Shown piece by piece: positions 1 to 64,000 of a stretch of DNA of 64,000 nucleotides. The DNA is from Mesorhizobium sp. RMAD-H1 (GTDB lineage: Bacteria > Pseudomonadota > Alphaproteobacteria > Rhizobiales > Rhizobiaceae), in NCBI RefSeq assembly GCF_014191375.1, contig NZ_JACHWN010000005.1, forward strand, positions 186,001-250,000, written 5' to 3'. Each line of letters opens with the position of its first letter. Position 1 is the stretch's first letter. A model generated the notes under the pieces. The model was not told the origin of the DNA, ran no database searches, and worked only from the letters and a program-made list of their open reading frames with translations. The position numbers and the translations under genes are program-made.

Positions 1-1
1 C

Positions 2-73
2 GCCGGCAGCCAGGCATATCTTCAGCTGGCCTCTGAAGTTATCCAGCGTGAACGGCAGCTGAGAGCTGCCTGA
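2..73 (+). CDS. parA: ParA C-terminus (partial, cut by window start)
   Basis: Frame 2 is open from the window edge to a TGA at 71-73 and encodes 23 residues beginning AGSQAYLQLASEVIQ. This matches the C-terminal helix of chromosomal ParA/Soj Walker-type ATPases, which drive origin segregation together with ParB. The next gene is parB, 39 bases downstream on the same strand, as in the usual parAB operon. Only the last residues are visible, so the assignment rests on the short match plus context. Confidence 0.8.
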   Translation, partial: AGSQAYLQLASEVIQRERQLRAA

Positions 74-112
74 ATTCGATTCGAATACGAAACAATTGGA
101 AAGTTGCTGCAG

Positions 113-994
113 ATGAACGAGGATCCTTCAAAAAAACGCCTGGGCCGTGGATTGGCGGCTTTGATTGGCGAGATGGACCGTCCGGTGGAAAGCAGGAAAG
201 CGCCATTCCCGCTTGAGCGGCAGGTCCCGATCGAATTCATCAGCCGCAACCCGCGCAATCCGCGCCGCGTCTTCACCGATGCCGAACTGGAGGATCTGGC
301 GCAATCGATCCGTGAGCACGGGGTTGTGCAGCCGGTCGTGGTGCGCCCGGCGCCGGGGGCTCCGGACCGTTATGAGCTGATCGCCGGCGAGCGTCGCTGG
401 CGCGCTGCGCAGCGCGCCGGGCTCGATGCATTGCCGATCATCCTGCGCGACGTTAATGACCGTGTGGCACTTGAACTCGCCATCATCGAGAATGTCCAGC
501 GCGCCGATCTCAACCCCGTTGAAGAGGCGGCTGGTTATCAGCAGCTCATCGAAGAGCACGGCTATACGCAGGCCGATCTGGCGCAGGTGATCGGCAAGAG
601 CCGCAGCCACGTGGCAAATACACTGCGGCTGCTCAAGCTGCCCGCAAATGTCCAGGACATGATCACCGACGGATCGCTCTCGGCCGGCCATGCGCGCTGC
701 CTGATCACGGCGGACAATCCCGTCGGGCTTGCCGAACGCATTGTCCGCGAGGGCCTTTCGGTGCGCCAGGCCGAGGCGCTTGCGCAGGCGGAAGGGAAGG
801 GTGGAACCGAACCCAAGGCCGAGAAGGCGCCGGCGGTCGAGAAGGATGCGGATACGAAAGCGCTGGAAAAGCTGCTTTCCGATGTGACGGGGATGAAGGT
901 CGAAATCAATCACCGCGAAAAAGGCGGCGAGGTCCGTATCCGCTATGCGTCGCTGGAGCAGCTCGATGAGATCTGCCGCCGGCTGCAGAGCTGA
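113..994 (+). CDS. parB: Chromosome-partitioning protein ParB
   Basis: A 293-residue centromere-binding CTPase clamp that loads at parS and works with ParA in origin segregation. The N-terminus carries the ParA-stimulating KRLGRGLAALIG segment (about residues 8-19). The ParB/Srx CTP-binding domain has GERRWRA near 92-98 and ENVQR near 126-130. A helix-turn-helix (TQADLAQVIGKSRSHV) begins near 152, and a charged linker leads to the C-terminal dimerisation domain. The ATG at 113 is preferred over the in-frame TTG at 104 because GGAAAG at 98-103 is correctly spaced only for 113. It follows parA directly. A parS-like site begins on its stop codon. Confidence 0.97.
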   Translation: MNEDPSKKRLGRGLAALIGEMDRPVESRKAPFPLERQVPIEFISRNPRNPRRVFTDAELEDLAQSIREHGVVQPVVVRPAPGAPDRYELIAGERRWRAAQRAGLDALPIILRDVNDRVALELAIIENVQRADLNPVEEAAGYQQLIEEHGYTQADLAQVIGKSRSHVANTLRLLKLPANVQDMITDGSLSAGHARCLITADNPVGLAERIVREGLSVRQAEALAQAEGKGGTEPKAEKAPAVEKDADTKALEKLLSDVTGMKVEINHREKGGEVRIRYASLEQLDEICRRLQS

Positions 995-1007
995 TTCACG
1001 TGAAACA
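992..1007. promoter_or_regulatory. parS: parS centromere site
   Basis: The 16-mer TGATTCACGTGAAACA differs at one position from the parS form TGTTTCACGTGAAACA and keeps the CACGTG core. Its first three bases are the TGA stop codon of parB. ParB is known to nucleate on such sites, which cluster near parAB and the origin. Site identity is from sequence; binding is inferred. Confidence 0.85.
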
Positions 1008-1022
1008 TGCTGCAATGAGCTG

Positions 1023-1040
1023 GCCTCATTGAGATGAGGC
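1023..1040. terminator. Stem-loop between convergent parB and holA
   Basis: GCCTCAT, loop TGAG, ATGAGGC form a perfect 7-bp stem, flanked by GCT/AGC that could extend it with a bulge. No U-tract follows on either strand, so it may be a weak or Rho-assisted terminator, or simply a 3'-end stabiliser for the parAB transcript. The rest of the 995-1230 gap shows no gene. Confidence 0.4.
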
Positions 1041-1230
1041 AGCGGTAAATCTTCTCAATTTAGCGGCTTTTGCACCGTTAAGACATGATTCCAGCGACAA
1101 TCGCCGGATTCATGCCTCGGCATTTTCGCTTTGATATCGTTTCGAGAGATCAAAAAAACACGTAATTCCAATAGATAGGGATTAACCCGATCTTCGATTC
1201 GCCTATGGAACGAAATCCCGAAGCCGGTGA

Positions 1231-2277
1231 TCACCTGCTTCTGCCGGCACGAGCGGCCTCGACGGTGAAGGCGAGCAGTGTCTGGCGGATGATCGGGACG
1301 GCAAGCGTCGCGTTCTGGCGGCTTTCGAGCACCGTTTTCTGCAGCCGCTCCAGGACCCGCACCAGGCTTTCGCCGGTCCAGCGGCCGAGCGCATTTTCGA
1401 TCAGTTTCCGGCGATTGAAGAAGATGGGCGGCTTGGCGGCGGCAACCACGGCCGCTACCGTCTTGCGTTCCTGCTCGACAGCATAGCGCAGGACCTGAAG
1501 CTGCTGGAACTGCCGCATGGCGGCATTGAGGATGAGAAAAGGCGGCGAACCCGACTTCACGACGCGCTCGAAGGCGGTACTGAAGCGCGAGATATCGCCT
1601 ATGAGAACGGCATCAACGATCTCGTCATGGGAGAGGGCGCTGACGTCGCCCACCGCCTCGCGGACATCATCGATGGTAATCCGGTCCTTGCCATGGGCAT
1701 AGAGGCAGAGCTTTTCCAACTCTCCGCGTGTTGCCAGGCGGTCGCCGCCGAGGCTGTCGCGCAGCATCTGCCGCGCATCCAGCGTGATCTGCAGGTTGCT
1801 GCGCGAAAGCACATCGTCAATGACGGCGTCTATTCCACGTGAATCATCGCTGTAACAGGGAAGCGCCATGGCGGCGAATGCGCCTTCGACTGCTGTGCGC
1901 AACGCGGCGCCCTTCTTCAGGTCGCCCGCCTCTATGAGGATGCGGGCATCGGTCGGCGGATCGGCCGCCAACAGCTTGACGGCTTCCGCCATGCCCTTCT
2001 GACCGGCCGCGTTGCGCACCCAGATCAGCCGCTCGCCGCCAAACATGGAGATGGTACGTGCCTCGTCCGAGAGGCGGGCAGGGTCGGAATCGATATCGTC
2101 CGCCTCCAGCCTGATGACGGCGAAAGGATCATCAAGCGCAAGCCCGGTAGACCTGGCGAATGTGGCGGCGCGCTCGCTGACGAGCCCCTTGTCAGGACCG
2201 TAGATGAGTACGATCACCGACGATTTATCGGGGCGATTCAGGAAAGCATCGACTTCGTGGGATTTTTTCTGCGCCAT
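1231..2277 (-). CDS. holA: DNA polymerase III subunit delta
   Basis: A 348-residue clamp-loader delta subunit, which opens the beta clamp within the pol III holoenzyme. The N-terminal ATPase-like fold begins near IVLIYGPDKGLVSERA, and the family signature LGGDRLATRGELEKL lies mid-protein. The helical C-terminal collar domain runs to the end. Length fits alphaproteobacterial HolA. GAGCAGGA precedes the ATG at good spacing. It converges on parB. In many rhizobia lptE and leuS lie upstream of holA; here an ABC transporter operon occupies that position. Confidence 0.92.
   Translation of the reverse strand: MAQKKSHEVDAFLNRPDKSSVIVLIYGPDKGLVSERAATFARSTGLALDDPFAVIRLEADDIDSDPARLSDEARTISMFGGERLIWVRNAAGQKGMAEAVKLLAADPPTDARILIEAGDLKKGAALRTAVEGAFAAMALPCYSDDSRGIDAVIDDVLSRSNLQITLDARQMLRDSLGGDRLATRGELEKLCLYAHGKDRITIDDVREAVGDVSALSHDEIVDAVLIGDISRFSTAFERVVKSGSPPFLILNAAMRQFQQLQVLRYAVEQERKTVAAVVAAAKPPIFFNRRKLIENALGRWTGESLVRVLERLQKTVLESRQNATLAVPIIRQTLLAFTVEAARAGRSR
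1831..1846. promoter_or_regulatory. Degenerate parS-like site inside holA
   Basis: TATTCCACGTGAATCA keeps the CACGTG core and differs from the Bacillus-type consensus TGTTCCACGTGAAACA at two positions. It lies about 840 bp from the better site at the end of parB, within the holA coding sequence. Clustered parS sites are normal near parAB, but two mismatches make this a weaker candidate. Confidence 0.4.
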
Positions 2278-2457
2278 GATTCCTGCTCAGGTGGGCTGAG
2301 GTCCGGGTGATGGGCCCTGCAAACAACGTCTCTCCCGCGCTTCCGGCGCCCGTGTACTGAACGTCCACGCGCTCCGGTTCTCGAAGAACGTCTTCACCCT
2401 AACCCGAATCCCAACACACCTAAACCGAATCGGAGCCGAAAGGAACCGTCCGGCGGC

Positions 2458-2478
2458 CCCGCAGAACCGGGCTGCGGG
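2458..2478 (-). terminator. Hairpin downstream of the ABC ATPase gene
   Basis: CCCGCAG and CTGCGGG form a 7-bp GC-rich stem around a 7-base loop, ten bases beyond the stop codon of the ABC operon's last gene. No clear U-run follows, so it may be a 3'-stabilising or Rho-dependent end rather than a strong intrinsic terminator. Confidence 0.45.
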
Positions 2479-2488
2479 AAACTGCCGA

Positions 2489-3283
2489 TCATTCGATCAG
2501 AAGCGCGTCATCATCGAGATTCTGGCCACGGACGCGGCGGAACATCTCGATCAGGTCTTCGACACTGAGATTCTTGCGATTATCGCCCGTGACATCGAGT
2601 ACGATGTTGCCGCCATGCAGCATGATCGTGCGGGTGCCGAAATCCAGCGCCTGGCGCATCGAGTGGGTCACCATCAATGTCGTCAGCCGGTTTTCATTCA
2701 CCAGCGACTGGGTGAGCTCCATCACATACTCGGCCATGCCGGGGTCGAGCGCCGCCGTATGCTCATCAAGCAGCAGGACTTCCGACCCGGCTAGCGTCGC
2801 CATGACGAGTGACAGAGCCTGCCGCTGGCCGCCGGAGAGGAGCTCCATGCGATCATGCATGCGGTTCTCGAGGCCCAGATTGAGCGCGGCGACCCGTTCC
2901 TGGAAATGGGCGCGGCGCTTCCTGCTGAGCGCCGGGGCCAGGCCCCGCCGCTGGCCACGGGCTGCCGCAAGCGCCAGGTTTTCCTCGATGGTGAGCGTAC
3001 CGCAACTGCCGGCCAACGGATCCTGGAAGACGCGGGCGACAAGAGCTGCCCGCTCGGCCGTCGGCTTGCGGGTGACGTTCTTTCCGGAGATGACGACCTT
3101 GCCTTCCGTCGGCAGCACATCGCCCGCCAGCACGCCGAGCAGGGTCGATTTACCGGCGCCGTTCGAGCCGATGACGGTGACGAAGGCGCCTTCCTCGATC
3201 GTCAGGTTAACGCCCGAGAGTGCCTGCTTCTGCAGTGGTGTACCGCGCCCGAAGACGACGCCGAGGTTGGAAATCTCTATCAT
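2489..3283 (-). CDS. ABC transporter ATP-binding protein (TrpX-type system)
   Basis: A 264-residue ABC ATPase that would energise import by the adjacent permease. Walker A GSNGAGKST is at residues 39-47; the signature LSGGQRQAL and Walker B VLLLDEHTAALDP follow, with the switch histidine in MVTHSMRQAL. It overlaps the permease gene by 4 bases (ATGA), so translation is probably coupled. The set of ATPase, BPD_transp_2 permease and ABC_sub_bind (PF04392) binding protein resembles TrpXYZ-like importers of aromatic amino acids. Substrate is inferred from family resemblance only. Confidence 0.9.
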   Translation of the reverse strand: MIEISNLGVVFGRGTPLQKQALSGVNLTIEEGAFVTVIGSNGAGKSTLLGVLAGDVLPTEGKVVISGKNVTRKPTAERAALVARVFQDPLAGSCGTLTIEENLALAAARGQRRGLAPALSRKRRAHFQERVAALNLGLENRMHDRMELLSGGQRQALSLVMATLAGSEVLLLDEHTAALDPGMAEYVMELTQSLVNENRLTTLMVTHSMRQALDFGTRTIMLHGGNIVLDVTGDNRKNLSVEDLIEMFRRVRGQNLDDDALLIE

Positions 3284-4161
3284 GCGGCGGCTCCTCCGCG
3301 GCGCAGGCGCGGCAAAACAAGCGCGATGGTGACGAGAACGGCGGTGACCAGATTGAGGTCCGACGCCTGCAGACCGAGAAAATCGCTCGACAGCGCGAAC
3401 TGGATGGCGATGCGATAGATGATCGACCCGCCGACGCAGCCGATGAGCGCAATGAGGAGGAGACGGCTACGGAACAGTGTTTCACCGATGATGACGGCGG
3501 CAAGGCCGACGACGATGGTTCCCACACCCGCGGTGACGTCGGCAAAGCCGTTTGTCTGGGCGAAGAGCGATCCGCCGAATGCGACCAGAGCGTTCGAAAG
3601 CGCCATGCCGAGATAAATCTGACGATCGGTCTTCACGCCCTGCGCCCTCGCCATGCGCGGATTGGCGCCGGTCGCGCGCATGGCGAGGCCCATGTCGCTT
3701 TCCAGGAAGCGCCATACCAGAAGCACCGCAACGGCGACGAGCACGCCGACGAAAAGCGGGCGCACGTAGAAATCGGGAAGACCCAGCCCGTAGAAGGGCG
3801 AGATCATCGTCTCCTGGTTGATAAGCGCGACATTCGGCCGCCCCATCACCCGCAGATTGACCGAGAAGAGGGCGATCATCGTCAGGATCGATGCGAGCAG
3901 ATTGAGAATGCGGAAGCGCACGTTCAACGTGGCGGTGACAAGCCCGGCGGCAGCACCCGCCAGCATGGCGATGCCCGCAGCCAGCCAGGCATTCATGCCG
4001 GCGATGATCAGCACGGCAGTGACGGCGGCGCCGAGCGGGAACGAGCCGTCGACGGTGAGATCAGGAAAATCGAGCACGCGAAACGCCAGATAGACGCCTA
4101 TCGCGACAAAGGAAAAGACGAGGCCCAGCTCGACCGCACCCCAAAAGGCGATCTGGCTCAC
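3280..4161 (-). CDS. ABC transporter permease (BPD_transp_2 family)
   Basis: About 293 residues with eight or more hydrophobic segments, typical of branched-chain-type permeases (PF02653). The open frame continues upstream to 4326, but the extension is polar and crosses a non-coding hairpin region. The GTG at 4161 (protein VSQIAFWGAVELG) is preceded by GAAGGA at good spacing and gives the expected length. It follows the binding-protein gene after a 236-base gap containing a strong hairpin, and its stop overlaps the ATPase start. The permease family is clear; the start is less certain. Confidence 0.87.
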   Translation of the reverse strand: MSQIAFWGAVELGLVFSFVAIGVYLAFRVLDFPDLTVDGSFPLGAAVTAVLIIAGMNAWLAAGIAMLAGAAAGLVTATLNVRFRILNLLASILTMIALFSVNLRVMGRPNVALINQETMISPFYGLGLPDFYVRPLFVGVLVAVAVLLVWRFLESDMGLAMRATGANPRMARAQGVKTDRQIYLGMALSNALVAFGGSLFAQTNGFADVTAGVGTIVVGLAAVIIGETLFRSRLLLIALIGCVGGSIIYRIAIQFALSSDFLGLQASDLNLVTAVLVTIALVLPRLRRGGAAA

Positions 4162-4332
4162 AGTGAACGATCCTTCAAAATGATATGTTTCCCTTAAGTC
4201 GGTCTGCCAGAAACCGCTGTGCGAGCGCTTTCTAGAGCGGTTGTCATCCCGATGGAAGCGGTTTTCCCGCAAATCCGGGCCATTTTCCCGAATTCGGTTC
4301 CGTCGGCGAATAATATCCGCCATCAAGAATAC

Positions 4333-4353
4333 GGCGGCGGAAAATCCGCCGCC
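4333..4353 (-). terminator. Intercistronic hairpin between binding protein and permease genes
   Basis: GGCGGCGGA, loop AAA, TCCGCCGCC is a perfect 9-bp stem about 45 bases after the binding-protein stop. No U-run follows on the minus strand. In binding-protein ABC operons such hairpins often stabilise the abundant upstream cistron or attenuate the downstream ones; that role is inferred here. Confidence 0.55.
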
Positions 4354-4397
4354 GGTTCAATGGAAAATTATCGCGCGGTTGTCCAGAGGTCTTCCGC

Positions 4398-5351
4398 TTA
4401 CTTGATGACCTTGGTCGCACGATCGACCAGCGCTTGCGGCAGCTCCACGCCCATCTTCTTGGCGGCGACGAGATTGACGACAAGGTCGGTGCCGGCCGCC
4501 ACCTTGACCGGGATGTCGCCCGGCTTCTCGCCGTTCAGGATACGAGCGACCACGGCGCCGGTCTGCTTGCCGACATCATGATAGTTGAAGCCCAGCGCCG
4601 CGATCGCGCCACGATTGACGGAATCCGTATCGGCGGTGAAGAGCGGTATCTTGTTCTCCTCGGCAACGGCGACCGCGCCTTCCAGCGCCGAAACGATGGT
4701 GTTGTCGGTCGGGACGTAGATGATGTCGGCACGTCCGACGAGGGCGCGCGCCGCGCCCTGCACGTCGGCGGAACGGGTAGCAGTCGATTCGACGACGGTG
4801 AGGCCGGCTTTCTCGGCCGCTTCCTTCAAGGCCGCGAGAAGCGAGACCGAATTGGTTTCGCCGGAATTATAGAGAAAGCCGATGGTCTTGGCGTTGGGCA
4901 GGATTTCCTTGATCAGGGCGACGTGATCGGCCACCGGCGACATGTCGGAAAGGCCGGTGACATTGCCGCCCGGCTTTTCGAAATCCTTGACCAGCTGCGC
5001 GCCGACGGGGTCGGAGACGGCGGTGAAGACGACGGGGATATCCCGCGTCGCCGAAACCACGGCCTGGGCGGAAGGCGTGGAAATGGGCACGATCACATCA
5101 GGATTGTCGCCAATGAACTGCCTTGCGATCTGGGCCGCAGTGCCGGCGTTGCCTTGAGCGGATTCGTAGATGAACTTGAGATTTTCACCTTCCTTGAAAC
5201 CTGCCTCGGCGAGCGCTTCCTTCACGCCGTCGCGCGTGGCATCGAGCGCGGGATGTTCGACAATGGCCGTCACGGCCACGGTCACGTCCTTCGCCAAGGC
5301 TGATGTTGTAATAGCGGTGGCGGCGAGAAGCGCCAGTATGGTCGAACGCAT
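4398..5351 (-). CDS. ABC transporter substrate-binding protein (PF04392, TrpX-like)
   Basis: About 317 residues. The precursor starts MRSTILALLAATAI with a signal peptide ending ALA before KDVTVAV, so the protein is periplasmic. The two-lobed fold shows the family features VTAIVEHPALDATRDG near the N-terminus, AQIARQFIGDNPDVIVPI and VFTAVSDPVGA in the middle, and GFNYHDVGKQTGAVVARIL near the end. The start at 5351 is chosen because AGGGAG lies just upstream; the frame opens 11 codons earlier. It is the first gene of the operon. Aromatic amino acids or related compounds are likely ligands by analogy. Confidence 0.88.
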   Translation of the reverse strand: MRSTILALLAATAITTSALAKDVTVAVTAIVEHPALDATRDGVKEALAEAGFKEGENLKFIYESAQGNAGTAAQIARQFIGDNPDVIVPISTPSAQAVVSATRDIPVVFTAVSDPVGAQLVKDFEKPGGNVTGLSDMSPVADHVALIKEILPNAKTIGFLYNSGETNSVSLLAALKEAAEKAGLTVVESTATRSADVQGAARALVGRADIIYVPTDNTIVSALEGAVAVAEENKIPLFTADTDSVNRGAIAALGFNYHDVGKQTGAVVARILNGEKPGDIPVKVAAGTDLVVNLVAAKKMGVELPQALVDRATKVIK

Positions 5352-5632
5352 GAAAATCTCCCTGTTAGCGTATCGAAGCGTCATTGTTCTTGCGCAAATC
5401 CGGTGGAAAAGTCGTTTCTGCTTTTTCGGAAAGCTGCACCGAACTATTCCTGGACTTGCTCACCCGGCAGCTGAAATCAACGCGCCGTCCAAGACGCTGC
5501 GGTTCATTCGTTCCCCCGGTTTTTGGGAGTATCTTTACGCGAGCAGATTTTGTCATGCAAATAATACAAAGCGGTGGATGATACGAAAGGCTGAGCGCAC
5601 TCGGGGATTGAAGGGCGGGGCGCAGGCGGCAG

Positions 5633-5709
5633 TGGTGATCCCGACAGGATTCGAACCTGTGACCCTCAGATTAGGAATCTGATGCTCTATCCTACTGAGC
5701 TACGGGACC
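5633..5709 (-). tRNA. tRNA-Arg (anticodon CCT)
   Basis: The minus strand folds as a 77-base tRNA with encoded CCA. The acceptor pairs GGTCCCG with CGGGATC, the D arm is AGCTCAGTAGGATAGAGC, the anticodon stem is CAGA/TCTG with loop TTCCTAA (CCT at 5673-5675), and the T arm contains GGTTCGAATCC. The CCT anticodon reads the AGG codon. It stands alone, between the ABC operon promoter region and the M20 gene. The 281 bases between 5352 and 5632 hold no gene I can support. Confidence 0.97.
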
Positions 5710-5828
5710 ACTCTCTTTACCTTTGACCGCCGCGTGAATGCGGCCGCCAAATGATGGGCTGCCAGAGCCCATGCGACACATACTGTTTTTCACCGCGTTA
5801 GCCAAGCCTGCAGACCGAGGAGATTTGA

Positions 5829-6992
5829 TCAGGCCGCGAGCGCGGTTTCCGCCAGCGTCACCCAGTAGCTGATGCCGTGCGGGATGGCGTCGTCGTTGAA
5901 ATCATAGGCGGGGTGATGGAGCCCGGCGGTCTCGCCGTTGCCGATGAAGATGAAGGCGCCGGGACGCGCCTCGAGCATATAGGAGAAATCCTCCCCGCCC
6001 ATCATGGGGGCGATGGCGGTATCGACGCTGGTGTCGCCCGCCACCTTGCGGGCAATACCTGCCGCGAAATCGGTCTCGCCGTCATGGTTGAAGGTCAGGG
6101 GATAGTTGCGATGATAGCTGACATCGATCCTGGCACCCGTGGCGTCGGCGACCGCAGCCGCATGGCTGCGGATGCGGCTCTCGGCGAAATCGCGCATTTC
6201 GGCATTGAGCGTGCGCACCGTGCCGGCGAGATCAGCCGTTTCGGGGATGACGTTGTAGGCCTCGCCGGCGTGGAACTTGGTGACCGAGACGACGAGCGCG
6301 TCGAGCGGATCGGCCCCGCGCGAGACGATGCTCTGCAGGAAGGTGACGAACTGCGCGCCGGCGACGATCGGGTCGATCGTACGGTGCGGCTGCGCCGCGT
6401 GGCCGCCGCGGCCCTTGATGTGAATGGTGAATTCGTCCGTCGCCGCCATGATCGGCCCCTTGCGGATGGCGAATGCGCCGACCGGAATGCCGGGCATGTT
6501 GTGCATGCCATAGACTTCCTTGATGCCGAAGCGCTCCATCAGCCCGTCCCTGACCATGGCGAGACCGCCGGCGCCGCCTTCCTCGGCGGGCTGGAAGATC
6601 ACCGCGACCGAACCGCTGAAATTGCGCGTCTCGCAAAGATATTGCGCCGCACCCAGCAGCATGGCGGTGTGGCCGTCATGGCCGCAGGCATGGGCGCGGC
6701 CCTTCGTCCGCGACATCCATGGCTTGCCCGAGGTTTCTGTGATCGGCAGGGCGTCCATATCGGCCCTGAGGCCGATCGTCGGACCGTCTCCCCGCCTGCC
6801 GCGGATGATGCCGACGACGCCGGTGCGGCCTATGCCCGTCTCGACCGCATCGCAACCGAATGTCTTGAGCTTGTCCGCGACGAAACGCGCCGTTTCATGG
6901 ACGTCGTAAAGCAGTTCCGGGTTCTCGTGGAGATGGCGGCGCCATTTCGAGACTTCCTCCTGCATCTCGACGGCGCGGTTCAACAAGGGCAT
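5829..6992 (-). CDS. M20 family metal-dependent amidohydrolase
   Basis: A 387-residue M20D peptidase-like enzyme of the hippurate hydrolase / N-acyl amino acid amidohydrolase group, hydrolysing amide-linked acyl amino acids with a dinuclear metal centre. Metal-site motifs are HACGHDGHTAML (Cys103, His105) and PAEEGGAGG with the catalytic Glu. A lid/dimerisation domain follows GRGGHAAQPH, and GGEDFSYMLE lies near the C-terminus. No signal peptide is seen. The start at 6992 (MPLLNRAVEMQEE) is chosen because an upstream GGAG fits and homologues begin there; the 45-codon extension is not protein-like. The gene appears monocistronic. Confidence 0.9.
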   Translation of the reverse strand: MPLLNRAVEMQEEVSKWRRHLHENPELLYDVHETARFVADKLKTFGCDAVETGIGRTGVVGIIRGRRGDGPTIGLRADMDALPITETSGKPWMSRTKGRAHACGHDGHTAMLLGAAQYLCETRNFSGSVAVIFQPAEEGGAGGLAMVRDGLMERFGIKEVYGMHNMPGIPVGAFAIRKGPIMAATDEFTIHIKGRGGHAAQPHRTIDPIVAGAQFVTFLQSIVSRGADPLDALVVSVTKFHAGEAYNVIPETADLAGTVRTLNAEMRDFAESRIRSHAAAVADATGARIDVSYHRNYPLTFNHDGETDFAAGIARKVAGDTSVDTAIAPMMGGEDFSYMLEARPGAFIFIGNGETAGLHHPAYDFNDDAIPHGISYWVTLAETALAA

Positions 6993-7292
6993 GGGCAATC
7001 GGCTCCGGTACAGGATTTCCGGAAGACATCCGGAATGGAATCGTGGACTACTAAGGTTATGACGTTTCGGTGAAGTGCGGCAATGGCTCTTTGCCTTTTC
7101 TCCGCCACATGAGATAGATAAGGCCATTGCTATTCGGCGTGAAGTCCTGTTCGGCTCATGTCTTCACCCATAATGCGGCCGGTTTGAGGGCCGGGTATGG
7201 CGGGTGCCGCCGGATTGAGGCGAACCCATCCGGCCTTCCCCTGCGGCAGGAGGACACGGCCGGACGGTATTGAATTCGAAAGTGCGAGAGAA
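6993..7292. other. Gap between divergent M20 and carboxypeptidase genes
   Basis: No gene is supported in these 300 bases. A 7-bp stem GCCGGAT/ATCCGGC with a 12-base loop lies at 7209-7234. The gap must hold the promoters of both divergent genes, but I could not pick out a convincing -35/-10 pair. Confidence 0.5.
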
Positions 7293-8399
7293 ATGTCGAG
7301 ACTTCTGACGATCTGGATGATGGCTGTGATGTTTGCAGGCGCGGGAATGACTGCCGCCTCCGCTACTCCCTCCATTGCGGTGGATGTCGGAACCGGCAAG
7401 GTCCTGTCGCATGAAGATGCCTTCGCGCGCTGGTATCCGGCGTCGCTGACCAAGCTGATGACCGCCTATGTGGCCTTTCGTGCGCTCGCCAACGGGCAGG
7501 TAACGCTCAATTCGCCGGTGCGCATGACGCTCAACGCCTCCAAGGAGCCGCCGAGCAAGATGGGCTACAAGCCCGGGTCGGTGATGACGCTCAATACCGC
7601 GCTCAACATCATGCTGGTCAAATCGGCCAATGACGTGGCGGTCGCCGTCGGCGAGGCGATCGGCGGAAGCGAGGCGGCCTTCGTTCAGCGGATGAACGCG
7701 GAGGCGCAGCGCCTCGGCATGTTCGGCTCGCATTTTGCCAATCCGAACGGGCTGCATGATCCCAACAATTATTCGACGGCGCGCGACCTCGCCGTGCTCG
7801 CGGTGCAGATCCGCCGCGAATTCCCGCAATATGCGCATTATTTCGCGACCGAAGCGATCGATCCGGGCAAAGGCAAAAAGATCCAGGCGAACTACAACAT
7901 CCTGCTCGGCCGCTTTGACGGCGCGGACGGCATGAAGACTGGCTTCGTCTGCGCCTCCGGCTTCAATCTGATCGGCTCCGCGACCCGCAACGGCCGGACG
8001 ATCGTGGCGGTGGTGCTCGGCGAATCCCGCCAGGAGACGCGGGCGGCGAAGGCGGCGCAGCTCATCGCCGAGGGCTTCCGCATCGGCGGGAAGGGCGCGC
8101 CGACGCTGGCGACGCTGCGCCCCTATGGCGCAAACCTGGCTGAGGCAACCAATTTGCGCGCGGCGCTCTGCAATCAACAGGCGTTGGCCGATCGCTGGGA
8201 CGGACGGGATGTCGAGGGCAAGCTGAAGATCAATTCGCCCTATATCTATGCGATGACGCGTGAGCCGAGGGCCGTTCCGGTCGGTCTCATCGCAGCGGCT
8301 CCCGTTGCAAAGCCCGGTTCCATCGATATTTCGCAGGTTCCCATTCCGCTGCCGCGGCCGAACCGTCTCCCCGCCTCGACACAGGCTGCTGTGAACTGA
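7293..8399 (+). CDS. dacA: D-alanyl-D-alanine carboxypeptidase (S11 family)
   Basis: A 368-residue penicillin-binding-protein-5-like serine D,D-carboxypeptidase that trims peptidoglycan pentapeptides in the periplasm. The signal peptide (MSRLLTIWMMAVMFAGAG) precedes the catalytic triad of motifs: SLTK (Ser51), SAN at 111-113 and KTG at 215-217. The C-terminal region is proline-rich and lacks an obvious amphipathic membrane anchor. The ATG at 7293 follows GCGAGAGAA; 32 upstream in-frame codons are not credible. The stop overlaps the start of the CobW gene by one base (TGATG), implying translational coupling. Confidence 0.93.
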   Translation: MSRLLTIWMMAVMFAGAGMTAASATPSIAVDVGTGKVLSHEDAFARWYPASLTKLMTAYVAFRALANGQVTLNSPVRMTLNASKEPPSKMGYKPGSVMTLNTALNIMLVKSANDVAVAVGEAIGGSEAAFVQRMNAEAQRLGMFGSHFANPNGLHDPNNYSTARDLAVLAVQIRREFPQYAHYFATEAIDPGKGKKIQANYNILLGRFDGADGMKTGFVCASGFNLIGSATRNGRTIVAVVLGESRQETRAAKAAQLIAEGFRIGGKGAPTLATLRPYGANLAEATNLRAALCNQQALADRWDGRDVEGKLKINSPYIYAMTREPRAVPVGLIAAAPVAKPGSIDISQVPIPLPRPNRLPASTQAAVN

Positions 8400-9568
8400 T
8401 GCATTTTCCTGCCCATCCCATTCCCGTCTCGGTGCTGACCGGCTTTCTCGGCTCCGGCAAGACAACGCTCCTGAACCGGCTCCTGAAGGACCCGGCCCTG
8501 AGCGATACGGCGGTTATCATCAACGAATTCGGCGATGTTGGCATCGACCATCTGCTGGTCGAGCAGGCGAACGAGGGCGTCATAGAGCTTTCGGACGGCT
8601 GCCTGTGCTGCACGGTGCGCGGCGAGCTGGTCGACACGCTCGCCGGGCTCATCGACGGGCTGCAGACGGGGCGGATCAAGCGGCTGAAACGCGTCGTCAT
8701 CGAGACGACGGGGCTTGCCGACCCGGCTCCTGTGCTGCATGCGGTGATGGGGCATCCGGTGCTGATGCAGGCCTTCCGGGTGGACGGCGTGATCACGACC
8801 ATCGATGCGGTCAATGGCATGGCGACACTCGACGCGCATCAGGAGGCGGTGAAGCAGGCGGCCGTCGCCGACCGGATCGTCATCACGAAGACAGAACTGC
8901 CGGAAGCGCGCGCCCGTCTCGGCGATCTCCGGCTCCGGCTCTCATGCCTCAACCCGGCGGCGGATGTGATCGAGGCGCGTGATCCGCGCGCCGGTTATGC
9001 GGCGCTTTTCGAATGCGGGCTCTACAATCCGGAGACGAAGACGGCGGACGTTCAGCACTGGCTCAGGGCGGAAGCCTTCGAGGAGGCCGGGCACCATCAT
9101 CACCATGATCACGATCACGACCATGATGACCATGATCATGGGGCGCATGACCATCACGACCACCATCATCATGATGTCAACCGCCATGATGCATCGATCC
9201 GCTCCTTCGCGCTGAAGCACGACAAACCGGTGCCGTTCTCGACCTTCGAGATGTTCATCGACCTGTTGCGCTCGACGCATGGCGAAAAGCTGCTGCGGGT
9301 CAAGGGCATCATCGAGATCGCCGAAGATCCGGAGCGACCCCTCGTCATCCACGGCGTGCAGCAGATATTCCACCCGCCGGCGCGCCTCCCCGGCTGGCCG
9401 GAGGGAAAGCGTGAGACGCGGCTGGTGATGATCACCAAGGACCTGCCGGAAAGCTATGTCAGGCAATTGTTCGACGCGTTTCTCGGCCGCGTCCAGATCG
9501 ACACGCCCGACCGCACGGCGCTGACCGACAATCCGCTTGCCATCCCCGGCCATTCCGTCCGCGTCTGA
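8399..9568 (+). CDS. CobW/COG0523 G3E-family GTPase, putative metallochaperone
   Basis: A 389-residue G3E P-loop GTPase. GFLGSGKTT at residues 15-23 is Walker A, SDGCLCC gives the CxCC metal site (Cys68, 70, 71), ETTGLADP is the switch region and ITKTEL the base-recognition motif. A long His/Asp-rich stretch (about residues 231-260) precedes the CobW C-terminal domain. Such proteins insert or deliver Zn, Co or Ni; the His-rich insert suggests zinc. It is coupled by a TGATG overlap to the carboxypeptidase gene, not to cobalamin genes, so the name CobW should not be read as a cobalamin role. Confidence 0.9.
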   Translation: MHFPAHPIPVSVLTGFLGSGKTTLLNRLLKDPALSDTAVIINEFGDVGIDHLLVEQANEGVIELSDGCLCCTVRGELVDTLAGLIDGLQTGRIKRLKRVVIETTGLADPAPVLHAVMGHPVLMQAFRVDGVITTIDAVNGMATLDAHQEAVKQAAVADRIVITKTELPEARARLGDLRLRLSCLNPAADVIEARDPRAGYAALFECGLYNPETKTADVQHWLRAEAFEEAGHHHHHDHDHDHDDHDHGAHDHHDHHHHDVNRHDASIRSFALKHDKPVPFSTFEMFIDLLRSTHGEKLLRVKGIIEIAEDPERPLVIHGVQQIFHPPARLPGWPEGKRETRLVMITKDLPESYVRQLFDAFLGRVQIDTPDRTALTDNPLAIPGHSVRV

Positions 9569-9576
9569 GGGGCGGA

Positions 9577-9852
9577 TCAGCCTTTGCGGATCAGGAAACG
9601 GTGGCCCTCCTTAACGGTGATCGTCTCGATCAAGCTATGGCCGTTCTCGGCGCAAAAATGCGGTATGTCGATTGCCGCCAGCGGATCGCTGGTTGCGATC
9701 CACAGGCAGGCGCCGGAGGGCAGATCCTGCAGTTTTCGCCGCGTTTTCAGGACGGGCAGGGGGCAATTCAGCCCCCTGAGATCGTAAATTCCGATGCTTT
9801 GATCGCCCTTGGAGCCGGGATCTGACCGCCCGGCGCGGCTTTTGGGGTCCAT
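9577..9852 (-). CDS. TusA-family sulfurtransferase-like protein
   Basis: A 91-residue protein of the TusA/SirA fold, which carries sulfur as a persulfide on a conserved Cys. The motif LRGLNCPLPVLKTRRKL contains the CPxP active site. The ATG at 9852 overlaps the stop of the upstream L,D-transpeptidase gene by one base (TGATG); an ATG eight codons further upstream exists but lies inside that gene and lacks support. It converges on the CobW gene with only 8 bases between. Whether it feeds tRNA thiolation or another sulfur path is not visible. Confidence 0.85.
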   Translation of the reverse strand: MDPKSRAGRSDPGSKGDQSIGIYDLRGLNCPLPVLKTRRKLQDLPSGACLWIATSDPLAAIDIPHFCAENGHSLIETITVKEGHRFLIRKG

Positions 9853-11132
9853 CAGCGCCCGAATACCTTCCACCATGGCTTCCCGGCAGCTGCCGCGTCG
9901 GCGGCCTGCACCGCTTCCGGCATCGGGGATGCCATCGGCGTTTCGCCGGCGGGATTGCCTGCCGCAACGTCACCCGCCGGTGCCTGCGCGACGGGGTTCG
10001 GCTGCGGTACCGGCGTCGCTGCGGGAACGGGCGGCATTTCGGCAGGTGTCTGCTGCTGCGGGGCGGCAGCGATAGCCTGCTGCGGCGCCGGCTGCGCGGC
10101 AGCGGGTGCCGTCTTGGCCGTCATGACCGGGTCGATGTCAGGCGCATTTGGCTTTTCGGCGGAAGCGGGCGTCAAGGAAGGTGGCTCGCGCGAGACCTTT
10201 TCACCACGGGCGCGGGCGGCGCTCCAGGCGGCCACGAGCTTCGCCTCCGCCTCGCCGGCGATGGATGGCGCCGGTGCCTGCTTGCTCGATTTCTTCTGAG
10301 CAGTCGAAAAGGCCGTCTCGAAGGTCTTCTGATAGCTCATATAAGACATGCGCAGCGCGTCGGGCTGCCCGACGGTGGGGCAGGCCGCGTCCGGCGCGAT
10401 CCCTTCGGGACCGATCGCGGTGTTGTTGAAGACATAGCGCTTCTCGCAGACATCCACCTTGGGCGGAACCTTGGTGATCTCGAAAAGATCGTAGCCCTCC
10501 TTCAGCATCTTCCAGAAGGGATAGTTCGGATCGTTGCGATAGCGCGCCATGTTGGCCGCCGTCATGCGGAAGGGGAAGGCCTGGATCTGGAACGCCGTCT
10601 GGCCGCCGCGGAAGGCATCGCGCGCAAAGGCATAGATCTCGGCAACCTGCTCGTCGGTCATGGAATAGCAGCCGGACGAGGAACAGGCGCCGTGCACCAT
10701 CAGATGCTGGCCGGTGCGGCCGTTGACGCGATCATAGGCGTTGGGAAAACCGATATTGAAGGAGAGATAATAGCTCGATCTCGGGTTCATCTGCGCCGGG
10801 CGCACCGTATAAAACCCTTCCGGCGCCTGGCGGTCGCCCTCGATATATTTCGGGCCCAGCTTGCCCGACCATTTGCAGATGTCGTAGGTGGCGATGACGT
10901 CGTAACGCCCGTTGTCCTTGCGCTTCCAGACCTCGAGCTGCCCTTCCTCCTTGAAGATGCGGATCATGATCGGCGAAGTGGTGGTCATCCCCTTCGCCTT
11001 TATCTTGGCGACAATCTTCTGCGGCAGCGGCTTCTCCGCCTTGGGCGAGATATCGTCGAGGGACGAACCCTGGCAGCCGGCCAGAAGGGCAGATGCCATG
11101 AGAGAAGCGAGGAATGCGTTCTTGAGCTTCAT
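9852..11132 (-). CDS. L,D-transpeptidase (YkuD) family lipoprotein
   Basis: A 426-residue lipoprotein: MKLKNAFLASLMAS followed by the lipobox LLAGC. The catalytic domain carries MVHGACSSSGCYSM, giving the His and Cys of YkuD/ErfK enzymes that make 3-3 cross-links or attach proteins to peptidoglycan. A proline/alanine/glutamine-rich tail of about 130 residues follows and is probably disordered. The start at 11132 matches the signal peptide; the in-frame extension to 11174 is rejected. It is coupled to the TusA-like gene. The 281-base gap upstream to accA shows no gene. The exact reaction is not determined by sequence. Confidence 0.87.
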   Translation of the reverse strand: MKLKNAFLASLMASALLAGCQGSSLDDISPKAEKPLPQKIVAKIKAKGMTTTSPIMIRIFKEEGQLEVWKRKDNGRYDVIATYDICKWSGKLGPKYIEGDRQAPEGFYTVRPAQMNPRSSYYLSFNIGFPNAYDRVNGRTGQHLMVHGACSSSGCYSMTDEQVAEIYAFARDAFRGGQTAFQIQAFPFRMTAANMARYRNDPNYPFWKMLKEGYDLFEITKVPPKVDVCEKRYVFNNTAIGPEGIAPDAACPTVGQPDALRMSYMSYQKTFETAFSTAQKKSSKQAPAPSIAGEAEAKLVAAWSAARARGEKVSREPPSLTPASAEKPNAPDIDPVMTAKTAPAAAQPAPQQAIAAAPQQQTPAEMPPVPAATPVPQPNPVAQAPAGDVAAGNPAGETPMASPMPEAVQAADAAAAGKPWWKVFGR

Positions 11133-11413
11133 TCGTATCGAGCCTGTGAGCGGTCTGTCCCCGAGGAACCCCATAACCGGAATGATTTGCCTAACAGCAA
11201 AACCTTTCGGTATCGTTGACGAATTCTTACTGCAATGGCGACAACTCTCCGATCACACTGATGTCACCAGTCGCGGAATGTTGTCAACTCTCCTGCTGAA
11301 CCGGCGCTTTTTATGGCGGACGCCGAAGATGCGTCAATCCTGGAAGATTGAACGCAGACAGGGTTAATGGCCCGTAAACCGGGTTGTGGGGCTGGTTGGC
11401 TTCCGGCTGTCGC

Positions 11414-12367
11414 TCAGAGATTGCGGCCGATGGCGAGATATTTCTCGCGCCGCTCCTTCTTGAGCGTTTCGCCATCGATACCGGCCATGGAGCTGAGCGC
11501 CTTCTCGATGGTTTCGCCCGCGGCGTCGATCGCCGCTTCCTTGCCGCGATGGGCGCCGCCGACCGGCTCGGGGATGATCCCGTCGATGATCTTCAGCTCC
11601 AGGAGGTCCTGTGCGGTGATGCGCATCGAGGTGGCGGCGTCCTTGGCCCGGGTGGAATCGTGCCACAGGATCGAAGCCGCTCCCTCCGGCGAGATCACCG
11701 AATAGATCGAATGCTCGAGCATGTAGACGCGGTTGGCGGTGGCGATGGCAATGGCGCCGCCCGAACCGCCTTCGCCGATGACGACGGAAATCATGGGAAC
11801 GCGCAGGTTGAGGCAGGCCGCCGTCGAGCGGGCGATCGCTTCCGCCTGACCGCGCTCCTCGGCGCTGACGCCGGGATATGCGCCGGCGGTATCCACCAGG
11901 GTGATGACGGGCAGGCCGAAACGGTCGGCCAGTTCCATGATGCGCACGGCCTTGCGGTAGCCCTCAGGCCGGGCCGAGCCGAAATTATGCTTCAAGCGGG
12001 ATTTGGTGTCGGCGCCCTTTTCCTGGCCGATGATGACTACCGCCTCTCCGTTGAAGCGGGCAAAGCCCGCCTGGATCGCCTCGTCCTCGGCGAATTTGCG
12101 GTCGCCGGCGAGCGGGGTGAACTCGGTGAAGAGCCTTTTTACATAGTCGAGGCAGTGCGGACGATCGGGATGACGGGCGATCTGCGCCTTCTGCCAGGGC
12201 GTCAGCTTGCGATAGAGCTCCCTCAGCGCGTCGGCGGAGCGCTTTTCCAGGCGGCTGATCTCGTCGCTCATCTCGACGCTGCCGCTTTCCTGCGACAGCT
12301 TCTTCAGCTGGAGGATCTGGCCTTCGAGGTCGGCGACGGGTTTTTCGAAATCGAGGTAATTATACAT
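11414..12367 (-). CDS. accA: Acetyl-CoA carboxylase carboxyltransferase subunit alpha
   Basis: A 317-residue alpha subunit of the carboxyltransferase that moves CO2 from biotin-BCCP to acetyl-CoA, the first step of fatty-acid synthesis; it works as alpha2beta2 with AccD. Family landmarks are the N-terminal coiled segment after MYNYLDFEKPV, the crotonase-fold core with VDTAGAYPGVSAEERGQ and GEGGSGGAIAI, and SPEGAASILWHD. Length is standard. It lies between the transpeptidase and xerD and reads as a single gene. The neighbouring xerD next to accA is common in rhizobia. Confidence 0.97.
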   Translation of the reverse strand: MYNYLDFEKPVADLEGQILQLKKLSQESGSVEMSDEISRLEKRSADALRELYRKLTPWQKAQIARHPDRPHCLDYVKRLFTEFTPLAGDRKFAEDEAIQAGFARFNGEAVVIIGQEKGADTKSRLKHNFGSARPEGYRKAVRIMELADRFGLPVITLVDTAGAYPGVSAEERGQAEAIARSTAACLNLRVPMISVVIGEGGSGGAIAIATANRVYMLEHSIYSVISPEGAASILWHDSTRAKDAATSMRITAQDLLELKIIDGIIPEPVGGAHRGKEAAIDAAGETIEKALSSMAGIDGETLKKERREKYLAIGRNL

Positions 12368-12526
12368 ATGGCCTGACTGTTTGTGCGCTACTTAAGTCCA
12401 AACGTGCTGGGTCTTATGAGGATTATTCCTCGACAGCTATCTCTTACATGCCGGCTTGCCATGCAAAAAAGACGTCAAAAAGACGCCTGACAAATGGAAG
12501 CCGCGTTCCTCATAACGGCCACGGGC

Positions 12527-13453
12527 TCAATCGGCAAGCGGATGATGCTCGCTGACCAGCTGATGCAGCCTCTCTTCCAGTACATGGGTATAGATCTGCG
12601 TGGTGGAAATATCGGAATGGCCGAGCAATTGCTGCACGGCGCGCAAATCCGCCCCGTTCTGCAGAAGATGGCTGGCGAAGGCATGGCGCAGCACGTGCGG
12701 CGAAACCGCAGCCGCGGCGATGCCGGCGCGGGCGGCGAGCGCCTTCAGCTCCCGGGCAAAGACCTGCCGCGCCAGATGACCGCTTTCCGAAAAAGCCGGA
12801 AACAGCCATGGATTGTCGGCGCTGCCCGGCAGGGTGTCGCGCAGCGCGAGATAGCGGCCCATGGCCTCTCGCGCCTTGGCTGAGAGCGGCACCATGCGCT
12901 CCTTGGCGCCCTTGCCGCGCACCAGGAGGAAGCGATGGTCGGAACGGGCGACGCTGACGGGAAGCCCGACCAGCTCGGACACGCGCAGGCCCGTGGCATA
13001 GAGCGTTTCGAGGAGCGCATGAAGGCGGACGGCGCGCAGCCTGTCCGGGGCCGCCGGATCGTCGGCCTCCAGCTTCGCCCGGTCGAGGAGGCGGCCGACA
13101 ACGTCCTCGCTCATGATCTTGGGCAGGGAGCGCTCCTTCTTGGGCGCGTCGAGGATGCCGGTCGGGTCGTCCTGGCGAAACCCTTCCGAATAGAGAAAAC
13201 GGAAGAACTGCCTGAGCGCGGAAAGCCGGCGCGCCTGCGAGGAAGCGGCAAAGCCGAGCCGGTTCATCTCGTCGAGATAGGCGCGGATGTCATCCGAGGC
13301 GGCTTCCGGCAGGCCGGCGCCCCGGGTAGCGATGAATTCGGCCGCCGCCTCCAGATCACGGGCGTAGGAGGCAAGCGTGTTTTCCGCGGCCCCACGCTCG
13401 GCGCTCATCATTTCAAGGAAATTCTCGATCGCCGCCGTCGCCCGCATGGTCAC
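12527..13453 (-). CDS. xerD: Site-specific tyrosine recombinase XerD
   Basis: A 308-residue tyrosine recombinase that with XerC resolves chromosome dimers at dif under FtsK control. The SAM-like N-terminal domain runs to about residue 95. The catalytic domain shows the first Arg in [25 protein letters not shown] (His and Arg), [15 protein letters not shown] (second His and nucleophile Tyr). Location beside aroK and accA is the usual rhizobial xerD setting, which separates it from the second recombinase near 50 kb. Its start overlaps the preceding small gene by 4 bases. Downstream, a weak CGTC-T5-GACG stem with a T-run lies around 12470-12487. Confidence 0.92.
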
Positions 13454-13683
13454 TCGGCCGTGGTGCGAGCGGTTTGCGCCGTGCCGCCGGAGACGCTCGC
13501 CAACGGCGTGGCGGCCTGCGGCAGGGAAGCGGAGCGCGGCTTGGGGGCAAGCTTCTCGGGCGGGATCCGGATGGTCATTTCGCTCGGGACGGGATGCACG
13601 AAGGTGACGAGCGCAACCATTCCGCCATAGACCAGAAGGGCCATGGCGGCGAGAGCGAGGAGAAGGCGCGTCAATGTCGGCAT
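13450..13683 (-). CDS. Small single-pass membrane protein, function unknown
   Basis: A 77-residue protein with one N-terminal hydrophobic helix ([20 protein letters not shown]) and a proline/alanine-rich tail, probably periplasmic. It has no recognised domain. Its stop overlaps the xerD start (ATGA), so the two are likely translated together, and it lies divergent from aroK. The conserved position next to xerD suggests a real gene; no function can be assigned. Confidence 0.7.
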
Positions 13684-13821
13684 TGTTCCCTTATGATGCG
13701 CAAGCGGGGTGAATGCAAGGATTGCGGGCGTGAATATGCGGAGATGGCTTCGCGTATATTCTCGTCATATGTGATAGAGCATCCTTTACAAACAGATCGT
13801 TTTCATGTGGAAACGCTGCTC

Positions 13822-14436
13822 ATGAGCATAACAGACGATCAAGCGCAGCATCACGTCCAGGCAGCCCTCATCCGGGAGCGCCTCGGCGCGCGCCCGCTGG
13901 TAATCGTCGGGCTGATGGGCGCGGGAAAGTCGACCATCGGCAAGAAGGTCGCGCATCTGCTCGGTCTCCCTTTCTTCGATGCCGACAATGAGATCGAAAC
14001 GGTGTCGCGGATGACGATCCCCGAGCTGTTCGAGACCTATGGTGAGACGGAATTCCGCGACCTGGAGCGGCGGGTGATCCAGCGCATGCTCGAAACCGGG
14101 CCCATGGTGCTGGCAACGGGCGGCGGCGCCTATATGAATGCGCAGACGCGCGAGGCGATCGCCGTCGCCGGTGTGTCGGTCTGGCTCAACGCCGATCTCG
14201 ACCTGCTGATGGATCGCGTGTCGCGGCGGCAGAACCGGCCGCTGCTCAAGAACGACAATCCGCGCACCGTCATGCAAAGGCTGATGGCCGAGCGCTATCC
14301 GGTCTATGCGCTGGCGGATATGACCGTCACGTCGCGCGACGAGAAGAAGGAAATTATCGCACAGGAGGTGGTCGAGGTGCTCGCACGCTATCTCGGCGCG
14401 TCCGACGAGGCCGCAACAGGAAGCATCCGTTCATGA
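13822..14436 (+). CDS. aroK: Shikimate kinase
   Basis: A 204-residue kinase phosphorylating shikimate at O3, fifth step of the chorismate pathway. The P-loop GLMGAGKST is at residues 30-38. DADNEIE and [10 protein letters not shown] bind shikimate, GGGAYMN is the substrate-binding glycine motif, and RRQNRPLL is the lid Arg region. The frame is open far upstream, over the divergent small gene, but [10 protein letters not shown] at 13822 gives a family-like N-terminus; the start is supported by length more than by its weak ribosome-binding site. The stop overlaps aroB by 4 bases. Confidence 0.93.
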
Positions 14437-15566
14437 CCATCGCCGCGCAACGACCTGAAATCACGACCGTTCCGGTGTCGCTGGGCGATCGTTCCTATGA
14501 GATATTGATCGGCTCCGGGCTGATCGCGCGGGCCGGCGAAGAGATCGCCAGGCGCCTGAAGGGCGTGCGGGTCGCCGTCGTCACCGACGAGAATGTCGCG
14601 GGCTTTCACCTCGATGTGCTTATGCGGGGCCTGGAAGCCGCTTCGATCGCGGCAACGCCCATCATCGTCACGCCGGGCGAGAAGTCGAAGGGGTTCGCCA
14701 CGCTGGAAACGGTAACCAATGCGGTGCTTGCGGCAAGGCTGGAGCGCGGCGATGCGGTGATCGCGCTCGGCGGCGGCGTCATCGGCGACCTCGCCGGTTT
14801 CGTGGCAGGGATCGTGCGGCGCGGCATGGGCTTCGTCCAGATGCCGACGTCGCTGCTCGCGCAGGTCGATTCCTCCGTCGGCGGCAAGACCGGCATCAAC
14901 ACCGCCCATGGCAAGAACCTCGTCGGAGTCTTCTACCAGCCGCAGCTCGTGCTGGCCGATACGGATGTTCTCGATACGCTCACGCCTCGCGAATTCCGCG
15001 CCGGCTATGCGGAAGTGGCGAAATACGGGCTGATCGACCAGCCGGATTTCTTCGCCTGGCTGGAGAAGAACTGGCAGCACGTTTTCGCCGGCGGGGCCGA
15101 GCGTACGCAGGCGATCGCGCGCTCCTGCCGCGCCAAGGCGGCCGTGGTGGCGCGCGACGAGCGGGAAACCGGCGACAGGGCCCTCCTCAATCTGGGCCAT
15201 ACTTTCGGCCATGCGCTTGAAACCGCGACGGGCTATGATTCCAGCCGTCTGGTGCATGGCGAGGCGGTTTCCATCGGCATGGTGCTGGCGCATCAGTTCT
15301 CGGCGCATATGAACCTCGCCAGCCCGGATGATGCGAGCCGGGTCGAAGCACATCTGAAGGCGGTCGGCCTGCCGGTCTCGATTTCCGATATCCCCGGGGC
15401 GATGCCGCCGGCCGAAAAGCTGATGGACTATATCGCGCAGGACAAGAAAGTATCGCGCGGCACGCTCACCTTCATCCTGACGCGGGGCATCGGCCAGTCC
15501 TTCATCGCTAGGGATGTACCCGCTTCCGCCGTATTGGGTTTTCTTCAGGGAAAGCAACCGACATGA
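14433..15566 (+). CDS. aroB: 3-Dehydroquinate synthase
   Basis: A 377-residue NAD- and metal-dependent enzyme converting DAHP to 3-dehydroquinate. Seen are the nucleotide-binding [13 protein letters not shown], the substrate loop [20 protein letters not shown], and the metal ligands in [11 protein letters not shown] and the later VHGEAV. The ATGA overlaps at both ends, with aroK upstream and the CNNM gene downstream, show a tightly coupled operon. The aroK-aroB-hemolysin-like order is common in rhizobia. No anomalies seen. Confidence 0.96.
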
Positions 15567-16861
15567 CAATGGCACTGTGGATCATGTGTGGCATCATCGT
15601 GCTGTGCGTGCTCCTCTCCGCCTTCTTCTCGGGCTCGGAGACGGCGCTTACCGCGGCTTCGCGCGGGCGGATGCTGACTCTTGAAAACAATGGCGAAGCC
15701 CGAGCGGGCCTGGTCCAGCGGCTGATCTCGCGCCGCGACCGGCTGATCGGGGCGCTGCTGATCGGCAACAATCTCGTCAATATCCTGGCGTCCTCGCTCG
15801 CCACCAGCATCTTTCTGGCGCTGTTCGGCGATGCCGGCGTCGCCTACGCCACGCTGGCGATGACGGTCATCCTCGTGATCTTCTCCGAGGTCCTGCCCAA
15901 ATCATGGGCAATTGCGAATCCGGACCGCTTCGCCATCGTTGTCTCGCCCTTTGTTGCCGTGGTCGTGGCGGTGGTCGGACCGCTGTCGAGCGCCGTCAAC
16001 TGGATCGTGCGCAGCATCCTGAGCCTCTTCGGGGTCAATCTTGCCTCCGGCCAGTCGATGCTCACCGCGCACGAGGAATTGCGCGGCGCGGTCGAGGTGC
16101 TGCATCGCGAGGGTTCGGTCATCAAGGTGGACCGCGACCAGCTGGGCGGCCTGCTCGACCTGCGTGAGCTGGAAGTGTCGGACGTCATGATACACCGCAC
16201 GGCGATGAGTTCGATCAATGCCGACGATCCGGCGGATATCATCGTGCGGGAAATCCTGGCGAGCCCGCACACGCGCATGCCGGTATGGCGCGGCGACAAC
16301 GACAATATCGTCGGCGTCGTCCATGCCAAGGATCTGCTGCGGGCGCTTCACGATGTCAACAACGACTTCTCGCGCATCGACATCATGAAACTCGCCAACA
16401 AGCCGTGGTTCGTGCCGGATACGACGACGCTGCAGGACCAGCTCAACGCGTTTCTCCGGCGCAAGGCGCATATCGCCATCGTCGTCGACGAATATGGCGA
16501 CGTGCAGGGCCTGGTGACGCTGGAAGACATTCTGGAGGAGATCGTCGGCGATATCGCGGACGAGCACGATATCGAGATGCAGGGGTTGCGCCAGCAGCCG
16601 GACGGATCGCTGATCGTCGACGGCTCCCTGCCTATCCGCGACCTCAACCGGACGCTCGACTGGAATCTTCCCGACGAGGAAGCGACGACGATTGCCGGCC
16701 TCGTCATCCATGAAGCCCAGTCGATCCCCGAGGAGAAGCAGGCCTTCACCTTCTATGGCAAGCGCTTCACCGTGCTCAAGCGCCAGAAAAACCGGATCCT
16801 GAGGTTGCGGATCGTGCCGCTCGACGCCGGCGGCAAGCCGGTGAACCAATCGGTGAGCTAG
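15563..16861 (+). CDS. CNNM/CorC-type membrane protein with CBS domains (HlyC/CorC family)
   Basis: A 432-residue integral membrane protein. The N-terminal DUF21/CNNM domain (residues about 1-190) has several transmembrane helices and the motif [13 protein letters not shown]. Two CBS domains follow ([12 protein letters not shown] through [12 protein letters not shown], and [20 protein letters not shown]). The transporter-associated CorC_HlyC domain ends the protein. Family members take part in Mg2+/Co2+ efflux or resistance; the old hemolysin name is misleading. It overlaps aroB by 4 bases and converges on bolA. Confidence 0.9.
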
Positions 16862-16862
16862 T

Positions 16863-17183
16863 TCAGCGCTGTCTGCGTGTCGCCTCTCCCGGAGCGGAGG
16901 GTTCGAGCGCGAGCGCATGTACGCCGCTTTCGAGTTCTTCCTTCAGAAGTGCGTTGATGGCGCGGTGGCGGGCGACGCGGTCCATGCCGGCGAAGGCCTC
17001 CGAGACAATGCGCACGCGGAAATGCGTTTCGCCCGATCCATCGAACGCGCCGTGATGGTCGCTGCCGTGGTGATGATGGCCGGCATGCAGATGGCTTTCA
17101 TTGATGACTTCGAGCGCCTGGGGGGCAAAGGCGCTTCTCAGTTTTGCCTCAATGATCGTCTGTTTTGTCGTGGGAATGGACAT
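16863..17183 (-). CDS. BolA family protein
   Basis: A 106-residue BolA-fold protein. The core runs from TIIEAKLRSAFAPQALEVIN to HFRVRIVSEAFAGM and RVARHRAINALLKEEL. The loop SHLHAGHHHHGSDHHG is His-rich and matches the variable metal-binding loop by which BolAs share a [2Fe-2S] cluster with monothiol glutaredoxins. AGGAGAAGCGA precedes the ATG at 17183; the 13-codon upstream extension is rejected. It is divergent from the J-domain gene and ends one base after the corC stop. Confidence 0.9.
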   Translation of the reverse strand: MSIPTTKQTIIEAKLRSAFAPQALEVINESHLHAGHHHHGSDHHGAFDGSGETHFRVRIVSEAFAGMDRVARHRAINALLKEELESGVHALALEPSAPGEATRRQR

Positions 17184-17351
17184 TCGCTTCTCCTGTCCCC
17201 ATATAGCGGTCATCACCCTCATTTATGAAGCCGCAATCTGGGTCAAATTCGCACATGATCGCGATTATTTTGGCGATTCAGGCGTTACGGTGCTCATGGG
17301 CGAAATGTCAATTCTTGTTTAGCTGAACGATCTCCCCATAATCCTGATTCG

Positions 17352-17975
17352 ATGAAACTGAATTCAAAATATTTCGACCGTATTCGCATCCGTCCGGAGA
17401 AAGAGGCGGAGGCCGAGCCGCGCGCGCCGCGCTGCCAGTGGGACGGCTGTGAAGAACCGGGCACGCATCGCGCGCCCGTCGGGCGCATGAGGGAAGGCGA
17501 GTACTTCCACTTCTGCATCGACCATGTGCGCCAATATAACAAGAACTTCAATTATTTCTCGGGCCTTTCCGACGGTGAGATCGCCCGTTTCCAGAAGGAT
17601 GCGCTGACGGGGCATCGCCCCACCTGGTCGGCGGCGGCCAATGCATCAGCACGGGCCGCGCCCGATTTCGCCCAGAAGCGTTCGGGCCGCGCCGGCTATT
17701 ACAACAAGGTGCGGGACCCCTTCAATCTGTTCGGCGAAGCGCAGGCGCGCGCCAGTGCCGCGCCCAAGATGCGCAAGCCCCGGCCGCTCGAAGCCAAGGC
17801 GTTCGAAACCCTCGGTCTCAGCGCAAATTCGACTGGCGATCAGATCAAGTCGCGCTATAAGGAACTGGTAAAGCTCCATCATCCGGATGCGAATGGTGGG
17901 GACCGGGGTTCCGAAGATCGGTTCCGCGATGTGATCCAGGCTTATCAATTGCTCAAGCAGGCCGGTTTTTGCTAA
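17352..17975 (+). CDS. J-domain (DnaJ-like) co-chaperone
   Basis: A 207-residue protein with an unusual layout: the J domain is C-terminal (about residues 145-207, with the HPD motif in LVKLHHPDANGGD), while the N-terminal half holds a conserved region with paired Cys residues (CQWDGCEEPGTH, FHFCIDH) that could bind zinc. No Gly/Phe-rich or client-binding domain is present. It should stimulate DnaK ATPase on a specific client, not act as general DnaJ. It lies between divergent bolA and cobS, a setting conserved in rhizobia, but its client is unknown. Confidence 0.88.
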   Translation: MKLNSKYFDRIRIRPEKEAEAEPRAPRCQWDGCEEPGTHRAPVGRMREGEYFHFCIDHVRQYNKNFNYFSGLSDGEIARFQKDALTGHRPTWSAAANASARAAPDFAQKRSGRAGYYNKVRDPFNLFGEAQARASAAPKMRKPRPLEAKAFETLGLSANSTGDQIKSRYKELVKLHHPDANGGDRGSEDRFRDVIQAYQLLKQAGFC

Positions 17976-18074
17976 AGCCACCTGAAGGATTGGGAGCCCG
18001 TTTCATGGGTATCCCGGATTACTTTCGATTGCGTTGGAATCTGCGGCGGGTCACTTTCCCTCCGCTCTGGAGGC

Positions 18075-19064
18075 ATGATGAACAAGGTTGAACGGGATAT
18101 CGCCAATCTGCCGGACAAGACGGTCTCGGTGCGCGAGGTGTTCGGGATCGATTCCGACATGACCGTGCCGGCCTATGCGGCGGGCGATGCCTATGTGCCG
18201 GAGATCGATCCGGATTATCTTTTCGACCGGCAGACGACGCTCGCCATCCTCGCGGGCTTCGCCTACAACCGCCGGGTGATGGTGTCGGGCTATCACGGCA
18301 CCGGCAAATCCACCCATATCGAGCAGGTCGCCGCCCGCCTCAACTGGCCTTGCGTGCGCGTCAACCTCGACAGCCATGTCAGCCGTATCGACCTTGTCGG
18401 CAAGGACGCGATCGTCGTGAAGGACGGCATGCAGGTCACCGAGTTCAAGGACGGCATCCTGCCCTGGGCCTACCAGCACAATGTCGCGCTCGTCTTCGAC
18501 GAATATGACGCCGGCCGGCCCGACGTGATGTTCGTCATCCAGCGCGTGCTGGAATCGTCCGGCCGCCTGACGCTGCTCGACCAGAGCCGTGTCATCCGCC
18601 CGCATCCGGCCTTCCGCCTCTTCGCCACGGCCAACACCATCGGCCTCGGCGATACGACGGGGCTCTATCACGGCACGCAGCAGATCAACCAGGCGCAGAT
18701 GGACCGCTGGTCGATCGTCACCACCCTCAACTACCTGCCGCATGACAACGAGGTCGCCATCGTTCTGGCCAAGGCCAAGCACTACCAGAACGCGGAAGGC
18801 CGCGAGATCGTCTCGAAGATGGTGCGTATCGCCGACATGACGCGCTCCGCCTTCATCAATGGCGATCTTTCTACCGTCATGAGCCCGCGCACGGTCATCA
18901 CCTGGGCGGAAAATGCCGAGATCTTCAAGGATGTCGGCTTTGCCTTCCGCCTGACCTTCCTCAACAAGTGCGACGAACTCGAGCGTCCGACGGTTGCGGA
19001 GTTCTACCAGCGGGCATTCGGCAAGGAACTGCCGGAATCGGCAATCAACACGGTCCTCGCATAA
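18075..19064 (+). CDS. cobS: Aerobic cobaltochelatase subunit CobS
   Basis: A 329-residue AAA+ ATPase subunit of the CobNST complex, which inserts Co2+ into hydrogenobyrinic acid a,c-diamide in aerobic cobalamin synthesis. Walker [10 protein letters not shown] is at residues 72-80, Walker B is [10 protein letters not shown], and sensor/arginine-finger regions follow. It is analogous to BchI of Mg-chelatase. The start is the first of two tandem ATGs after GGAGGC. cobT follows 9 bases downstream; cobN is not in the window. Confidence 0.96.
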
Positions 19065-19073
19065 GGCATTGGC

Positions 19074-20957
19074 ATGGCGGGTCCCGGCGACAATACGCGT
19101 GAACGGCCGAAAGGGCCGGTGGATGCGGAACCGTTCAAGCGGGCCGTAACGGCCTGCATGCGGGCGATCGCCGGCTCGAACGAGCTCGAAGTGGCCTTCA
19201 GCAACGACCGGCCGGCACTGGCGGGGAACCGCGCCCGCCTGCCCGACCTGCCGAAGCGGCCGACCGCGCATGATCTGGCGGTGACGCGCGGCATCGGGGA
19301 TTCCATGGCACTGCGCCGCGCCTGCCACAATGCCCGCATCCATGCGACGCTGGCGCCGGAAGGCAAGCAGGCGCGCGCGATCTTCGATGCCGTCGAGCAG
19401 GCCCGTATCGAGGCCATCGGCGCGCGGGCGATGGATGGCGTCGGCGACAATCTCGCCTCGATGCTTTCGGACAGATACAGCCGCGCCAATTTTCCCGCGA
19501 TCACCGAGAAGGCCGATGCTCCGCTCGAGGAAGCCGTGGCTTTGATGGTGCGCGAAAAGCTCACCGGCCGCAGCGCGCCGGCGGAGGCCGGCAATGTCGT
19601 GGAACTGTGGCGTGACTGGATCGAGGAAAAGGCCGGCACCGATATCGCGCATCTGAGCGACAAGCTGGAAGACCAGCAGGCCTTCGCCCGGGTCGTGCGG
19701 GAAATGCTTGCCTCCATGGATATGGCGGAGGAGCTTTCCCAGCAGGAAGAATCCGCCGACCAGGACGAGCAAAGCGAGGAGACGCCCAAGCCCGAGGACA
19801 ATGAGGACGGCGGCTCGGAGGAGCAGGAAGGCTCCGACGCGGCGGAGAGTGATGATGCCGACAGCTCGAGCGAGGACGGCGAGCAGGGCGAGATGGAAGC
19901 GGCCGATTCCTTTGCCGACGATATGGATGGCGACGAGGACGTCGACGCCGAGACGCCGGGAGAGGCCCGCCGCCCGAACCAGCCCTTCGCCAATTTCGCC
20001 AGCGAGATCGACTACAAGGTCTTCACGCAGGAATTCGACGAGACCGTCGATGCCACCGAGCTTTGCGACGAAGCGGAGCTCGACCGCCTGCGCGCCTTCC
20101 TCGACAAGCAGCTGGCCAATCTGCAGGGCGTCGTCGGCAGGCTGGCCAACCGGCTGCAGCGCCGGCTGATGGCGCAGCAGAACCGTTCCTGGGATTTCGA
20201 CCTCGAAGAGGGCTATCTCGATCCGTCACGGCTGGTGCGCGTCGTCATCGATCCGACGCAGCCGCTTTCCTACAAGCAGGAGCGCGACACGGATTTCCGC
20301 GATACGGTGGTGACGCTTCTGCTCGACAATTCGGGCTCGATGCGCGGCCGGCCGATCACGGTTGCCGCCACCTGCGCCGATATCCTTGCCCGGACACTGG
20401 AGCGCTGCGGCGTCAAGGTCGAGATCCTCGGCTTCACCACGCGGGCGTGGAAGGGCGGGCAGGCGCGCGAGGCATGGCTCGACCGCGGCAAGGTGGCCAA
20501 TCCCGGCCGCCTCAATGATCTGCGCCACATCATCTACAAGAGCGCCGACGCGCCCTGGCGGCGGGCACGCCGCAATCTTGGCCTGATGATGCGCGAGGGG
20601 TTGCTCAAGGAAAATATCGACGGCGAGGCGCTGATATGGGCGCATCAGCGCCTCATCGGCCGTCCTGAACAGCGCAAGATCCTGATGATGATCTCCGACG
20701 GCGCGCCGGTCGACGATTCCACGCTATCGGTTAATCCCGGCAATTATCTCGAACGGCACCTGCGCGCGGTGATCGAGGAGATCGAGACGCGCTCGCCGGT
20801 CGAGCTGATCGCCATCGGCATCGGCCATGACGTGACGCGCTACTATCGCCGCGCGGTCACCATCGTCGATGCTGAAGAGCTCGCCGGCGCGATGACCGAG
20901 CAGCTTGCCGCGCTCTTCGATGAGCATGGCAACGGTGCCCGCGCGGGACGCCGTTGA
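19074..20957 (+). CDS. cobT: Aerobic cobaltochelatase subunit CobT
   Basis: A 627-residue partner of CobS. The N-terminal helical region is followed by a very acidic stretch (about residues 220-300, rich in Glu, Asp and Ser) and a C-terminal von Willebrand A domain with the MIDAS motif [10 protein letters not shown] near residue 418. CobT pairs with the CobS hexamer as BchD does with BchI. The ATG at 19074 follows cobS closely. The stop codon lies within the TTG start region of the next gene (TTGA overlap). Confidence 0.96.
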
Positions 20958-21964
20958 AGGGGCTGCCGCGCCTCGTTCTGTTTTTCTGCGTAACAATATT
21001 GACTGTTTGCCGACCGGCAATCGGTCTGGCGGAGGACCATGTCGCGCATTTCGACGTGACCGCCCGCCCGATCACCCAGTTCCGCATCGGCTCGTCCGAA
21101 CAGCGCTTCGGCGCTTTGGAATTCGTAGGCGGGCGGGAGTTGACGGCGGCGGACCGCGAATTCGGCGGGATGTCGGCGATCCGCTTCCTCGATGCCGGCC
21201 GGAACTTCCTCGGCGTCACCGATACCGGCTTCTGGTATGCCGGCCATATCGAGCGGGATGCCGATGGCCGTCCCTCGGGCATGGGCGGCTTCCGGATGGC
21301 GCCGCTCCTTGGCCCAACCGGCGAGCCTTTCGCGCGCAAATGGGATGCGGATGCGGAAAGCCTCGCGATTTCGGGCGACAGGGTGACGGTCGGCTTCGAA
21401 CGCGAGCACCGGCTGCTGGAATACAAGCTCGACACGCGGGATTTCGCATCGCTGCCGAAAGCCCTGCCGCTGCCGCTCCCGCGGGAGGAATTGCGCAAGA
21501 ATGCCAGCCTGGAGGCGGTTGCGGTCTCGCCAGCATCAGGGCCGCTCGGCGGCGTCCGCGTGGTGTTGACGGAGAAAAGCCTGAACCGCAATGGCGATCT
21601 CTTCGCGGCCGTGCTGGCGGGGCCGCGTCGCGGCATCTTCCATGTCCGCCGGACGGATGGCTTCGATATCAGCGATGCCGCTTTCCTACCCGATGGCGAT
21701 CTGTTGGTCCTCGAGCGCCGCTATGCGCTGGTTTCAGGCGTGGCGCTGCGCATCCGCCGCATAGCGGGCGAGGCGATCCGGCCGGGCGCGACCGTCGATG
21801 GCGAAGTCCTGCTCCAGGCCGATATGGGCTACCAGATCGACAATATGGAAGGGATCGATGTGTGGACCGACGGTAACGGCCGTTCGGTCCTCTCCCTCAT
21901 CTCGGACGACAATTATTCGCTCTGGCAGCGCAATCTCTATCTGGAATTCCGGCTGGCTGAGTAG
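20954..21964 (+). CDS. Esterase-like activity of phytase family protein (exported)
   Basis: A 336-residue protein with a signal peptide ([13 protein letters not shown], ending before EDHVAHFDV) and a beta-propeller-like body typical of the phytase-esterase family (PF13449): [18 protein letters not shown]-like and [10 protein letters not shown] segments are visible. It would act in the periplasm; the substrate is unknown. The only plausible start is a TTG at 20954, overlapping the cobT stop by 4 bases. The 3' end overlaps the convergent transporter gene by 28 bases. Confidence 0.8.
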
Positions 21965-22572
21965 ACCGCCGGATGGAAGATCGCGAGGATCGCGCCATAG
22001 GGCACCAGCATCACCGTGCCCATCAGCACCTTCACCATGAAATCGCCGAAAGCAAGTGACGTCCAGAGCGGCACTTCGAAGCCGAACCAGCTCGTCGGGA
22101 AGGCAAGCGAGGAATCCTGCATCCCGGTGAGGGCGTCGATCCAGGCGAATTGCGCCGCAAAGGCAACCGAGAAGAAGATGAGGGTATCCAGGACAGAGCC
22201 GAACATGGCGGAGGCGAAGGGCGCTTTCCACCAGGTGAGCTGCCGGAGCCGGTTGAATACCGTGATATCCATGAGCTGGGCGATGAGGAAGGCCGTGCCC
22301 GAGGCGATCGCGATGCGCGGCGTCGCCAGCCATATGGACAGCACAACGCCGATGGCGAAGCCGAAATAGACGACCTTGCGCGCTGCGGCGGGGCCGAAGC
22401 GGCGGTTGGTCAGGTCGTTGACGAGAAAGGCGACGGGGTAGCTGATCGATCCCCAGGTCAGTAGGTCCTTTATTCCGAACAGTTCGAGCGGATACTGCAC
22501 GAGGATGTTCGACGCGGTAACGGCCGCGCACATGGCGAGAATAGAGGGGATGAGGCTGCGCAATACAGACAT
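21937..22572 (-). CDS. yhhQ: Queuosine precursor transporter (YhhQ/VUT family)
   Basis: A 211-residue membrane protein of COG1738 with about six helices and family motifs YPVAFLVNDLTNRRFG and GTAFLIAQLMDITVFNRLR. Family members import 7-deazaguanine precursors (preQ0/preQ1) for queuosine tRNA modification. The start at 22572 sits directly at the end of an A-rich preQ1-like leader, whose AGGA provides the ribosome-binding site; the longer frame to 22677 would run through that leader and a terminator and is rejected. The gene overlaps the convergent esterase gene by 28 bases. Confidence 0.92.
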   Translation of the reverse strand: MSVLRSLIPSILAMCAAVTASNILVQYPLELFGIKDLLTWGSISYPVAFLVNDLTNRRFGPAAARKVVYFGFAIGVVLSIWLATPRIAIASGTAFLIAQLMDITVFNRLRQLTWWKAPFASAMFGSVLDTLIFFSVAFAAQFAWIDALTGMQDSSLAFPTSWFGFEVPLWTSLAFGDFMVKVLMGTVMLVPYGAILAIFHPAVYSASRNSR

Positions 22573-22599
22573 TTTTTTATCCTGGGTGATGGAACCAGC
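22570..22599 (-). promoter_or_regulatory. Candidate preQ1-I riboswitch over the yhhQ start codon
   Basis: On the minus strand the leader reads GCTGGTTC, CATCACCCAG, then GATAAAAAAATG. CTGG/CCAG form the P1 stem, GGTTC and CACCC match conserved preQ1-I loop elements, and an A-rich tail follows. The loop CAT can pair with ATG, so the H-type pseudoknot would include the start codon, and the AGGA Shine-Dalgarno partly overlaps P1. The gene is a queuosine-precursor transporter, the expected target. The loop is about three bases shorter than in the Bacillus example and P1 is one pair shorter, which lowers certainty. Confidence 0.5.
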
Positions 22600-22602
22600 A
22601 TC

Positions 22603-22649
22603 AGAGCATGATCCCGGTAAAGTCCGTGGACTTTTCGGATGGATCATGC
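22603..22649. repeat. Dispersed palindromic repeat, copy A
   Basis: Perfect 9-bp inverted ends GCATGATCC/GGATCATGC enclose a nested palindrome AAAGTCC-GT-GGACTTT. On the minus strand the element ends GGGATCATGCTCT, closely like the copies at 35552 and 60619. It resembles intergenic GCATGATC-type repeats common in Rhizobiales genomes. It sits between the rpmB terminator and the yhhQ leader. Confidence 0.75.
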
Positions 22650-22657
22650 GGCTGAAA

Positions 22658-22687
22658 CAAAAAGTAAGGGCCGACAAAAGTCGGCCC
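22658..22687 (-). terminator. Intrinsic terminator of rpmB
   Basis: On the minus strand GGGCCGAC, loop TTTT, GTCGGCCC form a perfect 8-bp stem followed by TTACTTTTTG. It lies 26 bases after the rpmB stop. It separates rpmB from yhhQ, so yhhQ depends on read-through or on a promoter inside the short repeat-bearing interval. Confidence 0.9.
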
Positions 22688-22713
22688 GGCTCAATTCGTC
22701 GTCATATGAGCGA

Positions 22714-23010
22714 TCAGGCCGCCGCGGCTTCCGCCAGCTTCTTGGCGATCTGGCGCTTCAGCAGGCGGGCGCGCTGCGACAATTCCTTGTCGTCGGCCTT
22801 GGTCAGGAACGCGTCCAGGCCGCCGCGATGCTCCACCGAACGCAGGGCGTGGGCGGAAACGCGCAGGCGGTAGCTCTGGCCGAGAGCCTCGGACATCAGC
22901 GTGACGTCGCAGAGGTTCGGCAGGAAGCGACGACGCGTCTTGTTGTTCGCGTGGCTGACATTGTTGCCGTACTGGACCGATTTTCCGGTCAATTCGCAAG
23001 CGCGGGACAT
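22714..23010 (-). CDS. rpmB: 50S ribosomal protein L28
   Basis: A 98-residue L28 with the family N-terminus [21 protein letters not shown] and the basic segment [11 protein letters not shown]. Alphaproteobacterial length, with an alanine-rich C-terminal tail. The start at 23010 is preceded by AAGGTGAGACC; the five-codon extension is rejected. A strong promoter lies 135 bases upstream and an intrinsic terminator just downstream, so it is transcribed as a single gene. Confidence 0.97.
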
Positions 23011-23338
23011 TGGTCTCACCTTCAAATTCTGTTATCAGGCCCCGGCCCTGTGTCCGATAAACTCTCTCGCATGAACGCATAACAACGATGCGGGGCTGCG
23101 GGCGCGCATTCTTCGGACAGGCGGCCTTATGGGAAAGTCGCGTTTCTATAGTGACAGGAGCCGTCCGCGTCAAGCCGCTTTCGGGAACACGGCCATTTTT
23201 GGGCCGATCCGGCCCTGTCTTGCCGCTTCTCCGGCCTTTTATACATCATAACTTCGCCTATTTTCTTCTATTGGACAACAACTCAAGAGCAATGATGCGG
23301 TCCGGCGTGCAACCCGGGTCCGCGGTGCGAGGAAAAAG
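23011..23338. other. Gap between divergent rpmB and DUF3108 genes
   Basis: No gene is supported in these 328 bases. They hold the rpmB promoter (23145-23173), a leader of about 130 bases for rpmB, and the upstream region of the DUF3108 gene, where GAGGAAAAAG before 23339 is the ribosome-binding site. Confidence 0.6.
23145..23173 (-). promoter_or_regulatory. Sigma-70-type promoter of rpmB
   Basis: On the minus strand TTGACG (23173-23168), a 17-base spacer and TATAGA (23150-23145) match the alphaproteobacterial housekeeping consensus, in which TTGAC is the dominant element. Transcription would start near 23138, giving a leader of about 130 bases ahead of rpmB. Confidence 0.8.
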
Positions 23339-24145
23339 ATGGCGTCGTCTATGGGCATCCTGCGCCGAGCTGGCGCAACGGCAATAATCAGCGGCTTGGC
23401 TCTTGCCTTCGCCGGACATGCCGCCTTTGCGGCCGAGACCTACCGGACCTGGTATGAGGTCTCGATATTCGGGCTCAATATCGCGAAATCCGGGTTCGAA
23501 ACGAAGGTGAACGGCAGCAATTACGATCTTTCGGGCAAGCTGTCGAGTTCCGGCGTGGCGCGGATCTTCGACAAGACCGACGGGACGATCCGCGTCACCG
23601 GCTCGGCATCGGGCGCGAGCGTGATGCCGGCCTCCTACGAGGTAAAATACAAGAACGGCAAGAAGAACAAGCGCACCATCATCGATTTCTCCGGCGACGG
23701 CTCCGTCTCGATGGTGGAGAACACGCCGCCGGTCAAGAAGCGCAATCCATGGGTGGAAACCGGGCCGAACGATCTCAAATCCGTCGCCGATCCTCTGAGC
23801 GGGCTGATGATCAGGGCCTCCGGCCCGCAGTCGGTCTGCGGGCGCACGCTGCATATATTCGACGGCCAGACCCGTGCCGACCTGCAATTGTCCTATCAGG
23901 GAACGAAGCCGTTCTCGACCAAGGGCTTCAAAGGCGATGCGGTGACCTGCTCGGTCAAGTTCGTGCCGATTTCGGGCTACCAGAAGGGCAAGGAGGCGAT
24001 CGAGTATCTGAAGAACAAGAGCAAGATCAGTATCTCGTTTGCTTCTCTCGGCGATTCCGGTATCTATGCGCCGGTCGCGGCCAGCATCGGCACGCAGATC
24101 GGCACCGTGTCGGTTTTCGCGACACGGTTCGAAAAGGTCAATTAA
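23339..24145 (+). CDS. DUF3108 domain protein, exported
   Basis: A 268-residue protein with a signal peptide (hydrophobic ATAIISGLALAFAGHAAFAAE, cleavage near AFA-AE) and a DUF3108 body of beta-strand character starting YRTWYEVSIFGLNIAKSGFE. The family is periplasmic or envelope-associated and of unknown function. A single Cys pair (SVCGRT, VTCSVK) could form a disulfide. It is divergent from rpmB, a common rhizobial arrangement. A short GC-rich palindrome (24153-24167) lies between it and the next gene. Confidence 0.85.
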   Translation: MASSMGILRRAGATAIISGLALAFAGHAAFAAETYRTWYEVSIFGLNIAKSGFETKVNGSNYDLSGKLSSSGVARIFDKTDGTIRVTGSASGASVMPASYEVKYKNGKKNKRTIIDFSGDGSVSMVENTPPVKKRNPWVETGPNDLKSVADPLSGLMIRASGPQSVCGRTLHIFDGQTRADLQLSYQGTKPFSTKGFKGDAVTCSVKFVPISGYQKGKEAIEYLKNKSKISISFASLGDSGIYAPVAASIGTQIGTVSVFATRFEKVN

Positions 24146-24181
24146 GAGGGAAGGCGGGCCTCCCGCCGGGGAGGCGCTGAC

Positions 24182-25072
24182 ATGGTGAGACTGGCGACGC
24201 TGATCGGCTTTTCGGCCGTCGTCATGTGGGCGCTGCTGGCGCTGTTCACCGCCGCTTCCGGCAAGGTGCCGCCATTCCAGCTCACCGCCATGACCTTCAC
24301 CATCGGGGCTAGCCTCGGGCTGATCTCCTGGCTGTGGCGGCCTGGTGCGGCGCGCCATCTGAAGCAGCCGCCGGTGGTCTGGCTCCTGGGCACGCTCGGC
24401 CTGTTCGGCTATCATTTCCTCTATTTCACGGCGCTGCGCCATGCCCCGGCCGTGGAAGCAAGCCTGATCGCCTATCTCTGGCCGCTCCTGATCGTCGTCG
24501 GCTCGGCGCTGATGCCGGGCGAAAGGCTCGCCTGGTACCATGTGGCGGGAACGCTTCTCGGCCTTGCCGGAACGGCGCTGATCGTCACCAAGGGCGGCGG
24601 TGTCGGCTTCGAGGCGAAATATCTCTTCGGCTATGCCATGGCCGGGCTTTGCGCGCTCACCTGGTCGACCTATTCCCTCCTGTCGCGCCGCTTTTCCGCC
24701 GTGCCGACAGATGCGGTAACGGGTTTCTGCGCCGTTACCGCCATTCTGTCTCTCCTCTGCCACCTGGCGCTGGAGCAGACCGTCTGGCCTGAAACGGCGA
24801 CACAATGGCTTTCCGTGCTGGGGCTGGGCCTTCTTCCCGTCGGGGCTGCCTTCTATGCCTGGGATTTCGGCGTCAAGCGCGGCAATATCCAGGTGCTAGG
24901 GGCTGCAAGTTACGCCGCGCCGCTCCTCTCGACACTGGTCCTGATCCTTGCCGGGTCGGCGGAACCGTCCTTGCGCATCCTCGCCGCCTGTCTGCTCATC
25001 ACGTCAGGCGCGGTGCTGGCCGCCAAGGACATGATCCTGTCGCGCCGCAAGGCGCAGCTCTCCGCCCAATAG
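24182..25072 (+). CDS. DMT/EamA-superfamily exporter (YddG-like)
   Basis: A 296-residue protein with ten hydrophobic helices in two EamA repeats. FLYFTALRHAPAVEASLIAY and LWPLLIVVGSALMPGERL mark the first repeat and GAAFYAWDFGVKRGN the second. The latter resembles YddG-type aromatic amino-acid exporters, so amino-acid or drug efflux is likely, but the substrate is not proven. GGGGAGG lies 7 bases before the ATG. A long hairpin directly follows the stop codon and probably ends the transcript. Confidence 0.82.
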   Translation: MVRLATLIGFSAVVMWALLALFTAASGKVPPFQLTAMTFTIGASLGLISWLWRPGAARHLKQPPVVWLLGTLGLFGYHFLYFTALRHAPAVEASLIAYLWPLLIVVGSALMPGERLAWYHVAGTLLGLAGTALIVTKGGGVGFEAKYLFGYAMAGLCALTWSTYSLLSRRFSAVPTDAVTGFCAVTAILSLLCHLALEQTVWPETATQWLSVLGLGLLPVGAAFYAWDFGVKRGNIQVLGAASYAAPLLSTLVLILAGSAEPSLRILAACLLITSGAVLAAKDMILSRRKAQLSAQ

Positions 25073-25110
25073 AGCGGTTTCCGCTTTTGCAGAAGCGGAG
25101 GAACCGCTCC
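25073..25110 (+). terminator. Long hairpin after the DMT exporter gene
   Basis: GAGCGGTT plus TCCGCTT pair with AAGCGGA plus AACCGCTC around loop TTGCAG, a 15-bp stem with a GG bulge. It begins next to the stop codon of the exporter gene and precedes the convergent merR gene. A second small palindrome GATCATT-T-AATGATC follows at about 25113-25127. The TAGAGCGGTT end also occurs near 4232, hinting at a repeat family. Confidence 0.65.
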
Positions 25111-25117
25111 AGATCAT

Positions 25118-25543
25118 TTAATGATCAGGGTGGATGCATTTCTCGTGATTTCCGAGGATCTCGATCACACGGCATTGATCGATCCGGCCATGGGCCGTGC
25201 AATCCAGCATGCGCTGCAATTCCGCTTTCAGGGATAACAGCCTGGCGATGCGATTTTCGACATCGATCAGCCGTGCGCGGGCGATCGCGTCGGCAATGGT
25301 GCAGGATTGATCAGGGTTGTCCTGCAGATCGAGAAGCGTGCGGATGGCGCCGATCTCGAAGCCGAGATCGCGCGCGTGGCGGATAAATAACAGCCGCTGG
25401 ATGTCATTTTCATCGTAGAGCCTGCGATTGCCTTCTGTGCGCGGCGGCGACGGCAGCAGGCCGATCTGCTCGTAATAGCGGATGGTGGGTATCTTGACGC
25501 CGCTCGCCTTCGATGCCTCGCCGATCGGAATATCCGGATTCAT
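25118..25543 (-). CDS. MerR-family metal-responsive regulator (ZntR/CadR-like)
   Basis: A 141-residue regulator. The winged HTH begins IGEASKASGVKIPTIRYYEQ and a long dimerisation helix follows. Metal-ligand positions fit ZntR-type proteins: Cys81, Cys115, His118 and Cys124, with a further Cys136 and a His-containing tail. It should sense Zn2+, Cd2+ or Pb2+ and untwist the promoter of the divergent P-type ATPase gene. The operator lies in the 76-base gap between them. The His-poor tail and Cys pattern favour zinc or lead over mercury. Confidence 0.9.
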   Translation of the reverse strand: MNPDIPIGEASKASGVKIPTIRYYEQIGLLPSPPRTEGNRRLYDENDIQRLLFIRHARDLGFEIGAIRTLLDLQDNPDQSCTIADAIARARLIDVENRIARLLSLKAELQRMLDCTAHGRIDQCRVIEILGNHEKCIHPDH

Positions 25544-25549
25544 TTGCTC

Positions 25550-25580
25550 TTGCTCCTCTAGTGACTAGAGGATGTAGACC
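25550..25580 (+). promoter_or_regulatory. MerR-type operator-promoter of the P-type ATPase gene
   Basis: TTGCTC at 25550-25555 and TAGACC at 25575-25580 are separated by 19 bases, the long spacer that makes MerR-family promoters inactive until the regulator distorts DNA. Within it lies a perfect inverted repeat CCTCTAG-TGA-CTAGAGG (25555-25571). Transcription would start around 25587, so the TTG at 25581 cannot be the start codon and the ATG at 25620 is favoured. Confidence 0.88.
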
Positions 25581-25619
25581 TTGCCTGAGACAATTCAAGA
25601 GCAGTCCGGAAGAGCAGAT

Positions 25620-28058
25620 ATGAGCGAAACGCTGAACCAGATTCGTTTTCGGTTGGACGGCATGGATTGCGCGTCCTGCGCCAACAAGATCGATGCAGCC
25701 GTGCGCCGCCTGGCGGGGGTGGATGATGTGTCCATATCGGTTCCCTCGGGCATGATGACGGTCAGCCATGATGGCAGCGGCAACCCCGAGGCGGTTATCA
25801 ACAAGCTGCGTGGGCTGGGTTATGGCGTCGAGCTCGTTACCCCTGGGAAAGAGCCGGCTGGACGCTGCCATGATCATGCGATCCAGGAAAAAGGCGCCTG
25901 CTGCGGGCATGGCCATGATCATACCCATGGCACGGAAATCGCGGCGAGCGCCGAGGATTTCCGCTTCCGGGTCGGCGGCATGGATTGTGCCTCCTGCGCG
26001 GCCAAGATCGACACGGCGGTGCGCCGCGTGGGCGGGGTCAAGGATGTTTCGGTTTCGGTCACCAGCGGTACCATGATCGTCAGCCATGACGGCACGGCCC
26101 GGAGCAGCGAGATCGTCGACAGGGTGGCCGCACTTGGCTACACGGCAGCGCTCGAAACGTCCGGCGAGGCATCAAAACCCCGGGTCCAGGCAAAGTCGCC
26201 ACCCTGGTGGCGTACCCGGAAGGGCCGGACGATGCTTGCCTGCGGCACCGGGCTTGCCGCAGCCTACGGGATGGGAAAGCTCTATCCTTCCATCGAGCTA
26301 TGGGCCTTCACGGCGGCACTGCTGATCGGCCTCATGCCGATTGCCTGGCGTGCTTACAGAGCGGCCATAAACGGCACACCGTTTTCGATCGAAACACTGA
26401 TGACCATCGCCGCCGTCGGTGCCGTCTTCATCGGCGCAACCGAAGAGGCGGCGGCGGTCGTCTTCCTTTTCCTGGTTGGCGAACTGCTGGAAGGCGTGGC
26501 AGCCGGCAAGGCGCGCGCGAGCATAGAATCGCTGATCGACCTGGTGCCCAAGACGGCTTTTCTGGAGCGCGGCGGTTCCACTTCGGAAGTTCCGGCGGAA
26601 AGCCTGCGGATCGGTGACATCATCGCCGTTCGGCCCGGCGACCGCATGCCGGCGGATGGCGAGATTGTCGCCGGCGAAAGCGCCATTGATGAAGCCCCCG
26701 TCACTGGTGAAAGCACGCCGGTCAGCAAGCGAGCCGGCGATACGGTCTTCGCGGGTACGATCAATGGCGAGGGTCTGCTGCGCATAAAGGTGACGGCGGC
26801 GGCAAGCGACAACACGATTGCCCGCGTGGTAAAGCTGGTCGAGGAAGCGCAGGAAGCCAAGGCGCCGACCGAGCGTTTCATCAATCGTTTCTCCACCTAT
26901 TACACGCCGGGTGTCGTTGCGGTGGCGGCGCTGGTAGCAATCCTGCCGCCAATGGTGGCAGGCGCTGCCTGGGACGAATGGATCTATAAAGGCCTTGCAA
27001 TCCTGTTGATCGGTTGCCCCTGTGCGCTGGTCATCTCGACCCCTGCGGCGATTGCGGCAGCCCTGTCATCAGGTGCGCGGCGAGGCCTCCTGGTAAAGGG
27101 CGGCGCGGTGCTCGAGACCATCGGCAAGATCACCGCGGCCTGCTTCGACAAGACCGGCACGCTGACCGAGGGCAAGCCGGAGGTGACGGATGTGCTGGCA
27201 GGGGCATTGCCGGAAAATGAGGTGCTGCGGCTCGCAGCCTCGCTCGACGCAGGCTCCAGCCATCCACTGGCACTGGCTATCATCGCCGCAGCGGGCGCGC
27301 GTGGGCTCTCGCTTTCTCCCATCGCCAATGGAAGGGCGCATGGCGGCAGGGGCGTTTCCGGCCGCGCCGGCAAAACCGAGCTGTTTCTCGGCTCGCGCAT
27401 GGCTGCAGGCGAAAAAGCGGCCATTCCGGCCGGCCTGGCGGCGCGCATTGCCGCCTGCAACAATGAGGGCAAGACGGTTTCCGTGCTGGTGGCCGATGGC
27501 AGGATCGCCGGTGCTATCGCGATGCGCGACGAGCCCCGCGCCGATGCGGTGATGGGGCTCAAGCGCCTGAAGGAGGCAGGCATCCGCACGATGATGCTCA
27601 CCGGCGACAACCGGCGAACGGCGGAAGCCATCGGCCGCGAACTCGACATAGAGGTGCGCGCCGAGCTTCTGCCCGGAGACAAACAGCGCATCGTCGGCGA
27701 ATTGCGCAAGGAGGGCGAGATCGTAGCCAAGATCGGCGACGGCATCAATGACGCCCCCGCGCTGGCCGCCGCCGATATCGGCATCGCCATGGGCGGCGGC
27801 ACCGATGTGGCGCTGGAGACAGCGGATGCCGCCCTGCTGCACGGTCGTGTCAGCGATGTGGCTGATATGATCGTTCTGTCAAATCGCACCATGCGCAACA
27901 TTCACCAGAATATTGCCATTGCGCTGGGCCTGAAGGCGGTGTTCCTGATGACGACAGTTCTCGGGATCACGGGACTCTGGCCGGCCATTCTGGCCGATAC
28001 GGGCGCCACCGTTTTGGTGACGATCAATGCGCTCCGGTTGCTGAACCAGTCTTCATGA
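25620..28058 (+). CDS. zntA: Zn2+/Cd2+/Pb2+-translocating P1B-type ATPase
   Basis: An 812-residue heavy-metal efflux pump. Two HMA domains each carry GMDCASC (Cys17/20 and Cys123/126), joined by a linker rich in His and Cys (about 83-104). Next come the membrane helices with TGES actuator motif, the metal-site CPC (Cys466-Pro-Cys468), phosphorylated Asp510 in DKTGTLT, SSHPLA, and GDGINDAP. The CPC plus the HMA type and the ZntR-like neighbour point to divalent Zn, Cd and Pb, not Cu. GGAAGAG precedes the ATG. A strong terminator follows the stop. Confidence 0.93.
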   Translation: MSETLNQIRFRLDGMDCASCANKIDAAVRRLAGVDDVSISVPSGMMTVSHDGSGNPEAVINKLRGLGYGVELVTPGKEPAGRCHDHAIQEKGACCGHGHDHTHGTEIAASAEDFRFRVGGMDCASCAAKIDTAVRRVGGVKDVSVSVTSGTMIVSHDGTARSSEIVDRVAALGYTAALETSGEASKPRVQAKSPPWWRTRKGRTMLACGTGLAAAYGMGKLYPSIELWAFTAALLIGLMPIAWRAYRAAINGTPFSIETLMTIAAVGAVFIGATEEAAAVVFLFLVGELLEGVAAGKARASIESLIDLVPKTAFLERGGSTSEVPAESLRIGDIIAVRPGDRMPADGEIVAGESAIDEAPVTGESTPVSKRAGDTVFAGTINGEGLLRIKVTAAASDNTIARVVKLVEEAQEAKAPTERFINRFSTYYTPGVVAVAALVAILPPMVAGAAWDEWIYKGLAILLIGCPCALVISTPAAIAAALSSGARRGLLVKGGAVLETIGKITAACFDKTGTLTEGKPEVTDVLAGALPENEVLRLAASLDAGSSHPLALAIIAAAGARGLSLSPIANGRAHGGRGVSGRAGKTELFLGSRMAAGEKAAIPAGLAARIAACNNEGKTVSVLVADGRIAGAIAMRDEPRADAVMGLKRLKEAGIRTMMLTGDNRRTAEAIGRELDIEVRAELLPGDKQRIVGELRKEGEIVAKIGDGINDAPALAAADIGIAMGGGTDVALETADAALLHGRVSDVADMIVLSNRTMRNIHQNIAIALGLKAVFLMTTVLGITGLWPAILADTGATVLVTINALRLLNQSS

Positions 28059-28061
28059 CGA

Positions 28062-28087
28062 AAAGGCCGAAGGAGACTTCGGCCTTT
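28062..28087. terminator. Terminator between zntA and the convergent hypothetical gene
   Basis: AAAGGCCGAAG, loop GAGA, CTTCGGCCTTT form an 11-bp stem whose A/T ends make it usable in both directions. It starts three bases after the zntA stop and ends 22 bases before the convergent gene's stop codon. Confidence 0.9.
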
Positions 28088-28109
28088 CACCCAATACCCG
28101 AGGGACCGT

Positions 28110-28571
28110 TCACTCGCCGATCAGCTGCTGGATCCGCGCCTTGTACTCGCGCCCGAAAGCGAGGTGCTCGGGATTGACGTCTCCCAGTTCATCGATCAAT
28201 TGCGGTTCGTTCTCGGCTTCGGCCGCGGCAAGGCTGCTCATCAATGCGAAATAGCCGACAATGTAGTCGCGCGGCTTCACCTGGTGCTTCGTCAGGACGG
28301 CCATGACATCCGGCTTGGCCTCCACTCCGGCGGTCAGCGAATCGAGCGTTACCGGCTCTCCCGCATTCGTGTCCTCCTCCTGGCCGGTGAGGTTGAGTGC
28401 CTGGAGTTCGGTCTGGATCGCTTCCATCCGGGCGAGAAAATCCTCGGTCAGGGGAAAGGCGTTCACCTCGGCCTGGGTTTCGAGCGAGGGCTGTGCCATA
28501 GCGGGAGCGGCTGTCAGCAGGGCGAGGGCTGGCCACAGGATCAGGGCGGCTTTCAAGATCAGGCGGAACAT
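28110..28571 (-). CDS. Exported protein of unknown function
   Basis: A 153-residue protein with a clear signal peptide (LILKAALILWPALALLTAAPAMA, cleavage before QPSLE). The mature part is acidic and mostly helical, with no Cys and no domain I recognise. It lies convergent to zntA and upstream of nothing obviously related. Whether it is metal-linked cannot be told. Compositional quality and the signal peptide support a real gene. Confidence 0.7.
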   Translation of the reverse strand: MFRLILKAALILWPALALLTAAPAMAQPSLETQAEVNAFPLTEDFLARMEAIQTELQALNLTGQEEDTNAGEPVTLDSLTAGVEAKPDVMAVLTKHQVKPRDYIVGYFALMSSLAAAEAENEPQLIDELGDVNPEHLAFGREYKARIQQLIGE

Positions 28572-28633
28572 ATCGTTTTTCCCGGGTGGGTCCGATTTTC
28601 ATTACGGCAGAACCGGCCGCAGGGAAAGCGGGA

Positions 28634-29059
28634 TTATTCCGGAAGCGCGCCTGGTTCCGCCATCTCGAATTGTGCGAAGTCGAAGCCGGGGGCGACGGTG
28701 CAGCCGACCAGCGTCCAGGCGCCAAGGCTCCTGGCCGTCTGCCACCAGCCCGCCGGCACCACGCCCTGCGGGCGCTCGCCCTTCTCCAGATCGAGGCCAA
28801 GGCGGATCGTCCGCCTGGCGCTGCCATCGGAGAGTTTCAGCTCCAGCGGGCTGCCGCCATACCAGTGCCAGACCTCGGCTGCGTCCCTGACGCGATGCCA
28901 GGCGGAGATTTGTCCCGCCTCGAGCAGGAAATAGATCGCGGTCGAATGGCCGCGCCCGCCGGCGGCTTCATTGTCGCGGAAGGTCTCCACGAACCAGCCG
29001 CCCTCCGGATGCGGCTGCATGCCAAGCGTCCTGCGGATGGCTTCGGGTGTCGGCGTCAT
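28634..29059 (-). CDS. Cupin-fold protein (DUF985)
   Basis: A 141-residue cupin of the DUF985 type: HPEGGWFVETFRD, STAIYFLLEAGQISAWHRV, DAAEVWHWYGGSPLEL and GWWQTARSLGAWTLVGCTVAPGF are the recognisable blocks of the barrel. Some relatives are described as epimerase-like or sugar-binding; the activity is unsettled. The ATG at 29059 overlaps the gloB stop by one base (TGATG), so it is translated with gloB. The frame extends further upstream inside gloB but that part is not protein-like. Confidence 0.85.
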   Translation of the reverse strand: MTPTPEAIRRTLGMQPHPEGGWFVETFRDNEAAGGRGHSTAIYFLLEAGQISAWHRVRDAAEVWHWYGGSPLELKLSDGSARRTIRLGLDLEKGERPQGVVPAGWWQTARSLGAWTLVGCTVAPGFDFAQFEMAEPGALPE

Positions 29060-29850
29060 CAGAAATGATCCTTGCGCTTGCGGATCTCGGCGAAGACCTC
29101 CTCGTCGCTGGCATCCTGCATCCCGAGCCGCACGCGGATGCGCGGATCGTGCCAGCGCAGGAAGGGGTTGGTCGCCATCTCGAGCGCAATCGTCGTGGGC
29201 AGCGTCGGCCTGCCCGCCCCGCGCAGGCGGGCGATCTCCTTCGCGCGCTCCTTCAGCGCCGGGTTTTCCGGATCGATGGTGAGGGCAAAACGGGCGTTGC
29301 TCTCGGTATATTCGTGTCCGCAATAGACCGACGTGTCGCCCGGCAATTCTATGAGCCGCGACAGCGAGCGGAACATCGTCGCCGGCGTGCCCTCGAAGAG
29401 CCTGCCGCAGCCGAGCGCGAACAGCGTATCGCCGGTGAAGGCCACCTTGGCCTGCGGCAGGTAATAGGAGATCTCGCCCGCCGTGTGGCCGGGTGTCGCG
29501 ATCGCCTGGACCTCGAAGCGGCCGAAATCAAAGCGGTCGCCGTCGGAAACGGTGCGGTCGATGCCGGGGATCGAGGCCTTCTCGGCCTCAGGGCCGATGA
29601 TGGTCAGGCCGAATCTCTGCTTGAGCGGCAGATTGGCCTCGACATGGTCGGGATGGTGATGGGTGGTGAAGATGAAATCGAGCTCCCATCCGCGCCGCCT
29701 CAGCGCCGCCAGGATCGGCGCTTCCTCCGGCGCGTCGATGGCGGCGGTGAGCCCGCTCTCCGGATCGTGAATCAGCACGCCGAAATTATCGCTGCGGCAG
29801 GTGAACTGCTCGATATCAAGCCGGGGCAGAGGGGACATTGAGTGTACCAT
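29059..29850 (-). CDS. gloB: Hydroxyacylglutathione hydrolase (glyoxalase II)
   Basis: A 263-residue metallo-beta-lactamase-fold enzyme cleaving S-lactoylglutathione in methylglyoxal detoxification. THHHPDH (His64, His66, Asp68, His69) is the dinuclear metal motif, with PGHTAGE, FTGDTLF and CGHEYT supplying further ligands. The HAGH C-terminal domain contains NPFLRW. Start at 29850 is the first ATG with GGAA upstream; a second ATG four codons in has no ribosome-binding site. Coupled to the downstream cupin gene. Confidence 0.94.
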
Positions 29851-29999
29851 TTCGCAAATTCCAGTCTTGCGGCCCGGAACCTGCGGCTATCGCAGCGACC
29901 ACGGCCGAGCCGCGCCCATAAGAGCGCGGTACGGCGGCTTGTGCAAGAAACAGTTTTGCGAAAGGGAAACCGCCCGATCGGAGTCTCCGGGCGTTGGCT

Positions 30000-30434
30000 T
30001 CAATGGCCGAGCAGGGCGTATTGCCTGACCCAGCCGGCAGCGCGGTTGGCGACCGAGACAGTGCCGGATATGGCCCTGTCGACGGTATCGGTCACGGTCT
30101 GGTAGCCGAAGCGGGTGCGCTTGGCCACAACGACCTTTGGTTCCACGGGAATGCCGGCTGCCGCATCCATTGTAGGCCTGTCGCCGATATGGGCGGGGAG
30201 GGTGACCTTCGGGCTCACCGACGCCAGGAGGTGCCGTCCTGCAGGGCCGGCCGGCCGGCATGTGGCGGTGATCAGCGGATAGGCCATGTCCCGGCCGCCC
30301 CTGATCTCGCGCGCCAGGTCCTTCTCGCATTCCTGCATGCTGGTCCAGCCTGCATCGGCCGTGCGGATATATTCGCACTGCTTGGCGTCGCAGTCGCAAC
30401 CCATGAGGGTCATGACGATGAGTGCCGTTTTCAT
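30000..30434 (-). CDS. Cys-rich exported protein of unknown function
   Basis: A 144-residue protein with a short hydrophobic start (MKTALIVMTLMG) directly followed by CDCDAKQC. The LMGC could be a lipobox, though Met at -2 is unusual, so secretion type is unclear. Four Cys occur in the first 40 residues (11-20 region plus QECEKD). The C-terminal half contains RFGYQTVTDTVDRAI. I recognise no domain. It is isolated, between gloB and yciB. Confidence 0.65.
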   Translation of the reverse strand: MKTALIVMTLMGCDCDAKQCEYIRTADAGWTSMQECEKDLAREIRGGRDMAYPLITATCRPAGPAGRHLLASVSPKVTLPAHIGDRPTMDAAAGIPVEPKVVVAKRTRFGYQTVTDTVDRAISGTVSVANRAAGWVRQYALLGH

Positions 30435-30558
30435 GTCCCCAAACTCCGAAGAATCACGCGATAAGCGGATTTATTTCAGGGGAAAACGGCAGCACTTCGC
30501 TCCGAAAATGGAAAGATTATGGACGAATTTCGCTGGATTACGCCGATATTGCCACAAT

Positions 30559-31254
30559 TCAGGGTTGCTTTTCCCGCGAGGGCGTCAACTTCTTGTCTTC
30601 TGCGGCTTCCAACGAGTGCTTCATGATGAGACGCATCTGGGACAGGGTGAAGGCGATGGTGATCGGCATGATGCCCCACACCTTGAAGGCCACCCAAGTA
30701 TCGGTGGAGAAATTGCGCCAGACCACCTCGTTGAGGACAGCAAGCAGCAGGAAAAACAGGCCCCAGCGGAAGGTGAGCTTGCGCCAGCCTTCGGCATCGA
30801 GCTTGAAGGCCTGGTCGAAGACATAACCCAGAAGCGACTTGCCGAAGGCGAGGCCGCCGAGGAGAACCACGCCGAACAGCGTGTTGACGATGGTCGGCTT
30901 CATCTTGATGAAGGTGTCGTTGTGCAGCCAGAGCGTCAGCGTGCCGAAGGCCAGCACCACGATGCCGGAGACGAGCGGCATGATCGGCAGGGTGCGGGTC
31001 ATCGCCCAGGAGACGGTGAGCGCCAGAACCGTCGCCGCCATGAAGAGCGCGGTCGCTAGAAAGATCGGGCCGCCGATCGCGCCGAGAACGGGGAAGCGCT
31101 CCAGCAGCCATTCGCCGCGCGAGTTGGCGAAAAAGAAGACGAGCAGGGGGCCAAGCTCCAATGCCAGCTTGAGCAGGGGCGGCACTTCCTTGCGGATCGG
31201 GTCCGACCGGGTTGCCGGATCGGATGGATCGCGTTCGAAGATCGGGTGTTCCAT
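30559..31254 (-). CDS. yciB: Septation protein A homologue (YciB)
   Basis: A 231-residue inner-membrane protein with five or six helices. [19 protein letters not shown] and [28 protein letters not shown] are family signatures. YciB/IspZ proteins influence envelope integrity and septation, and were named from Shigella intracellular septation. The start follows immediately on the ftsY stop, so both are probably on one mRNA from ftsY. The N-terminal 22 residues are charged and cytoplasmic. Confidence 0.92.
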
Positions 31255-32775
31255 TCATGCCACTCCTGCGATTGCGCGGGCGAAGTCCTTCGCGGCAAAG
31301 GGTTCGAGATCGTCGACACCTTCGCCGACGCCGATGAAATAGACCGGTAATTTGTACTTGGCCGAGATGGAGACGAGGATGCCGCCGCGCGCCGTGCCGT
31401 CGAGCTTGGTCATGACGAGGCCGTTGACGCCCGCGACATTGCGGAAGATTTCGACCTGGTTGAGCGCGTTCTGGCCAGTGGTGGCGTCGAGCGTCTGCAG
31501 CACGGTATGCGGCGCTTCGGGGTCGTTCTTGCCCAGCACGCGGACGATCTTGGCGAGTTCGTCCATCAGCTCGGTCTTGTTCTGAAGGCGGCCGGCCGTG
31601 TCTATGATCAGCACGTCGCTTCCCGCAGCCTTGGCCTTTTCCCAGGCATCATAGGCGAGCCCCGCCGCATCCGCACCGAGTTTCGAGGAGATTACCGGCG
31701 CGCCAGTGCGCTCGCCCCAGATATGAAGCTGCTCGATCGCCGCGGCGCGGAAGGTGTCGCCCGCCGCGAGCATCACCTTCAGGCCGCCGGCGGTGAGCTT
31801 GGCGGCGAGCTTGCCGATGGTCGTGGTCTTGCCGGTGCCGTTGACGCCGACCACCAGAATGACATGGGGCTTGTGCGAGAGATCGAGCTCCAGCGGTTTT
31901 GCCACGGGAGCCAAAACCTTTTCGATCTCGGCGCTCAGAACCGCGCGCACTTCATCCGTGGCGATGTCCTTGCCGTAACGCCCGGAGGCCAACGCGTCGG
32001 TGATGCGCATCGAGGTCTCCATTCCGAGATCGGCCTGGATCAGCACGTCCTCCAGATCCTGGAGCGTATCCTCATCGAGCTTGCGCCTGGTGAAGATGCC
32101 GCCGATGGAATCGCCCAATTGCTGCGAGGAACGCGACAGGCCCTTGCGCAGGCGCTCGAACCAGGTCGCCTTCTTCTCGGGTTCGGCGGGGGGAGGAACT
32201 TCCTCCTCGCGCGCCTCGACCGATTTTCCCACCGCGACCTTTTTCGGCTTCGGTGGCGCCGGTTGCGGAGCGGGTTCCGGTTGGGCGGCGATGGGCGGCT
32301 GCGGTTCTGCCTCTGCCCCGGACCGGGGCTCTGCCGGCGGCTCGACGGCAGGCGGCGTGTCGATAGGGATCTCGACTTCCGCGAGAGGGCTTTCTTCCTG
32401 CTCGAGCTCCGGCTCCGTCGGCTCGGGTTCGACTATCTTCTCTTCGTCAAAGGCCGCTATCTCGGCAGCGGATTGCGCCGGCTCCTGCGGCTGATCCTCT
32501 TCCGCAGGCTGTCCAACCTGTTCCTCGATCCTGATTTCAGGCTCGGCGGCCGCTTCTTGAGCCTTCGGCTCCTCGCGGGCTTCCTCGGGCTCAGCCGGTG
32601 CTTGTGTTGGAGAAGGCTGTGCTTCGGCCTCCTTCAGGGGAGCGTCCACGGGAACAGCTTCGGATGCTTCCGGAGCGGGTACGCCGGCCGCCTCCTCGGG
32701 CGCCCCCTCGACGGGCACCTCCTCGACCTCCTTCTTGCCGAAGGAAAAGATCTTCTTGATGAATTCCAGAGCCAT
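31255..32775 (-). CDS. ftsY: Signal recognition particle receptor FtsY
   Basis: A 506-residue SRP receptor GTPase that docks ribosome-SRP complexes at the membrane. About 200 N-terminal residues form an acidic, Pro/Glu/Ala-rich A domain with little sequence conservation. The NG domain follows: [17 protein letters not shown] is the P-loop, DTAGRLQNK the G3 motif, and [10 protein letters not shown] the base-recognition and closing segment. Start [15 protein letters not shown] includes the amphipathic membrane-targeting helix. It lies between mtaB and yciB in a minus-strand operon with dapF. Confidence 0.96.
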
Positions 32776-32793
32776 GAATGCCGTTTCTGTTCG

Positions 32794-34077
32794 TTAAGCC
32801 GCTTGCCGGTCGGCCGGTGCTGCGATCAGCTTGTCGCCGTCATGCCCGGCGATCAGCCGTTCGACGATCGAGCCCGGCTCGCCGCCTTCGAGGGCGGTCA
32901 AGGTGAAGCCCTCGGTGCGACCCAGCCCCTCGCGCTCGACAAGGATCTTCTGCACGGTGCCCGCAAGCTTCGCCATATGCGCGGCATAGGCGCGGTCGCC
33001 TGCGCTCCTCAGCCGCGCGGCACGCTCCTTGACGATCTGCCGCGCCACCTGCGGCATGCGCGCGGCGGGCGTGCCCTCGCGGGGCGAGAACGGGAAGACA
33101 TGCAGATGCGTCAGCCCGCATTCCTCTACGATCTTCACTGAATTTCCGAACATTTCCTCGGTTTCGGTCGGGAAACCGGCGATGATGTCGGCGCCGAAGA
33201 CGATATCCGGCCTGATCTCGCGCACCGTCTCGCAGAAGCGGATGGAATCGTCGCGTAAGTGCCGGCGCTTCATGCGCTTCAGGATCATGTCGTCGCCCGA
33301 TTGCAGCGACAGGTGCAGATGCGGCATCAGGCGCTTCTCGGTCGCCAGCGCCTCCATCAAATCGTCATCGGCCTCGATGGAATCGATGGAGGAAAGGCGC
33401 AGGCGCTGGAGGTCGGGCACCTGGGCGAGGATCGTCTTCACCAGCTTGCCGAGGCGAAGGCTGCCCGGCAGGTCGGGGCCATAGCTGGTCATGTCGACGC
33501 CTGTCAGCACCACCTCCAGATAGCCATTGCCGACGAGGCGCTTCACCTGCTCGACCACGGCGCCCATCGGCACGGAGCGTGAATTGCCGCGACCATAGGG
33601 GATGATACAGAAGGTGCAGCGATGGTCGCAGCCGTTCTGCACCTGCACGAAGGCGCGGGCGCGGCCCTCTATGGCGTCCACCATATGGCTCGCCGTCTCG
33701 TGCACTTCCATGATGTCGTTGACGCGAACTTTCTCGAATTGGTTGACGCCGAAATCCGGCAGCATCCGGTAGGAGCTGGATTTCAGCTTCTCTTCGTTAC
33801 CAAGAACGAGATCGACCTCATCCATGGCGGCGAAATCATCGGCACCGGTCTGGGCGGCGCAGCCGGTGACGATGATGCGCGCTCGCGGGTTTTCCCGGCG
33901 CGCCTTGCGGATTGCCTGCCGCGCCTGCCGCACCGCCTCGCTGGTGACGGCGCAGGTGTTGAAGACGATCGCGCCGCCCTCGACCTGCCCAAGACCGGCG
34001 GCGTCGGCCTCGCGCTTCATCACCTCGGATTCATAGGTGTTGAGGCGGCAGCCGAAGGTGACGATCTCGACCGCCAT
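32794..34077 (-). CDS. mtaB: tRNA t6A methylthiotransferase MtaB
   Basis: A 427-residue radical-SAM enzyme converting t6A37 to ms2t6A37 in tRNAs reading ANN codons. The UPF0004 domain supplies cysteines in FGCRLNTYES, FNTCAVT and VTGCAAQ for one cluster. The radical-SAM cluster motif is CDHRCTFC, followed by GRGNSRS. The HPFSPREGTPAARM-like segment and a C-terminal TRAM-type region end the protein. The start overlaps the dapF stop by one base (TAATG), so the two are coupled. Confidence 0.94.
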   Translation of the reverse strand: MAVEIVTFGCRLNTYESEVMKREADAAGLGQVEGGAIVFNTCAVTSEAVRQARQAIRKARRENPRARIIVTGCAAQTGADDFAAMDEVDLVLGNEEKLKSSSYRMLPDFGVNQFEKVRVNDIMEVHETASHMVDAIEGRARAFVQVQNGCDHRCTFCIIPYGRGNSRSVPMGAVVEQVKRLVGNGYLEVVLTGVDMTSYGPDLPGSLRLGKLVKTILAQVPDLQRLRLSSIDSIEADDDLMEALATEKRLMPHLHLSLQSGDDMILKRMKRRHLRDDSIRFCETVREIRPDIVFGADIIAGFPTETEEMFGNSVKIVEECGLTHLHVFPFSPREGTPAARMPQVARQIVKERAARLRSAGDRAYAAHMAKLAGTVQKILVEREGLGRTEGFTLTALEGGEPGSIVERLIAGHDGDKLIAAPADRQAA

Positions 34078-34976
34078 TATGCCGCACCCCGCTTGATCGG
34101 CGCGGCGGCGGCGTCACGTGACCATGCGCCGGTGGCCGGATCGAAGGTGCCGGAGAACTCCCATTCCGCCGGCCCCGTCATGATCAGGTGATCGTCGTCG
34201 CGCCACTCGATCTCAAGTGGTCCGCCGGGGACGGTGACCGTAACGCGGCGGTCGGTACGCCCCGTTCGCGCGGCGCTGACGGCGGCGGCGCAGGCGGCAG
34301 AGCCGCAGGCACGGGTGAGCCCGGCGCCGCGTTCCCATGTGCGCAGGGTCAGCGCGTCGTTTGCCGTGACCTGGGCAATCGAGATGTTGGCGCGCTCGGG
34401 AAAGATCGGGTGATGCTCCAGCAGCGGACCGAATTTTTCCAGCTCAAAGGACCAGACATCGCGATCGACCCAGAAGATCGCATGCGGATTGCCCATCGAG
34501 GCGACGGATGGCGAATGCAGCACGGGTGCGTCGATCGGGCCGACCTGCAGCTCGATGCGGCTTGTATCGGCGAACTCCTCGGCAAGCGGGATCTCCCGCC
34601 AGTCGAAGCGCGGCCTGCCCATATCGACGGAAATGAGGCCATCCTTATGCTCAGCTGCCGTCAATATGCCCGCCAGCGTCTCGAAGGCGAAGCGGTCGCG
34701 GCCCGTCTCAGCAGCCAGCGCCTGCACGACGCAGCGCATGCCGTTGCCGCAGGCCTGCGCCTGCGTGCCGTCACAATTGATGATCTCGATATAATAGTCG
34801 GTGCCCGGCGTCTTCGGGTCGTGAATGGCCATGATCTGGTCGAACTTCGTCGAGGGATCACGCGCGAGCGCAATCGCCGCCGCCGGCGCGACATGGTCGC
34901 TCCGTCCGCGCATGTCGGCAACGATGATCTCGTTGCCGAGCCCGTTCATCCTGGCAAAAGCCGCCTGTTCGCCCAT
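34077..34976 (-). CDS. dapF: Diaminopimelate epimerase
   Basis: A 299-residue PLP-independent epimerase converting LL- to meso-diaminopimelate for lysine and peptidoglycan. The two catalytic cysteines are seen in [10 protein letters not shown] (Cys76) and [11 protein letters not shown]. The N-terminus [15 protein letters not shown] is typical. It heads the dapF-mtaB-ftsY-yciB run; no upstream gene lies within 110 bases on this strand. No anomalies. Confidence 0.96.
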
Positions 34977-35090
34977 GGCCTTTTCGCTATGGTCCCAAAT
35001 TCACCGATATTGGGCTTATATGGCGGAATTGACGGGGAATTGCCAGTGTCTGGTTTGACGCCCGTCCGGGAACGATGATTCCGGAGAATG

Positions 35091-35255
35091 TCAGGCCACG
35101 ACGATACCGCCGAAGATGAGCGCCAGCAGCAGCACGATCAGCACGATGAAGATCAGAAGCTTGGCGCCGGTGGCGGCTGCCCCGGCAACGCCTCGAAAGC
35201 CGAGGAGGCTGGCGATGGCCGCCACGATGAGGAGAATGAATATCCATTTGATCAT
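35091..35255 (-). CDS. Small DUF1328 (YtjA-type) membrane protein
   Basis: A 54-residue hydrophobic protein, too short for common ORF cut-offs. It starts MIKWIFILLIVAAIASLLGF, has a Gly/Ala hinge (RGVAGAAATGAK) and a second helix with IVLIVLLLALIFGG. This is the pattern of the UPF0391/DUF1328 family, two-helix inner-membrane proteins sometimes induced by stress. GGGGATCGC precedes the ATG. It stands alone downstream of dapF's promoter side, in opposite orientation to omp19. Confidence 0.85.
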   Translation of the reverse strand: MIKWIFILLIVAAIASLLGFRGVAGAAATGAKLLIFIVLIVLLLALIFGGIVVA

Positions 35256-35551
35256 GATGCGATCCCCGGTAACGGTTCGACATGGGAGGAATTACCCGGG
35301 CCTCTAACGGGGGATCGAAGTTCGGGTTCCCATATCGGCCTTGCGACGAGGACGATGTGCGTCGAGGTGTGACATCCTTGTCCCAGTCACAGGATTTTTT
35401 GAACAAATGGCGGCGTGGAGGGTGGCTATGGTGCCGAAAAATCGGCCGTACGGTTGCATTTTCGACAACATCGCCATTTTATCACTACGCATCGGCTTGG
35501 AGATCGATTGCGATTTTCGGATCGCCCGGTGCGTGGATTCTTGGACGAGCC

Positions 35552-35598
35552 GCATGATCATGTCGGAAAAATCTGCAACTTTGCGGGATCGTGCTCTA
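35552..35598. repeat. Dispersed palindromic repeat, copy B
   Basis: Ends GCATGATC and GATCGTGC are inverted with one G-T pair. The right part, AACTTTGCGGGATCGTGCTCTAG, is near-identical to copy A read on the minus strand and to copy C. It lies immediately upstream of the omp19 promoter. Confidence 0.7.
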
Positions 35599-35603
35599 GC
35601 ATA

Positions 35604-35632
35604 TTGACCAGAAGCAATGTCGGGAATACGAG
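35604..35632 (+). promoter_or_regulatory. Likely promoter of the omp19-type gene
   Basis: TTGACC at 35604-35609, a 17-base spacer and TACGAG at 35627-35632. The -35 is strong for alphaproteobacteria, the -10 only partial. It would give a leader of roughly 20 bases before the start at 35660. Confidence 0.4.
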
Positions 35633-35659
35633 GCCGGCCTTGCGTAAATGGAGATCATT

Positions 35660-36211
35660 ATGGGAATTTCGAAAACGGGTCTGATGAGCCTTGCGTCGGT
35701 GGCCATCCTTGCCGCAGGGTGCCAGAGTGCGCGGCTCGGCAATCTCGATACGGTTTCGCCCCCCCCTCCGCCTCCGCCGCTGCGTCCGGCACCGACGGGC
35801 CAGGTGCAGCAGAGCGCCTTGCCCGCGCCAAACCCATCCCAATTCCCGGCCGCGCCCGGCGGCCCGCAGGACGGTACGCTGCCTGGCCAGGCCGGCACGC
35901 AAATGGCCAATGTCCCGCCAACCACCGCGCCGGACCTGACGGCCGGCAGCGTCGCCGGCGTCTGGACGGCCTCGGTCGCCGGCCAGAACTGCAAGGTGGC
36001 GACGCCGCAGACGAAATTCGGCCAGGGCTACCGCGCCGGCCCGCTGCGCTGCCCGGGCGAACTGGCGAATCTCGCTTCCTGGGCGGTCAACGGCAAGCAG
36101 CTCGTGTTCTATGATGCATCCGGCGGTACGGTGGCGCAGCTCTATTCGTCCGGCGAAGGCCGTTTCGACGGGCAGACCTCGACCGGACAGGCCATCAGCC
36201 TCTCGCGCTAA
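35660..36211 (+). CDS. Omp19-type outer-membrane lipoprotein, protease-inhibitor (Inh) fold
   Basis: A 183-residue lipoprotein with lipobox AILAAGC. A proline tract (eight Pro near residue 36) and a Pro/Gln/Ala linker lead to a C-terminal AprI/Inh-like barrel with VAGVWTASVAGQNCKV and a Cys pair (NCKV, RCPGEL). This is the layout of Brucella Omp19, a surface lipoprotein that inhibits proteases. The ATG at 35660 is chosen because GGAG at 35650-35653 is well placed; the ATG at 35648 overlaps that site. Confidence 0.85.
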   Translation: MGISKTGLMSLASVAILAAGCQSARLGNLDTVSPPPPPPPLRPAPTGQVQQSALPAPNPSQFPAAPGGPQDGTLPGQAGTQMANVPPTTAPDLTAGSVAGVWTASVAGQNCKVATPQTKFGQGYRAGPLRCPGELANLASWAVNGKQLVFYDASGGTVAQLYSSGEGRFDGQTSTGQAISLSR

Positions 36212-36296
36212 ACCAGATGAGGGCGATGCCCACCTCGCCCTCATCCGAACGTCAACATAGCCTGTGCAATATCATTAGATTGCGGACCAAGCGGAA

Positions 36297-37493
36297 ATGT
36301 CTTTTGATCAGAAGCTGAAGGCATTCCCTTCCGTGCGCGAGCATTACGACGCGATGGCCGCTGCCGGCGAGGTCGATCCCGATCAGGCGCAGCTGGCGCT
36401 TGCCGACCGGTTCGACCGGCTGATCGAGGAACTGGGCGAAAAGCGGCTCTCCAAGAAATCGAGCGCGCTCGGATGGCTGTTCGGGCGCAAGGCGGCGAGC
36501 CGGGAGCCGGTCAAGGGCCTTTATATCCATGGCGAGGTCGGCCGCGGCAAGACCATGCTGATGGACATGTTCCATGCGCTGGTGCCGGTCAAGCGCAAGC
36601 GGCGGGCGCATTTCAACGACTTCATGGCCGATGTGCACGAGCGCATCCACGCGCACCGGCAGGCTTTCAAGCGCGGGGAGACGAAGCAGGAAGATCCGAT
36701 CCCGCCGGTGGCCGACGCGCTGGCGGAGGCGGCGTGGGTCCTCTGCTTCGACGAGTTCACGGTGACCGACATTGCGGATGCGATGATCCTATCCAGGCTC
36801 TTCAGCGCGCTGTTCGAGCGCGGCGTGGTGCTGGTGGCGACGTCAAACGTCAAGCCGGACGATCTCTACCGCGACGGGCTCAACCGGCAGCTCTTCCTGC
36901 CCTTCATCGATCTCCTGCGGCGCCATGTCGAGATCGTCAATCTCGATTCAAGGACGGATTATCGTCTCGAAAAGCTGAACCGGCAGCCCGTCTATATGAC
37001 GCCGCTGGGACCGGAGGCGCGCCGGCAGATGGATGCCGCATGGGAGGCGGCGAAGGGGCGCGCGGAGGAGCAGACCGACGTCCTGATGGTGAAGGGGCAT
37101 GAGGTGCCCATACCGCGCGCAGCCGGCAACGCGGCCCGCTTCTCGTTCGGCGATCTCTGTTCGAAGCCTTTCGGCGCTTCCGACTACATGGCGATCGTGC
37201 GACGCTATCACAGGATCTTCATCGACGACGTACCGGTGCTGGACTATGCGCGCCGCAACGAGGCGAAGCGCTTCATCCTCCTGATCGATACGCTTTACGA
37301 TCATCACGTCAGGCTCGTCCTGTCAGCCGAAGCGGCGCCGGAAAAACTCTATGTGGCGCCGTCCGGCACGGAAGCCTTCGAATTCGACCGCACCGCCTCA
37401 CGGCTTTTTGAAATGCAGAGCGCGGAATATCTGGAAACGGCGGGAAATGGCGATCCGCGTGCCGGCACGCAAGAAGCCACCTCAGGCGCCTGA
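36297..37493 (+). CDS. zapE: AFG1-family ATPase, ZapE
   Basis: A 398-residue AAA-type ATPase of the AFG1/ZapE family, which modulates FtsZ ring dynamics. Walker A GEVGRGKTMLMD is near residues 79-90, followed by HFNDFMADVHERIH, Walker B VLCFDEFTVTDIADAMIL and the ATSNVKPDDLYRDGLNR sensor motif. Length matches rhizobial homologues. It lies ahead of mdh on the same strand, the usual alphaproteobacterial order, but 219 bases and a likely mdh promoter separate them. Confidence 0.93.
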   Translation: MSFDQKLKAFPSVREHYDAMAAAGEVDPDQAQLALADRFDRLIEELGEKRLSKKSSALGWLFGRKAASREPVKGLYIHGEVGRGKTMLMDMFHALVPVKRKRRAHFNDFMADVHERIHAHRQAFKRGETKQEDPIPPVADALAEAAWVLCFDEFTVTDIADAMILSRLFSALFERGVVLVATSNVKPDDLYRDGLNRQLFLPFIDLLRRHVEIVNLDSRTDYRLEKLNRQPVYMTPLGPEARRQMDAAWEAAKGRAEEQTDVLMVKGHEVPIPRAAGNAARFSFGDLCSKPFGASDYMAIVRRYHRIFIDDVPVLDYARRNEAKRFILLIDTLYDHHVRLVLSAEAAPEKLYVAPSGTEAFEFDRTASRLFEMQSAEYLETAGNGDPRAGTQEATSGA

Positions 37494-38675
<1,182 letters not shown>

Positions 38676-38683
38676 GGATTTTC

Positions 38684-38716
38684 AACCGATCGTGATGTTC
38701 AGCATCGCGGTCGGTT
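38684..38716 (+). terminator. Intercistronic hairpin between mdh and sucC
   Basis: AACCGATCGTGATG pairs with CATCGCGGTCGGTT over 14 bp, including two G-U pairs, around loop TTCAG. No U-run follows, so it probably shapes differential mRNA stability or attenuation between mdh and suc genes rather than full termination. Confidence 0.6.
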
Positions 38717-38782
38717 CCATTTCTCCATCATTTGGAAATGTTCCGCGATTAGTGGATCAGGAGCATCCGAAAGGACATCCGC

Positions 38783-39979
38783 ATGAATATTCACGAATAT
38801 CAGGCCAAGCGCCTGCTCCACTCCTACGGCGCGCCGATCGCCAATGGGGTGGCCGTCTATTCCGTCGAGCAGGCGGAAGAGTGGGCGAAAACGCTTCCCG
38901 GTCCGCTCTATGTGGTCAAGAGCCAGATCCATGCCGGCGGACGCGGCAAGGGCAAGTTCAGGGAACTCGCCCCCGACGCCAAGGGCGGCGTGCGGCTGGC
39001 GAAGTCCGTCGACGAGGTGGTCGCCAACGTCAAGGAGATGCTGGGCAACACGCTCGTGACCAAGCAGACCGGCCCCGCCGGCAAGCAGGTCAACCGCCTC
39101 TATATCGAGGACGGCGCCGATATCGACCGTGAGCTCTATCTCTCGATCCTGATCGACCGCACCGTCGGCCGTCCGGCCTTCGTGGTTTCGACAGAGGGCG
39201 GCATGGATATCGAGGCGGTTGCCGAAGAGACGCCGGAGAAGATCGTCACTGTCGCCATTGATCCGGAAGCGGGCGTGACGGATGCGGATGCGGCGAAGCT
39301 CGCCGATGCGCTGAAGCTCGAGGGCGATGCCCGCGCGGACGGGCTGAAGCTCTTCCCGATCCTCTACAAGGCCTTCACCGAGAAGGACATGAGCCTCCTC
39401 GAGGTCAATCCGCTGATCGTGATGAAGGACGGCCATCTGCGCGTGCTCGACGCGAAGGTCTCCTTCGACAACAACGCGCTCTTCCGTCATCCCGATGTCG
39501 TGGAGCTGCGCGATACGACGGAAGAGGACGAGAAGGAGATCGAGGCTTCCAAATACGACCTCGCCTATGTCGCGCTCGACGGCAATATCGGCTGCATGGT
39601 GAACGGTGCGGGCCTCGCCATGGCGACGATGGACATCATCAAGCTCTACGGCGCGGAGCCGGCGAACTTCCTCGATGTCGGCGGCGGCGCTTCCAAGGAG
39701 AAGGTGACGGCGGCGTTCAAGATCATCACCGCCGATCCGGCTGTCGAAGGCATCCTGGTCAACATCTTCGGCGGCATCATGAAATGCGACGTCATCGCCG
39801 AAGGCGTGATCGCGGCGGTCAAGGAAGTGGGCCTCAAGGTTCCGCTGGTCGTCCGTCTTGAGGGCACCAATGTCGAACTCGGCAAGAAGATCATCAATGA
39901 GAGCGGCCTCAACGTCATTTCGGCCGACGATCTCGACGATGCGGCGCAGAAGATCGTCGCGGCGGTGAAGGGGAACTAA
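38783..39979 (+). CDS. sucC: Succinyl-CoA ligase (ADP-forming) subunit beta
   Basis: A 398-residue ATP-grasp subunit that, with SucD, converts succinyl-CoA to succinate with substrate-level phosphorylation. The N-terminal [19 protein letters not shown], the ATP-grasp [14 protein letters not shown], and the C-terminal [15 protein letters not shown] (contact with the phosphohistidine loop) are clear. AAAGGACA precedes the ATG. Three bases separate it from sucD. Confidence 0.98.
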
Positions 39980-39982
39980 GGC

Positions 39983-40885
39983 ATGTCTATACTCGTCAAC
40001 AAGGACACCAAGGTTCTCGTTCAGGGCCTCACCGGAAAGACCGGCACCTTCCACACCGAGCAGGCGCTTGCCTATTACAGCACCCAGATGATCGGCGGCA
40101 TCAACCCGAAGAAGGGCGGTGAAACGTGGACCGGCGCCAAGGGCGAAAGCCTGCCGATCTTCGCCACCGTCGCCGAGGGCAAGGAGAAGACGGGCGCGAA
40201 CGCTTCCGTGATCTATGTTCCGCCGGCAGGCGCAGCAGCGGCGATCATCGAGGCGATCGAGGCGGAAATCCCGCTGATCGTCTGCATCACCGAGGGCATC
40301 CCCGTCATGGACATGGTCCATGTCAAGGCGAAGCTCGACAAGTCGAAGTCGCGCCTCATCGGCCCGAACTGCCCCGGCGTGCTGACGCCGGAAGAGTGCA
40401 AGATCGGTATCATGCCGGGCAATATCTTCAAGAAGGGCTCGGTGGGTGTTGTTTCGCGCTCGGGCACGCTTACCTATGAGGCAGTGTTCCAGACGTCGAA
40501 CGAAGGTCTCGGCCAGACGACGGCGGTGGGCATCGGCGGCGACCCGGTCAAGGGCACGGAATTCATCGACATCCTCGAGATGTTCCTCGCAGACGATGAA
40601 ACCAAGTCGATCGTGATGATCGGCGAGATCGGCGGCTCGGCGGAAGAGGACGCGGCACAGTTCCTCAAGGACGAGGCCAAGCGTGGGCGGAAGAAGCCGA
40701 TGGTCGGTTTCATCGCCGGCCGCACTGCCCCTCCGGGACGCACCATGGGTCACGCGGGTGCGGTGATCTCCGGCGGCAAGGGCGGCGCGGAAGACAAGAT
40801 CGCGGCGATGGAATCGGCGGGCATCCGCGTTTCCCCGTCGCCGGCACAGCTCGGCAAGACCCTGGTCGAGGTGCTGAAAGGCTGA
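39983..40885 (+). CDS. sucD: Succinyl-CoA ligase subunit alpha
   Basis: A 300-residue CoA-binding subunit. [17 protein letters not shown] begins the Rossmann CoA domain, [19 protein letters not shown] follows, and the active-site His that is transiently phosphorylated lies in [13 protein letters not shown]. Length and motifs are standard. It is followed by a hairpin and then sucA. Confidence 0.98.
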
Positions 40886-40930
40886 GCATCGCAGCTGGAT
40901 GCAATGTCTGGCGCGATATGGAGAAACAGA

Positions 40931-40957
40931 GAAGCAGGCCCACCACGGGCCTGCTTC
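40931..40957 (+). terminator. Perfect hairpin between sucD and sucA
   Basis: GAAGCAGGCCC, loop ACCAC, GGGCCTGCTTC is a perfect 11-bp stem, 45 bases past the sucD stop and about 105 bases before sucA. No U-tract follows. It probably attenuates or stabilises the operon mRNA at this boundary. It also lies inside the false N-terminal extension of the sucA frame. Confidence 0.65.
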
Positions 40958-41062
40958 CGGCATGAATACGAAAGCCATCGGGGCGGCGCGCGCCCTGACG
41001 GCACCAGAGGCAGAGGCCTCGAAGCGGCTAAAGGAGACGGAGCGAACACTCCGGCAGGACAT

Positions 41063-44000
41063 ATGGCAAGGCAGGAACAAGCCAACGACGTTTTCGCCCT
41101 CACATCGTTCCTCTATGGCGGCAATGCCGACTATATCGAAGAACTCTATGCAAAATATGAGGACGACCCGACATCGGTCGATCCGCAGTGGCGGGATTTC
41201 TTCGCCAATCTCCGCGACAATGCCGAGGATGTAAGAAAGAACGCACAGGGCGCCTCCTGGACCAAGCCGGACTGGCCGGTCGTCGCCAATGGCGAGCTTG
41301 TTTCCGCCCTGGACGGCAATTGGGGGGAGGTCGAGAAGCACATCGCCGACAAGCTGAAGGCCAAGGCGGCGAAGGGCGCCACCAATGGCACGGCCGCGGC
41401 GCCGGCCGTGAGCGAAGCGGAGATCACCAATGCCGCGCGGGATTCCGTGCGCGCCATCATGATGATCCGCGCCTATCGCATGCGCGGCCATCTCCATGCC
41501 AAGCTCGATCCGCTGAGCCTTGCCGAGCCGCCGGAGGACTATAACGAGCTGGCGCCGGAGGCCTATGGCTTCACGCCTGCGGATTACGACCGCAAGATCT
41601 TCATCGACAATGTGCTGGGTCTCGAATATGCGACGATCCCGCAGATGCTCGAGATCCTGAAGCGTACCTATTGCTCGACCATCGGCGTCGAATTCATGCA
41701 TATTTCCGATCCGGCCGAGAAGGCCTGGATCCAGGAGCGCATCGAAGGCCCGGACAAGGGCGTCGCCTTCACACCGGAAGGCAAGAAGGCGATCCTGTCG
41801 AAGCTGATCGAAGCGGAAGGCTTCGAGCAGTTCATTGACGTCAAGTACAAGGGCACCAAGCGCTTCGGTCTCGATGGCGGCGAATCGCTGATCCCGGCGC
41901 TGGAGCAGATCGTCAAGCGCGGTGGTCAGATGGGCATGAAGGAAATCGTGCTCGGCATGGCGCATCGCGGCCGACTCAATGTGCTCAGCCAGGTGATGGG
42001 CAAACCGCACCGCGCCATCTTCCACGAGTTCAAGGGCGGTTCCTACACGCCTGACGACGTGGAGGGATCGGGCGACGTGAAGTACCATCTCGGCGCCTCC
42101 TCAGACCGCGAGTTCGACGGCAACAAGGTGCACCTGTCGCTGACGGCCAATCCGTCGCACCTCGAAATCGTCAATCCGGTGGTGATGGGGAAGGCCCGCG
42201 CCAAGCAGGATCTGCTCGTCGGCCGCAGCCGCGACGAGGTGGTGCCGCTAGCCGAGCGCGCCAAGGTGCTGCCGCTGCTCCTCCATGGCGATGCGGCCTT
42301 TGCCGGCCAGGGCGTAGTGGCGGAGTGCTTCGGGCTTTCCGGGCTGAAGGGGCACCGCGTCGCCGGTACGGTGCATTTCATCATCAACAACCAGATCGGC
42401 TTCACCACCAATCCGCGCTTCTCGCGCTCCTCGCCCTATCCTTCGGATGTGGCAAAGATGGTGGAGGCGCCGATCTTCCACGTCAATGGCGACGATCCGG
42501 AAGCGGTGGTCTATGCGGCGAAGGTGGCGACCGAGTTCCGCATGATCTTCCACAAGCCCGTCGTCATCGACATGTTCTGCTATCGCCGCTTCGGCCACAA
42601 CGAAGGCGACGAGCCGGCATTCACGCAGCCGCTGATGTACAAGACCATCCGCGGCCACAAGACGACCGTGCAGCTCTATTCGGAAAAGCTGATCGCGGAA
42701 GGCGTGGTGACCGAGGCCGAGATCGACCAGATGAAGGCCGACTGGCGCTCGCGTCTGGAATCGGAGTTCGAGGCAGGCCAGAGCTACAAGCCGAACAAGG
42801 CGGATTGGCTGGATGGCGCATGGTCGGGCCTGCGCAAGGCCGACAATGAGGACGAGCAGCGCCGCGGCAAGACCGCCGTGCCGATCAAGACGCTGAAGGA
42901 GATCGGCAAGAAGCTGGTCGAAGTGCCAGCCGGCTTCCATGTCCACCGCACCGTCCAGCGCTTCCTCGACAACCGCGCCAAGATGATCGAGACGGGCGAG
43001 GGCATCGACTGGGCGACGGCGGAAGCGCTTGCCTTCGGCTCGCTGACGATCGAAGGCCATCCGGTCCGCCTGTCGGGCCAGGACGTCGAGCGCGGAACCT
43101 TTTCGCAGCGCCACTCCGTCCTCTATGATCAGGAGAACGAGCAGCGCTATATCCCGCTCAACAATCTGCAGAAGGGACAGGCCGTCTACGAGGTCATCAA
43201 CTCGATGCTCTCGGAGGAGGCGGTGCTCGGTTTCGAATATGGCTATTCGCTCTCCGAGCCGCGGGCGCTGACGCTCTGGGAAGCGCAGTTCGGCGATTTC
43301 GCCAACGGCGCGCAGGTGGTGTTCGACCAGTTCATCTCGTCGGGTGAGCGCAAGTGGCTGCGCATGTCCGGCCTCGTCTGCCTGCTGCCGCATGGCTATG
43401 AGGGGCAGGGGCCGGAGCATTCGTCGGCGCGCCTGGAGCGTTTCCTCCAGCTCTGCGCGGAGGACAATATGCAGGTGGCCAATGTCACGACGCCGGCCAA
43501 CTACTTCCACATCCTGCGCCGGCAGATGAAGCGTGATTTCCGCAAGCCGCTGATCCTGATGACGCCGAAGTCGCTGCTTCGCCACAAGCGGGCGGTCTCG
43601 ACGCTGGCGGAGATGTCGGGCGAGAGCACTTTCCACCGGCTGCTCTGGGACGATGCGCAGTACCTCAAGGACCAGCCGATCAAGCTGCAGAAGGATTCGA
43701 AGATCCGCCGCGTGGTCATGTGCTCGGGCAAGGTCTATTACGACCTTTACGAGGAGCGCGAGAAGCGGGGCATCGACGATATCTATCTCCTGCGCCTCGA
43801 GCAGCTCTACCCGTTCCCGGCCAAGGCGCTGATCACCGAGCTTTCGCGGTTCCGCGGCGCGGAGATGGTGTGGTGCCAGGAAGAGCCGAAGAACATGGGC
43901 GCCTGGTCGTTCATCGATCCTTATCTCGAATGGGTTCTGGCCCATATCGACGCCAAGCATCAGCGGGTCCGCTATACCGGGCGTCCGGCCGCGGCCTCTC

Positions 44001-44071
44001 CGGCGACCGGCCTGATGTCGAAGCATCTCGCGCAGCTTGAAGCATTCCTCGAAGATGCTCTAGGCTCTTAA
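41063..44071 (+). CDS. sucA: 2-Oxoglutarate dehydrogenase E1 component
   Basis: A 1002-residue thiamine-diphosphate enzyme decarboxylating 2-oxoglutarate and passing succinyl to SucB. The E2-binding N-terminal segment ([17 protein letters not shown]) is followed by a helical region, the ThDP site ([18 protein letters not shown], then the [11 protein letters not shown] loop), and the C-terminal domain with [18 protein letters not shown]. The ATG at 41063 follows AGGA; an in-frame extension to 40904 runs over the sucD-sucA hairpin and is rejected. Length fits rhizobial SucA. Confidence 0.97.
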
Positions 44072-44117
44072 GGCAAACCAAACCAAAACGACTGATCACC
44101 AACGGAAGAGCAAGATC

Positions 44118-45371
44118 ATGGCGACCGAAATCCGCGTTCCCACCCTCGGGGAATCCGTTACCGAGGCAACCATCGGAAAGTGGTTCAAGAAGGCGGGCGA
44201 CGCAATCGCCGCCGACGAACCGCTGGTCGAACTCGAAACCGACAAGGTAACGGTCGAGGTTCCGGCCCCCGCGGCCGGAACGCTCAGCGAGATCAGCGCC
44301 AAGGAAGGCGATACGGTCGAGGTGGGCGCGCTGCTCGGCACGATTGAGGCCGGCGGTGCGGCTGCCGCTCCGGCCGCGAAGAAGGAAGAGCCGAAGGCCC
44401 CCGCGGCACCGAAGGCCGAAGCCGCCAAGCCTGCCGCTGCTCCGGCTGCAGCGCCTGCGCCAGCCGCTTCCGGTCCGGCCATGGCGCCCGCGCCTTCCGC
44501 CGCCAAGCTGCTGTCGGAATCAGGCGTTTCCGCCGATCAGGTGGAAGGGACGGGCAAGCGCGGCCAGGTGCTGAAGGGCGATGTGCTGGAAGCCCTGTCG
44601 AAAGGTATTCCCGCGGCTCAGCCGGCCGAGGCGCCGAAGGCGGCACGCGCACCGTCCAGCGCCGATGATGAGGCCCGCGAGGAGCGGGTGAAGATGACCC
44701 GCCTGCGCCAGACTATCGCGCGGAGGCTCAAGGACGCGCAGAACACGGCGGCGATGCTGACCACCTTCAACGAGGTGGACATGAAGCCGGTCATGGACCT
44801 GCGCAACCGCTACAAGGAGCTGTTCGAGAAGAAGCATGGCGTGAAGCTGGGCTTCATGGGCTTCTTCACCAAGGCGGTGACCCATGCGCTGAAGGAAATC
44901 CCGGCGGTCAATGCCGAGATCGACGGCACCGACATCATCTACAAGAACTACTGCCACATCGGTGTTGCGGTCGGCACCGACAAGGGGCTGGTGGTGCCCG
45001 TGGTGCGCAATGCCGATGAGATGTCGATTGCCGAAATCGAGAAGGAAATCGGCCGACTCGGCAAGGCGGCGCGTGACGGCCAGCTCTCCATGGCGGACAT
45101 GCAGGGCGGCACGTTTACGATCTCCAACGGCGGCGTCTATGGCTCGCTGATGTCGACGCCGATCCTGAACGCTCCGCAGTCGGGCATTCTCGGCATGCAC
45201 AAGATCCAGGAGCGGCCGGTGGTCGTCGGCGGGCAGATCGTCATCCGCCCGATGATGTATCTGGCGCTTTCCTACGATCACCGCATCGTCGACGGCAAGG
45301 AAGCCGTCACCTTCCTCGTGCGCGTCAAGGAGACCCTGGAGGATCCGGAGCGCCTCGTTCTCGATCTCTAA
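44118..45371 (+). CDS. sucB: 2-Oxoglutarate dehydrogenase E2 (dihydrolipoyl succinyltransferase)
   Basis: A 417-residue core subunit. The lipoyl domain (residues 1-75) has Lys43 in ETDKVTVEV as the lipoylation site. An Ala/Pro-rich hinge follows, then the E1/E3-binding domain near [16 protein letters not shown], a second linker, and the catalytic domain ending with [13 protein letters not shown] (His and Asp of the active site). One lipoyl domain only. It starts 46 bases after sucA. Confidence 0.97.
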
Positions 45372-45379
45372 GCGATTTG

Positions 45380-45410
45380 GGATCGGGCTGCCGGATGGCC
45401 GGCCCGATCC
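45380..45410 (+). terminator. Hairpin after sucB
   Basis: GGATCGGGC pairs with GCCCGATCC, with a small inner GCC/GGC stem, starting 8 bases after the sucB stop. No U-run follows. It separates the core suc genes from the LysE-type and hypothetical genes inserted before lpd. Confidence 0.55.
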
Positions 45411-45440
45411 GCTTCCCTTCCATCCGTCCGGAGAATGGAC

Positions 45441-46091
45441 ATGATGCCATATGTGATCGAGTTTGCCGGGCTGATGGCGGTGTTTTCGATCCTGATCGTG
45501 TCGCCCGGCGCGGATTTCGCGCTGGTGGTGCGCCAGAGCATCGTGCACGGCCGCCGCGCCGCCATCATCACCAGCTTCGGCATCGGTTGCTCGCTCCTCT
45601 TCCATATCGGCTACACGATCCTTGGGCTGGGCCTGATCGTATCGAAATCGCTCTATCTGTTCTCGCTCATCAAATGGGCGGGCGCGGCCTATCTCCTCTA
45701 TCTCGGCGTGAAGGCGCTGAGGGAGAAGAATGTCGGCGTATCCGATATCGCCGTCGATCTTCCGGGAAAAGCGGCCGAGGCGGGGAGGATTTCCGGCGCG
45801 CGCTGCTTCCTTATGGGCTTTGCCACCAACGCGCTCAATCCCAAGGCGGTGCTGTTCTTCCTGTCGCTGTTTTCCTCGCTCGTCAGCCATGAGACGCCGA
45901 TCGCCATCCAGGGCGTCTATGGATTGTTGATGGCGGCATGCCTGATCGCCTGGTTCGTGGCGGTCTCGACCTTCTTCACTCTCGCCCCGGTGCGGGAGCG
46001 TTTCGTTGCCTGGGGGCGCTGGTTCAACCGGGTCACCGGCATGGTCTTCATCGGCCTCGGCATCAAGCTGGCGACGCAGCAGGTCAATTGA
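45441..46091 (+). CDS. LysE/RhtB-family exporter
   Basis: A 216-residue membrane protein with six helices of the LysE superfamily. VSPGADFALVVRQSIVHGRRAA is the family signature near the N-terminus, and GFATNALNPKAVLFFLSLFSS the second. Members export amino acids or homoserine lactones; the substrate here is unknown. GGAG at 45430-45433 fits the ATG at 45441 and is too close to the ATG at 45435, so 45441 is chosen. It lies between sucB and lpd. Confidence 0.87.
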   Translation: MMPYVIEFAGLMAVFSILIVSPGADFALVVRQSIVHGRRAAIITSFGIGCSLLFHIGYTILGLGLIVSKSLYLFSLIKWAGAAYLLYLGVKALREKNVGVSDIAVDLPGKAAEAGRISGARCFLMGFATNALNPKAVLFFLSLFSSLVSHETPIAIQGVYGLLMAACLIAWFVAVSTFFTLAPVRERFVAWGRWFNRVTGMVFIGLGIKLATQQVN

Positions 46092-46106
46092 GCGGGTGGT
46101 AAAAGG

Positions 46107-46646
46107 ATGTGCAGGGAACGGCTCCTCTCCAGACTGGCATTCATGACGATGTTCGGCGCCAGCCTTGCCGCGCCATTTTCCGCCTATGCCGCCTGCACGC
46201 AGGATCGCGCGATCTATGGCGACCGGGACGACCATTACACGCTCGCCTTCAAGCCGATGCCGGAAGACGTGCCGGCCGTCACATCCAACGAATTCACGAT
46301 CACGCAGAAGGACGACGGCCAGGGCAAGGCCTTCAAGCTCGACGGCGTGGTGATGTGGACCGAGGGCGTGGCGCGGCCGAACGGCATGATCATGTACAAC
46401 TGCCCGGAGGGCGACGTCACAGGCGACGAACTCGAAGACTGCACTATATGGCAGGGCGTCATCTACGCGCTTAAAGAAGGTGCGGATGCCGATCTTCTGC
46501 CGAAGGCGAAGGAGCCGGCCGCGCAGGCTCTCCTCTTCCCGGATCTCGCCGGTTCTCTCGATTCCTTCGATTTCGGTTCGGCCAAGCCCGCAGAGCCGCT
46601 GTCGTGGGAGGTCTTTCGTTTCAAGGAATGTGCGCCCGAGGAATAG
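46107..46646 (+). CDS. Exported protein of unknown function
   Basis: A 179-residue protein with an N-terminal signal peptide (LAFMTMFGASLAAPFSAYAA, cleavage before CTQDR or at AYA-A). Mature features are a DRDDHYTLAFKP segment, a YNCPEGDVTGDELEDCTIW disulfide-like Cys pair and a final Cys near the end. I recognise no domain. It is 15 bases after the LysE-type gene and 77 before lpd, so it may share their transcript. Confidence 0.68.
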   Translation: MCRERLLSRLAFMTMFGASLAAPFSAYAACTQDRAIYGDRDDHYTLAFKPMPEDVPAVTSNEFTITQKDDGQGKAFKLDGVVMWTEGVARPNGMIMYNCPEGDVTGDELEDCTIWQGVIYALKEGADADLLPKAKEPAAQALLFPDLAGSLDSFDFGSAKPAEPLSWEVFRFKECAPEE

Positions 46647-46723
46647 GCGCTGGTTGTTTCAGCCGCATTCAGGCGATGCCAAGGCATCCTTGGCTGCAAA
46701 ATGCTAGATAAGAGGATAGCTCA

Positions 46724-48130
46724 ATGACTTATGACGTCGTCGTCATCGGAACCGGACCCGGAGGTTACGTCGCAGCCATCAAGGCTGCTCAGCTCGGCCT
46801 CAAGGTGGCCGTGGTCGAAAAGCGCAAGACCTTCGGCGGCACCTGCCTGAACATAGGCTGCATACCGTCCAAGGCCCTGCTGCACGCTTCCGAAGTCTTC
46901 GCCGAGGCCGGCCATTCCTTCGATACGCTCGGCGTCGAGGTCGGCACGCCGAAGCTCAATCTGGAAAAGATGCAGGGGCACAAGGATGCGACCGTGAAGG
47001 CCAATGTCAACGGCGTGGAGTTCCTGTTCAAGAAGAACAAGATCGACACGTTCATCGGCACCGGCAAGGTCATGGGCGAAGGCAAGGTTTCGGTGACCAC
47101 CGACGAGGGCGCGGTGCATGAAGTCGAAACCAAGAACATCATCATCGCCACCGGATCGGATGTCGCCGGCATTCCCGGCGTCAATGTCGAATTTGACGAG
47201 AAGGTGATCGTCTCGTCAACCGGCGCGCTCGATTTCACCAAGGTCCCGGGCCGTCTCGTCGTGGTCGGCGGCGGCGTGATCGGGCTGGAACTCGGCTCCG
47301 TCTGGGCCCGTCTCGGCGCCAAGGTCACGGTGGTCGAATTCCTCGACAAGATTCTCGGAACAATGGACGGCGAGGTTTCCCGGCAGTTCCAGCGCCTGCT
47401 GGAGAAGCAGGGGATCGAATTCAAGCTCGGCGCCAAGGTGACGGGCGTCGAGAAGGCGGGCAAGGGCGTCAAGGTGGTTTTCGAACCGGTGAAGGGCGGC
47501 GACGCCGAGGCCATCGAGGCCGATGCCGTGCTGGTGGCGACCGGCCGGCGGCCTTACACGGATGGGTTGGGGCTGGAAGCCGCGGGTGTCGTCCTCGATG
47601 AGCGCGGCCGCGTGACGATCAACGATCACTGGCAGACGAGCGTGCCGGGCATCTATGCCATCGGGGACGTGGTACGCGGGCCGATGCTGGCGCACAAGGC
47701 GGAAGATGAAGGCGTCGCAGTCGCGGAGATCATCGCCGGCCAGGCAGGGCATGTGAACTACGACGTCATTCCCAGCGTGGTCTACACACAGCCGGAAGTG
47801 GCTTCCGTCGGCAAGACCGAGGAGGAGCTCAAGGCCGCAGGCATCGAATACAAGGTCGGCAAGTTCCCGTTCACCGCCAATGGCCGTGCCCGGGCGATGC
47901 TGCATACCGACGGCTTCGTCAAGATTCTCGCCGACAAGGCCACCGACCGGGTGCTTGGTGCGCATATTCTCGGCTACAATGCGGGCGAAATGATCCACGA
48001 ACTGGCCGTGCTGATGGAATTCGGCGGCTCTTCCGAGGATCTGGCGCGCACCTGCCATGCGCATCCGACCATGTCGGAGGCCGTGCGGGAAGCCGCGCTC
48101 GGCACGTTCTTCAAGCCGATCCACATCTGA
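46724..48130 (+). CDS. lpdA: Dihydrolipoyl dehydrogenase (E3)
   Basis: A 468-residue flavoprotein reoxidising the lipoyl groups of SucB. FAD-binding [15 protein letters not shown], the redox disulfide Cys41/Cys46 in [16 protein letters not shown]-binding [17 protein letters not shown], and the C-terminal [10 protein letters not shown] with the catalytic His are present. Location after sucAB marks it as the E3 of the 2-oxoglutarate complex; other E3 genes may serve pyruvate dehydrogenase. A terminator lies 70 bases downstream. Confidence 0.96.
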
Positions 48131-48200
48131 TCGCTATTGCAGGCGCGGGTCGTCAGCCCCGCGCCAGCGCATCCCTGAACGGCCGTATCAACCGATGTGA

Positions 48201-48225
48201 GAAGCCCGGAGCGATCCGGGCTTTC
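48201..48225. terminator. Bidirectional terminator between lpdA and the small membrane gene
   Basis: GAAGCCCGGA, loop GCGA, TCCGGGCTTTC form a stem of about 10 bp ending in a short T-run. It lies between the convergent ends of lpdA and the gene at 48229. Confidence 0.75.
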
Positions 48226-48228
48226 CGC

Positions 48229-48465
48229 TCAACCGGGAGCCGGGGCGGTCGGGGTAGCCGGTTCTGGAGGCGACGGCGCGTTGGCGGTATCGCCGCCCGC
48301 ATAAAGGTAATAGCCGGCGATCACCAGGATGACGAGCAGGATCGCCGCAATGAGATATGTGCCCGACGGGCCGCCCCGCCTCACGGGCCGGGGCGGATCC
48401 TGCACAGTGTCATCCGGTCGGTTTTGTCTGCCCGGCTGCAGATTGGGGTCGAGAGGGTCAACCAT
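48229..48465 (-). CDS. Small single-pass membrane protein, function unknown
   Basis: A 78-residue protein. A polar N-terminus (about 34 residues, rich in Asp, Pro and Arg) precedes one hydrophobic helix (TYLIAAILLVILVIAGYYLY) and a Pro/Ala/Thr-rich C-terminal tail. No domain recognised. It is convergent with lpdA. A clear start with upstream GAGAG supports translation. Confidence 0.65.
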   Translation of the reverse strand: MVDPLDPNLQPGRQNRPDDTVQDPPRPVRRGGPSGTYLIAAILLVILVIAGYYLYAGGDTANAPSPPEPATPTAPAPG

Positions 48466-48537
48466 CGCGCTCTCCTCCGCTTGGTCGAACTGTCAAACCC
48501 AAACAATGCGGAAGGCGGCGGTTTCGTTCCCGAAAAG

Positions 48538-49620
48538 CTAATTCGTGGAACCATCCACCCTGCTTATCCGGTAGCCTTTGGCGCGCAGAAGCTCGATCAG
48601 GCCCTTCTCGCCGGGCAAGTGCAGCGCGCCGACGGCCATGAAGGCATTGCCATCATCGAGAATGGGAACGGCGCGTTCCGCCATGACGGCATTGCGCGCC
48701 TCGATCATCGTCTGCTCGAAGGCGGCGTATCCGTCCTTCGATTTTCCGTCCTCCGGCTTGAGCGATCGCAGCAAGGGCATAACCATGCCCGTATCCCCCT
48801 CGGTGTAGAGGATCAGCATGGTCTCGTGGATGTCGTCCATGCGGCTTCCCAGCGCCAGTGTCTCGACAAGCCCCTGAATGTGGAATTCGAGGGGCAGGCT
48901 CGCCATGGCGTCGAGCTGCTCGACAACCGTCTCCAGTCCCAGGAGCCGCTTGCCCTGCGCTTTCGCGTCTTCGGCAAGCTTCAGATCGAGGAAGGAGGCG
49001 CCGGCCTTCTTGCGCGCCGTCTCGCAGGCCGGTACCGCCACCAGGCTGATCAGCATCCAGGGTTTCATCCGGGAAACGGCGGCGAGCGGAATGCCGCGCC
49101 GGGCGAGCGCGGTGCGGACTGTGTCGATCCTGTCGGCCGGCAGAAGCTGCTCAAGCGTCCTGCCGTCGGTGAACATCATGAGATCCGGGCGCTCCGCCAT
49201 GGCTTTCACCGAGGCCTGCGGATCGAGGATTTCCGTCGTTTCGATGACGAGGGTCGCCGAAGCATCGAAGGCATTGCGTGCCGCCGCCGACAGATTGACG
49301 ACACGCGGATCGGCCAGATGCATGGTGCCGAAGAGATAGGAGGGGGCAATGCCGTCCTTCTCGACCTTCCATAGAAGTCCCTCGCCATTGGCCGTTGCGG
49401 CGGCCGAGGCGCGAATCGCGGCGAGCTCCTTGGGATTGTCGCTGGCAAGTTCGGCAATGAGGTCCTTGCCGGTGCATGCGGTCGTTTCCGCCTTCGCAGC
49501 CGCCGCCATCATAAGCACGACGGCAAAGGACAGGAACAGCAGAAGGTTGAAGGCGAGGACGAGCCGGAGCACGTGATCGGCGATACGGTCGGCGCGGGCG
49601 CGGGACTGGGGATTTTTCAT
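48538..49620 (-). CDS. TraB/GumN family protein
   Basis: A 360-residue protein with an N-terminal hydrophobic anchor or signal (VLRLVLAFNLLLFLSFAVVLMM) and a TraB/PrgY/GumN fold: SYLFGTMHLADPRV carries the GTMH motif and FMAVGALHLPGEKGLIELL the terminal GxxHL motif. Relatives act as putative membrane metalloproteases or pheromone-shutdown factors; the function in rhizobia is not established. The ATG at 49620 is preferred over a TTG three codons upstream. It reads in the same direction as xerC, 48 bases downstream of it. Confidence 0.82.
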   Translation of the reverse strand: MKNPQSRARADRIADHVLRLVLAFNLLLFLSFAVVLMMAAAAKAETTACTGKDLIAELASDNPKELAAIRASAAATANGEGLLWKVEKDGIAPSYLFGTMHLADPRVVNLSAAARNAFDASATLVIETTEILDPQASVKAMAERPDLMMFTDGRTLEQLLPADRIDTVRTALARRGIPLAAVSRMKPWMLISLVAVPACETARKKAGASFLDLKLAEDAKAQGKRLLGLETVVEQLDAMASLPLEFHIQGLVETLALGSRMDDIHETMLILYTEGDTGMVMPLLRSLKPEDGKSKDGYAAFEQTMIEARNAVMAERAVPILDDGNAFMAVGALHLPGEKGLIELLRAKGYRISRVDGSTN

Positions 49621-49668
49621 CACAAACAAATTACCACGATACGATGGGAGAGGTGCTCGAACGCTTCT

Positions 49669-50625
<957 letters not shown>

Positions 50626-50749
50626 CAGGCTCTCCCACCAATCTCGCCCCGACCATGCCACGGAGTTGTTACAGAGTGGTTGAGCCCTTGGCGTTTTGCC
50701 TGGGATTGGGTAAGGCCAACGCAGAGAATTGCGCGATCATGAGAAACAC

Positions 50750-51316
50750 ATGCCCAAACCTGAAAATCCAGTCCAGCTCGCCGTGATCGGCGCACCGCAC
50801 GGCACGCGCGGTGAAGTCCGGGTCAAGACGTTCACCGGCGATCCCATGGCGCTCGGCGATTACGGGCTGCTTTATGACGAGACCGGCCGCAGCTTCGAGG
50901 TGCTGGAGATCCGCCCGGCGAAGACCGTCGTCGTCGTGCGGTTCAAGGGCGTCAACAGCCGCAACGCAGCCGAAGCGCTGAACGGCACGGCGCTCTATAT
51001 CGACCGCGCGCAATTGCCGGAGGAGCTGGAGGATGACGAGTTCTACCATGCGGATCTGATCGGCCTCGAGGCGGTGGATCTCGAAGGTGCCGTAATCGGA
51101 CGGGTCACGGGCATTTTCGATTTCGGTGGCGGCGACCTGATCGAGCTCGGCATACCCGGCCGCAAGCCCTATCTGATCCCGTTCACCCAGAGCGCGGTGC
51201 CGGAGATCGATCTGGATGGCGGGCGGCTGGTGGTCGACCGGCAGGCGGCCGGTCTCGTCGCCGATGACGATCCTGAGGGTCCCGGCACGGGGCGGGACGG
51301 GCTGGAGCGCAAATGA
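50750..51316 (+). CDS. rimM: Ribosome maturation factor RimM
   Basis: A 188-residue 30S assembly factor. The RimM N-domain starts [21 protein letters not shown], and the PRC-barrel follows [16 protein letters not shown] with [11 protein letters not shown] and the PYLIPF motif. A short acidic and Gly-rich tail ends the protein. The ATG at 50750 follows GAGAAACAC; an upstream TTG in frame is rejected. The stop overlaps trmD by 4 bases. rimM-trmD-rplS order is conserved widely. Confidence 0.95.
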
Positions 51317-52008
51317 GTTTCCGCGCAACGGTCCTGACGCTCTATCCCGAGATGTTTCCCGGTCCGCTCGGCATTTCGCTGGCCGGCAAGGCGCTGGCCG
51401 AGGAAAAATGGCGGCTGGAGACGGTGCAGATCCGCGATTTCGCGGAAGGCAAGCACCGCATGGTCGATGACACTCCGGCGGGTGGCGGCGCGGGCATGGT
51501 GATGAAACCGGATGTGGTGGCGCGCGCCCTCGACCATGTGGCGGACGAGCGGCCGAAGCTGCTGATGAGCCCGCGCGGCAAGCCGCTCACCCAGAAGCGG
51601 GTGCGGGCGCTTGCCGAAGGGCCGGGCGCCGTCATCCTCTGCGGGCGCTTCGAGGGCGTGGACGAACGGGTGATCGAAGCCCGTGATCTCGAAGAGGTTT
51701 CGATCGGCGATTATATCCTTTCGGGCGGCGAGACGGCGGCATTCGTCCTTCTCGACGCGGTGGTGCGGCTTTTGCCCGGCGTCATGGGCAACGAGCAGTC
51801 CGGCGAGACGGAGAGCTTTGAGACGGGGCTTCTCGAGCACCCGCATTACACCCGCCCGCAAAGCTGGGAAGGACGGCCCATCCCCGAAGTGCTCACCTCC
51901 GGCAATCATGGCGCGATCGACAAATGGCGGCGGGCGGAGGCCGAACGCATCACGCGGGAAAGGCGGCCCGATCTCTGGAAGGCTTACGAGAGAATGAAGG
52001 GCAAATGA
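51313..52008 (+). CDS. trmD: tRNA (guanine-N1)-methyltransferase
   Basis: A 231-residue SPOUT-class enzyme making m1G37 in tRNAs with G36. Motifs seen are [51 protein letters not shown] and the knot [24 protein letters not shown], with substrate-binding HYTRP near the end. Start overlaps rimM; stop overlaps the DUF4260 gene by ATGA. Confidence 0.97.
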
Positions 52009-52364
52009 ACCTGATCCAGCGTCTTGAAAGTCTCTCACTTGCCCTTCTTGCTCTCGGCGCTTACTGGGCGAGCGGCGCGAGCTGGTGGGTGTTTGCCGTG
52101 TTGATTCTCGCGCCGGACCTTTCGTTTATCGCCTATTTGCGCGGCCCGCGCATGGGAGCGGTCGTTTATAATATCGCCCATAGCTGGATCGGCGTCGTTC
52201 TTCTGGCGGCACTGGGCTGGGCGATGAATTGGCGGATATGCATCGATATCGCGCTGATCTGGGCCGTGCATATCGGCGTGGACCGCGCGCTTGGATATGG
52301 ATTAAAATATCGAACGGGGTTCCGGGATACCCATCTTGGCCGTATCGGAGAAGATAACGCGTAG
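52005..52364 (+). CDS. DUF4260 membrane protein
   Basis: A 119-residue protein with three or four hydrophobic helices. [29 protein letters not shown] and [18 protein letters not shown] are the recognisable DUF4260 blocks. The function is unknown. It overlaps trmD by ATGA, so it is translated within the rimM-trmD operon, although it is not part of that operon in most bacteria. A 192-base gap with a probable promoter then separates it from rplS. Confidence 0.82.
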
Positions 52365-52374
52365 CTGCTACGTA

Positions 52375-52403
52375 TTGATTCATAGGCGGCGATAGTGTAT
52401 TGC
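52375..52403 (+). promoter_or_regulatory. Candidate promoter for rplS
   Basis: TTGATT at 52375-52380, a 17-base spacer and TATTGC at 52398-52403. A small hairpin (CTC-T-GGGA, loop AAAA, TCCC-GAG) follows near 52415-52434. The leader would be about 145 bases before rplS at 52557. Boxes are only partly consensus. Confidence 0.4.
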
Positions 52404-52556
52404 CCCCGCCAACTCTGGGAAAAATCCCGAGATCCACCAACCAATGAATGGTGAATTCGCTCCTGCCTCAAAAAGGGCATAGCTGTCCGGTAACGAGACT
52501 GTGCAGCAAGCGTTGGGCGCTCTGACTGTTCGAGAAGAACGAGAAGGATTGAGACG

Positions 52557-52997
52557 ATGGACATCATCCGTCAGCTTGAGGCTGAGCAGGCCGCCAAGAT
52601 CGAAGAAAAGCGCAAGCTTCCCGATTTCAAGCCGGGCGACACCGTTCGCGTGCAGGTGCGCGTCACGGAAGGCACCCGTACCCGCGTGCAGGCCTATGAG
52701 GGCGTCTGCATCGCCCGTTCCGGCTCGGGCCTCCATGAGAACTTCACCGTCCGCAAGATTTCCTATGGCGAGGGCGTCGAGCGCGTGTTCCCGGTCTACT
52801 CTCCGCTGGTGGAGGCCGTCGAGCTCGTCCGCCGCGGCAAGGTCCGCCGCGCCAAGCTCTACTATCTGCGTGGCCTGACCGGCAAGGCTGCCCGTATTTC
52901 CGAGAAGAAGGACTACCGCAAGGCCAAGGACGTAGTAGTCCCGGAAACCGGCAAGGCTGAAGCTGAAAAGCCGGCCGCGGCACCTGTCGCCGAATAA
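52557..52997 (+). CDS. rplS: 50S ribosomal protein L19
   Basis: A 146-residue L19 with the family start [40 protein letters not shown] and the block [23 protein letters not shown]. It carries a C-terminal extension of about 30 residues rich in Glu, Lys and Ala, frequent in alphaproteobacteria. GAAGGATTGAGACG precedes the ATG. An intrinsic terminator follows. Confidence 0.98.
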
Positions 52998-53018
52998 GCC
53001 GGAAAACATCGAATTTCG

Positions 53019-53048
53019 AAAAAGGCGGTCTTCGGGCCGCCTTTTTGT
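53019..53048 (+). terminator. Intrinsic terminator of rplS
   Basis: AAAAAGGCGG pairs with CCGCCTTTTT around loop TCTTCGGG, with TTTTTG continuing the T-run. It starts 21 bases after the rplS stop. Confidence 0.92.
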
Positions 53049-53169
53049 TTGGCGGTAGCAGCGCCGGTCATCATTTTCTTGCAACCATGCAAGGTTTCAG
53101 ACAGGTTAAGTGCAGCGGGAGTCCGCGCGGCCATTCGGCCGATACGCAGATTTCAATGACCTGTGGCAT

Positions 53170-53196
53170 CGTCGCGCCCCGAGAAGGGGCGCGACG
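53170..53196 (+). promoter_or_regulatory. Strong hairpin upstream of the amino-acid binding protein gene
   Basis: CGTCGCGCCCC, loop GAGAA, GGGGCGCGACG form a perfect 11-bp stem 30 bases before the start at 53227. No U-run follows, so it is either a 5'-leader structure of the ABC transcript or a roadblock for upstream read-through. Function inferred only. Confidence 0.5.
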
Positions 53197-53226
53197 ACGT
53201 TGTGTGGCATGAATGGAGGGACGGGG

Positions 53227-54021
53227 ATGAACCTGAAATCGCTGTTTTCCGGTGCGCTGGTGCTGCTTCTGACGTCTCTTGCCGCCCAGGCCGGAGGCCT
53301 GCCCGACCTCGGCGGGAAAACGGTGATCGTGGCGACAGAGAATGCCTATCCGCCGCTGCAGTTCATCGACCCCAATTCCGGTCAGGCGATCGGCTGGGAA
53401 TATGATGCCATGAACGAGATCGCCAAACGGCTGAATTTCAAGGTGGTCTACCAGAACACGAGCTGGGATGCGATGATCCAAGCCGTTGCCGACGGGCAGT
53501 ACCAGATCGGCATGAACGGCATCACCATCAAGGATGATCGCAAGGAGAAGGTCGACTTCTCCGATCCCTATATGCGTTCGGAAATGTTCATGCTGGTGCG
53601 CGGCGACGAGGATCGCTTTCACGACGCCAAGAGTTTTGCCGCCTTCCAGGACGGGCTCATCGGCGCGCAGGCCGGCACGACGCCCTTCTATGTCGCGGTT
53701 TATAACGTTCTCGACGGCAATGAACAAAATCCGCGCATCAAGCTGTTCGAGACCTTCGGCGCGTCGGTGCAGGCGCTGAAGACCGGCGATGTCGATGTGG
53801 TGCTGACCGACGGAACAGCAGGCAAAGGCTATGCCGAGGCCTCCGAAGGCGCGCTGAAACTTGTCGGCGGGCCGCTCGGCGCGGAAGATTTCGGCTTCAT
53901 CTTTGCGAAAGGATCCGATCTCGCGGCGCCGGTCAATGCAGCCATCAAGACGTTGAAGGCCGACGGGACCTTCGATGCCCTGAACAAGAAATGGTTCCTT
54001 GACTATAAGCTCGGCGGCTGA
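53227..54021 (+). CDS. Polar amino-acid ABC transporter substrate-binding protein
   Basis: A 264-residue SBP_bac_3 periplasmic protein. The signal peptide (LKSLFSGALVLLLTSLAAQAG) is followed by IVATENAYPPLQFID, GWEYDAMNEIAKRLNFK and WDAMIQAVADGQYQIGMNG, the standard lobes of the family. GGAGG and GGGG lie upstream of the ATG at 53227; the frame opens 39 codons earlier but crosses the leader hairpin. It is followed by a permease gene 11 bases on. The ligand is not predictable beyond polar amino acid. Confidence 0.9.
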   Translation: MNLKSLFSGALVLLLTSLAAQAGGLPDLGGKTVIVATENAYPPLQFIDPNSGQAIGWEYDAMNEIAKRLNFKVVYQNTSWDAMIQAVADGQYQIGMNGITIKDDRKEKVDFSDPYMRSEMFMLVRGDEDRFHDAKSFAAFQDGLIGAQAGTTPFYVAVYNVLDGNEQNPRIKLFETFGASVQALKTGDVDVVLTDGTAGKGYAEASEGALKLVGGPLGAEDFGFIFAKGSDLAAPVNAAIKTLKADGTFDALNKKWFLDYKLGG

Positions 54022-54032
54022 TCTTCATCGTA

Positions 54033-54878
54033 ATGGCTGTCAGCGAGAAGAACAGAAGCCGCGACGATTTTCCCTGGTGGCTGCTCGCGGCGGGCGGATT
54101 GGCCGCGGCGGTGGCGGTGCTGATCGCGGCGAACGGCCTTTATGCCCAGATCTTCTCGGTCGTCGTGAAAGGCGTCGGCATCACGATCTTCGTGACGCTT
54201 GCCGGCTTCATGCTTGCATCGGCGCTCGGCCTTCTCCTGGCGCTGATGGCGCTCTCCGGCTCGATGGCGCTGCGCCAGATCGCCCGCTTCTATATCGAGA
54301 TCATCCGCGGCGTGCCGATGCTGGTGCTCCTCTTCTACGTCGCCTTTGTCGGCGCCCCCGCCCTCGTGGCCGCCTGGAATGCCGTGACACAGCCCTTGCA
54401 GGAAGCGGGGCTGATGCAATCCCTGCAGGTGCGCGACATATCCCTGATGTGGCGGGCGATCATCGCGCTCACCATCGGCTATTCGGCCTTCCTTGCGGAG
54501 ATATTCCGCGCGGGCATCCAGTCCGTCGATGAGGGCCAGGTGGAGGCGGCGGAGGCGCTCGGCCTGACGCGATTCCAGCGCTTCCGGCTGGTGGTCATGC
54601 CGCAGGCGCTCCGCGTCATCCTGCCGCCGTTCGGCAATGATTTCGTCTCCATGGTCAAGGATTCCTCGCTGGTCTCGGTGCTGGGCGTCGCCGACATCAC
54701 CCAGATGGGAAAAATCTATGCCTCCGGCTCCTTCCGCTTCTTCGAGACCTATTCGATCGTCGCCTATATCTATTTGCTGCTGACGGTCAGCCTGTCGATC
54801 GTCTTGCGGCGACTTGAACGAAAGCTGCGCCAGAAGGGCCGCCAAGGCGGTTCTAGAGCGCGTCGATCCATGTCGTGA
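54033..54878 (+). CDS. Polar amino-acid ABC transporter permease
   Basis: A 281-residue permease of the His/Glu/Gln/Arg family (HEQRO). KGVGITIFVTLAGFMLASALGLLLAL is the family start, EIIRGVPMLVLLFYVAFV follows, and the EAA loop is seen in VEAAEALGLTRFQRFRLVVMPQALR. It forms a transporter with the preceding binding protein, but no ATPase gene follows; the next gene is convergent and overlaps its 3' end by 26 bases. The long C-terminal basic tail ends in SRARRSMS, perhaps altered by a junction there. Confidence 0.88.
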   Translation: MAVSEKNRSRDDFPWWLLAAGGLAAAVAVLIAANGLYAQIFSVVVKGVGITIFVTLAGFMLASALGLLLALMALSGSMALRQIARFYIEIIRGVPMLVLLFYVAFVGAPALVAAWNAVTQPLQEAGLMQSLQVRDISLMWRAIIALTIGYSAFLAEIFRAGIQSVDEGQVEAAEALGLTRFQRFRLVVMPQALRVILPPFGNDFVSMVKDSSLVSVLGVADITQMGKIYASGSFRFFETYSIVAYIYLLLTVSLSIVLRRLERKLRQKGRQGGSRARRSMS

Positions 54879-55740
54879 CGGCGGCGTTTACCTCTTCCCT
54901 GCGGTCCTGCATTATCCAGTGGCCTGCGTTGGACCATAGGTCGACTTTCGACTTCGGGTGCGAGAACCATGATCGCATGCGGTCGACCTGAGCGGGATCG
55001 CGGCACAGGTGATAGAAGGGCACCGTCAGCCGTTTGCATAGGGTTGCGCTCGCCTCTCCGATGCCGACCTGGCCAGCTCCGAAGAAAAGCGGACCGAAGG
55101 ATTCGCGTACGACCGGTGTCGGCATTCCCTGAACCCGCCGCGCATGCCAGCGCTTGAATGCCGGATCGGTGGCGGGGCCGTAGGCAAGCTGGAACAGAGC
55201 CGGGACCACGACGCCGGGATCGCCGGTATTGAGGTCGTCCGCCGTCTTTTTGAAGAGTTCGGCTGCGTCACTGCCAAAACCGAGCGCCCCGTCAACGGAT
55301 ATGACGGCACTGACCAGGTCCGGTCTCTCCGCCGCTAGACGGGCCGCAATCTGCCCGCCCATTGAGTGTCCCACGATGATGAACTGCTGCCCTGGGTATC
55401 TGGTCGAGATCAACGCCTCGATGTCGGCAACGTAATCATCCGGCGCGTAGGCGCCCGACGGCATGACCTCGGACCTGCCATGGCCGCGCAGGTCGGGGGC
55501 GACGACATGATATCTGCTCTCGAACAATGGCAGCTGCCCGATCCAATCGTTGGAATCGCAAGTCCAGCCATGCAGGAGCATCACGTTCTTGCCCGTGCCG
55601 ACGTCGGTGTAGAAGAGCTTCGCCATTGGTGTCGCCGCCGGTGCGCTCCCGAAGACTTTGGTCGCCGCTGCTGCCGCAGCCGCCGCGCCAGCGAGCTTCA
55701 ACAGGCTGCGCCGGGAAAAATCATGCTGTTTGGCTTCCAT
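54853..55740 (-). CDS. Alpha/beta hydrolase with TAT-like signal
   Basis: A 295-residue exported hydrolase. FSRRSLLKLAGAA resembles a twin-arginine signal. The fold shows the oxyanion HGWTC, GHSMGG as nucleophile elbow (Ser), and NAGHWIMQDRREEV with the catalytic His; the acid residue is not certain. It resembles non-heme chloroperoxidase or epoxide-type hydrolases. The ATG at 55740 is preferred because AGAGG lies six bases ahead of it. It is divergent from hxlR and convergent with the permease, with a 26-base overlap. Confidence 0.85.
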   Translation of the reverse strand: MEAKQHDFSRRSLLKLAGAAAAAAAATKVFGSAPAATPMAKLFYTDVGTGKNVMLLHGWTCDSNDWIGQLPLFESRYHVVAPDLRGHGRSEVMPSGAYAPDDYVADIEALISTRYPGQQFIIVGHSMGGQIAARLAAERPDLVSAVISVDGALGFGSDAAELFKKTADDLNTGDPGVVVPALFQLAYGPATDPAFKRWHARRVQGMPTPVVRESFGPLFFGAGQVGIGEASATLCKRLTVPFYHLCRDPAQVDRMRSWFSHPKSKVDLWSNAGHWIMQDRREEVNAAVTTWIDAL

Positions 55741-55845
55741 TTGCATCCTCTGTCATTTGCAAAGCCTGACGTTCGGTTCCCCGGATAACGTGGACGAACG
55801 CAGGGCCCTCGCGGTTGCGCGAGTTGCGAGGAAGATATCCATCGA

Positions 55846-55885
55846 ATATCTAGGATCAAGAATGCACCTTCAGGTGCGTAGATAT
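55846..55885. promoter_or_regulatory. Palindromic operator candidate between hydrolase and HxlR genes
   Basis: GCACCTTCAGGTGC (55864-55877) is a 6-6 palindrome, with outer ATATCTA and TAGATAT arms forming a second inverted repeat. It lies 17 bases before the hxlR start and 106 bases from the hydrolase start. HxlR-type dimers bind such palindromes next to the gene they control. Confidence 0.5.
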
Positions 55886-55901
55886 ACGGAAGGATATCGG
55901 G

Positions 55902-56276
55902 ATGACGTGCCAGGTTGATGCGGTGTTCTTTGCGGATTGCGCCGCACGCTCCTTTTTCGACCAGGTTGCCAATAAGTGGTCGGTGATGATCCTCACCGTT
56001 CTCATCGAGAAGCCGACGCGCTTCAATGAGTTCAGGCGGAGGCTGGAAGGCATCACCCACAAGGCGCTCACACAGGCCCTGCGGCGCCTGGAGCGCAATG
56101 GGCTGATTGCCCGGAAGGTGCTCGCCACGTCGCCGGTTGCGGTCGAATATTCAATCACGGAACTCGGGCGTACCCTTCAGGCCCCGCTCGGGGCGGCCTA
56201 TAACTGGGCGATCAACCATTTGGATGACATCCAGCAAGCGCAAGTGGCCTATGACAGTGAAAAGCAGGGCCGGTGA
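55902..56276 (+). CDS. HxlR-family transcriptional regulator
   Basis: A 124-residue winged-helix regulator. VANKWSVMILTVLIEKPTRFNEFRRRL and ITHKALTQALRRLERNGLIARKV are the HxlR recognition segments. Two N-terminal Cys (Cys3, Cys13) could be redox or electrophile sensors, as in relatives. It is divergent from the alpha/beta hydrolase, which it most likely controls. GGAAGGAT precedes the ATG. Confidence 0.9.
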   Translation: MTCQVDAVFFADCAARSFFDQVANKWSVMILTVLIEKPTRFNEFRRRLEGITHKALTQALRRLERNGLIARKVLATSPVAVEYSITELGRTLQAPLGAAYNWAINHLDDIQQAQVAYDSEKQGR

Positions 56277-56356
56277 CCCGTTGTACCGATGTCTCTCCCC
56301 TCTAGAACAATTCTATTTGATTGCCTGAAAGGGCGAAAATTGGTAAGAACTGCCCC

Positions 56357-56473
56357 ATGAACTTCAGGAATGAATGGAACGGGCATAAAGTGTTCGTGCT
56401 GCAGGACCGCAAGCGGCTGCCGCAACGCTTTTCCGCGCGCGTTTCCGGGGCGCTCACCAGCCGACTTAGCTGA
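56357..56473 (+). other. Short ORF in the leuC leader (uncertain)
   Basis: An ATG at 56357 opens 38 codons ending TGA at 56471-56473, basic and with four Leu. A 6-bp stem TGGCAG/CTGCCA with loop CCTTTT lies at 56490-56507, between this ORF and leuC at 56552. It could be a leader peptide, but no Leu run, no strong ribosome-binding site and no terminator U-tract are seen. The rest of 56277-56551 holds nothing recognisable. Confidence 0.25.
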
Positions 56474-56551
56474 GGCACGAGCCCAGGCTTGGCAGCCTTT
56501 TCTGCCATACCCAATTTCCCTCTGCTTTGATTTCAGGAATGGACAAGACCC

Positions 56552-57961
56552 ATGAGCGCACCCCGCACTCTCTATGACAAAATCTGGGACGATCATCTGG
56601 TCGACCAGCAGCCCGACGGCACCTGCCTTCTCTATATCGACCGCCATCTCGTGCATGAGGTGACGAGCCCGCAGGCCTTCGAGGGCTTGCGCATGGCGGG
56701 GCGCAAGGTGCGCCATCCGGAGAAGACGCTCGCCGTCGTCGATCACAATGTGCCGACCTCGCCCGACCGCAAGAACGGAATCAAGAACGAGGAAAGCCGC
56801 ATCCAGGTCGAGGCGCTGGCGAAGAACGCCGCCGATTTCGGCGTGGAATATTATTCGGAAAACGATATCCGCCAGGGCATCGTCCATATCGTCGGGCCGG
56901 AGCAGGGTTTTACACTCCCTGGCATGACCATCGTCTGCGGCGACAGCCACACCTCCACCCATGGCGCGTTCGGCGCGCTGGCGCACGGCATCGGCACGTC
57001 GGAGGTGGAGCATGTGCTCGCCACTCAGACGCTGATCCAGAAGAAGGCCAAGAACATGCTGGTGCGGGTCGATGGCCAGCTGCCATCAGGCGTGACGGCG
57101 AAGGATATCATCCTCGCCATCATCGGCGAGATCGGCACGGCGGGCGGCACCGGCTACGTCATCGAATATGCGGGCGAGGCGATCCGCGCGCTGTCGATGG
57201 AAGGCCGCATGACGATCTGCAACATGTCGATCGAGGGTGGCGCGCGCGCAGGCCTCATCGCGCCCGACGAGAAGACCTTCGAATATATCAAGGGCAAGCC
57301 GCGCGCCCCGAAGGGCGAGGCGCTGGAGCAGGCCATCGCCTATTGGAAGACGCTGAAATCGGACGAGGGCGCGCATTTCGACAAGATCGTCACCCTAGAC
57401 GCCGCCAATCTGCCGCCCATCGTCTCCTGGGGCTCGTCGCCCGAGGATGTGGTGGCGGTGACGGGCGAGGTGCCCAATCCTGATGATATCGCCGACGAGA
57501 CCAAGCGGGCCTCGAAATGGCGCGCGCTCGACTATATGGGCCTGAAGCCGGGCACGAAGATCACCGACATCGCGCTCGACCGCGTGTTCATCGGCTCCTG
57601 CACCAATGGCCGCATCGAGGATTTGCGCGAAGTGGCGAAGGTGGTCGAAGGCCGCAAGGTCGCGCCGACCGTCAGCGCGATGATCGTGCCGGGGTCGGGC
57701 CTGGTGAAGGAGCAGGCCGAGGCCGAGGGGCTGCACAAGATCTTCATCGAGGCTGGCTTCGACTGGCGCGAGCCGGGCTGCTCCATGTGCCTTGCCATGA
57801 ACGACGACCGGCTGAAGCCGGGCGAGCGTTGCGCCTCCACCTCAAACCGCAATTTCGAGGGCCGTCAGGGATTCAAGGGCCGCACGCATCTCGTCTCGCC
57901 TGCCATGGCGGCGGCGGCGGCGATCGCCGGGCATTTCGTCGATATCCGCGAGTGGAAGTAA
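56552..57961 (+). CDS. leuC: 3-Isopropylmalate dehydratase large subunit
   Basis: A 469-residue [4Fe-4S] aconitase-family enzyme isomerising 2- to 3-isopropylmalate in leucine synthesis, together with LeuD (not in the window). Cluster ligands are in [15 protein letters not shown] and [33 protein letters not shown] and the N-terminal [20 protein letters not shown] are family blocks. Length is typical. A terminator follows 35 bases after the stop, so it is monocistronic. Confidence 0.97.
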
Positions 57962-57995
57962 CCGCTCCGGAAGCGTTTTAAGACATTGTAGATAT

Positions 57996-58034
57996 GAACA
58001 GGATGCTTTCGAGCGTCCTGTTCGGCATTTTTTA
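57996..58034 (+). terminator. Intrinsic terminator of leuC
   Basis: GAACAGGA pairs with TCCTGTTC and an inner GCT/AGC closes a TTCG loop; GGCATTTTTTT follows. This is a classic Rho-independent terminator. Confidence 0.92.
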
Positions 58035-58145
58035 ACCTTTATTGCAGGTGATGGGACCTTTCCGCCGCGTTTTCCTGGTCGGCTGACCATAATTTACGCT
58101 TCTTTCTTCTGGTGCGGCTAGGCTTGTCACAAGCGGGAACAAAGC

Positions 58146-59360
58146 ATGAGCGGCGCTCATTTCGTCCTTATCATCAACATGACCGTTGCCGGGCTGTTCG
58201 CGATCGCGTTTCTCGGCATCGCCGTCTATGAAAAGACCTATATCTCGGCGCGTCTTTTCGCCCTCGCCTTCGTCTTTGCGATGATGAATTTCGGCTCAGA
58301 GCTTCTGGTGCCTGCGATCAGCAATCCGAAGCTGGGCTATATGCTGGCCTTCACCACGTTCCTGTGCACGCTGATCTGCGTCACGATCGGCATGGCGCAT
58401 AAATATGCGGTGCGGATCCCGTGGCTGGCGCTGACGGTCCTGTCAGTGGCGTCGCTCGTCATGGTCTATTCCATCTATGACATCGCGCGCGTGACGCTTC
58501 TGGGCATGCTTCTCTACCAGGCGCCCTATTTCGTCGCCTTGTGCTTCAGCAGCTACATCATCCTGAAATCGCGGGCGCGCGGTATTGCGGACATGCTGCT
58601 CTTCGCCCTGCTGTTCGTCAGCGCCGGGCATTTCCTGCTCAAGCCGTTCATCGCGATCGCATCCGGCGGAATGGGGCAGAACCCGCAGGACTACATCCAC
58701 ACGCAATACGCGCTTTTCTCGCAGACGATCGGCGCAGCCCTTTCCGTGGCAAACGGCCTTCTCATGCTGGTCATCCTGACGCGGGATTTGATGGCGGACA
58801 TGTCGTCGCGTTCGGAAACCGACATGCTCTCGCGTCTCCTCAACCGTCGCGGTTTCGAAGTCCGCAGCGAGGCCGCCATCGGACAGGCCAGGCGTTCCGG
58901 CCTGCCGCTTTCGCTCATCGTCTGCGATCTCGATAACTTCAAGACCATCAATGACGGCTATGGGCATGAGCTGGGCGACCATGTCATCCGTGCTTTCGCC
59001 GCAGGCTTGCGGGAGATAGCTTCGGACAGGGATATCGTGGCGCGCATCGGGGGCGAGGAGTTCGCCATCCTGCTTCCCGGCATGGGCATTCATGCGGGGC
59101 GGCTGTTCGCGGAAAAGGCGCGGAGCAACTTTTCCGGCCGGCCGGTTGCCGGCCTGCCACCGGAAAGCCGTTTCACCGCCAGTTTCGGCGTCGCCGAGCT
59201 TCAGGACGAGGATGCGCTTTCCGATCTCATGCGGCGCGCCGACAACGCGCTCTATGACGCAAAGAAAAGCGGACGCAACTGCGTGCGGCTGGCGCCGCCG
59301 GTCGCGGGCGAGGACAAGGTCGTCGAGCTGCGCCTGCCGCCGGGCGGGCGCTTCGGTTGA
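58146..59360 (+). CDS. Membrane-bound diguanylate cyclase (GGDEF)
   Basis: A 404-residue protein with seven or so N-terminal hydrophobic helices (to about residue 215), then a GGDEF domain: LSRLLNRRGFEVRSE, DLDNFKTINDGYGHELGDHV and the active site IGGEEFAILLPG. It should make cyclic di-GMP from two GTP and respond to an envelope or membrane signal. An inhibitory RxxD is not obvious. The N-terminal array is not a named sensor domain I recognise. It stands alone. Confidence 0.9.
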   Translation: MSGAHFVLIINMTVAGLFAIAFLGIAVYEKTYISARLFALAFVFAMMNFGSELLVPAISNPKLGYMLAFTTFLCTLICVTIGMAHKYAVRIPWLALTVLSVASLVMVYSIYDIARVTLLGMLLYQAPYFVALCFSSYIILKSRARGIADMLLFALLFVSAGHFLLKPFIAIASGGMGQNPQDYIHTQYALFSQTIGAALSVANGLLMLVILTRDLMADMSSRSETDMLSRLLNRRGFEVRSEAAIGQARRSGLPLSLIVCDLDNFKTINDGYGHELGDHVIRAFAAGLREIASDRDIVARIGGEEFAILLPGMGIHAGRLFAEKARSNFSGRPVAGLPPESRFTASFGVAELQDEDALSDLMRRADNALYDAKKSGRNCVRLAPPVAGEDKVVELRLPPGGRFG

Positions 59361-59366
59361 GAGCCG

Positions 59367-59726
59367 TCATCGGCGGCAGTGCGGGTGGTCGAGCACCGGT
59401 GTTTCGCCCCGCGCAATCCCATACATGAAACCGCGTCCCTTCAGGACAACCGCACTTTCGCAAGTGGTGCCGGCAGCAGGGACGATCGCTGCCACCGAGG
59501 GATGGGTCGGCGGGCGGATGATTGAAACCCCGCCGTCGCCAGCGCCTTCCGGAAGGTAGGGACCGGCAGATGCGTTGCTGCTGCCGGTGTGCGGGCCGGT
59601 TGCCGCAAAGGCGATCTTCGTTTGGCCGTCCGTGTCGGCCCGGGCCGGCAGAGCGGCAAGCGCCGGCAAGGCGGCGACGCAGGCCGCGATGCGCAGGACG
59701 AGCCTCGTCGGGGACATATCAGCCAT
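59367..59726 (-). CDS. Exported protein of unknown function
   Basis: A 119-residue protein with a signal peptide (RLVLRIAACVAALPALAALPARA, then DTDGQ). The mature part is Gly/Ser/Pro-rich with one Cys pair (TTCESAV and HCRR). AGGAATTGC precedes the ATG at 59726; upstream ATG at 59756 has none. No domain recognised. It is convergent with the GGDEF gene, six bases apart. Confidence 0.65.
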   Translation of the reverse strand: MADMSPTRLVLRIAACVAALPALAALPARADTDGQTKIAFAATGPHTGSSNASAGPYLPEGAGDGGVSIIRPPTHPSVAAIVPAAGTTCESAVVLKGRGFMYGIARGETPVLDHPHCRR

Positions 59727-59862
59727 CCGCAATTCCTTTCGTCCGGTTCGCGGCATCGGGCCTTGATGTTAACCTGTTCTTTACGTTCGGGCGAGAGGGG
59801 TTGACGGCGGCACGGGGATCGATGACACCATTGCCGACGAGACGATTGGAGGATGACGACCG

Positions 59863-60333
59863 ATGCCCGAGACCCAAGTCGCCCACGCTGTCGACATTTC
59901 GCTTCTCCACTTGCGCGATGCGCATGAATTCGCGCCGCTGCTGGCAAGCTATGCGCAGGCGCTGAAGCGCGGCGCGCCACGCCGCCCGGACGAATATTAT
60001 GCCGAAAAGCTCCTGCAGGACCGCGTGGCCGAGATCGCCGGCGCGCGGCTCGACGGGGAGCTTGTCGGCTTCGTGATCTTCTATGATCTGCCGGAGCCGG
60101 TTTCGGGCATGCGTTGCGGCCAGGTGGATCACATCTATGTGCATCACGATCATCGCGGCAAAGGCATCGCCAAGGCGCTGATCGACGTTCTGGCCGACAA
60201 GGCGGAAGAGCGCAGCTGGTCGAAGCTCATCCTCAATGCGCCGCGCCAGCCCGAGGACGGGCGCAAGCTCTACGAGCAGGTCGCCGCCGCGGCGGACTGG
60301 ACGAGCTTCGTGATTCGCTTCGGCGGGCAATAG
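59863..60333 (+). CDS. GNAT-family N-acetyltransferase
   Basis: A 156-residue GNAT. The acetyl-CoA pyrophosphate loop is HHDHRGKGIAKALI, preceded by the beta4 strand VDHIYVH and followed by LILNAPRQPEDGRKLYEQV. The substrate is unknown. GGAGGATGACGACCG precedes the ATG. It reads divergently from the exported protein gene upstream and ends 401 bases before sdhC. Confidence 0.87.
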   Translation: MPETQVAHAVDISLLHLRDAHEFAPLLASYAQALKRGAPRRPDEYYAEKLLQDRVAEIAGARLDGELVGFVIFYDLPEPVSGMRCGQVDHIYVHHDHRGKGIAKALIDVLADKAEERSWSKLILNAPRQPEDGRKLYEQVAAAADWTSFVIRFGGQ

Positions 60334-60499
60334 CGCGCCGGTATCCGGCGGCGTGCCGGTAAACTTTTCGCGTTCAGATCCGGCTGGAACCGGGCGTTTT
60401 AAGCCGCTTTCAGCCTGTTCAAACGATTGAAGCGCGACCCTCTCCGCGGCGCTGCGGCAAAATGCGACTAAATGGTTGGCGCGGAATGATTATGCGGCT

Positions 60500-60528
60500 T
60501 TGACGCGGTGCGAAAAGAGCAGTAGATA
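60500..60528 (+). promoter_or_regulatory. Sigma-70-type promoter of sdhCDAB
   Basis: TTGACG at 60500-60505, a 17-base spacer and TAGATA at 60523-60528. It resembles the rpmB promoter and fits the rhizobial consensus. Transcription would start near 60535, leaving about 200 bases of leader before sdhC. Confidence 0.7.
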
Positions 60529-60618
60529 ACGGCGCGACATGGTCGTCGATCACGATCCTGCCGCATTTGGAGCGCCGCCCGCAGACGGATATTCAGGCTG
60601 CTTCAAGTTCAACCGACA

Positions 60619-60661
60619 CGCGACCATTGGGAAGTCATCGACTTTTCAGGGTCGCGCTCTA
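60619..60661. repeat. Dispersed palindromic repeat, copy C
   Basis: Ends CGCGACC and GGTCGCG are inverted, with an inner AAGTC-ATC-GACTT stem. Its right part ACTTTTCAGGGTCGCGCTCTAGC aligns with copies A and B. It lies within the transcribed leader of the sdh operon. Confidence 0.6.
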
Positions 60662-60734
60662 GCCTATCCGGGCATGAGCCGGCTTTCGTCCAGCCGATTG
60701 TCCGGACAAACCGGGAAGACCTTCTGGGGGAGCC

Positions 60735-61133
60735 ATGACGAGACCGACAGCCACCCGCCAACGCCCACTTTCGCCGCATCTTTCCATCTATCGCCCGACG
60801 ATGACGATGACCATGTCGGTCGTGCATCGCGCCACCGGCATCGTGCTTTATTTCGGCACGCTGCTGGTCGCGCTGTGGCTGATATCGGCAGCGACGAGCG
60901 AGGACCTCTTCAACCTGGTCAACTGGTTCTTCGGCTCCTGGTTCGGGCGGCTGGTGCTCTTCGGCTACACCTGGGCGCTTCTGCACCACATGCTGGGCGG
61001 CATCCGCCATCTGATCTGGGACACCATCACCGGCCTTGAAAAGCACACGGCGACCAAGATGGCCTGGGCGACGCTGATCGGCTCCGTCACGCTGACGCTG
61101 CTCGTCTGGGTCGCCGCCTTCGTGCTGGGTTAA
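60735..61133 (+). CDS. sdhC: Succinate dehydrogenase cytochrome b556 subunit
   Basis: A 132-residue membrane anchor with three helices that binds heme b and ubiquinone in complex II. The signature RPLSPHLSIYRPTMTMTMSVVHRATG includes the quinone-site Ser/Arg region, and LLHHMLGGIRHLIWD carries the axial heme His. GGGGGAGCC precedes the ATG. First gene of sdhCDAB. Confidence 0.96.
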   Translation: MTRPTATRQRPLSPHLSIYRPTMTMTMSVVHRATGIVLYFGTLLVALWLISAATSEDLFNLVNWFFGSWFGRLVLFGYTWALLHHMLGGIRHLIWDTITGLEKHTATKMAWATLIGSVTLTLLVWVAAFVLG

Positions 61134-61145
61134 AGGATTAAGCTC

Positions 61146-61529
61146 ATGAAAAACATGCGCACGCCCCTCAAGACGGTTCGCGGGCTTGGCTCTGCCAAGG
61201 AAGGAACCGAACATTTCTGGCGCCAGCGCCTGACGGCGGTGGCCAATGTGCCGCTTATGCTGTTCTTCGTCGGCCTCATCGTCTCGCTCAACGGCGCGGA
61301 TTTCGCGACGGTGCGGGCGGCCCTGTCGCATCCGCTGACGGCGCTGGTGATGGTCCTCGTCCTCCTTTCGGCGCTTTATCACATGCGCATCGGGATGCAG
61401 GTCATCATCGAAGACTATGTGCATGGCGAGGGCGCGAAGGTCGCTCTCCTGATGCTGAACACATTCTTCGCGGTGGTGATCGGCGTCGCCTGCATTTTCT
61501 CGATCCTCAAGCTCAGCTTCGGAGGTTGA
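61146..61529 (+). CDS. sdhD: Succinate dehydrogenase membrane anchor subunit
   Basis: A 127-residue anchor with three hydrophobic helices. [30 protein letters not shown] and [21 protein letters not shown] are the SdhD signature, with the His and Asp-Tyr of the heme and quinone sites. It starts 12 bases after sdhC and precedes sdhA by 8 bases. Confidence 0.96.
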
Positions 61530-61537
61530 TCGCCATT

Positions 61538-63382
61538 ATGGCTAAAACGACAAAGCGCGCGCCTCAGGCCGCGGACGGCAAATCCTATCAGTTCGTCGAT
61601 CACAAATTCGATGTGGTGGTGGTGGGCGCGGGCGGCGCAGGCTTGCGCGCGACGCTCGGCATGGCGGAGCAGGGGCTGAAGACCGCCTGCATCACCAAGG
61701 TGTTCCCGACCCGCTCCCATACCGTGGCGGCGCAGGGCGGCATCGCGGCCTCGCTTTCCAACATGGGGCCCGATTCCTGGCAATGGCACATGTACGACAC
61801 CGTCAAGGGATCGGACTGGCTGGGCGACACGGACGCGATGGAATATCTGGCGCGTGAGGCGCCTGCCGCCGTCTACGAGCTCGAGCATTACGGCGTGCCG
61901 TTCTCGCGCACCGAGGAAGGCAAGATCTACCAGCGCCCCTTCGGCGGCCATATGCAGAATTTCGGCGACGGTCCCCCGGTGCAGCGCACCTGCGCGGCGG
62001 CGGACCGCACGGGCCACGCCATCCTGCACACGCTCTACGGCCAGAGCCTGAAGAACAACGCGCAGTTCTTCGTCGAATATTTCGCGCTCGACCTGATCAT
62101 GACCGATGGGGTCTGCACGGGCGTCGTCGCGTGGAACCTCGACGATGGCACGATCCATCGCTTCGCCGCCAAGATGGTGGTGCTGGCGACGGGTGGTTAT
62201 GGCCGCGCCTATTTCTCGGCGACGTCTGCACATACCTGCACCGGCGATGGCGGCGGCATGGCTGCGCGCGCGGGGCTGCCGCTGCAGGACATGGAGTTTG
62301 TGCAGTTCCATCCGACCGGCATCTATGGCGCGGGCTGCCTCATCACCGAGGGTGCGCGCGGCGAGGGCGGCTATCTCGTCAACTCCGAGGGCGAGCGCTT
62401 CATGGAGCGCTATGCGCCGTCGGCCAAGGACCTTGCCTCGCGCGACGTGGTTTCGCGCTGCATGACGCTTGAGATCCGCGAGGGACGCGGCGTCGGCAAG
62501 AACAAGGATCATATCTACCTGCATCTCGACCATCTCGATCCGGCGGTGCTGCATGAGCGGCTGCCGGGCATTTCGGAATCGGCGAAGATCTTTGCCGGGG
62601 TGGACCTCACCAAGGAGCCGATCCCGGTTCTGCCGACCGTCCACTACAATATGGGCGGCATCCCCACCAATTATTGGGGCGAGGTGCTGAACCCGACACC
62701 TGAAGATCCGGACCGTGTGCAGCCCGGCCTGATGGCCGTGGGCGAGGCGGGCTGCGCCTCGGTGCATGGGGCCAACCGTCTCGGCTCCAACTCGCTGATC
62801 GATCTCGTCGTGTTCGGACGCGCGGCGGCAATCCGCGCCGGGCAGGTCATCGACCGCAACGCCAAGATACCCGATATCAACGAGGAAGCGGTCGACAGGA
62901 TCATGGATCGCTTCAACCGCCTCCGCTTCGCCGATGGCCATACGCCGACCGCGAAGCTGCGGGAGACGATGCAGCGCACCATGCAGGAGGACGCCGCCGT
63001 GTTCCGCACGTCGGAATCGCTTAAATCAGGCGTCGAGCGCATGGAGAAGCTCTGGCACGAACTGCCCGACATCAAGGTTTCCGACCGCTCGATGATCTGG
63101 AACTCCGATCTGGTGGAGACGCTGGAACTGGAGAACCTGATGATCAACGCGATGGCGACAGTCGTTTCGGCGGAGGCCCGCAAGGAGAGCCGCGGCGCGC
63201 ATGCGCATGAGGATTTCCCCGAGCGCGACGACGCCAACTGGCGCAAGCATACGCTGGCCTGGGTGGAGCCGGATGGGCTGGTCAAGCTCGGCTACCGTCC
63301 GGTGCATCTCGATCCGCTCGTTCCGGAATCGGAAGGCGGTATCAGCCTCGCCAAGATCGCGCCCAAGAAGCGCGTCTATTGA
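61538..63382 (+). CDS. sdhA: Succinate dehydrogenase flavoprotein subunit
   Basis: A 614-residue FAD subunit oxidising succinate to fumarate. [12 protein letters not shown] is the dinucleotide fold, [16 protein letters not shown] contains the His that covalently binds FAD, and [19 protein letters not shown] lies near the active site, with later RxxR-type residues. The ATG at 61538 lies 12 bases after GGAGG, a little far; the in-frame TTG at 61526 abuts that site and is rejected. Confidence 0.97.
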
Positions 63383-63397
63383 TAAAGGCATAGAGCA

Positions 63398-64000
63398 ATG
63401 GCCGAATTTACACTTCCTCAGAATTCCAAGATCAAGCCGGGCCATGTCTGGCCCCGGCCTGCGGGCAGCAATAATCTGACGGAATTCAAGATCTATCGCT
63501 GGTCGCCTGACGACGACGAAAACCCGCGCATGGACACCTATTACGTCGACCGCGACGATTGCGGGCCGATGGTGCTGGATGGGCTGCTCTGGATCAAGAA
63601 CAATGTCGATCCGACCCTGACGCTGCGCCGGTCCTGCCGCGAGGGTATTTGCGGCTCCTGCGCGATGAATATCGACGGCGCCAACACGCTCGCCTGCACC
63701 AAGGGCATGGACGAGATCAACGGCACGGTGAAGGTCTATCCGCTGCCGCATATGCCCGTCATCAAGGATCTGGTGCCGGACCTGACGGTGCCCTATGCAC
63801 AGCTCGCCTCGATCGATCCCTATCTCAAGACGGTTTCGCCCGAGCCGGCCAAGGAGTGGCTGCAAAGCCATGAGGACCGCGCGAAGCTGGACGGGCTCTA
63901 TGAGTGCATCCTATGCTTCTGCTGCCAGACCTCGTGCCCCAGCTATTGGTGGAATGGCGACCGCTATCTCGGCCCCGCCGTGCTCTTGCAGGCCTATCGC
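63398..64000 (+). CDS. sdhB: Succinate dehydrogenase iron-sulfur subunit (partial, cut by window end)
   Basis: The first 201 residues are present. The [2Fe-2S] domain has [18 protein letters not shown] and a later NTLAC. The [4Fe-4S]/[3Fe-4S] domain begins [19 protein letters not shown]. It passes electrons from SdhA to quinone. About 58 residues should follow beyond 64000. It starts 15 bases after sdhA. Confidence 0.97.

Follow-up and report, generated by a model that had tools for sequence, protein, structure and literature searches.

The window is the whole stretch of DNA that was analysed here, at its full length of 64,000 nucleotides. On its minus strand lies yhhQ, which encodes the protein P0001, and upstream of it is rpmB (Table 1). 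P0001 matches TIGR00697 (queuosine precursor transporter) with 107 bits against a cut-off of 50.95, and Pfam Vut_1 with 79.4 bits against a cut-off of 27.2, which bears out the assignment to COG1738/YhhQ made in an earlier note on this DNA. In addition, it scores 120.4 bits with NCBIfam NF008406 (7-cyano/7-aminomethyl-7-deazaguanine transporter), a stricter model with a cut-off of 252, which is not reached.

Directly in front of yhhQ and overlapping its start codon is a compact element that can be divided into two helices, P1 and P2, and three loops, L1 to L3. It reads CUGG-UUC-CAU-CAC-CCAG-GAUAAAAAA-AUG (window 22598-22570). The minus strand of 22600-22570 is TG-CTGG-TTC-CAT-CAC-CCAG-GATAAAAAA-ATG, which continues into P0001. 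The parts named in the earlier note, that is, CTGG/CCAG, GGTTC, CACCC, an A-rich tail and CAT/ATG, are all present at this place. Residue numbers of the E. coli (Eco) aptamer (U6, A13, C14 and A27) are used throughout as they appear in PMC10622847.

Table 1. Features of the yhhQ locus, parts of the element, and the queC-leader candidate elsewhere in the same genome
Feature	Position	Strand	Basis or remark
yhhQ (COG1738), queuosine-precursor transporter, 211 aa, P0001	21937..22572	minus	TIGR00697, Pfam Vut_1
Whole element, 29 nt	22570..22598	minus	CUGGUUCCAUCACCCAGGAUAAAAAAAUG
P1 5' strand CUGG	22595..22598	minus	CTAG and CCGG as compensatory variants, each in one genome
L1 UUC	22592..22594	minus	first U invariant (= Eco U6); third base opposite codon 2 in UGN-type relatives
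P2 5' strand CAU, complement of start codon	22589..22591	minus	183/183 distinct leaders found with the covariance model
L2 CAC	22586..22588	minus	last C = specificity base (Eco C14), 183/183 leaders
L2 middle A (= Eco A13)	within 22586..22588	minus	177/192 pattern-found leaders
P1 3' strand CCAG	22582..22585	minus	AG of CCAG = first half of Shine-Dalgarno AGGA
Shine-Dalgarno AGGA, half within P1	22580..22583	minus	pattern-found leaders: AGGA 160/192, AGG 25, neither 7
L3 GAUAAAAAA	22573..22581	minus	last A = Eco A27 position; 9 nt in 176/192
P2 3' strand = yhhQ start codon AUG	22570..22572	minus	reading frame and conservation
Codon 2 first base, U here	22569..22569	minus	G absent in UUC-type leaders; pairs with L1 in the UGN type
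Strong hairpin GCATGATCC/GGATCATGC	22604..22650	minus	just 5' of element
Terminator-like hairpin with T-run	22658..22687	minus	homologous place in relatives
rpmB, ribosomal protein L28	22714..23010	minus	Pfam PF00830 (Ribosomal_L28) 91.1 bits, cut-off 27
queC-leader candidate	G000:C1:385534-385573 (L352)	minus	RF00522 18.7 bits, E 0.6, below cut-off

Two hairpins lie between rpmB and the element. The one adjacent to the element has no obvious counterpart in the L007, L008 and L036 leaders and is perhaps a small repeat. In 80 of 183 leaders a terminator-like hairpin with a T-run stands no more than 90 nt 5' of the element, and in 38 of these 80 the T-run touches the first base of the element.

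Conservation and pairing of the leader

The first set of loci comprised 110 members, 30 from genomes of the GTDB family (Rhizobiaceae in the wide sense) and 80 from contigs; 17 of the 80 repeat the 30, leaving 93 distinct loci. Throughout this set rpmB is directly upstream of yhhQ (110/110), the element is located 35-207 nt past the end of the rpmB match, and one loose pattern fits every locus. When the 93 distinct rows of 150 bases are compared, 25 of the 29 element columns hold 1.9-2.0 bits and the remaining four, which are L1 positions 2 and 3, the first L2 base and one tail position, hold 0.81-1.59 bits. One base beyond the element the information is 0.79 bits on the left and 0.35 bits on the right. 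As a control at the same loci, the 26 bases before rpmB average 0.48 bits versus 1.84 before yhhQ. Conservation of this kind excludes a chance origin of the element.

Eighty more distant family loci were then added to the reading, and a covariance model of the element (R1) was built from 23 sequences. R1 was run on the 93 distinct loci of the first set and on 98 of 127 later family loci, where it matches 93/93 and 92/98, respectively; the later loci not included were repeats or exceeded the number of sources that one run accepts. The element is absent from the other six of these 191 loci (L131, L132, L144, L145, L147 and L149). Four of the six (L131, L132, L145 and L149) belong to genomes of 1.1-1.5 Mb, of which two (G091 and G006) are also without queA. 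At E <= 0.02, R1 matches 355 of 394 family genomes, representing 99 of 109 genera, while 39 of the 394 have no match at this threshold. In the window's own genome the single match at E <= 1 is the yhhQ element. Across 297 genomes of the order, strong matches (47-52 bits) are confined to the family, the best score elsewhere being 23.8 bits. No element was found at any of 57 yhhQ-like genes taken from the order and class outside this family; in two of these loci (L283 and L284) the yhhQ start is uncertain. Six pattern matches in these 57 loci were rejected, being intragenic, distant or on the opposite strand, and none is upstream of yhhQ on its strand.

Counts at individual positions in rhizobial leaders are taken from the 183 distinct leaders found with the covariance model. 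An overlapping set of 192 leaders was collected by pattern; in pattern-based sets the CAT, the ATG, the first U, the specificity C and the A-run are fixed by the pattern and are thus not evidence for those positions. In the covariance-model set, the L1 U, the specificity C and the A before P2 (base -1), which are the equivalents of U6, C14 and A27, are each present in 183/183 leaders.

P1 pairs in 24/24 distinct rows of alignment A2, which include one double change (CTAG/CTAG), and a second double change (CCGG/CCGG) occurs in genome G005. Each represents one genome, as L115 and L369 are the same DNA. The shuffle control of A2 is weak, with 22 of 500 shuffles attaining the observed covariation score. 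CAU stands opposite AUG in 183/183 leaders and, because it is invariant in the family, those three pairs alone yield no covariation. Of the covariation proposed in the earlier note as a check, the part concerning P1 is present as two double changes and the part concerning CAU/AUG is not seen within the family, and the additional evidence comes from codon 2. Between groups, P2 does differ in a compensatory manner, being CCU/AGG in E. coli-like leaders versus CAU/AUG in the rhizobial ones.

From the third base of L1, the base that opens codon 2 can be predicted. Among the 183 leaders, 64 have a UGN loop, and here the pair is found in 64/64 with three pair types: UGC with G (13/13), UGG with C (48/48) and UGA with U (3/3). 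In the 119 UUC leaders the same codon position is A in 38, C in 49, U in 32 and G in 0. The pattern-based set gives the same picture, with UGC-G in 16/16, UGG-C in 50/50, UGA-U in 3/3 and G following UUC in 0/123. A quick tree made from rpmB and partial YhhQ requires a minimum of 15 changes of L1 class. For the +4 base it requires at least 34 changes within UUC leaders and none within UGG, UGC and UGA leaders. Independent-pair sign tests on the tree are not significant, as there are too few starred pairs (4 and 3), and no opposite pair occurs. Codon 2 encodes Gln, Pro, Arg or Leu in UGG leaders and Glu, Asp, Gly or Val in UGC leaders. As the amino acids vary and the first base is fixed, a constraint on the protein would not fix that base alone. 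The strictness of the rule indicates that, in UGN relatives, P2 continues through the start codon into codon 2. The comparison of leaders thus shows the element itself, P1, P2 with the AUG and codon 2, and the gene that it would control.

Relationship to known preQ1-I aptamers

The earlier note suggested an Infernal search with the Rfam model RF00522. RF00522 aligns exactly at the element and in the right register, but its score over 71 bases is 11.0 bits (E 3.2), well short of the cut-off of 39. It is the sole match among 4227 Rfam families at E <= 10 when these 71 bases around the element are used and is not listed at E <= 10 when 351 bases are searched. The E. coli type III aptamer, whose crystal structure is known, gives no RF00522 match at E <= 10 over either 71 or 151 bases. 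Since this proven aptamer is missed too, the low score is not evidence against membership, and the RF00522 score was dropped as a criterion. Folding energy was also uninformative: P1 has -3.4 kcal/mol with a z of -0.03, and P1 does not appear in minimum free energy folds of 61 or 121 nt.

More is learned from the E. coli K-12 yhhQ leader, which reads UUGGG UUC CCU CAC CCCAA ... AAAA AGG and whose linker, GGUUAAUC, is that of the published Eco riboswitch RNA. From a phylum search with E. coli YhhQ, 50 of 59 close homologues, taken to be mostly gammaproteobacterial, were examined, which together with E. coli gives 51 leaders. A pattern that allows AGG or AGA as the P2 strand fits 47 of the 51 (CCU/AGG in 46 and UCU/AGA in 1), where UUC and AGG/AGA are fixed by the pattern and are not evidence for those positions; L310, L312, L313 and L331 fall outside it. 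The base after the P2 AGG/AGA is G in 0 of the 47, which is the same exclusion as in rhizobial UUC leaders. In the Eco crystal structure, C8, the third base of L1, forms a triple with A28-U11 in the ceiling of the pocket (PMC10622847). The exclusion of G would follow from this arrangement if the C8-A28-U11 triple needs an unpaired L1 C, since a G after P2 could capture C8.

The E. coli and rhizobial leaders share the gene, the plan of an H-type pseudoknot, the UUC L1, the 9-nt loop, the CAC L2, the A-run before P2 and, in the rhizobial case for UUC leaders, the lack of a G after P2. The short loop, regarded as a deviation in the earlier note, is not odd, since the E. coli type III loop is equally long. 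Type III is characterised by a short, pyrimidine-rich loop that has UU after P1 and AC before the P1 3' strand; in the rhizobial leaders UU follows P1 in 119/183 and UG in 64/183, and AC precedes the P1 3' strand in 177/192. The differences concern what is buried. In E. coli type III, P2 is CCU/AGG and covers the Shine-Dalgarno sequence, whereas rhizobial P2 is CAU/AUG and covers the start codon. Further, unlike in E. coli, the rhizobial Shine-Dalgarno sequence is half in P1, with an L3 of 9 nt in 176/192 leaders, and the UGN subtypes gain the codon-2 pair. The type III tail AAGG is absent as a P2 partner, with AUG in its place in 183/183 leaders, and because of this replacement the element is classed as a variant and not as type III proper. 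A new variant of the preQ1-I class that is closest to type III is well supported by these sequence comparisons. Type III has been described as almost exclusively gammaproteobacterial (PMC10622847).

By analogy, Eco A28 would correspond to the A of the AUG, G29-G30 to its U and G, and A27, which reads preQ1 in Eco (PMC10622847), to the A at -1. UGN members would then trade the C8 triple for a fourth Watson-Crick pair. Eco U7 contacts A27 (PMC10622847) and, as a third of the rhizobial members have G at this position, the pocket must differ in some respect between members.

Type II (Tte, Bsu) and type I (Can) aptamers, as well as RF00522, have in common with the element P1, the L1 U, the specificity C before the P1 3' strand and the A-rich L3. 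Type I and type II loops are larger than those of the rhizobial element, and a start codon within the fold is not described for either type in the portions of the literature consulted. The element also resembles direct-occlusion riboswitches such as SAM-II, in which binding of the ligand shuts a pseudoknot over the start of translation; in those switches, however, P2 holds the ribosome-binding site, as opposed to the AUG in rhizobia, plus codon 2 in a third of those sampled (PMC10907184). Start codons within switching hairpins of expression platforms are known, as in the add riboswitch (PMC10907184).

Ligand, mechanism and alternatives

Queuosine genes were surveyed in 34 chosen family genomes. 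In these, tgt is present in 34/34, queA in 32/34 and QueF above the cut-off in 21/34. queA is absent only in G006 and G091, both without an intact element, and is present in 21/21 surveyed genomes with a clear element. With tgt in every genome and queA in all clear carriers, preQ1 should exist in those cells. Loss of the element without loss of queA is seen in G004, G056, G082, G093 and G111. Seven carriers (G096, G007, G021, G049, G032, G024 and G012) have queA and tgt and no QueF above the cut-off, and their only QueC matches are weak and partial (20-31 bits, in frames of 410-627 aa). The Pfam QueC cut-off is 22 bits, which most of these matches formally pass, but they are taken for related ATPases because full-length QueC elsewhere scores at least 180 bits. 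These seven would be expected to depend on imported preQ1. Overall, the gene content is consistent with preQ1, with no split between UUC and UGN forms; as it does not separate the two, assignment of the ligand from gene content was set aside.

A second preQ1-I-like candidate precedes queC in the window's own genome, CCGG-UCG-CAGCCUAC-CCGG-ACAAAACAAGG with an AAGG tail, and is the best RF00522 match of that genome, although not a significant one (18.7 bits). A similar element is recognisable by eye in 8 of 14 queC loci (L352, L354-L358, L363 and L365). The candidate resembles the Tte type II aptamer. That two genes of the same pathway each carry a preQ1-I-like element supports preQ1 as the signal.

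The element is very probably a translational preQ1-I riboswitch of type III architecture in which the P2 helix forms on the start codon and not on the Shine-Dalgarno sequence. The proposal of the earlier note, a preQ1-I-like riboswitch with the start codon in its pseudoknot, thus gains support from covariation and from the E. coli type III layout. The ligand, the off-switch logic and the three-dimensional details are inferred from the structure of the E. coli type III aptamer. Without ligand, the 4-bp P1 hairpin would be weak, leaving AGGA and AUG accessible to the ribosome. When preQ1 enters the pocket it would be surrounded by the specificity C, the L1 U and the A at -1. P1 would then close over half of the Shine-Dalgarno sequence and the loop CAU would pair with AUG, whose A, paired with U, would form the ceiling of the ligand site. 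Roughly one in three of the relatives sampled (the UGN loops, 64/183) has a fourth P2 pair, which joins L1 to the first base of codon 2. With half of AGGA and all of AUG hidden, initiation is proposed to be blocked, so that import of the precursor stops when preQ1 is plentiful. Type III is reported to repress a reporter in E. coli (PMC11625349).

Not every leader offers a Shine-Dalgarno sequence to be hidden. The seven of 192 without AGG are six UGC leaders and L129 (CCGGGA), and the six UGC leaders would therefore have to act via AUG alone. On balance we favour the view that the rhizobial elements represent a fourth preQ1-I kind. In it the start codon would be an aptamer residue with its A as the ceiling over the ligand, the UGN aptamer would extend into the reading frame and set the first base of codon 2, and the AGG-less members (6 UGC of 192) would regulate by hiding AUG alone.

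The fold and the start-codon lock could be the same and the natural ligand a different 7-deazaguanine (preQ0 or queuine), if not in all members then in the UGN subtype. Here, the U7 that contacts A27 in Eco (PMC10622847) is G in 64/183 leaders, carriers G030, G052 and G104 have QueF and only weak, partial QueC matches (20-29 bits), which fits import of preQ0, and YhhQ is reported to favour preQ0 (PMC10622847). We nevertheless consider this unlikely, because the specificity C and A(-1) are invariant, the distribution of queA follows clear carriers (21/21 tested, against its absence from G006 and G091), and QueF does not plainly differ between UGN carriers (5/8) and UUC carriers (10/14). A separate matter, compatible with the riboswitch reading, is descent. 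The rhizobial element may be convergent on, and not homologous to, E. coli type III, which we regard as a tentative but appreciable possibility: no element was found at the 57 yhhQ-like genes sampled in the order and class outside the family, yet UUC-CNU-CAC is common to both groups nearly letter for letter at the same gene, and the ancestry of a 29-mer is beyond the power of the tools to decide.

Readings that dispense with a ligand fare worse. A DNA operator or a protein-binding RNA site for an unknown regulator would account for the short inverted repeat (CTGG-N9-CCAG), its very strong conservation and its fixed place behind rpmB. Such a site is highly improbable, as conservation ends exactly at the G of AUG, the L1/+4 covariation spans about 23 nt with three pair types that recognition of duplex DNA does not need, and the type III ligand contacts U6, C14 and A27 are retained. 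Equally remote is a merely constrained ribosome-binding site or the target of a trans-acting small RNA. AGGA with an A-rich spacer is a good initiation region, and AGGA is present in 160/192 leaders; against this, 7/192 lack AGG and keep the rest, initiation does not require the loop CAU and the CAC, the limits on codon 2 vary with L1, and the plan is that of the proven E. coli switch.

The preferred reading, a preQ1-I riboswitch closing on the start codon, would have consequences beyond this locus. No description of the element was found in the portions of the literature searched, which included PMC5372724, PMC8632094 and PMC2258182. A recent review of the riboswitch family lists control by occlusion of the Shine-Dalgarno sequence (direct, indirect or by docking) or by transcription, and treats riboswitches on mRNAs without a Shine-Dalgarno sequence as an open search problem (PMC11625349). 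If the reading is true, the AUG-only members would make riboswitch control free of a Shine-Dalgarno sequence testable, and the natural series of AGGA, AGG and no AGG could serve to separate hiding of the Shine-Dalgarno sequence from hiding of AUG. The family, which includes nitrogen fixers, is large and has the element in 99 of its 109 sampled genera, yet RF00522 does not call it. The initiation codon would be placed inside a metabolite pocket, with a non-coding constraint on codon 2. In these bacteria the start codon appears to be folded into the sensor and, if this reading is true, the bound metabolite would hide the very site where translation begins.
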